Part shown: positions 1 to 21,664 of the stretch, in pieces
Position numbering within the stretch: position 1 is the stretch's first letter
How the letters are laid out: the number at the start of each line of letters is the position of its first letter
Source: a virus
Direction: 5' to 3' (one strand)
DNA: 21,664 nucleotides
IMG/VR virus record: IMGVR_UViG_3300032217_001310
Coordinates: 1 to 21,664 of that record
Translations under genes and position numbers: made by a program
The notes under the pieces: model-generated
Database searches by the model: none
What the model was told of the DNA's origin: nothing
What the model saw: only the letters and a program-made list of their open reading frames with translations

Positions 1-1002
1 ACTTTCCCAGATGCTACAGGTACTGTTGCTCTTACAAATAATAAGTTGAGCGTTTTTGCTGCAACTTCATCATCAGAACTTGCTGGAGTAATTTCAGATG
101 AAACTGGTACTGGAGCACTTGTTTTTGCTAATACACCAACACTTGTAACACCAAATATTGGTGCAGCAACTGGTACATCTTTGGTTCTTTCAGGGGATCT
201 AACCGTTAATGGTACAACAACTACAATTAATACAGTAGATACTCTAGTTACAGATAAAAATATTACAATTGGTAACGTAGCAACTCCAACAGATGCAACA
301 GCAGATGGTGGTGGTATTACTCTTAAGGGTGCTGTAGACAAGACTTTTAACTGGGTAGATGCAACTGATGCTTGGACATCTTCTGAGCACATGAACCTTG
401 CTTCTGGTAAAGCATATTACCTAAATGGTACAGTTCTTAAAGAAGTTACAGAAACTCTTAAAAATAAGACAATTAATGGTGCAGATAATACACTTTCAGT
501 TCGAATTGCAAATGATGTTACTGGTCTTGGAACTGGCGTAGCCACATTCCTTACAACACCATCTTCAGCAAATCTTGCAGCAGCATTAACTGATGAATCA
601 GGATCTTCAACAGTAGCATTTACTAATAGCCCAACATTTGTTACACCAACTCTTGGTGCAGCACTTGCAACATCTATTGGATTTGCTGATTCTATTACAG
701 GATCTGCAACAGCAACTGCTGGAACATCAGCAACAACAATTGATACATTCTCAGCATCAACATACACTGCTGCTAAATATGTTATCCAAATGAAAAAAGG
801 CAGCGACATTGAAGTAATTGAAATGCTTGTTGCAGTAGATGGATCAAACAATGTTTATGTAACAGAATACGCTGATGTACAAAGCAATGGCGAACTAGGA
901 ACAACAAATGCAGTTTATTCTGCAGGAGATGTTCTTCTACAGGTAACTGCTGCAGCAGCAGGTACTGCTGTTAAGGTAAGCAAGACTTACATCAAAGCAT
1001 AA
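1..1002 (+). CDS. Fibre-like virion structural protein, 5' end outside window
   Basis: The reading frame is open from base 1, so the gene starts before the window; the TTG at 46 is not needed as a start. At least 333 residues are visible. The first residues (TFPDATGTVALT) match a module inside the long fibre gene at 1519-4809. Two copies of a unit of about 37 residues follow (encoded near 67-180 and 562-675), each ending in a NxPTxVTPxxGAA pattern. Between them lies a block containing DKNITIGNVATPT and TSSEHMNLASGKAYYLNG, which is also present in the 1519 gene. The C-terminal ~95 residues (from about TSATTIDTFSASTY) form a separate domain of a kind I recognise from marine phage structural proteins. 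The role is inferred as a tail-fibre or surface protein. It is Thr/Ala/Gly-rich, as repetitive beta-structured fibres are. The next gene follows after 21 bases. Confidence 0.75.
   Translation, partial: TFPDATGTVALTNNKLSVFAATSSSELAGVISDETGTGALVFANTPTLVTPNIGAATGTSLVLSGDLTVNGTTTTINTVDTLVTDKNITIGNVATPTDATADGGGITLKGAVDKTFNWVDATDAWTSSEHMNLASGKAYYLNGTVLKEVTETLKNKTINGADNTLSVRIANDVTGLGTGVATFLTTPSSANLAAALTDESGSSTVAFTNSPTFVTPTLGAALATSIGFADSITGSATATAGTSATTIDTFSASTYTAAKYVIQMKKGSDIEVIEMLVAVDGSNNVYVTEYADVQSNGELGTTNAVYSAGDVLLQVTAAAAGTAVKVSKTYIKA
67..675 (+). repeat. Two copies of a 37-residue fibre repeat, about 67-180 and 562-675
   Basis: Both copies encode the pattern SxxLAxxxxDExGxxxxxFxNxPTxVTPxxGAA. 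Their DNA has diverged at third codon positions, so the similarity is kept at the protein level. They flank the DKNITIGN module of the same gene. Confidence 0.7.
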
Positions 1003-1023
1003 TTAACTATAAGGAGACGCTAG

Positions 1024-1476
1024 ATGGCAACGGTTGACAAAGATTTTAAAGTAAAAAATGGGTTATCCGTTGCATCTGGTGGATCTTTTGGTGGTGCAGT
1101 AACAGTAGGAACTCCTACACTTGACTCACACGCAGCAACAAAACTTTATGTTGATAATAAACCAATAACTTTTGCTCCATTAACATCTGCTCCAGCCAGC
1201 CCAGTTGATGGACAAATGTATTTTGATATACCAATGAGAAGATTACATGTTTTTTATAATTCTGAGTGGTCAGCGGTAGCAAACATACAAGATGCAGAAT
1301 TTTTACAGGATCACATTCATGACACATCAATTGGTGGTAATGGAATGTTGACAAGTATATTTGTTGAGGCTGGGACATATAATGAACCAGGAGCCTTTAT
1401 TGAAACAGGAGTTTACAATTCAGTTCTTTGGTCAGAAACATGGGATGGCGGAATCTCAATGGATAACTTTGCCTAA
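1024..1476 (+). CDS. Small fibre-associated virion protein
   Basis: A 150-residue protein. ATG 1024 is preceded by AAGGAG at 1011-1016. The N-terminus (DKDFKVKNGLSV, then VGTPTLDSHAATKLYVDNK at about residues 35-55) resembles segments common in phage fibre and baseplate-associated proteins, where an AATKxYVD motif often precedes a collagen-like or beta-helical part. Residues 60-90 contain ASPVDGQMYFD followed by LHVFYNSEW, a short beta module that often recurs in fibre proteins. The C-terminal third (from about HIHDTSIGG) is not recognised. The gene sits between two fibre genes, which supports a structural role. The exact function, for instance a fibre connector or a short fibre, is not resolved. 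I see no signal peptide or membrane segment. Confidence 0.6.
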   Translation: MATVDKDFKVKNGLSVASGGSFGGAVTVGTPTLDSHAATKLYVDNKPITFAPLTSAPASPVDGQMYFDIPMRRLHVFYNSEWSAVANIQDAEFLQDHIHDTSIGGNGMLTSIFVEAGTYNEPGAFIETGVYNSVLWSETWDGGISMDNFA

Positions 1477-1480
1477 AATC

Positions 1481-1489
1481 TGGTATAAT
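1481..1489 (+). promoter_or_regulatory. Extended -10 promoter TGGTATAAT
   Basis: A TG dinucleotide, one base, then perfect TATAAT at 1484-1489. It lies just after the stop codon at 1474-1476 and 29 bases before ATG 1519, which has its own GGAGG at 1506-1510. No good -35 box is seen at the usual distance. It is one of about ten similar sites in the window. Confidence 0.65.
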
Positions 1490-1518
1490 CTAATTACTAA
1501 TCTACGGAGGAACTAACT

Positions 1519-4500
1519 ATGGCAATAAGAATGCAACAGCGAAGAGGTACTGCTGCTCAGTGGATTTCTCTTAATGAAGGTGCTGGCCCAATTCTAGGTG
1601 CTGGCGAAATTGGTTTTGAAAGCGACACTGGCAAGTTTAAAATTGGTGATGGTACAAATCACTGGGTAGATTTAGCATATTTTGTTGATATTGATAAGAT
1701 GATTGAAGGAGCACCAGGGCTTCTAGATACAATTAATGAACTTGCTGCTGCAATTAATGATGACCCAGCATTCTTTACTACAGTTTCAACTGCACTTGGT
1801 ACAAAAGCACCTCTTGCATCCCCTACTTTTACAGGTACAGTAACTCTTCCTTCTGGAACTGTCACATCAACAATGATTGCAGATGGAACCATTGCTACAT
1901 CAGACATTGCAGACTCTGCAGTGACTTCAGCAAAGATTGCTAATGACACAATTGTTGATGCAGATATTAATACTTCTGCAGCAATTGCCCAATCTAAAAT
2001 TTCAGGTCTTACAACAGATCTTGCTGCTAAAGCCCCTCTTTCTTCCCCAACATTTACAGGAACAGTTTCAGGTGTTACAAAAACTCATGTTGGTCTTGCA
2101 AACGTAGACAATACAACAGATGCTGCAAAACCAGTGTCAACTGCTACTCAAACAGCACTTGACCTTAAGGCTAATCTTGCTTCACCTACTTTTACAGGTA
2201 CTGTAGCGGGTATTACAAAGACAATGGTAGGCTTGGGATCAGTTGATAATACAGCAGATTCAGCAAAGCCTGTTTCAACAGCAACACAGACAGCCTTGGA
2301 CGCTAAGGCACCACTAGCATCACCTACATTTACAGGTACAGTAAATGCAGCAGATCTAACACTTTCTGGAAATTTAACAGTAAATGGAACAACAACAACG
2401 GTTAATAGTAATGCAATTAATGTTAATAATCAAATAATTTTTGAAGGTGCTACTGCTGATGCATTTGAAACTACACTTACTGTAGTTGATCCTACTGCGG
2501 ATAGAACAATTACATTCCCTGATACAACTGGAACTGTAGCACTAACATCAGATGTTACAACACATGGAAACCTATCAGCAGCACATGGTGCTACAGGCGC
2601 AGTAGTAGGAACAACTAATACTCAAACTCTTACAAACAAAACTTTAACTTCTCCAGTAATTAATACACCAACTGGAATTACAAAATCAGATGTTGGTCTT
2701 GCTAACGTTGATAATACAACAGATGCCAATAAACCCGTATCTACAGCAACCCAAACAGCACTTGATCTTAAGGCTAATCTTGCTTCCCCAACATTTACAG
2801 GAACTGTAACACTTCCTTCAGGAACAGTTACATCAACAATGATTCTTGATGGAACTATCTTGAATGCAGATATTAATGCTTCAGCAGCAATTGCATTATC
2901 TAAGTTAGCAACAGACCCACTTGCTCGTGCAAACCACACTGGATCACAAGCAGCATCAACAATTTCAGATTTTACAGAAGCAGCACAAGATGCAGTTGGA
3001 GGAATGTTAGGCACTGGATTAACATATAATGACGCTGCTAATACAATTACAGTAGATACAACAAATATTCAACTAAGAGTAACTGGCGTTTCTGATACTG
3101 AAATTGGATATCTTGATGGAGTCACTTCTGCAATTCAAACTCAAATAGATGCTAAAGCACCAACAGCATCACCCACATTTACTGGTACAGTTTCAGGCGT
3201 AACTAAGTCAATGGTTGGACTAGGTTCTGTAGATAACACTGCAGATACTGCTAAACCAGTATCGACTGCACAGCAAACAGCACTTGATCTTAAAGCACCA
3301 ATTGCTTCCCCAACATTTACAGGTACAGTATCTGGTGTTACAAAAACCCACGTAGGACTTGGTAACGTAGATAATACTTCTGACGCCAATAAGCCTGTTT
3401 CAACTGCTACTCAGACAGCACTTGATGCTAAGTTAGCATCTGCAACAGCAGCAACTACCTATGCTCCAATTGCTTCACCAACATTTACAGGTACAGTTTC
3501 AGGTGTTACAAAAACTATGGTGGGACTTGGTTCTGTTGATAATACAGCAGATGCAGATAAACCAGTTTCTTCAGCAACAACAACAGCACTTGCTTTAAAG
3601 GCTAATCTTGCTTCCCCAACATTTACAGGTACTCTATCAGCAGCAGATTTAACAGTATCTGGTAATTTAACTGTTAACGGTACAACAACAAACCTTAACT
3701 CAACTAACCTAGTTATTGAAGATAAAAATATTGTTCTTGCAGATGTAGCAACACCTACAAATACTACTGCCGATGGCGCTGGTATTACTGTAAACGGCAC
3801 TACAAATAAAACATTTAACTGGGTTAATGCAACTTCTGCTTGGACTTCATCAGAACACATAGATCTTGCTTCAGGTAAGTCATATTATGTAAATGGAACA
3901 GCATTAAAAGATGCCACAGAAACACTTACAAATAAAACAGTTGCTCTTGGCTCAAATACAGTATCAGGAACAATTGCACAATTTAATACAGCGGTTACTG
4001 ATGCAGATTTTGCAACAATTGCAGGAACAGAAACATTAACAAATAAAACATTAACATCTCCAACTTTGACAACTCCAGTACTTGGTACACCTGCTTCGGG
4101 AACTCTTACTAATGCAACTGGATTGCCTTTAACTACTGGTGTAACTGGAACTCTCCCAATTGCAAATGGTGGTACAGGCGCAACTACTGCATCTACTGCA
4201 GCAGCAGCATTGCTTCCATCACAAACATCTAACTCAGGCAAATATCTTACAACAGATGGATCGGGAACACTTTCTTGGGGAACTGTTTCAGGATATTCAG
4301 CACCTACACTTGGTTCAACTTCAATTGCTTCTGGAGCAACAGTTACAACAATTGCAGGTCTTACATCTGTAACATCAACAGGATTTACAGGAGCACTTAC
4401 AGGAAATGCTTCTACTGCAACCACACTTCAAACAGCAAGAGCAATTAATGGAACCAACTTTGATGGTTCAGCAGCAATTACAATCACTGCAGCCAATCCA

Positions 4501-4809
4501 AATGCTCTTACAATTGGAACTGGACTTTCAGGAAGTTCTTACACAGGCTCTGGAGCAGTTACAATTGCTATAGATTCAACGGTAGCAACACTTACAGGAA
4601 CACAAACTTTAACAAATAAAACTCTTACATCTCCAACAATTAATAGTGCTACATCAAATAATATTACTTTAACTGGAACTGTTACAGCAGGTGGTTCAGC
4701 AGGAACTTCAGGATATGTTCTTCAATCAACTGGAAGTGGAGTTCAATGGGCTGCATCAGCAGGTGGCGGTGGAGCAGATGAAGTTAAACTTGTAATGGGT
4801 GCTTACTAA
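1519..4809 (+). CDS. Long repetitive tail fibre protein with Mtd-like N-terminal domain
   Basis: A 1096-residue protein. ATG 1519 has a GGAGG Shine-Dalgarno at 1506-1510. Residues 1-50 ([11 protein letters not shown], then [21 protein letters not shown]) match the short N-terminal domain found in many phage fibres and in the Bordetella phage tropism determinant, probably a virion-attachment part. From about residue 100 to 705 there are nine ASPTFTGTV-type units and six VGLxxVDNTxDxxKPVSTA units, the phage tail repeat family. A module near residues 710-810 (VEDKN-like [15 protein letters not shown], then [18 protein letters not shown]) is shared with the 1-1002 gene. Later come repeated [10 protein letters not shown] motifs and a C-terminus with a glycine run (AGGGGADEV). 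No catalytic motif or intramolecular chaperone was recognised. It probably forms a trimeric host-contact fibre. Confidence 0.8.
1804..3640 (+). repeat. Phage tail repeat array inside the long fibre gene
   Basis: Nine SPTFTGTV units lie between 1816 and 3636. Six VGLxxVDNTxDxxKPVS units begin near 2089, 2227, 2692, 3211, 3352 and 3520. Spacing is irregular because other modules are inserted, for example a [13 protein letters not shown] module near 2359. Synonymous divergence between copies shows that the units are old protein-level repeats and are not a recent DNA expansion. Confidence 0.8.
3649..3939 (+). repeat. Fibre module shared with the gene at 1-1002 (copy at about 181-471)
   Basis: Both copies encode about 97 residues with the same order of motifs: [11 protein letters not shown], DKNI, VATPTxxTADGxGIT, KTFNWV, AWTSSEH, LASGKxYYxNG and TETLxNKT. 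The same architecture in two neighbouring genes points to duplication or module exchange between the fibre genes. Confidence 0.75.
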
Positions 4810-4812
4810 AAA

Positions 4813-4848
4813 TAAAAGTACTTGTCTTATTATTTGAGACTACTTTTA
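4813..4848 (+). terminator. Probable terminator hairpin after the fibre gene
   Basis: TAAAAGTA (4813-4820) pairs with TACTTTTA (4841-4848), and GTCT (4824-4827) pairs with AGAC (4837-4840). A 3-base bulge lies on the left side and the loop is 9 bases. It starts four bases after the stop codon of the long fibre gene. The U-rich part is inside the right arm and no clean T-run follows, so terminator strength is uncertain. Confidence 0.45.
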
Positions 4849-4931
4849 AAATTAAGAAGTTCTAATCTTCAACTATACCTTTATACTTATATGTTTGTGC
4901 TTAAAAACAATTTTTAATGTGTTAAATTCTA

Positions 4932-4940
4932 TGCTACAAT
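4932..4940 (+). promoter_or_regulatory. Extended -10 promoter TGCTACAAT before the reductase gene
   Basis: TG, one base, then TACAAT at 4935-4940. The predicted start of transcription (about 4947) falls inside the left arm of the hairpin at 4944-4972. It is the only promoter-like site seen directly upstream of the ribonucleotide reductase gene. Confidence 0.5.
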
Positions 4941-4943
4941 AAG

Positions 4944-4980
4944 AGAGTACTTCTAAATTTATGAAGTACTCTTTTATTTT
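4944..4980 (+). terminator. Perfect 10-bp hairpin with T-run, abutting a promoter
   Basis: AGAGTACTTC (4944-4953) and GAAGTACTCT (4963-4972) are perfect inverted repeats with a 9-base loop, followed by TTTATTTTTT (4973-4982). This is a classic intrinsic terminator shape. It lies between the site at 4932-4940 and the reductase start at 5005, so it could stop read-through from the fibre genes or act on the short reductase leader. Confidence 0.65.
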
Positions 4981-5004
4981 TTAGTTAGAAAGGCAAAAAA
5001 TATA

Positions 5005-7035
5005 ATGTCAGATACTTTTTCTTTTAGTTTATCAGATGAGTTTGTAAATAAATATAGCACAATTCCAGCACCATTTGGTTTTTCCGATGCAGGATCAAAC
5101 TCACTTGGAGAGATTACCTTTATTAGAACATATTCCAGAATGAAGGAAAATGGAACAAAAGAAAGATGGCATGAGGTTTGCAAGCGTGTAATTGAGGGTA
5201 TGTACTCAGTTCAAAAAAACCATGCTAAAGAAAATAGACTGCCATGGAATGATAATAAAGCCCAGAAGTCTGCACAAGAAGCCTTTCAAAGAATGTTTGA
5301 ATTAAAGTGGACACCACCAGGTCGTGGCCTTTGGGCATTTGGTACACCTATGACTATGGAAAAACGTAACTCTGCATCTCTTCAAAATTGTGCTATGGTT
5401 TCAACTCGTGATATTGATAGAAATGATCCAGGTGCCCTTTTTGCTTGGGTAATGGATGCATTAATGCTGGGTATTGGGGTTGGATTTGATACCCTTGGTC
5501 AAGATAAGGAAATGCCTATTTATGGCCCTACAGAGCCTTCAGTGACCTATGAAATACCTGATACTCGTGAGGGTTGGGTAGAGTCTGTAAGATATTTAAT
5601 AAACTCTTATTTACGTCAAAATCAAGCAATTCAAGAGTTTGATTATTCTTTAATTAGACCACTTGGTTCTCCTATTAAGGGGTTTGGTGGGGTGGCAAGC
5701 GGACCTCAGCCATTAATGGATTTACATAATAGAATCCGTAAAGTAATTGGATCTAGAGTTGGAGAAAAGTTAGACTCTCGTGCAATTGTAGATATTGTTA
5801 ATTTAATTGGAACTTGTGTTGTATCTGGAAATGTTCGTAGATCTGCAACGCTTGCTCTTGGAACACCAGAAGATCAAGGTTTTATTAATCTTAAAAATCC
5901 AGAAGTATTTCCAGAACGAAATTCCTACGATTCAGAAAATCCAGGATGGGCATGGATGAGTAATAATTCTATTGCTGCTGAAGTTGGTACAAAATATGAA
6001 GACTATGTTGATTTAATCGCAGATAATGGAGAGCCAGGATTTATTTGGTTAGATGTTGCAAGAAATTTTGGTCGTCTTGCAGATCCTGCAGATGGAAAAG
6101 ATTATCGTGTAATGGGATTTAATCCTTGTGCAGAACAACCACTTGAATCATATGAGTTGTGTACTCTTGTAGAAGTTCACCTTAATCGACATGAAGATAA
6201 AGAAGACTTTATCCGCACATTAAAATTTGCATATCTTTATGGAAAAACTGTAACGCTTATGCCAACACATTGGCAAAACACAAATGGAATTATGCAACGC
6301 AATCGTCGAATTGGAACATCTCTGACAGGTATTGCATCTTTTGCAGATACTAAGGGCATGCCTGCAGTGCGTGATTGGATGGATTCTGGATACAATAAAA
6401 TTCGTCATTATGACAAGAAATACTCTGAATGGCTATGTGTTCGTGAATCAATTCGTGTAACAACAGTTAAACCATCAGGCTCTGTTTCACTCCTATCTGG
6501 TGCAACTCCAGGAGTTCACTGGGGACCAGGTGGTGAGTTCTATCTTCGTGCTATTCGTTTTGGAAATACTGATCCAATGATGCATTTATTTAAAGCAGCG
6601 GGATATAAAATTGAACTAGACTTAGTATCAGCAAATACATCTGTAGTATATTTTCCAGTAGCATCAGGACATCCACGCTCTGAAAAAGATGTAAGTTTGT
6701 TTGAAAAGATTGGACTTGCAGCAACTGCTCAAAAATATTGGTCTGACAATGGCGTATCTGTAACACTATCATTTGATAAAGAAACAGAAACTAAACATAT
6801 TGCTCCAGCACTTCATCTTTATGAGGGAGAACTTAAAGCGGTTTCATTTTTGCCGATGGGTAATAAAACATACCCACAACAGCCATATACTCAAATAACA
6901 AGAGAAGAATATAACTCTTATGTAGGTACAATTGGTAAAATTGATTGGTCTGCTATTTATGATGGAGTAGAAAATCTTGAAGCACAAGGTGAGGCATACT
7001 GCTCAACCGATGCTTGCGAGATTAAGTTATATTAA
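5005..7035 (+). CDS. nrdJ: Adenosylcobalamin-dependent ribonucleoside-triphosphate reductase (class II)
   Basis: A 676-residue enzyme that reduces ribonucleotides to deoxyribonucleotides using a radical generated from coenzyme B12, feeding phage DNA synthesis in the cytoplasm. All hallmark residues of the monomeric Lactobacillus leichmannii-type enzyme can be placed: LQNC at C129 and C386 in YELC (the redox pair), C375 and E377 in NPCAEQ (thiyl radical site and general acid/base), and the C-terminal CSTDAC at C666/C671 (the thioredoxin-linked pair). The 11-residue spacing from C375 to C386 equals that in the family. VKPSGSVSLLSGATPG (about 488-503) fits the conserved phosphate-binding loop. 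It is shorter than the ~739-residue L. leichmannii enzyme, mostly between the first Cys and NPCAEQ. AAAGG at 4989-4993 may serve ATG 5005. The gene is isolated among structural genes. Confidence 0.93.
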   Translation: MSDTFSFSLSDEFVNKYSTIPAPFGFSDAGSNSLGEITFIRTYSRMKENGTKERWHEVCKRVIEGMYSVQKNHAKENRLPWNDNKAQKSAQEAFQRMFELKWTPPGRGLWAFGTPMTMEKRNSASLQNCAMVSTRDIDRNDPGALFAWVMDALMLGIGVGFDTLGQDKEMPIYGPTEPSVTYEIPDTREGWVESVRYLINSYLRQNQAIQEFDYSLIRPLGSPIKGFGGVASGPQPLMDLHNRIRKVIGSRVGEKLDSRAIVDIVNLIGTCVVSGNVRRSATLALGTPEDQGFINLKNPEVFPERNSYDSENPGWAWMSNNSIAAEVGTKYEDYVDLIADNGEPGFIWLDVARNFGRLADPADGKDYRVMGFNPCAEQPLESYELCTLVEVHLNRHEDKEDFIRTLKFAYLYGKTVTLMPTHWQNTNGIMQRNRRIGTSLTGIASFADTKGMPAVRDWMDSGYNKIRHYDKKYSEWLCVRESIRVTTVKPSGSVSLLSGATPGVHWGPGGEFYLRAIRFGNTDPMMHLFKAAGYKIELDLVSANTSVVYFPVASGHPRSEKDVSLFEKIGLAATAQKYWSDNGVSVTLSFDKETETKHIAPALHLYEGELKAVSFLPMGNKTYPQQPYTQITREEYNSYVGTIGKIDWSAIYDGVENLEAQGEAYCSTDACEIKLY

Positions 7036-7044
7036 TTTTTAGCC

Positions 7045-7053
7045 TGCTATAAT
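7045..7053 (+). promoter_or_regulatory. Extended -10 promoter TGCTATAAT, leaderless placement
   Basis: TG, C, then perfect TATAAT at 7048-7053. ATG 7062 lies only 8 bases after the last T, where transcription itself should start. No Shine-Dalgarno precedes the ATG, so the mRNA is probably leaderless. Confidence 0.7.
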
Positions 7054-7061
7054 TAGGATAT

Positions 7062-10000
7062 ATGTCAACTCCATCCAACTCATACGCAGAAAAAGTATAT
7101 GCAGAGCACCCACTTGCACTTTGGGCTTTGGATGATTCTGCTGACTACATAAGTTTGATTACTGAAGAACAAAGAGATATTGGTACGCTTTGGAATGGAA
7201 CTGGTGGTAGTTCTCTTCCAGCAATTACTGATTCTGCTGCTCCTTTTCAAAATAGCATAGTAACTGGATTGATATCTGACGTTCCAGCAACATCTGGTTT
7301 ATATTTATATGCCTTTAGTCCAAATTTAGCAAACTTTTCTGATTTGAATATGTCACTTGGAACTATAGCACTTTCTACTTATTTTTATTCAGATAGTGTT
7401 TATTTAGAAGAAATTCAAATTGGTTATGAATATATTGATCCAGTTACATCTGAAATTATTCAAAACACAAAATCATTCAATACTTCAATTTATCAACAAT
7501 GGTCTTTTATTTCTAATACTTTTGAACTTTTAAATATAGATGTAGAATTTAAAATGATAATAAAATTAAAATTTTATCCAGGTGGTGGAACTCCCGACGA
7601 CTATAAAGTTTACTTTAATGGAATGACTGTTGGACAATGGTCAGAAGAGTTTAACTCAGTTTCTTTAGGAGTACAAACTACAACATTACCAACAGACATA
7701 GCCTTACCAACATCTGATGTAATTGAAGCAAAAGAATATCAACTAGCAACAGATAATGCATATTATTTTGTTTCTAATAATTCTATTCTTGGAAGAAATT
7801 CTGGCATACCATTAGTTTATGGCGCTTCAAACATTACCAAATTATTACCAAATGAAAATTTGCCATCTGTTATTTTTCCTGGAAAAGGATTTTTAAATAA
7901 AGCAGGACAGTATAACGATTACACTGTTGAATTTTGGATGAAAGTAAGTTGTAATACCATAGATCCAGTGAGGATCTTTGGTCCAATAGCGTCAAATGAT
8001 GGAATTTATGTAGAGTCTGGATTTTTAACTTTAGTCGTAGGTGAAAGATTTAAATCACACTTTGTAGCAGAGTGGTCTAGACCAATGCTTGTTAATATTA
8101 GATTAATTAAAAATTCTATATCTGTATTGCTTAATGGAGAAGAAGTAATTTCTTTTTTAATTGATACTGCTAGCCTTCAATTGCCTGATATATTAAATGC
8201 AGAAGGAAAAAGCCAAGACTGGCTAGGTTTTTATTCAACAACAGATACAACACCATTTGAAATTGATTGTGTTTCTATTTATTCATACAATGTTCCAATT
8301 CCAGTTGCAAAACGTAGATGGGCATATGGACAGGCAGTAACTTCATCAGAAAAAATAGATTCATCATATAACGGATCATCAACATATATTGATTATCCTT
8401 TTTCAAATTATGTTGCAAACTATACATACCCAGATATGGCAAAATGGGAACAAGGCAATTTTGATAATCTTACTACTAATCTTTCATCATTAAGTAATTC
8501 ACAATACAGATTGCCAGAAATATTTATTGATACAAAAAATAAACAACAACTATATAATGATTGTAAAGAATTGCAAACAGAACAAGATAAATTTATTACG
8601 TTTAGGCCAAATGAAACATGGAATGATGTAAATTGTTATTTTAACTTTCCTAAATTTAATATTTTAAATGATGAGGTTCATTCATTTTTTGGTGTTTTTC
8701 AAATTGATGAAAATGATGTATCACAACAAATACTTATAAAAGTTTATAATACATTAACTGGAAATTTTTTTACTATTAAAAAAGATGGAAATGAAATTCA
8801 TTACTACTTAACATACAATGGCAGTGAGGAAGAAATATATACTAGTAATCCTTTTGTAGTTGGAGAAAAGTTTGTTGTTGGAATAAATATTAAATTATTA
8901 TCTGAATCTTTTGGTGAAAACATAACTTCATTTTTTGGAAATAGAAATGGTTTAAAAATGTATGTTGGTGGAGATGAAAGTGGAACTCAAACATTTACTG
9001 GAAAAATTTATAAATTTGGACAATGTACATCATTTAATACATCTATGATGAATATGCATTATTTAGATAATGGAATAGCAATGCTAGAAATGTCAGAAGA
9101 ATTTATACTACATTTAGCAAGTTATTCCATTTTTCCTGAAGTAGAATATGGACAATATTATTTAGATATTGAGACTTATGGTAGATGGGAAGATTATCTA
9201 CCTCTTTCATACTTTGCAAAAAATGTTAAAAATGATGTTGGCAATGAATATTATTCTTTAGACTTTTTACAATTCAATATTGGATTTCCTTCATCCGCAA
9301 AAACAGTAATAGATGGTCAAAATGAAGTTTTAGATACTATTAATTCAGAAGTTAGATCTTTTATTACATTTCAGTATATTGAAAATGGATCAAACTTGTT
9401 AGATGAAAATTTTACAACAACTGTTTTAGCAGACAAAAATAAAGTAGTTTATGTAGATAACTATACTGGTTGGGAAACAACTAAGTTTGAGGTTGTTGAT
9501 AATACAATTATATATCCGCCAAAATCTATTGATTTTAATAAATTAGCAATTGTTTATAGTGTAGAGTTTAAAAATAAAGGAACAACAACAAAACAAATTA
9601 ATTTAAGAAAATTAGAAATTTCTTCACAGGCATTAAATAATAATTCTTTTAATCCTATTGGAACTAGATTTGGAATTAATATTTTTCCATACAAAAAAAG
9701 TGGATTATATTATGATTACAAAAACAATAACCCAGTAAGCATTTATAAAAAAAGCACACCATATTTATATTTAACTAAAAATTCTGGAATAGAGTTAAAA
9801 CCTGTAAATGATATAAAACTAGAACGAGGAATAGCAATTCCAGTAAATTCAGAAAATGCTGCAAGTTATAAAATTAATGCAGTGCAACTTTGGCTTATGT
9901 ATGACTATGAAACTTTTTCAGATGTTCCAAAACAACTATTTAAAATACAATACAAAAATGATACTATTATTTTTTATATAGTAGCAAACAGTTTGCAAAA

Positions 10001-10514
10001 AAATAGGGCAAAAATATACGCAAGAAAACAAAGTACTGGTGAAATATACAATGGACTTGCTTTTTATTTAAATGGAAAACTTGTTACAGAACCAGTATTG
10101 ACTGCAAGAGAGTGGAATGTTATTGGAATAACTTTTTCAAATTCTTTAAATTATAATTATTTTATTGGAAAAATAACACTAAATGATAATTTTGTATTTA
10201 ATAATATTAGTATGTATCAAGCAAGTAATTTACAAGAAATTGAAAGCCAAATTACAAGGCCTTGGTTTAACGTTAAAACCACAGGAGGCTTAGAGTTAGA
10301 CTGGCAATTCTGGAAAAACTCATATATATGGGAAAATGTTTTGATTTTTTCATCAAAAGAAGCATATTCTATTAATCCTTCAGATATATACAATACATAT
10401 ATGGGATCAAATAAAATAATTATTGATGACTCAGAAGGACTAGTAATAGATGCTGATAAAATAAGGACTTATTCTAATGTATCTTGGTCATCATCTGTGC
10501 AAATTCCACTATAA
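7062..10514 (+). CDS. Large LamG-like (concanavalin A fold) virion protein
   Basis: A 1150-residue protein. The best-supported domain spans about residues 255-410. It contains YTVEFWMKV (near 287) and the pattern of alternating strands ending in VSIYSYNVP that is typical of LamG/jelly-roll domains in phage surface proteins. Two weaker sheet-rich regions with similar logic lie near 525-670 (HSFFGVFQI, then KMYVGG) and 935-1050 (VQLWLMYDYETF, then WNVIGITF). The N-terminal 15 residues (YAEKVYAEHPLALWALDD) resemble openings I associate with LamG tail proteins of environmental phages. LamG folds usually bind sugars, so a host-surface adhesin or minor tail protein is a reasonable inference. Codon use is extremely AT-rich (about 22-30% GC in sampled lines). 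ATG 7062 has no ribosome-binding site and appears leaderless. No hydrolase motif was seen. Confidence 0.6.
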   Translation: MSTPSNSYAEKVYAEHPLALWALDDSADYISLITEEQRDIGTLWNGTGGSSLPAITDSAAPFQNSIVTGLISDVPATSGLYLYAFSPNLANFSDLNMSLGTIALSTYFYSDSVYLEEIQIGYEYIDPVTSEIIQNTKSFNTSIYQQWSFISNTFELLNIDVEFKMIIKLKFYPGGGTPDDYKVYFNGMTVGQWSEEFNSVSLGVQTTTLPTDIALPTSDVIEAKEYQLATDNAYYFVSNNSILGRNSGIPLVYGASNITKLLPNENLPSVIFPGKGFLNKAGQYNDYTVEFWMKVSCNTIDPVRIFGPIASNDGIYVESGFLTLVVGERFKSHFVAEWSRPMLVNIRLIKNSISVLLNGEEVISFLIDTASLQLPDILNAEGKSQDWLGFYSTTDTTPFEIDCVSIYSYNVPIPVAKRRWAYGQAVTSSEKIDSSYNGSSTYIDYPFSNYVANYTYPDMAKWEQGNFDNLTTNLSSLSNSQYRLPEIFIDTKNKQQLYNDCKELQTEQDKFITFRPNETWNDVNCYFNFPKFNILNDEVHSFFGVFQIDENDVSQQILIKVYNTLTGNFFTIKKDGNEIHYYLTYNGSEEEIYTSNPFVVGEKFVVGINIKLLSESFGENITSFFGNRNGLKMYVGGDESGTQTFTGKIYKFGQCTSFNTSMMNMHYLDNGIAMLEMSEEFILHLASYSIFPEVEYGQYYLDIETYGRWEDYLPLSYFAKNVKNDVGNEYYSLDFLQFNIGFPSSAKTVIDGQNEVLDTINSEVRSFITFQYIENGSNLLDENFTTTVLADKNKVVYVDNYTGWETTKFEVVDNTIIYPPKSIDFNKLAIVYSVEFKNKGTTTKQINLRKLEISSQALNNNSFNPIGTRFGINIFPYKKSGLYYDYKNNNPVSIYKKSTPYLYLTKNSGIELKPVNDIKLERGIAIPVNSENAASYKINAVQLWLMYDYETFSDVPKQLFKIQYKNDTIIFYIVANSLQKNRAKIYARKQSTGEIYNGLAFYLNGKLVTEPVLTAREWNVIGITFSNSLNYNYFIGKITLNDNFVFNNISMYQASNLQEIESQITRPWFNVKTTGGLELDWQFWKNSYIWENVLIFSSKEAYSINPSDIYNTYMGSNKIIIDDSEGLVIDADKIRTYSNVSWSSSVQIPL

Positions 10515-10516
10515 TC

Positions 10517-10525
10517 TGCTATACT
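10517..10525 (+). promoter_or_regulatory. Extended -10 promoter TGCTATACT, leaderless placement
   Basis: TG, C, then TATACT at 10520-10525, 7 bases before ATG 10533. A second hexamer, TATAAT at 10510-10515, overlaps the stop codon of the upstream gene but lacks the TG extension. There is no Shine-Dalgarno before ATG 10533. Confidence 0.6.
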
Positions 10526-10532
10526 AGTGGTT

Positions 10533-10928
10533 ATGAATCCTTTAATTAATCAAAAAACTGGTAAACCTATTGTTGGAAATGTACGAAGAAGAGTTATTGA
10601 AAAAAACTATGACTGGGGCTTGTATGTCTGGAAAAAATCAAACGGTAAATGGTTTACCGATGGTGAAGGAAATGTATTAAATATAGAATCAAAAAAAGAT
10701 GACCAAGAGCAACTTAAAAAAATTAAAGAGGCAGCAATTTATTATGGTGATGATGGTACGGGACATGCCGTTTTTGTTCCAGGATTAACAAGAATATCAG
10801 ATGAAGAACATTCAGAACAAAAAGATAGAATGCTTCAAGGGTTAATTCCATCAAGAAACGACTTGGGTGCTTGGAAAGCAGCACAAGATACACTTGATAA
10901 GCATGGAAGGGATGTCTTTGATGCCTAA
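10533..10928 (+). CDS. Conserved-looking hypothetical protein upstream of portal
   Basis: A 131-residue protein that I do not recognise. It is hydrophilic, with a compact N-terminal part rich in aromatic residues (YDWGLYVWKKSNGKWF at about 27-42), a middle charged helix (DDQEQLKKIKEAAIYYGDD) and a C-terminal segment (DRMLQGLIPSRNDLGAWKAAQD). No membrane segment or signal peptide is visible. I chose ATG 10533 over the in-frame GTG 10527 because the extended -10 at 10517-10525 predicts transcription starting at about 10532-10533, and the GTG would then lie upstream of or at the very start of the transcript. The 3' end overlaps the portal start by 8 bases, which suggests translational coupling. 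Its position fits a virion or DNA-packaging accessory protein, but no function can be assigned. Confidence 0.6.
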   Translation: MNPLINQKTGKPIVGNVRRRVIEKNYDWGLYVWKKSNGKWFTDGEGNVLNIESKKDDQEQLKKIKEAAIYYGDDGTGHAVFVPGLTRISDEEHSEQKDRMLQGLIPSRNDLGAWKAAQDTLDKHGRDVFDA

Positions 10929-12567
10929 TGATGAGAGTTATGAATATATTTCCGCTTCCTTAAATAGCGAAGATCGTGAAACAAATAAATTTGAATCCCA
11001 TGATGTTTTTAATAAATCTTGGGAAGAGTTAAAAAATTTAGGTGGATTAGATAATAACTTTAAACGTCGTGCAGCCAGGGTATCAAAAGCAATTGGTCCA
11101 AATGATCCACAGTATATGTCTATTCAAAATGTTGATCAAAATAGCCTAGCATACTTAGACTCTGCTAATGCAGATGCCATGGGAATAAATGGTGCTGGAT
11201 CTAAAACAATTAATCCTGGAACTGTTTATAGAAATGGTTATGGAATTTTTGATGTTATTACACCGCCATATAATCTTTATGAGTTAGCAAATTTTTATGA
11301 TACATCTTTTGCAAACCATGCAGCAATTGATGCGAAAGTAGAAAATGTTGTTGGACTTGGTTATTTCTTTGATGTAACAGATAGAACAAAATTAAGGTTT
11401 GAAACAGCAGAAGATCCAGGCTCAGTAGATCGTGCTCGTAAAAGAATTGAACGTGCAAAAATTGAATTGCGTGACTGGATAGAATCACTTAATGATGATG
11501 ACAGTTTTACAAAGACAATGGAAAAAGTTTATACAGATGTTCAAGCAACTGGTAATGGATATATTGAAATTGGCAGAACTACTGGCGGAGAAATTGGTTA
11601 TGTAGGACACGTACCATCTACAACAATGAGAGTTCGCAGATTGCGTGATGGATATGTACAGGTAATTGGTCCAAAAGTTGTATACTTTAGAAATTTTGCA
11701 GCAAATAATAAAAATCCACTTACAGATGATCAACGTCCAAATGAGATCATTCATATTAAAGAGTATTCTCCATTAAATACTTTTTATGGAGTTCCAGATA
11801 TTGTTGCAGCATTACCATCATTAATTGGTGATCAACATGCATCTCAATACAATATTGATTATTTCCAAAACAAGGCTGTACCAAGATATATAATTACACT
11901 TAAGGGTGCAAAACTTTCTGCAGATGCAGAAGATAAGATGTTTAGATTCCTTCAGACTGGACTAAAGTCTCAGTCCCATAGAACTCTTTATATTCCACTT
12001 CCTGGAGATCAAGACCATACTAAGGTTGAGTTTGATATGAAGGCTATTGAAAATGGAATTCAAGAAGGATCATTTAAAGAATACCGTAAGCAAAATCGTG
12101 ACGATATCTTAATTGCTCATCAAGTTCCTATTTCAAAACTTGGTGGATCAGAGTCTGGCCTTGCTTCAGCACTTGCTCAAGATAGAACATTTAAAGAGCA
12201 AGTTTCAAGACCAGCACAAACACATCTTGAAAAAATTATCAATAAAATTATTAGAGAAAAAACAGATATTTTAGAGTTTAGATTTAATGAACTTACCCTT
12301 ACAGATGAAATTGCACAATCTCAAATTCTTGAAAGATACGTTAAGAATCAAATTATGCTTCCTAATGAAGCACGTGAAATTCTTGATTTGCCACAAGCAC
12401 AACATGGAGATAGTCCATTGCAACTAACTGCCAGAGCAGCAGCAGATGCTAATGCCAATTCTGCGGGTAACAGGGCAAGGGATGCACAAAGAACAAATAC
12501 TCAATCTGATGGTACAGCCACCGTATCTGGAAGAAATCCAAAGGGCGAAGGTAGAGCGTCTCAATAG
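10921..12567 (+). CDS. Portal protein
   Basis: A 548-residue portal protein, the dodecameric ring at one capsid vertex through which DNA enters and leaves. The middle of the protein has the family's layout: LYELANFYDTSFANHAAIDA (around 117-136), a stem/wing region with TDVQATGNGYIEIGR, NEIIHIKEYSPLNTFYGVPD, then an N-to-K-rich clip region and the LGGSESGLASALAQDRTF segment before the crown helices. This matches the HK97/PBSX-type portal family. The C-terminal ~50 residues are disordered (Ala, Asn, Gly and Arg-rich). The start is ATG 10921: GGAAGGG at 10905-10911 is 9 bases upstream. In-frame alternatives at 10867 (GTG), 10903 and 10912 have no comparable ribosome site. No terminase gene is adjacent. 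Confidence 0.88.
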   Translation: MPNDESYEYISASLNSEDRETNKFESHDVFNKSWEELKNLGGLDNNFKRRAARVSKAIGPNDPQYMSIQNVDQNSLAYLDSANADAMGINGAGSKTINPGTVYRNGYGIFDVITPPYNLYELANFYDTSFANHAAIDAKVENVVGLGYFFDVTDRTKLRFETAEDPGSVDRARKRIERAKIELRDWIESLNDDDSFTKTMEKVYTDVQATGNGYIEIGRTTGGEIGYVGHVPSTTMRVRRLRDGYVQVIGPKVVYFRNFAANNKNPLTDDQRPNEIIHIKEYSPLNTFYGVPDIVAALPSLIGDQHASQYNIDYFQNKAVPRYIITLKGAKLSADAEDKMFRFLQTGLKSQSHRTLYIPLPGDQDHTKVEFDMKAIENGIQEGSFKEYRKQNRDDILIAHQVPISKLGGSESGLASALAQDRTFKEQVSRPAQTHLEKIINKIIREKTDILEFRFNELTLTDEIAQSQILERYVKNQIMLPNEAREILDLPQAQHGDSPLQLTARAAADANANSAGNRARDAQRTNTQSDGTATVSGRNPKGEGRASQ

Positions 12568-12589
12568 TTGAGAAAACTCTATAAACAAA

Positions 12590-12598
12590 TGCTATAAT
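12590..12598 (+). promoter_or_regulatory. Extended -10 promoter TGCTATAAT before the protease gene
   Basis: TG, C, then perfect TATAAT at 12593-12598, 9 bases before ATG 12608. TTGAGA at 12568-12573 could be a weak -35 with a long 19-base spacer. No Shine-Dalgarno precedes the ATG, so the mRNA would be leaderless or carry a 1-3 base leader. It is the nearest clear promoter upstream of the capsid gene. Confidence 0.68.
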
Positions 12599-12607
12599 AG
12601 ATTCACC

Positions 12608-13882
12608 ATGTTTATAAATAAGGCTAATTTGACGACTGAAGGCAATAACGTTACAATATCCATGCCAATTGGCAAAGTCGATATTGAGCGTAGAATGGTC
12701 TCTGGTTTTGCTACACTAGATAATATTGACAAGCAAGATGATATTGTAGACACAGGTGCAAGCCTAGAAGCATTTAAGAATTTCCGTGGAAATCTAAGAG
12801 AAATGCACCAAGCAAATGCTGTTGGAAGAATTGTTTCTTTTAAAGAAGATAAGTATTTTGATCCAAATTCAAAAAAGTTTTATAGTGGAGTTTATGTATC
12901 TGCCTATGTTTCAAAGGGTGCACAAGATACTTGGGAAAAAGTTATTGATGGAACTCTAACTGGATTTTCTATTGGTGGAAGCATTAATAAAACTGAAGAT
13001 GCATATAACGCAGAACTAGATAAGTCAATTAGAATTATTAAAGAATATCAACTACATGAACTTTCACTTGTTGACAATCCAGCAAATCAATTTGCAAATA
13101 TTGTTTCAATTGAAAAAGTAAATGGAAAAAATGAAATTAGTGGTTATTTATCAAAAGCAGAAATTAATAATGTTTTTTGGTGTAATTCAGACGATATCGT
13201 TCAGGTTTCTGAGAAAATAAATAATGAATGTCCATCATGCACAAAAACAATGGAAAATATTGGTTTTGTTGAAAAGAATGATACAGACAATATAGACACA
13301 ATAAAGTTCTTAGTTGATAGTGCTAAAGGCATTAATACTTCTAAGATTACAAAGGAGGCAAACCAAATGACAGATGAAACAACAACAGTTGTTGAAAATG
13401 TTGAGGTCGCTCCAGAGGCAGATGCTACTACAGTTGAAAAGAATGACGCTTCAGTTGAAGCAACTGCTGTAGAGGTTGTTCCAGTTGAGGGTGATGTTAC
13501 TATTGCAGCAGAAGTTACAATAGAATCACCAGCACAAGCAGAAGCAACTGCAGAGGTATCAAAGTCAGATGAGACAGTCGTTTCGGCAGTTTCTGAAATT
13601 AAAGAGACTTTGACATCAGCCTTTAGCGATCTTGCAACAACAGTGAAATCTCTTCACGAACAAGTTGCAGAACTAAGTAAGTCAATTAACAGCGTTTCAA
13701 ATGAGGTCAGCGCAGTTAAGAATCAATATGATGAGTTTGGCAAGCGAGTAGATGCTGTAGAGCAAGACACCGCTTTCCGCAAGTCTGGCGATCTAGGCGA
13801 GATCGTGCAGTTTGAACCCTCAAAAGTTCAGAAATCCCTATGGGGCGGACGTTTCCTCAAAACAACCGACCTATTCAACTAA
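12608..13882 (+). CDS. Prohead serine protease fused to scaffold domain
   Basis: A 424-residue protein. Residues 1-170 look like a XkdF/S78-type prohead protease. H67 in REMHQANAVG and S121 in LTGFSIGG are the likely catalytic His and Ser, and E151 or D156 in LHELSLVDNPAN is the likely acidic residue. This enzyme would cut the capsid arm and scaffold during head maturation. Residues 186-223 hold a partial zinc-ribbon-like patch (C192, C208, C211 in CPSC). From M254 the character changes to an acidic, Ala/Val/Glu-rich segment, then a probable coiled coil (about 331-386) and a basic C-terminal segment ending LWGGRFLKTTDLFN, as expected for a scaffold. The start ATG 12608 lies 9 bases from a -10 box with no ribosome site. 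The 3' half appears to be translated separately as well (see 13367-13882). Confidence 0.8.
   Translation: MFINKANLTTEGNNVTISMPIGKVDIERRMVSGFATLDNIDKQDDIVDTGASLEAFKNFRGNLREMHQANAVGRIVSFKEDKYFDPNSKKFYSGVYVSAYVSKGAQDTWEKVIDGTLTGFSIGGSINKTEDAYNAELDKSIRIIKEYQLHELSLVDNPANQFANIVSIEKVNGKNEISGYLSKAEINNVFWCNSDDIVQVSEKINNECPSCTKTMENIGFVEKNDTDNIDTIKFLVDSAKGINTSKITKEANQMTDETTTVVENVEVAPEADATTVEKNDASVEATAVEVVPVEGDVTIAAEVTIESPAQAEATAEVSKSDETVVSAVSEIKETLTSAFSDLATTVKSLHEQVAELSKSINSVSNEVSAVKNQYDEFGKRVDAVEQDTAFRKSGDLGEIVQFEPSKVQKSLWGGRFLKTTDLFN
13351..13358 (+). promoter_or_regulatory. Internal ribosome-binding site AAAGGAGG within the protease gene
   Basis: A near-perfect Shine-Dalgarno sits inside the protease reading frame, 8 bases before the in-frame ATG 13367. 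It is stronger than the site of the protease gene itself, which has none. It is the main evidence for a nested scaffold gene. Confidence 0.75.
13367..13882 (+). CDS. Nested in-frame capsid scaffold protein (internal start)
   Basis: A predicted 171-residue product starting at ATG 13367 in the same frame as the protease gene and sharing its stop. AAAGGAGG at 13351-13358 gives a strong ribosome site at ideal spacing. The product has an acidic N-terminal half (many Glu, Val and Ala), a heptad-like helix at about residues 78-133 (SEIKETLTSAFSDLATTVK onward) and a basic tail rich in Lys/Arg and aromatic residues, which is how capsid scaffolds that bind the shell through the C-terminus look. Base composition rises from about 28% GC just before this start to 42-45% just after, and above 50% near the end, as in the highly expressed capsid gene. 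The known parallel is lambda Nu3 nested in gene C. That this start is used is inference. Confidence 0.65.
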   Translation: MTDETTTVVENVEVAPEADATTVEKNDASVEATAVEVVPVEGDVTIAAEVTIESPAQAEATAEVSKSDETVVSAVSEIKETLTSAFSDLATTVKSLHEQVAELSKSINSVSNEVSAVKNQYDEFGKRVDAVEQDTAFRKSGDLGEIVQFEPSKVQKSLWGGRFLKTTDLFN

Positions 13883-13905
13883 GAAAACACTATGGAGGTG
13901 AAATA

Positions 13906-15036
13906 ATGTCGGAAATAACAAATAACGAAGTTCTAGAGAAGAACTATCCTGGTTCAGGTGGAGCAGGTAATGAATTCAATTCCCAAGGCGCAACAGCGTC
14001 AGGTGGAATTGGAGGAACATCCAACCCAGCAGCAGGAATTCTTGGTAATACACCAACAGCACTTGCTGGCGTAACATCAGGACCTAACGCAGTAAACCCA
14101 GTGGGTTCACTCGGAGGTATTCTTCTACCAGAGCAGGCTCGTCGCTTCATCGACTACGTGTGGGATGCAACAATTCTCGCTAAAGATGGTCGCAAAGTAA
14201 CAATGAGAGCCAACACCATTGAACTTGAAAAAGTCAATGTTGGTGAACGTGTAATCCGTGCAGCAGCACAGGGTTCTAACAATTATACAAATGCTGGTGC
14301 TACATTCTCAAAGGTAGAATTGACTACAAAGAAGATTCGTCTTGACTGGGAAGTATCAACAGAAGCACTTGAAGACAATATCGAAGGCGCAGTATTGGAA
14401 GATCATTTAGTTCGCTTGATGACCAATGCATTTGCAAACGATATTGAAGATCTTGCTATTAACGGCGATGGTGCAACAGGAGACTTCCTTTCAATTATGC
14501 GAGGATTTGTTGATCGTACAACCGATGCTGGTTCAGGAGCACACGAGGCAATTGTAACAGTTGCTGGAGATGCTTGGACAACTCCAGTTATGCAGGATAT
14601 CATCTTGGCTATGCCACGTAAGTATCGTGCACTTAAGTCAAACCTTAAGTTCTATGCTGGTACAGATGCCTTCCAAGGCATTGTAAAGCACAATGGTACA
14701 CTTGCTGATGCAATCGCAGAAGCATTTGCTGGTACTCCAGCAGGTACACCTGCAAACCGTCAAGCATACCTTGATGGCGTTGCACAAACATTTGGTAATG
14801 CTCGCACTACCCGTGTTCTTGGTGTAGACGTACAGGAAGTTCCTTACTACCCTGCAGGATATGTCGACTTGACATTCCCACAGAACCGTGTATGGGGATT
14901 CCAGCGTGATATCACTGTAAACCGTGAGTATCGTCCTAAGAAGGATACAATCGAATATACAGTATTCGTTCGCTTTGGCGTACAATGGGAAGAACTTGAT
15001 GCTGTTGCATACGCAGACGCAGCAAGCGATTCCTAA
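13906..15036 (+). CDS. Major capsid protein (HK97 fold)
   Basis: A 376-residue shell protein. ATG 13906 has GGAGGTG at 13894-13900; the in-frame ATG 13840, 22 codons upstream, lies inside the scaffold gene without a ribosome site. Residues 1-70 are a flexible Gly/Ala/Asn-rich arm (NYPGSGGAGNEF, then SGPNAVNPVGSLGG). The folded part begins near ILLPEQARRFIDYVW. The segment from WEVSTEALEDNIEG through AFANDIEDLAINGDG is typical of the HK97 spine-helix region, and the C-terminal part (VWGFQRDITVNREYRPKKDT, then FVRFGVQWEELDAVAY) fits the conserved beta core of that family. GC content is about 42-55% with C-ending codons, unlike neighbours at 22-35%, which fits selection for high expression. A hairpin follows the stop. 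The arm may be removed or used by the prohead protease, but no cleavage site can be proven here. Confidence 0.88.
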   Translation: MSEITNNEVLEKNYPGSGGAGNEFNSQGATASGGIGGTSNPAAGILGNTPTALAGVTSGPNAVNPVGSLGGILLPEQARRFIDYVWDATILAKDGRKVTMRANTIELEKVNVGERVIRAAAQGSNNYTNAGATFSKVELTTKKIRLDWEVSTEALEDNIEGAVLEDHLVRLMTNAFANDIEDLAINGDGATGDFLSIMRGFVDRTTDAGSGAHEAIVTVAGDAWTTPVMQDIILAMPRKYRALKSNLKFYAGTDAFQGIVKHNGTLADAIAEAFAGTPAGTPANRQAYLDGVAQTFGNARTTRVLGVDVQEVPYYPAGYVDLTFPQNRVWGFQRDITVNREYRPKKDTIEYTVFVRFGVQWEELDAVAYADAASDS

Positions 15037-15058
15037 TTCATTTTAGATGAATAAATAA

Positions 15059-15092
15059 GGGGGGCAGGTAACACTGCCCTCCTTTCTCATTT
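15059..15092 (+). terminator. Intrinsic terminator after the capsid gene
   Basis: GGGGGGCAG (15059-15067) pairs with CTGCCCTCC (15074-15082) with one G-U pair and a 6-base loop, followed by TTTCTCATTT. It is the most GC-rich hairpin in the window. The next gene's AAGGAG begins right after it with no promoter between, so it probably reduces expression of downstream genes without blocking it. Confidence 0.7.
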
Positions 15093-15103
15093 AAGGAGAT
15101 AAT

Positions 15104-15352
15104 ATGTCTTATCCAGGTTCAGATTCAAACAATCCAATTAATGCAGAAGGCGCATTTGCAGCAGGTGGTGTGGGTGGTGCTATTATTAGTGCTGCAGGAG
15201 GATTAACAACTGATATGGTTTTAGGACAACTTGCAGGAAATTTTACAATGGGTGATACATCTGGACCAAATGCAGTAAATCCAAGCGGAAGACCAAATGG
15301 AGTAAGGCATGCAATACAAGGTGGATTTAAAAGTCATAGTAAAAAAAGATAA
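15104..15352 (+). CDS. Small protein resembling the capsid protein's N-terminal arm
   Basis: An 82-residue protein with AAGGAG at 15093-15098 before ATG 15104. Residues 3-61 align with residues 14-67 of the capsid protein. Both begin with YPGS, continue with a GGxGG patch and AAGxL, and end with the identical SGPNAVNP followed by one residue and Gly. After this the capsid protein enters its folded shell domain, whereas this protein ends in a short basic tail (RPNGVRHAIQGGFKSHSKKR). It contains no Cys and no membrane segment. It lies directly after the capsid gene behind a terminator. It could be a minor head protein that uses the same contact site as the capsid arm, a protease substrate, or an internal DNA-contacting protein. 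All three are inference. Confidence 0.65.
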   Translation: MSYPGSDSNNPINAEGAFAAGGVGGAIISAAGGLTTDMVLGQLAGNFTMGDTSGPNAVNPSGRPNGVRHAIQGGFKSHSKKR

Positions 15353-15358
15353 GTATTC

Positions 15359-15367
15359 TGGTATAAT
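15359..15367 (+). promoter_or_regulatory. Extended -10 promoter TGGTATAAT
   Basis: TG, G, then perfect TATAAT at 15362-15367, six bases after the preceding stop codon. ATG 15385 follows with AAGGAGG at 15373-15379, so this transcript would have a short leader. Confidence 0.62.
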
Positions 15368-15384
15368 TTAACAAGGAGGCAATC

Positions 15385-15747
15385 ATGTCAGATTTTAATT
15401 TTGAAAGCAATGATCCAACACCAGTTGTTGAAGATCATGATATTAATGTAGAAGCACCTGCAGCACCAATTGCAGAGTCAGAAGTTGTTGTAGAGGCTCC
15501 AGCAGTTGAGCCAGCAGTAGAGGCTCCAGCAGTTGTAGAGTCTGCTATAGAGCATAAGGCTGAAGAAAAGCCATCAAATGACAAGACAGCAATTTTGTAT
15601 GCGATGAAAGACTTGAAAATTTTGGGTCTTGGAATTCTACAAAAAGGTTACAATGCAGTTCCAGCAGGTAAAGCAAACAAATGGCTTGAAAAAGCATCTG
15701 TGCGTTTAGCATCTGATGAAGAAATTAAAACATATCACAATAAATAA
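15385..15747 (+). CDS. Possible head decoration protein, acidic N-terminus plus shared C-terminal domain
   Basis: A 120-residue protein; ATG 15385 follows AAGGAGG at 15373-15379. Residues 1-64 are acidic, disordered and rich in Glu, Ala, Pro and Val, with repeated EAPA-type motifs (EAPAAP, VEAPAVEPAVEAPAVVE). Residues 67-120 form a compact domain that aligns without gaps to residues 64-117 of the next gene, with 19 of 54 positions identical by my count. Shared features are LxxxGxG, GYNxV, KW and SVRxAxxEE. The domain is not one I can name. Position after the capsid gene suggests a head-associated protein with a shared capsid-binding domain and a variable exposed N-terminus, which is inference. 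It has its own promoter-like site. Confidence 0.6.
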   Translation: MSDFNFESNDPTPVVEDHDINVEAPAAPIAESEVVVEAPAVEPAVEAPAVVESAIEHKAEEKPSNDKTAILYAMKDLKILGLGILQKGYNAVPAGKANKWLEKASVRLASDEEIKTYHNK

Positions 15748-15748
15748 T

Positions 15749-15757
15749 TGTTATATT
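15749..15757 (+). promoter_or_regulatory. Possible extended -10 promoter TGTTATATT
   Basis: TG, T, then TATATT at 15752-15757, two bases after the stop codon at 15745-15747 and 23 bases before ATG 15781. It is a weaker match than the TATAAT sites. Confidence 0.4.
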
Positions 15758-15780
15758 TAAAATAATATTTGGGAGGATTT

Positions 15781-16134
15781 ATGTCGTTTATCGATGAGTT
15801 TGGTAGTAAAACAGTTGGGGAACTTAAGACTTACGCTAAAGAAAATAAGATTGATTTATTTGGCGTCTCTAAAAAATCAGAAATATTAGAGGTTATTGCT
15901 TCATTTTTTCCAGAAGTTGGAAAAACAGAAGAACAATTAGATCAAATTAAAAAAACAAAAGAACCAGTAGAACAAGTTGCTGTTTTTTCAAAAAAGAATC
16001 TTTACTGGGGTGGTGTTGGTGCTTTGGTTCCAGGGTATAACATTGTTTCAAAAGAAATGTCTGAAAAATGGATTACACATAAATCAGTAAGAATTGCTAA
16101 ACCAGAAGAAGTGGCAACCTTTTACGGTAAATAA
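15781..16134 (+). CDS. Possible head decoration protein, SAP-like N-terminus plus shared C-terminal domain
   Basis: A 117-residue protein. I chose ATG 15781 over TTG 15769 because GGGAGG at 15771-15776 lies just upstream of the ATG, although the gap of 4 bases is short. Residues 8-42 (KTVGELKTYAKENKIDLFG, then KKSEILEVI) look like a helix-extended-helix fold of the SAP/Rho-N type, which in other proteins binds nucleic acid or partner proteins. Residues 64-117 are the same domain as the C-terminus of the preceding gene, with GYNIV, KW and SVRIAKPEE conserved. The pair is a tandem duplication with exchanged N-terminal halves. The head-decoration role is inference from position. The next gene starts two bases after its stop. 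Confidence 0.6.
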   Translation: MSFIDEFGSKTVGELKTYAKENKIDLFGVSKKSEILEVIASFFPEVGKTEEQLDQIKKTKEPVEQVAVFSKKNLYWGGVGALVPGYNIVSKEMSEKWITHKSVRIAKPEEVATFYGK

Positions 16135-16136
16135 AA

Positions 16137-17102
16137 ATGATTATACTTAGACTCCCACCATTTCCACTAGAGGTAAAATATCAGATGCCAGATGCTGACA
16201 CTGATTATTTATTTACTATTGAAAATGCTCCTAGAACAATTGAGGCATCTGAGGTTATTACAACAGATGCACATGGGATGTTAACGTTTCCACTTACTGG
16301 AGATTTTATTAAATTTGATCATGATTATACCGTTTCAATTTATGAAATTAATAATGATGTTGAAGAGCATATTATTGTTCAAGATATTTTAAATATTGTA
16401 AGGCCATATGTAGATCCAAGTACTTTAGGAACTACTGCATCTGAAATTGCTGAATATGCATCATATGAACAACTTGCTAGAGCAATTGTAGATTCAATTG
16501 TTCCTGGAGGATTTTTATTTGAAAAAAATGTTCTTGAAGTAGTTGGTCAAGGAACAGACTATATGCCTTTATGGGAAACAGTTTATGCGATTGATGAAGT
16601 TTATGAAAATGGAGAATTAGTATATGATTCAAAACAATCTCCACCAGCACTTGGTGACTATAATTATTTAGTTACAAAAGATAGATCTGCAATTGTTAAA
16701 TCTCCAGTAATTGAGTCTGGTGCTTGGAATCGTTCTGAAAAAAAACCAATGAAATATCGTTTTGCTTCATCAGATTCTGTATATGCATATTCTCCAGCAG
16801 ATAATCCATATTTAGAAACTAATAATAACTCTGTTTCATTTCCAGAAGGAACAGATTATATATTTATTTATCAAGCAGGGTATAAAGTTATTCCACATGC
16901 AATCAGAGATGCAGTAACTAGATTAATTGATGATATTAAATGTGGCAAAATGGAACACTACACTCGTTATATTACAAGATTTCAAACAGATCAATTTACA
17001 GTTGAATATGATCCTACTAAATTCTTTGGTACTGGCAATATTCTTGTTGATACAGTTCTTCAAAAATATATTACAACTCTTGCTACTCCAGGGATGTTGT
17101 AA
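16137..17102 (+). CDS. Head-tail adaptor protein with N-terminal beta domain
   Basis: A 321-residue protein. ATG 16137 is only two bases from the preceding stop and has no clear ribosome site, so translation is probably coupled. Residues 1-105 look like a beta-sandwich (LPPFPLEVKYQM, then FDHDYTVSIYEI). The segment VRPYVDPSTLGTTASEIAEY (about 88-107) starts the helical part typical of connector proteins, which bind under the portal. The C-terminal region (YKVIPHAIRDAVTRLIDDI, then YDPTKFFGTGNILVDTVL) resembles the helix pair and tail of gp6/gp15-like adaptors. Position between head and tail genes agrees. Assignment to the adaptor is by layout and weak motif likeness. Its stop overlaps the next start by one base. 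Confidence 0.6.
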   Translation: MIILRLPPFPLEVKYQMPDADTDYLFTIENAPRTIEASEVITTDAHGMLTFPLTGDFIKFDHDYTVSIYEINNDVEEHIIVQDILNIVRPYVDPSTLGTTASEIAEYASYEQLARAIVDSIVPGGFLFEKNVLEVVGQGTDYMPLWETVYAIDEVYENGELVYDSKQSPPALGDYNYLVTKDRSAIVKSPVIESGAWNRSEKKPMKYRFASSDSVYAYSPADNPYLETNNNSVSFPEGTDYIFIYQAGYKVIPHAIRDAVTRLIDDIKCGKMEHYTRYITRFQTDQFTVEYDPTKFFGTGNILVDTVLQKYITTLATPGML

Positions 17103-17554
17103 TGGCGTTGGTATGCGAAGATACCGATTACATGTTTCCAATGTTATGCGATATCTATTATCCAATAATTACACAAACATCATACGGACAACCAAGTAAA
17201 GAATGGGTATATGATAGAAGTATTGCTTGTAGTTTAACACCAATGACTCGTAAAGGTATAGAGGATAACACTCCAGATGCATATATTAAAATGGAGGGCA
17301 AATTAGTTGGTAGAACAAAAAATGATCCAAGATTTTCATCACACAAAGCATCAAATGCAATTACAAATATTCTAGTTTCAAACATAAGAACATCTACATC
17401 AGAATTAGTATATAGAGAATCTGCTGGCCCAAGAGATGGAAGAGGAACAATTTTTGAAGTTGCAACAGTAGAACCTTTTGTAGGCCCAATGGGAACAATA
17501 GATTATTATAGGGTTGTTCTGCGTAGAGCAGAAAACCAAGCAGTCGGTGACTAA
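17102..17554 (+). CDS. Probable head-closure (stopper) protein
   Basis: A 150-residue protein. Its ATG overlaps the stop of the adaptor gene by one base (TAATG). It is predicted to be mainly beta, with FEVATVEPFVGPMGTIDYYRVVL near the C-terminus and TMMxR-like charged loops (PRFSSHKASNAITNI) in the middle. Short beta-barrel stoppers of SPP1 gp16 type commonly occupy this place after the adaptor and close the portal channel until the tail binds. I recognise the position more than the sequence, so the call is inferred from gene order. Four Met/Cys-rich residues near the start (MLCDIYYP) are unusual but without known meaning. Confidence 0.5.
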   Translation: MALVCEDTDYMFPMLCDIYYPIITQTSYGQPSKEWVYDRSIACSLTPMTRKGIEDNTPDAYIKMEGKLVGRTKNDPRFSSHKASNAITNILVSNIRTSTSELVYRESAGPRDGRGTIFEVATVEPFVGPMGTIDYYRVVLRRAENQAVGD

Positions 17555-18231
17555 TGAAAGTTAACCTAAATACAGTTCTTTTTGAAAAACAAATGGATAA
17601 TCTTGTTCAGTATTCACTTGGTTTTATTGACGGTGCAAATTCAGGAAAAACATTATTTTTAGATAACCTTGGAAAAGGAACAATTTTAGCACTAGGCTCA
17701 TATATAGATGTTAACGCAAAAATGAATCAGAAAGCATTACATCATGTATATGAATGGTATCAAACTGGTAGCCCACAAGCCAGACTTTTTGATTTAAATT
17801 ATACAGTTAATAATTTAGGTTTATCAATAAAATCAACATTTAGACAATCAAGAACTATGTCACAAGATTCAAAAACTCCGTTTTATAATAAAGCAAAAAT
17901 TATGGAAGATGGAATACCAGTAACTATTAAACCAAAAAGTTCTGGAGTTTTAGTATTCAAAAGTGCTGGAGAAACAGTATTTACTAAAAAAGAAATAACA
18001 ATTAAAGATCCTGGAGGAACTCAAGTTGTAGGATCATTTGAGCAAATTGTGGATGAGTTTATTAAACAATATTTTAAACAATCATTTTTAAAGGCTTCTG
18101 GAATTTATGATTATATTAGCAAGCCAAAACTATACAAAGAAAATGTTGCTGCAGGATTAAAGGCTGGAAAATCTAAGGGCGTAGAAACAGGATTTAAATG
18201 GATTGCTAATGCAAAGATTGGTGTAGAATAG
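17554..18231 (+). CDS. Neck or tail-completion protein (HK97 gp10-like position)
   Basis: A 225-residue protein. The start overlaps the preceding stop by one base (TAATG). It opens with a long amphipathic helix (TVLFEKQMDNLVQYSLGFID), contains the beta-rich core IMEDGIPVTIKPKSSGVLVF and VFTKKEITIKDPGG, and ends with a helix (FEQIVDEFIKQYFKQSFLKA) and a Lys/Gly-rich tail. This helix-beta-helix layout and its place between stopper and tail terminator fit the tail-completion family (gp10-like, minor capsid), which often carries a conserved N-terminal helix. No motif proves it. It is AT-rich like its neighbours. Confidence 0.5.
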   Translation: MKVNLNTVLFEKQMDNLVQYSLGFIDGANSGKTLFLDNLGKGTILALGSYIDVNAKMNQKALHHVYEWYQTGSPQARLFDLNYTVNNLGLSIKSTFRQSRTMSQDSKTPFYNKAKIMEDGIPVTIKPKSSGVLVFKSAGETVFTKKEITIKDPGGTQVVGSFEQIVDEFIKQYFKQSFLKASGIYDYISKPKLYKENVAAGLKAGKSKGVETGFKWIANAKIGVE

Positions 18232-18235
18232 GTAT

Positions 18236-18799
18236 ATGACTCTTAATATAAATGACTATACTGGATATCCACCACATTTTATAAATGGGTATCTTGTTGA
18301 TGAGTTAAAGAGGTTTGGTATTTTGACAGGGTTTGAACAAATGACTCCAATATTTCCTACATCACCAACCAATATAGAAGATGTATTTAGCAACTATGTT
18401 GGTGCTCCAGGAATACAAGATCCACTATTAATACAATATGAAAGATTATTGCGTTTTAGACCAAGCACAATGTATGCTCATAAAAGAGAACAATTGATGT
18501 TTTATTTATATTCTACTAATTTGACTAAGGTTTTAGATAGCCATAGAATTATCACAGAAGCCCTAGACCGTGAAGATGCTGCTGCCCAAGATGTAAATCT
18601 ATGGTCATCATCTAACAGCGTATCTGACGGTACTGGAGGATCAGTTCCCAAAAATGTATTTTTTCATAATATCAAGGTATACCAGGCTGATGAAACTAGA
18701 GACCTCATATCCCTGGCTACTGCTAGAACTGTTTATGCGAATAAGTTAATAGTCGAATATGACTACCATGTAAAGAAGACAGATTCTTTATATAGTTAA
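18236..18799 (+). CDS. Probable tail terminator protein
   Basis: A 187-residue protein starting at ATG 18236, four bases after the preceding stop, with only a weak AGG upstream. It is the last gene before the tail tube gene, where the hexameric tail terminator that caps the tube normally lies. The middle (QYERLLRFRPSTMYAHKREQLMFYLYS) and the beta-rich C-terminus (FFHNIKVYQADETRDLISLAT, then KLIVEYDYHVKK) are compatible with the alpha/beta fold of these proteins. The residues 110-140 linker (EDAAAQDVNLWSSSNSVSDG) is Ser/Gly-rich and probably loop. The call rests on synteny. Confidence 0.5.
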   Translation: MTLNINDYTGYPPHFINGYLVDELKRFGILTGFEQMTPIFPTSPTNIEDVFSNYVGAPGIQDPLLIQYERLLRFRPSTMYAHKREQLMFYLYSTNLTKVLDSHRIITEALDREDAAAQDVNLWSSSNSVSDGTGGSVPKNVFFHNIKVYQADETRDLISLATARTVYANKLIVEYDYHVKKTDSLYS

Positions 18800-18805
18800 A
18801 AATGC

Positions 18806-18814
18806 TGTTATACT
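18806..18814 (+). promoter_or_regulatory. Extended -10 promoter TGTTATACT before the tail tube gene
   Basis: TG, T, then TATACT at 18809-18814. It gives a leader of about 50 bases before ATG 18872, the longest leader among the promoters here. GAGGTG at 18861-18866 serves as the ribosome site. Confidence 0.55.
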
Positions 18815-18871
18815 TGGTTTGAGGAAACACGCCAAACAACTTCATATTTACTTTAAGGAAGAGGTGAAAAT

Positions 18872-19504
18872 ATGGCATATAGCCGTGGTACATCGACCAA
18901 TATTATCGTTGGTGCAGCAGCACTTTTTGTAGCAGACACTACACTTGATGCAGCCAGTCTAGAAGCATTTGTTGGTACAGAGTCTTTTAAAGACACACTA
19001 GCAGATTCTCCAGATTACACTAACGTTGGTTACACAATGAACGGACTTGAATTAGCATTCCAACCAAACTTCGGTGAGGTTGCTGTTGATCAAGTTCTTG
19101 ACGCTGCAAAACTTTACAAGCAAGGAATGCAGGTCACACTAAAGACAGCGTTTGCTGAAGCAACTCTAGAAAACCTATTGTTAGCAGTAGCATACAAAAA
19201 TTCAAACTTAAGCGGAACAAAGTCAACATCTAACGGACAGGTTCTTAACATGTCTGCTGGAGAAATTGGTGAATGTCCAGTAGAACGAGGAATCGTTGCT
19301 GTTGGTCCAGGAACTGGTGACTGTGCAGATTCTGCTTTTGTAGAGCGTGTATATACAGCATACCGTGCTTTGTCAATTGACAATGTAACAGTATCTGCAA
19401 AGCGTGATGCTCCGTCTATGTTCGAAGTCACATTCCGCATGCTTCCAGAAGACACTTCTGGTTCATATGGAAAAATTGTTGACCGCACATGGGCAATATC
19501 ATAA
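18872..19504 (+). CDS. Major tail (tube) protein
   Basis: A 210-residue protein with its own promoter, a ~50-base leader and GAGGTG before ATG 18872. The N-terminal TNIIVGAAALFVADT, the central YTMNGLELAFQPNFGEVAVDQ and the C-terminal ALSIDNVTVSAKRDAPSMFEVTFRMLP look like the beta-barrel with long loop of siphovirus tube proteins. Its position before the chaperone and tape measure genes is diagnostic. GC content (about 43%) is raised as in the capsid gene, fitting a protein made in many copies. A long hairpin lies 18 bases after the stop, as is common after tail tube genes. No sheath gene follows, which argues against a contractile tail. Confidence 0.83.
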   Translation: MAYSRGTSTNIIVGAAALFVADTTLDAASLEAFVGTESFKDTLADSPDYTNVGYTMNGLELAFQPNFGEVAVDQVLDAAKLYKQGMQVTLKTAFAEATLENLLLAVAYKNSNLSGTKSTSNGQVLNMSAGEIGECPVERGIVAVGPGTGDCADSAFVERVYTAYRALSIDNVTVSAKRDAPSMFEVTFRMLPEDTSGSYGKIVDRTWAIS

Positions 19505-19522
19505 TAATTTAATAATACACAA

Positions 19523-19556
19523 AACAGGGTCCACTTCTAACGAGGTGGGCCTTGTT
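19523..19556 (+). terminator. Long hairpin after the tail tube gene
   Basis: AACAGGGTCCAC (19523-19534) pairs with GTGGGCCTTGTT (19545-19556) over 12 positions, two of them G-U, and the helix can continue inward to a TAAC loop (about 16 pairs). Only a short T-poor tail (GCTTTG) follows, so it may be an intrinsic terminator of moderate strength or an mRNA 3'-end stabiliser. Confidence 0.6.
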
Positions 19557-19564
19557 GCTTTGTA

Positions 19565-19573
19565 TGCTAAAAT
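19565..19573 (+). promoter_or_regulatory. Weak extended -10 promoter TGCTAAAAT before the long chaperone
   Basis: TG, C, then TAAAAT at 19568-19573. It differs from TATAAT at one conserved base, unlike the promoter of the short chaperone at 20291-20299. Confidence 0.45.
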
Positions 19574-19593
19574 AGTTATAAACAGGGGGAATT

Positions 19594-20298
19594 TTGGCAA
19601 CTACAATATATCAAACTAAAACAGTTTATTTATTAGATAATACTGAGTTAGAAATTATTCCATTAAAAATAAAATATCTACGTGAATTTATGGAGTTTTT
19701 TCAAAACATAAAATTAGCAAAAAATGATGAAGAATCTATACAGATATTAACTGAATGTACAAGAGTTTGTATGAAGCAGTATTATCCACAACTTTCAAAA
19801 TCTATTGAAGATATAGAAGAAAATATAGACCTACCAACTATTTATAGTATTTTAGATATTGCTGCTGGAATTAAAATTAATGAAAAATCAAAAGAACCAG
19901 TTACTTCACAAGCACAAGAAAGTGGATCAACTTGGGATGAACTAGATCTAGCAAAAATAGAGTCAGAGGTTTTTTTGTTGGGCATTTGGAAAGACTATCA
20001 TGAACTAGAACTGTCTATGTCAATGCCTGAACTAATTGCTACATTAGCAAGCCAAAGAGAATTAGCATATGAAGAAAAGAAATTCCTTGCTGCAATTCAA
20101 GGTGTTGATTTAGATGAAGGAAATGGTAAGGGTCAAGATGAGTGGGAAGCGATGAAGGCTAGAGTGTTTAGTGGTGGAGCAACAAGTGATGGAAATGATG
20201 TTTTATCATTACAAGGACCAAAAGCAAAACAATTAGGGTTTGGTATCGGTATGGGACTTGATTATGAAGACAGTCGTGACCCAGGCGTTATGCTATAA
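19594..20298 (+). CDS. Tail assembly chaperone, long form (G+T fused)
   Basis: A 234-residue protein. The only usable start is TTG 19594 (ATT 19591 is the sole other option after the in-frame stop at 19579), with AGGGGGA at 19584-19590. Residues 1-96 are paralogous to the whole of the next protein: both open with MATT and share LxDxT, PLKI, LRxF, ECxxxxMxQYxPxL and DLPTxYxI. After a linker (QAQESGSTWDELDLAKIES) comes an additional domain (about 125-234) with YHELELSMSMPELIATL, compatible with the tape-measure-binding T part of lambda gpGT-type chaperones. In many siphoviruses this long form is produced only by ribosomal frameshifting; here it is a continuous frame. The rare start and weak promoter suggest lower expression than the short form. 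Confidence 0.72.
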   Translation: MATTIYQTKTVYLLDNTELEIIPLKIKYLREFMEFFQNIKLAKNDEESIQILTECTRVCMKQYYPQLSKSIEDIEENIDLPTIYSILDIAAGIKINEKSKEPVTSQAQESGSTWDELDLAKIESEVFLLGIWKDYHELELSMSMPELIATLASQRELAYEEKKFLAAIQGVDLDEGNGKGQDEWEAMKARVFSGGATSDGNDVLSLQGPKAKQLGFGIGMGLDYEDSRDPGVML

Positions 20299-20299
20299 T
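20291..20299 (+). promoter_or_regulatory. Extended -10 promoter TGCTATAAT overlapping the upstream stop codon
   Basis: TG, C, then perfect TATAAT at 20294-20299. The TAA stop of the long chaperone (20296-20298) is inside the hexamer. ATG 20326 follows after a leader of about 20 bases with AAGGAGGG at 20315-20322. Confidence 0.62.
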
Positions 20300-20325
20300 T
20301 GTTTTAACCTTAATAAGGAGGGTAA

Positions 20326-20649
20326 ATGGCAACGACAAAATATGAGGAAAATTCAGTAGAACTAATCGATGGAACAAAGATTAGCCTACGTCCTCTTAAG
20401 ATCTCTCTTCTTCGTCCTTTTTTGAAGAAGTTTGAGGGTGTCGCAGCGGTGGCGGAAGATAACGAAAAGTCTATGACACTTCTAATTGAATGTGTTCAAA
20501 TTGCAATGGAACAGTATAAGCCTGATTTGGCTACTGACATTTCTAAACTGGAAGACCTTTTAGATCTACCAACTGTATATAAGATTGTAGAAGCAGCATC
20601 TGGCGTAAAACTAACTGATGCTTCCGACATTCTTGCGATCAATGCATAA
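20326..20649 (+). CDS. Tail assembly chaperone, short form (G-like)
   Basis: A 107-residue protein. ATG 20326 has AAGGAGGG at 20315-20322, the best ribosome site in the window, and a perfect extended -10 promoter. Its full length aligns with the first ~96 residues of the preceding gene at roughly 40% identity by eye, including MATT at the start, PLKI, ECxxxxMxQYxPxL and DLPTxYxI. The C-terminal extension of the long form is absent. Short chaperones of this kind are thought to coat the tape measure protein and recruit tube subunits. No overlapping second frame long enough for a frameshift product follows; the tape measure starts 27 bases after its stop. Confidence 0.75.
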   Translation: MATTKYEENSVELIDGTKISLRPLKISLLRPFLKKFEGVAAVAEDNEKSMTLLIECVQIAMEQYKPDLATDISKLEDLLDLPTVYKIVEAASGVKLTDASDILAINA

Positions 20650-20676
20650 TTAAATAGAAGAGGTGTGTAACTAAAA

Positions 20677-21664
20677 ATGGCTGATGTTAATGCTAATATT
20701 GGCATAAGCATTGATTCTTCGTCAGCCATAGCGGAATTAAAATCGCTACAACGACAAATTTCGCAGTTCCACACCTCTATTGCCAAATCAAGTGCAGCAG
20801 CAGCAACTGCTCAAGCGTCACTTCAGAAAAACTTTTTAAATAGCGTTAACTCAATTGGTGCATTCTCTGCACAAATGGTTAATGTTAAAACTAGTTCTCA
20901 AGCATTTACAGATTCACTTGAGAAAAATAAATTTAGCATGCGTGAATATTTCCGCTATGCAACTGCATCTACAAAAACATTTGGTAAAACATTTAGAACT
21001 GAATATGACACAATCGGCAGGGTAGCAGAAGAAAGAGTAAAAAAACTTCAAACCCAATATATTAAAATGGGACAAAGTACTAATGGCATCATGCAAGCCA
21101 TGGCAATTACTCCAAAAAATCTTGACATGTCAAGCATATCAACTCAAACAGCCTTGGCTGCTCAAAAACAACAATTGTTTAATCAGTTATTAAAACAAGG
21201 ATCTACTAATCTTCTTAATTTTGGTAAAAATACTCAGTGGGCTGGCCGACAGTTGATGGTTGGTTTTAGTCTTCCACTTGCAGCCTTTGGAATGACTGCA
21301 ACTAAAGCATTTAATCAAATGGAAACTGCAGCAATTGCATTTAAAAAAGTTTATGGAGATTTAGGAACAACACAAGCAGAATCTGCACAGGCTCTGGCAG
21401 GCATCCAGGACCTTGCTAAGGGGTTTACACAATATGGCATTGCAGCATCAGCAACAGTAGATTTGGCCTCCAAAGCAGCAGCAGCAGGCTTTAAAGGGGT
21501 AGACCTACAGCAACAGACCACACAGGCAACAAGGCTATCGGTTCTTGGTCAAATAGATCAACAACAAGCACTACAAACTACAATTGCTTTGCAAAATGCT
21601 TTTGCCATATCTAGTGCAGACCTTGGAAATACAATTGACTTCCTTAACGCAGTAGAAAACCAAA
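20677..21664 (+). CDS. Tail tape measure protein, 3' end outside window
   Basis: The frame is open from ATG 20677 to the end of the window (329 codons). AGAGG at 20659-20663 is a weak, distant ribosome site. The visible part is long-helical and Ala/Gln-rich. A predicted coiled-coil region covers about residues 15-170. LMVGFSLPLAAFGMTATKAF (193-212) is a hydrophobic segment followed by QMETAAIAFKKVYGDLG, a pattern seen near the start of TP901-type tape measures. The protein spans the tube lumen and sets tail length. Position directly after the chaperones confirms the call. Total length cannot be known from this window. Confidence 0.87.
   Translation, partial: MADVNANIGISIDSSSAIAELKSLQRQISQFHTSIAKSSAAAATAQASLQKNFLNSVNSIGAFSAQMVNVKTSSQAFTDSLEKNKFSMREYFRYATASTKTFGKTFRTEYDTIGRVAEERVKKLQTQYIKMGQSTNGIMQAMAITPKNLDMSSISTQTALAAQKQQLFNQLLKQGSTNLLNFGKNTQWAGRQLMVGFSLPLAAFGMTATKAFNQMETAAIAFKKVYGDLGTTQAESAQALAGIQDLAKGFTQYGIAASATVDLASKAAAAGFKGVDLQQQTTQATRLSVLGQIDQQQALQTTIALQNAFAISSADLGNTIDFLNAVENQ

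Follow-up and report, generated by a model that had tools for sequence, protein, structure and literature searches.

A Conserved Internal Start in an S78-Type Phage Protease Gene Points to a Nested, In-Frame Scaffold Gene

Introduction

Phages lambda and P2 both carry protease and scaffold in a single gene (PMC8508860). In lambda, the C protein has 439 residues and the 3' part of its gene holds nu3 (201 aa), which is read in the same frame to the same stop codon; this nested pair lies just upstream of the head protein genes. The locus described here has a like arrangement and a protease of almost equal length (424 aa), with differences in detail—lambda C is an S49 peptidase whereas the protease here is of the S78/HK97 type, the start of C overlaps gene B, and in lambda gene D separates Nu3 from the capsid gene, whereas here the putative scaffold gene adjoins the capsid gene. 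The P2 gpO scaffold arises by proteolysis, not from an internal start.

S78 and herpesvirus proteases have a common fold. Herpesvirus UL26.5 forms a gene apart, transcribed into an mRNA of its own, whereas the evidence presented below favours an internal ribosome site. As in the herpesvirus UL26/UL26.5 pair, the scaffold here would be the C-terminal part of a protease-scaffold fusion; the herpesvirus scaffold is made separately and in excess, with the UL26-derived share reaching only about 10% in HSV-1 (PMC12474303). The C-terminus of the herpesvirus scaffold binds the capsid protein, and the C-terminus is also the best conserved part of the putative scaffold here.

The HK97 gp4/gp5 system is similar to our locus in its S78 protease family and in its order of portal, protease, and capsid protein genes (PMC12749128). 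In HK97 and D3, both with this type of protease, the scaffold is however the N-terminal domain (delta) of the capsid protein (PMC12749128), whereas here it appears to be joined to the protease and to have its gene nested inside that of the protease. Actinobacterial phages are known to embed one gene in frame within another and to give it a consensus ribosome-binding site—lysA of mycobacteriophage Ms6 contains lysA241 (PMC3111421)—but that gene encodes a lysis enzyme, whereas the one considered here would belong to head assembly.

Here we analyze a window of 21,664 nucleotides, the whole stretch taken from IMG/VR virus record IMGVR_UViG_3300032217_001310, in which a reading of the sequence had placed a scaffold gene inside the protease gene. 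The putative scaffold gene is missing from annotation in freshwater viral contigs and in the Stanwilliamsviridae and Rhodococcus phage records examined; the internal gene is unmarked in every annotated Streptomyces or Rhodococcus phage record that we examined. We found no description of the internal start of these phages in the literature, with most subscription journals lying outside the search. The nested gene could be a source of scaffold for phages that have an HK97-type protease but whose capsid protein lacks a delta domain, and it would be a phage counterpart of the herpesvirus protease/scaffold arrangement, built on a protease of the HK97 type. It also pairs a predicted leaderless start with a strong internal Shine-Dalgarno (SD) start in one frame, and illustrates how calling only the start of the longest open reading frame (ORF) hides in-frame nested genes.

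Layout of the Locus

The gene order is portal, protease-scaffold ORF, and major capsid protein. The features on which the argument depends are as follows:

10867-12567: portal gene (PF04860, E=1.2e-30)
12590-12598, plus strand: extended -10 promoter TGCTATAAT, predicted leaderless promoter of the protease-scaffold-capsid unit
12608-13882, plus strand: protease-scaffold ORF of 424 aa; annotations of relatives treat it as one capsid or head maturation protease
12671-13105, plus strand: S78 prohead protease domain, aa 22-166
13301-13333, plus strand: block ATAAAGTTCTTAGTTGATAGTGCTAAAGGCATT, near-invariant in the window clade, synonymous sites included
13351-13358, plus strand: internal SD AAAGGAGG, present in 141 of 141 loci
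13367-13882, plus strand: nested putative scaffold gene, encoding 171 aa in the protease frame and sharing the protease stop codon
13541-13771, plus strand: predicted coiled-coil part of the putative scaffold, aa 59-135, from sequence matches
13772-13882, plus strand: conserved C-terminal tail of the putative scaffold (AFRKSGDLG...SLWGGRFL), from cross-clade conservation
13789-13805, plus strand: hairpin or palindrome CGATCT-AGGCG-AGATCG within the coding region of the putative scaffold
13894-13901, plus strand: SD GGAGGTGA of the major capsid protein gene
13906-15036, plus strand: major capsid protein, 376 aa (TIGR01554, E=2.7e-10, exceeding the cut-off)

The ATG at 13367 lies 759 nt, or 253 codons, from the protease ATG at 12608, so that it is codon 254 of the longer frame; a spacer of 8 nt separates it from AAAGGAGG. 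The coordinates of the original prediction—SD, spacer, internal ATG, and 171-residue product—were all correct. All relatives have the nested-pair layout, that is, an ORF with the same frame and the same stop and a start signal of its own.

The Protease Domain

The ORF matches PF04586 (S78) with E=1.8e-6 and 28.6 bits against a curated cut-off of 21, and TIGR01543 with E=9.9e-7, which is under the curated cut-off of that model; PHROG 9427, 'head maturation protease', matches residues 3-421 (E=1.3e-115). His67 (12806-12808) and Ser121 (12968-12970) are invariant among 39 aligned sequences, and their invariance together with the family makes them candidate catalytic residues. On these matches we assign the protease to the S78/HK97 type. 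The analogy with lambda C/Nu3 that accompanied the original prediction thus holds for the layout and fails for the protease family, which is S78 and not S49; the locus would work like C/Nu3 without being a member of the protease family of C.

Between the protease and the putative scaffold there is a WC...CPxC motif (13181-13240; aa 192, 208, and 211), which is present in the window and in the Streptomyces and Rhodococcus phages and is lost in most close freshwater relatives. It is possibly a zinc-ribbon remnant.

Conservation of the Internal Start

The comparison covered 80 close relatives taken from viral contigs (60-68% identity), together with named phages of Streptomyces and Rhodococcus and further contigs; cellular genomes gave no confirmed match. 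They fall into five clades: the freshwater contigs (the window clade), two Streptomyces phage subfamilies, a soil clade, and the Rhodococcus phages. An internal SD followed by an in-frame start codon was found in all 141 covering loci, which represent 51 distinct contexts (119 of 119 before additions). Each covering locus has exactly one SD-preceded in-frame start codon within codons 200-300; among the other in-frame start codons of the same ORFs, just 1 of 682 is preceded by a comparable SD. Loci inside a clade are closely related and the 141 are not 141 independent tests—the agreement of five clades is the stronger fact. Loss of the start codon and its AGGAGG in relatives that keep the protein had been named at the outset as the observation that would count against an internal start; we looked for such a loss and saw none, with all 141 loci retaining both.

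What is conserved is the DNA. The window clade reads the SD as AAG GAG (Lys-Glu), the Streptomyces and Rhodococcus phages as AAA/GAA GGA GGT (Lys/Glu-Gly-Gly); because the reading phase and the encoded residues differ among clades, the SD is kept as DNA and not as peptide. For the Lys and Glu that the SD encodes, 46 of 46 window-clade representatives use AAG and GAG, whereas elsewhere AAA and GAA are equally common or commoner. The internal start codon is ATG in 103 loci and GTG in 38, and nothing else in the 141; in the ORFs with a GTG start (38 loci, 20 distinct contexts), GTG makes up 8.2% of the valine codons elsewhere. Additionally, synonymous constraint peaks near the internal start. In the window clade, the peak covers codons 234-252, where the 9-codon mean reaches 0.91 against an ORF mean of 0.41 and a 99% permutation limit of 0.86; in the Loccivirinae, codons 262-270 are among the most constrained (0.94), slightly below the 95% limit of 0.96. 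The shift in SD phase, the restriction to ATG or GTG, and the synonymous constraint argue for translation initiation rather than protein constraint.

The claim of a nested, in-frame gene with a strong internal start of its own is therefore well supported, being conserved in five clades, and this start is real, deeply conserved, and very probably functional.

GC Content and Codon Usage

The original prediction also pointed to a step in GC content as a sign of a gene boundary. The step is real: GC rises across the internal start from 0.24-0.31 to 0.42-0.43, and reaches 0.51 in codons 391-420. As boundary evidence it does not stand, being largely amino-acid composition. GC3 is flat at 13367 (0.13-0.17 in codons 271-330) and rises only in about the last 60 codons; the step at 13367 stems from codon positions 1 and 2 of a segment rich in Ala, Glu, and Val. 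Since this is an effect of amino-acid composition and not of codon usage, we do not count it as evidence for the start site.

A codon-usage plot, which had been proposed as a check, gave no step at 13367, since the data are split best at codon 377 and not at codon 254. In codon usage the scaffold part scores nearer to the capsid gene (0.15) than the protease part does (-0.14), but with the split at codon 377 we do not count this as evidence for the start either.

The Protease Start and Its Predicted Promoter

That the protease ATG has no ribosome site was noted in the original prediction, and we likewise found no SD-like match upstream; an SD-like tetramer precedes this ATG in 8 of 76 distinct upstream contexts, which is the chance rate. 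The start at 12608 is itself supported by the conserved protease N-terminus MxIxKAxW. What had been overlooked is TGCTATAAT, lying 9 nt upstream of the ATG. TANNNT occurs 5-11 nt before the protease ATG in all 76 contexts, compared with 27% of shuffles, and the extended form TGN-TANNNT in 62 of the 76, compared with 1.5% of shuffles; the spacing from -10 box to ATG is 6 nt in the Streptomyces clades and 9-10 nt in the window clade and the Rhodococcus phages.

The promoter motif TGNTATAAT recurs well beyond this gene. In 576 kb of window-clade DNA there are 134 copies on the coding strand and none on the other strand; 90 of the 134 are of the leaderless type, directly before a start codon, and 39 stand before an SD-led gene. 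The window has five sites (1481, 7045, 12590, 15359, and 20291), all on the coding strand with a gene just downstream; two are leaderless-type (genes at 7062 and 12608) and three stand ahead of SD-led genes. We take TGNTATAAT, on this strand bias and placement, to be a real phage promoter.

In Mycobacterium tuberculosis, the centres of mapped -10 boxes (TANNNT) lie 7-12 bp ahead of the transcription start, and a TGN extension accompanies higher promoter activity (PMC3898074). The spacing at our locus fits such mapped actinobacterial promoters, which puts the predicted transcript start 0-3 nt ahead of the protease ATG and makes the protease mRNA probably leaderless. The leaderless start postulated for the protease is in this way both supported and sharpened, since every clade has a -10 box 6-10 nt ahead of the ATG. 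Coupled translation could be another source of protease in some Streptomyces phages, where this ATG overlaps the stop codon upstream of it.

A further observation concerns the Loccivirinae (loci L124-L142), in which an inverted repeat GCCTTTT...AAAAGGC lies between a -35-like TTGCCT and the protease -10 box; it is possibly an operator.

The same scan at the internal start found the opposite pattern, with a -10 box in 0 of 51 contexts and an SD in 51 of 51. A rival possibility is that the putative scaffold is translated, via the same SD, mainly from an mRNA of its own made at an internal promoter, as for herpesvirus UL26.5. Such a promoter could lie in the 33-nt block upstream of the SD (13301-13333), whose synonymous sites are near-invariant in the window clade: the block starts with a -10-like TAAA(A/G)T at -65, its ATA Ile codon is invariant (46 of 46) though ATA accounts for about 16% of Ile codons, and TGATAAAAT is found in 48 of 65 distinct sequences. 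The window, however, has AATAAAGT and not TGNTATAAT; the other four clades keep the SD with no -10-like element at a fixed position, and in every clade the promoter at the protease start is by far the better one. We therefore regard this explanation as unlikely. A separate internal promoter is possible for the window clade only, judging from the block; ATAAAGTTCTTAGTTGATAGTGCTAAAGGCATT may be an mRNA element or a weak internal promoter. It also holds a weak hairpin, GUGCU-AAA-GGCAU.

The Nested Product as a Probable Scaffold

The N-terminal part of the 171-residue product is acidic and poorly conserved, with a net charge of -14 in the first 60 aa (-12 to -27 across the family). The putative coiled-coil region that follows matches only generic coiled-coil families and coiled-coil PDB chains, and a PDB sequence search with the family profile returned generic coiled-coil chains only. 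Weak matches to Cutibacterium endolysins (E about 0.03-0.1), which came from a search with the scaffold part only, were set aside as coiled-coil noise. The C-terminal tail (KSGD-G ... W-G-FL) is the best conserved segment across clades and, by analogy with known scaffolds, is likely the end that binds the capsid protein.

The capsid protein itself shows no sequence sign of an HK97-type scaffolding (delta) domain; by inspection, its N-terminal 75 aa form a Gly/Asn/Ala-rich arm with no helical or coiled-coil character. The scaffold-only search found no separate scaffold gene in related phages. The succession of acidic, coiled-coil, and conserved-tail parts, a capsid protein without a delta domain, and the lack of a separate scaffold gene all point to a scaffold—this is the best reading of the product, based on its position, its composition, and the lack of another candidate.

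The internal start might instead be used to make something else, such as a minor head protein or a protease subunit with a regulatory or competing role. The product has no structural or sequence match to a proven scaffold, and its function is deduced indirectly, which leaves some room for such a role; its place between the protease and capsid genes, its acidic, coiled-coil, and conserved-tail organization, the lack of a delta domain in the capsid protein, and lambda Nu3 as a precedent with the same layout make it a quite improbable one.

Within the scaffold coding sequence, the hairpin at 13789-13805 is present in 81 of 81 window-clade loci, with compensatory variants CGATGT/ACATCG and TGATCT/AGATCA (synonymous resampling, P about 0.015 per variant). 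The corresponding codons in the Streptomyces clades form other palindromes, GACGT/ACGTC and GACC/GGTC, which are individually not significant. An Rfam search of positions 12500-14100 found nothing.

Proposed Model of Expression and Assembly

We consider it likely that the gene works through two in-frame starts, with a leaderless protease-scaffold and an SD-made scaffold co-assembling with the capsid protein. A single transcription unit would start at 12605-12608. Leaderless initiation at the protease ATG would give the full-length S78 protease with its C-terminal scaffold domain, ribosomes that start at 13367 behind AAAGGAGG would make the 171-residue scaffold alone, and SD initiation at 13906 would make the capsid protein. 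Free scaffold and protease-scaffold would then co-assemble with the capsid protein; the common C-terminal scaffold domain would bring the protease along into the procapsid, and its expected targets there are the scaffold and the capsid arm. On mRNAs that read through from upstream promoters, the scaffold SD would still work while the protease start would have none, tipping the balance further toward free scaffold. The sequences show the signals, how they are conserved, and the pattern of promoters; from these we infer initiation at 13367, the abundance ratio, scaffold function, procapsid entry, and cleavage.

The ratio deserves separate treatment. It had been proposed that the leaderless and internal starts together yield little fusion and much free scaffold. 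Leaderless mRNAs are not generally translated less in mycobacteria, nor are they uniformly weak in actinobacteria (PMC7148126); because poor translation of such mRNAs is not reliable in actinobacteria, the argument for a low-protease, high-scaffold ratio is weak. Two initiation mechanisms on one message could be imagined as the device that sets stoichiometry: the protease-scaffold would be made only by the leaderless route, on mRNAs that start at its ATG, while scaffold and capsid protein would be made by SD on any mRNA crossing them, so that the choice of promoter and the way the host balances leaderless against SD translation would govern the ratio of protease to scaffold. We offer this as a tentative suggestion that is on the whole doubtful.

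A further explanation would leave the internal SD and ATG unused, with self-cleavage of the full-length fusion as the only source of free scaffold. Such self-processing is common among proteases of this kind, an example being herpesvirus UL26 and its R site (PMC12474303), and in the window clade the segment immediately before the internal start, IKFLVDSAKGI, shows strict conservation. Self-cleavage would nonetheless set scaffold and protease at 1:1, and it leaves unexplained both the conservation of SD and start DNA in different phases across clades and a codon restricted to ATG or GTG; we judge it very unlikely as the only route, though it may occur alongside internal initiation. Finally, the AGGAGG could appear by chance in any one sequence, but the view that it is an accident or a by-product of a conserved Lys-Glu-(Val/Ala) peptide with no translational role is hardly credible given its presence in every locus against the low background, and it is contradicted by the cross-clade comparison, in which different peptides (KE, KGG, and EGG) encode the same DNA.

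Neighboring Features

Several other features of the region were observed alongside the two-start gene. The SD of the capsid gene sits inside a short inverted repeat (13888-13901), which reads UCAC-UAGGAG-GUGA in most window-clade relatives and CAC-UAUGGAG-GUG in the window. After the capsid gene, an 82-aa ORF (15104-15352) repeats motifs of the capsid N-terminal arm (13906-14120), YPGS...GGxGG...TSGPNAVNPxG, with 45% identity over 66 aa (E=0.037, single comparison); this is perhaps a shared cleavage or targeting motif. The adjacent small ORFs at 15385-15747 and 15784-16134 have a common C-terminal domain (38% identity over 50 aa), and the first of them has an acidic N-terminal part rich in Ala, Pro, and Val. 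A gene for a B12-dependent ribonucleotide reductase lies among the structural genes at 5005-7038 (TIGR02505, E=6.8e-104).

Follow-up and report, generated by a model that had tools for sequence, protein, structure and literature searches.

Why should a virus encode, directly behind its major capsid gene, a second and much smaller gene whose product resembles the beginning of the capsid protein? The question is raised by a stretch of viral DNA of 21,664 nucleotides (IMG/VR record IMGVR_UViG_3300032217_001310, hereafter the window), in which an initial annotation had aligned residues 3-61 of an 82-residue protein with residues 14-67 of the capsid protein.

The head-gene locus and the source of the likeness

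In this 21.7-kb window the head genes are arranged in the order portal, protease, capsid and 82-aa gene, followed by two small proteins with a common C-terminal domain. The features of the locus are as follows.

10867-12567: portal
12590..12598, + strand: TGCTATAAT, extended -10 promoter-like site upstream of the protease-capsid operon
12608..13882, + strand: head maturation protease (S78-like) with a C-terminal scaffold-like coiled-coil region (phrog_9427, E 1.3e-115; Pfam Peptidase_S78)
13906..15036, + strand: major capsid protein, 376 aa (phrog_1623, E 2.8e-69; weak Pfam Phage_capsid match; tblastn matches to Streptomyces phage capsids)
13942..14136, + strand: capsid N-terminal arm and first shell residues (13-77), common to the small protein and absent from Streptomyces phage capsids
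14077..14100, + strand: SGPNAVNP in the capsid arm
15057..15084, + strand: terminator-like hairpin in the spacer between capsid and small gene (z -5.0; compensatory changes in 7 of 9 consensus pairs)
15104..15352, + strand: 82-aa arm paralogue, made up of the arm copy and a basic tail
15260..15283, + strand: SGPNAVNP in the small protein
15290..15349, + strand: tail of the small protein, with a shell-start remnant NGVRHAIQ (GIRLPxQNNF in the family) and then a basic end (KSHSKKR in the window, RGRRR in others)
15359..15367, + strand: TGGTATAAT, extended -10 promoter-like site of the next operon, directly 3' of the small gene

By profile match the 376-aa protein belongs to the phrog_1623, HK97-fold class of major capsid proteins; a PDB search with it returned insignificant capsid matches only. 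The small protein had no match in PHROG, Pfam or the PDB and is itself no member of the HK97-fold/phrog_1623 class, since its sequence stops at the shell start. AlphaFold models were poor for both, with pLDDT values of 49.5 for the small protein (40 sequences) and 38.1 for the capsid protein (42 sequences).

The reported alignment was reproduced by BLASTP, which matched residues 3-67 of the small protein to residues 14-72 of the capsid protein with 45% identity over 66 aa. The Smith-Waterman score of the two proteins was 117, against a mean of 38.4 (sd 7.0, maximum 78) for 20,000 shuffles of the small protein, and a comparison of family profiles for the small protein and the capsid arm gave a probability of 99.6 (E 5.5e-24, 66 columns). 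It had been recognized from the start that a general low-complexity Gly/Asn motif, present in many proteins of the phage, might produce such a likeness. This source was ruled out by the shuffles and by the other ORFs of the window, none of which scored above background (next best 37). The small protein is thus identified by these comparisons as a paralogue of the capsid N-terminus, with an ancestry beyond what chance and low complexity would give.

The likeness had been thought to end at SGPNAVNP, with a basic tail in place of the shell domain. The tail is indeed there, but the end point does not hold, as in relatives the homology extends past the arm into the first shell residues (TPGGILLPEQ in the capsid protein vs TPGGIRLPEQ in the small protein of L220), and the residues beyond the arm are alike (TPGGIRLPEQNNF vs TPGGILLPEQARRF). 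Because the homology reaches the first shell residues, the sequences show the small protein to be a truncated duplicate of the capsid protein that has gained a new basic tail; it comprises about the first 80 capsid residues, that is, the arm and some ten shell residues, and only its last residues are new. The net charge of the tail is +2 to +7 in the small-protein family (median +5). SGPNAVNP is identical in the two proteins, as had been noted, but the identity does not extend to the DNA: the codons differ, and 17 of the 32 identical residues in the window are encoded by different codons.

Other features of the window were observed in passing. A second duplicated pair stands right behind the capsid region (15385-15747 and 15769-16134), with a common C-terminal domain of 50 aa (38% identity, E 2e-10), and in phages that have the arm and no small gene, the next gene often ends in this domain. 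A ribonucleotide reductase is encoded among the structural genes (5005-7035; B12-dependent insertion domain, with only a short match to the barrel), and the 1096-aa protein with an Mtd_N domain encoded at 1519-4809 is probably a receptor-binding protein.

Distribution, history and coupled change

The initial annotation called for a search for the paired occurrence. A first scan of IMG/VR yielded 181 stretches encoding relatives, capsid arms included, and together with two further scans it provided 47 distinct capsid/small pairs. The small gene lies directly 3' of the capsid gene in 46 of them; the exception, L018, has a duplicated, partly scrambled capsid stretch, in which two overlapping capsid-like ORFs in different frames (3494-5696) probably reflect an assembly error or a duplication. 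When whole contigs were searched, the six with the pair had the arm in exactly two places and the nine without it (up to 112 kb) in one, the capsid gene. A third arm carrier was not seen in about 230 loci, where every carrier other than a capsid protein was the small protein; the carrier in L099 is a cut-off capsid protein. A search of 50,697 phage records gave nothing that matches the small protein, and 84,980 bacterial and archaeal genomes contained no relatives, so these tailed phages have no cultured representative and no host among them.

The arm is also kept in related phages that do not have the small gene. The window's nearest relative, L085, whose capsid shell is 91% identical, has a gap of about 105 nt in its place. 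It follows from this and other close relatives that heads of this type can be made without the small gene. Its presence requires 3 to 4 changes on the capsid-shell tree, so gains or losses took place. In a tree of arms and small proteins together, each kind forms one side of a single branch (SH-aLRT 99, from only 71 columns), and in nearly every pair roughly half of the identical residues, or more, are encoded by different codons. The single split and the differing codons point to one old duplication and not to repeated copying; recent duplication or gene conversion is ruled out by the codons. As judged from the sequences, then, the small gene arose long ago by tandem duplication of the 5' end of the capsid gene. 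Purifying selection acts on it (median dN/dS 0.31, 1004 pairs), and the partial duplication noticed in the window is therefore real and kept by selection.

A neutral relic of the duplication would fit the patchy presence of the gene, with its 3 to 4 changes, but is very improbable for a gene intact in 47 distinct pairs with dN/dS of 0.31, invariant residues and a single old origin.

The small protein and the capsid arm have also changed together. The partial matrix correlation between small protein and arm, given the shell, was 0.63 overall, a value not reached in any of 2000 permutations. Within one clade, which carries an HxH motif in the arms, it was 0.71 (0 of 5000 permutations as high), and outside this clade 0.53 (1 of 5000). 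As the shell domain lies between the arm and the small gene on the DNA, linkage alone would not give this coupling. The downstream 321-aa gene, taken as a control, gave 0.17 to 0.35. A second downstream gene (GYN) gave 0.29 to 0.65, the highest value being with the arm in the HxH clade, so that part of the coupling in that clade may be common history. The HxH motif, one per arm, occurs at the same place in both arms in this clade and in neither arm outside it, the window included; the agreement in 47 of 47 pairs amounts to one change on the capsid tree, in two genes, and is not counted as 47 events. Matched changes were also seen in the end motif (FGANSVSPSG with FGPNSVRPSG in L219; TTGPNATNP in both proteins of L087). 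Some members of the HxH clade have a decayed motif in the capsid protein (GDAQLGVNP, TSGSLGVNP), and the adjoining small protein keeps TSGPNAVNP. The sequence comparisons thus show that the small protein and the capsid arm changed together beyond the intervening shell domain.

Expression layout of the small gene

The small ORF (15104-15352) is a separate one, starting 67 nt after the capsid stop with its own start codon and an AGGAG ribosome site. The spacer before it (15037-15103) folds with z -5.0, and a simple scan found a GC-rich hairpin after the capsid stop in 42 of 46 loci. In the spacer of the window an outer stem, formed besides the terminator stem, pairs with the ribosome site of the small gene and might damp its translation.

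Five TGnTATAAT sites are present in the window (1481, 7045, 12590, 15359, and 20291), of which the first four closely precede listed gene starts, and from their sequence and placement they are probably the late promoters of the phage. Such a site was found within 70 nt 3' of the small gene in 46 of 46 paired loci, where 0.02 per 70 nt is expected from the background; none of the 46 has one between the capsid gene and the small gene. Where the small gene is absent, the site comes after the capsid gene in 62 of 63 cases. The position of the small gene between the terminator of the capsid gene and the promoter of the next operon predicts low expression by read-through, which is what we infer for the family as a whole; the small gene might still be preceded by a different type of promoter.

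Possible roles and comparison with known systems

We put at about even the chance that the small protein is a minor head protein, present in sub-stoichiometric amount and entering the procapsid through contacts of its arm. Read-through transcripts would supply it during the late burst that also yields the capsid protein, but in far smaller quantity. Its arm would then make the contacts of a capsid arm in the procapsid, either with other arms at threefold positions or with the adjacent shell, and a few copies would be built in among hundreds of capsid subunits. The basic tail might hold packaged DNA or the acidic scaffold region of the protease-scaffold protein, and in the HxH clade a metal site shared between arms would be possible. 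In phage phi12 the N-arms of the capsid protein meet in a triskelion at threefold axes (PMC8569155), and gp4 of phage Patience, a small accessory protein, is unfolded in the free state but becomes ordered within the capsid (PMC10635136). These precedents show that parts of the idea exist elsewhere; they are not proof here. More tentatively, and with the balance somewhat against it, the docking arm may have been split off as a dosage-limited gene, whose product, a tailed "arm peptide", co-assembles with the parent arms at chosen places of the shell to form a heteromeric lattice of arms evolving as a matched pair.

The initial annotation had proposed another role, in which the arm is a signal for scaffold or protease that the small protein borrows to enter the procapsid, where it is perhaps cut. 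A gene just upstream encodes an S78-type protease that includes a scaffold-like region, the duplicated part stops just inside the shell start, and the coupled change would suit a common partner as well as arm-arm contact. However, the best conserved common motif has decayed in the capsid protein of one large clade and is kept as TSGPNAVNP in the adjoining small protein. A common cleavage site would not decay in the capsid protein alone, so the protease-recognition role is unsupported; moreover, no conserved cleavage site was located, and in the Streptomyces relatives protease and capsid are present but the arm is not. A tag of this kind is accordingly unlikely as a whole, but its docking component, in which the small protein reaches the procapsid by means of its arm, is plausible from the divergence of the two arms together.

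Somewhat less probable again is an outer decoration, with both arms outside, as are the extended N-arms of some HK97-type shells, and the small protein a cement at threefold positions. Decoration genes often follow the capsid gene, and the HxH motifs are reminiscent of metal-binding trimers in tail fibres. Some decoration proteins are also known to have arms that become ordered on binding (PMC7602432). Cement proteins are usually near-stoichiometric, however, and the small gene stands behind a terminator with no recognisable promoter of its own; the basic tail, too, would suit the DNA side better.

A soluble regulator, a free arm that competes with the capsid arms, limits or shapes assembly and then leaves the particle, would agree with the low dose that the layout predicts, and in Ccm of SaPIbov5 there is a capsid homologue that redirects the capsid size of the helper (PMC8569155). 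Yet a phage seldom needs to poison its own assembly, and the conserved basic tail would have no obvious role, which makes this proposal distinctly doubtful.

The preferred reading, a minor head protein, can be set beside several known systems. The nearest named relatives of the window's capsid protein are those of Streptomyces phages (Stanwilliamsviridae: Enygma, Circinus), which belong to the same phrog_1623 family, are encoded in the same order of portal, protease and capsid, and are about 43% identical to it over residues 66-362. They have almost no arm (MSDELIEKVIRTTEVASGGGGLLNAEQ), and an arm-like small gene was not detected there. In phage T7 the minor head protein gp10B, made in smaller amount, contains the N-terminal part of the major capsid protein gp10A; the two come from one gene by a frameshift and have nearly the whole protein in common. 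Here, in contrast, the arm only is encoded by a separate old gene, and its product does not qualify as a read-through product of the 10B type. Ccm of SaPIbov5 is similar in being a capsid homologue built into the shell beside the true capsid protein (PMC8569155), but it has the full HK97 fold and is encoded by a parasite, whereas the small protein has no shell domain and is encoded by the phage itself. The gp4 proteins of Patience and Adjutor are likewise small head proteins (54 aa in Adjutor), unfolded when free (Patience) and ordered in the shell; unlike the small protein, they bind inside hexamers, and the available part of the source describes no relation to the capsid protein (PMC10635136). 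With decoration (cement) proteins the small protein shares a gene beside the capsid gene and, potentially, arms that order on binding (PMC7602432); the words "duplicat" and "paralog" are absent from the text of that review. The arm occupies the place of the delta domain of HK97, the N-terminal scaffold portion that the head protease removes there, though no cleavage site can be named and the scaffold-like region is here fused to the protease.

Arm-only capsid duplicates were not found in the literature searched, most subscription journals lying outside the search, in agreement with the impression of the initial annotation that the arrangement was undescribed. So far as this literature shows, the small protein is new, and by its sequence it would belong with the minor head proteins that share capsid sequence. 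A shell-less arm kept as a matched partner offers a natural handle on the role of the N-terminal arm in assembly, and the arm might provide a short address tag by which cargo is loaded into phage heads. The position of terminator and promoter would also account simply for how a phage keeps the dose of a head protein low. Reuse of capsid sequence is already known among minor head proteins, in the form of entire capsid proteins or of frameshift products, whereas here it is the arm, without the shell, that is reused.

Follow-up and report, generated by a model that had tools for sequence, protein, structure and literature searches.

A 21,664-base record of a tailed phage from metagenomic sequence, analysed here over its whole length and referred to below as the window, very probably (we would put the probability at roughly 0.86) encodes a tail chaperone pair of the gpG/gpGT kind as two genes that derive from one duplication of a frameshifting cassette, with the balance between the two products presumably set by initiation. 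In most long-tailed phages a single gene yields two tail helper proteins, one short and one long, by means of a ribosomal slip, and this tail chaperone frameshift is among the most conserved recoding events in phages. The observations behind our reading are the paralogy and synteny of the two genes, the presence of frameshifting relatives, a single duplication, a lost slippery site, and promoter and Shine-Dalgarno (SD) signals that differ between the two genes in a conserved manner.

Gene pair and genomic context

The window holds a run of structural genes in which profile matches identified a portal, a head maturation protease, a virion structural protein (the presumed capsid) and several small genes, followed by the major tail protein gene, a long gene, a short gene, and the start of an open reading frame (ORF) at the tape measure position, these last four all on the plus strand. 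The major tail protein gene (18872..19504) matches phrog_2175 (2e-33), and the gene at the same position is so annotated in phages BillNye, Moab, Francob, and EGole. The long gene (19594..20298) starts with TTG and encodes a putative tail assembly chaperone of 234 aa, a GT-like in-frame fusion consisting of a G domain (residues 1-99), a linker (about residues 100-113), and a T domain (residues 114-234). The short gene (20326..20649) starts with ATG and encodes a putative G-like chaperone of 107 aa, the copy resembling the ancestral G, and the next ORF (20677..21664), which runs off the window, is assigned by its position and by the annotated tape measure protein of relatives. The ORFs, starts, and coordinates of both chaperone genes are as a preliminary description had given them, and its view that the 107-residue protein matches the N-terminal domain of the 234-residue protein was borne out: residues 1-99 of the long protein align with residues 1-100 of the short one at 40% identity and 71% positives with 1 gap (E 3e-27), and both proteins match phrog_10504 (4e-21 for the long and 3e-21 for the short). 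The C-terminus of the long protein matches phrog_10474. Judged by these alignments, the long and short genes are true paralogs.

The pair sits between the major tail protein and the tape measure position, as do the G/GT chaperones of lambda-type phages, with an N-terminal domain common to both products and a T domain extra in the longer one, and from this position and the homology to proteins annotated as tail assembly chaperones we infer that both have this function. The likeness to lambda gpG/gpGT extends to the placement before the tape measure gene, to a short protein that corresponds to the N-terminal part, to a long protein that adds the T domain, and to the use of a -1 frameshift by homologous relatives of the window; unlike in lambda, there are two genes, T is fused in frame in the long one, and the slippery site has been lost. 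No match to lambda gpG families was found in the libraries searched. Structure models, predicted from an alignment built from IMG/VR loci, had the same strand-strand-helix order in both proteins at low confidence (pLDDT 53 and 62). Structure prediction had been proposed earlier as a check on whether the two are related folds; the shared order of secondary-structure elements agrees with relatedness and unrelated folds were not seen, at that low confidence. Fold searches with both models gave no significant match, the best chaperone match being HK97 gp13 (2ob9), which came second for the long model with an E of 0.81 at low pLDDT and was absent for the short model, and PDB sequence searches with both profiles returned nothing useful.

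Two arrangements among relatives

By tblastn, matching records numbered 127 for Streptomyces phages and 5 for Rhodococcus, and at this locus Streptomyces and Rhodococcus relatives have a single G with T in the -1 frame. At the corresponding position, BillNye, Moab, Francob, and EGole have one G-like ORF followed by a T-like ORF in another frame, and in Francob, NiceHouse, and Francesca G and T are annotated as joins. Phages BillNye, Moab, Francob, and EGole, Streptomyces phages of the Stanwilliamsviridae, match the window in gene order and, at about 34-45% identity, in their G and T domains; they differ in having a single copy, T in the -1 frame, and in most of them a C_CCA_AAT slippery site. 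The layout of the window, an in-frame G=T fusion with another G after it, is shared by every one of the best 80 IMG/VR loci. The loci of relatives were collected as the best 80 matches of each scan. The scans overlapped in many contigs, and our counts refer to distinct sequences: of all listed loci, 192 have T in the -1 frame behind a single G and 123 have the G=T fusion with another G (two of them copies of the window itself), which reduce to 121 frameshift and 100 fused sequences (window included) among the matches listed. Among these matches, T lies in the -1 frame in all 121 distinct single-G loci, and a short gene is present in 99 of the 99 distinct fused relatives readable downstream; the only listed fused locus without it, L306, ends just downstream. 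Transitional loci, meaning a frameshift with a second G or a fusion without one, were not seen among the about 320 loci listed, and no host or prophage relative turned up in a scan of genome contigs. The lineage consists of freshwater relatives of Stanwilliamsviridae, an actinophage family. The preliminary description had called for a search of related phages for the ancestral frameshift arrangement, and such frameshifting single-copy relatives do exist, including close sister lineages.

The window is a 21.7 kb fragment of a metagenomic virus record, and an assembly or sequencing error that joined two frames, or a chance arrangement of one contig, could in principle produce a fusion; the arrangement recurs in 99 further distinct sequences from independent contigs, and with the relatives refuting it we regard the chance of such an error as negligible.

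Slippery site and its loss

In the distinct frameshift loci among the matches listed, an X_XXY_YYZ heptamer lies in the G/T overlap in 114 of 121, as CCCAAAC (85), CCCAAAT (12), AAATTTG (9), and few others. Seven frameshift loci have no canonical heptamer, among them L004, L103, and similar Samistivirus-type loci with CCCGGAA; those of the seven that were inspected are of the Samistivirus type. These Samistivirus-type loci (L004, L103, L176, L177, L178, and L179) have T in the -1 frame and GACCCGGAA in place of the GACCCAAAC of other frameshift loci; this may be an unusual slip site.

In the fused genes, the former slip region is now a linker (for example INKKSEEPVKDQA), and the sequence SGxxWxxLDLA of the former -1 frame comes after it. 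The long gene could in theory still be recoded, with an internal shift that gives a shortened G-like protein and with the short gene as an extra copy, and heptamers such as AAAAAAG do occur in A-rich stretches near the junction of some long genes. A total of 15 junction heptamers were counted over the 100 distinct fused loci, at scattered positions and with no conserved slippery site, compared with the one fixed site of the frameshift clade, and the long gene of the window has no heptamer at the junction; we therefore consider continued recoding very improbable. The short genes hold a trace of the slip region under our preferred reading of a duplicated cassette, as several retain the ancestral G's tail in the zero frame (KLTDANSLLNTVLANN, compared with KMDDPNLLAAAVLAGQN). 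In those that do, GAC-CCA-AAC has become GAT-GCA-AAC, and in the 22 short genes where a DAN motif can be recognised, GCA or GCT stands in place of the proline codon CCA of the slip site.

Phylogeny of the G and T domains

A first G-domain tree recovered a long clade (99/97), a short clade (99/93), and the two together (100/98). It placed Samistivirus next to the fused clade at a time when sister frameshifters were absent from the sample, a placement superseded by a larger sample. With sister lineages added, the larger tree again recovered the long clade (100/99), the short clade (97/70), and both together, the branch joining long and short being supported at only 88/79 in this largest sample and the trees resting on about 100 columns. 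The frameshifting sisters (L190, L199, L196, L219, L229, L274, L302, L318, L315, and L270) have G proteins with a mean identity of 57% to the short protein and 41% to the long one. In a T-domain tree rooted on Rhodococcus, the fused group falls among the frameshifters. One duplication nested within frameshifting lineages is the simplest history. The earlier proposal that gene duplication had replaced recoding gained strong support from the frameshifting relatives, from the absence of a conserved slippery site in the fused gene, and from trees with one nested duplication.

Stem lengths in the larger tree were 0.94 for the long G domain and 0.08 for the short one, and the long G domain is only 38% identical to the short protein of the same locus. 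By these measures, the short copy is little changed from the ancestral G, and the long copy diverged fast in its G domain. Such rapid divergence after duplication would also be expected of subfunctionalised copies, in which the long protein is a dedicated initiator with its own partners, the short protein is another, and no regulated excess of the short form is needed. The expression signals described below bear on this alternative.

Expression signals

The gap that separates the long gene from the major tail protein gene contains an intrinsic-terminator-like hairpin of 15 pairs (19523..19556, plus strand; fold -21.9 kcal/mol), and a GTGGG-type stem remnant is found before 60 of 61 distinct long genes. 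Downstream on the same strand lie a putative extended -10 of the long gene, TGCTAAAAT (19565..19573), 20 nt before the start in the window, and an SD-like AGGGGG (19584..19589; duplex -9.4 kcal/mol). The short gene is preceded by a putative extended -10, TGCTATAAT (20291..20299, plus strand), which overlaps the stop codon of the long gene, and by a strong SD, AAGGAGGG (20315..20322, plus strand; duplex -11.6 kcal/mol). The preliminary description had named -10 elements for both genes; statistics from the window alone gave matches not above chance at either gene, while conservation over about 60 distinct relatives exceeds chance, and extended -10s are present and conserved in 61 of 61 loci. Before the long gene, TG.TA...T is found in all 61 distinct close loci, the window among them, compared with 6% of random 40-mers, mostly as TGNTA(G/A)AAT, and the element lies 6-9 nt before the ATG in 60 of the 61. 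An SD core is absent there in 60 of 61 distinct loci, and by sequence the upstream layout of the long gene in these 60 loci is that of a leaderless message. Before the short gene, TGNTATAAT occurs 23-30 nt before the ATG in 61 of 61 distinct loci (random 50-mers containing it, 1.6%), with an SD core in all 61. Mean anti-SD duplex energies, calculated with what we take to be the 16S tail, are -3.0 kcal/mol for the long gene, -10.1 for the short gene, and, in the frameshift clade, -10.5 for the single G. In the freshwater frameshift clade, G is likewise preceded by a promoter (48 of 49) and an SD (49 of 49), and because this layout of promoter plus SD is the same, the control region of the short gene is of the ancestral type.

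The long and short genes differ in -10 and SD in 60 of 61 distinct loci, the exception being the SD of the window itself, whose long gene deviates in its TTG start, its AGGGGG leader, and the distance of its -10. This SD-like leader is nearly unique to the window, with one comparable true case (L286). The long gene starts with ATG in all 80 close relatives (the best 80), so that the TTG and ATG starts noted in the preliminary description are correct for the window and the TTG is peculiar to it. Four TTG long-gene starts in the wider set look like artefacts of the start caller. In mycobacteria, leaderless initiation at ATG is about as efficient as leadered initiation, and TTG initiates only with a leader and SD (PMC4633059). 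By analogy, the TTG rule fits the leadered TTG exception of the window, and the comparable leaderless efficiency weakens the claim that leaderless means weak, since a missing SD need not imply weak translation. The suggestion that promoter and start strength set the long:short ratio is plausible from these signals, although its start-codon part is not general.

No terminator was seen between the long and short genes in the window, so the short gene is expected on both transcripts. That the short gene is predicted to be transcribed from both promoters, and that the difference in promoter and SD keeps its direction across the distinct loci checked, argues against subfunctionalised copies, although leaderless starts can be strong in actinobacteria. 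The known role of the ratio points the same way: a G:GT ratio of about 30:1 is crucial in lambda (PMC5009743) and a permanently fused GT gives non-infecting particles in TP901-1 (PMC4493119), indicating that the ratio is needed for functional tails. On these grounds a lineage with fused GT should require G from another source, and every listed fused relative readable downstream does have one. Overall we regard subfunctionalisation without a regulated excess as unlikely.

Beyond the chaperone genes, TGCTATAAT is also found at 7045-7062 and 12590-12608, where two further genes have their start codons 8-9 nt downstream, and elements resembling it occur in several more gaps of the window. It may be common in this phage for a gene to have its own promoter and a leaderless start.

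Proposed history and comparison with known systems

Under our preferred reading, a single gene of the ancestor would have yielded both G and GT through a -1 frameshift at C_CCA_AAY, and the cassette would have been duplicated a single time in one freshwater lineage related to Stanwilliamsviridae. In steps whose order we infer, the upstream copy would have fused G to T in frame, losing the slippery site and gaining the linker, and the downstream copy would have lost T while keeping the ancestral G sequence, the ancestral-type promoter, and the SD. By analogy with lambda, many short copies would coat the tape measure protein, and few long copies would also recruit the major tail protein through the T domain. 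The presumed balance of long to short protein, its importance likewise presumed, would be set by initiation and not by slip efficiency, the long gene having a weaker -10 and a mostly leaderless start and the short gene a consensus -10 and a strong SD on both transcripts.

We take gp26 and gp51 to be the T4 chaperone genes. They match each other (E 2e-6) and lie on opposite strands, whereas the genes of the window are in tandem, each with its own promoter, and no homology to gp26 or gp51 was detected (hhalign probabilities 1.4% and 0.7%); with no sequence link, the two-gene solution in these relatives of Stanwilliamsviridae, an actinophage family, apparently arose independently. According to the description in PMC10885494, which cites Vladimirov, Gautam and Davidson (2022, Virology 566:9), some T4-like phages encode the short protein and the long fusion in two genes and do without frameshifting. 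Going by that description, the separate short and long genes, with the long one a fusion, are a likeness to the window, and the two-gene principle was already known. Unlike in the T4-like case, frameshifting sister lineages are at hand for comparison, and we consider this clean comparison set and the paired initiation signals to be new.

A large natural clade that dropped the frameshift once, with close sisters that keep it, allows the states before and after to be compared directly, where selection on the frameshift itself as opposed to the resulting ratio is hard to test. We give about even odds to the fuller claim that the frameshift was replaced once, in a lineage unrelated to T4, by duplication and paired initiation signals, with the ratio as the selected trait, recoding as one route, and the G domain of the GT copy specialising once freed from sharing one sequence. 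For annotators, two tail chaperone genes need not imply a missed frameshift.

Other features of the window

A second tandem paralog pair lies in the structural block: the adjacent genes at 15385-15747 and 15769-16134 have paralogous C-terminal 50 residues (38%, E 3e-10) and different N-termini. An 82-aa ORF after the presumed capsid gene (15104-15352) repeats the capsid N-terminal motifs YPGS and SGPNAVNPxG in a weak match (E 0.034). The gene at 1519-4809 encodes a 1096-aa protein with an Mtd_N domain (1e-10) and many SPTFTGTV-type repeats, likely a receptor-binding fibre, and a B12-dependent (class II) ribonucleotide reductase gene (5005-7035; PF17975 4e-32, PF21995 1e-15) lies inside a block of receptor-binding or tail-fibre-like genes.
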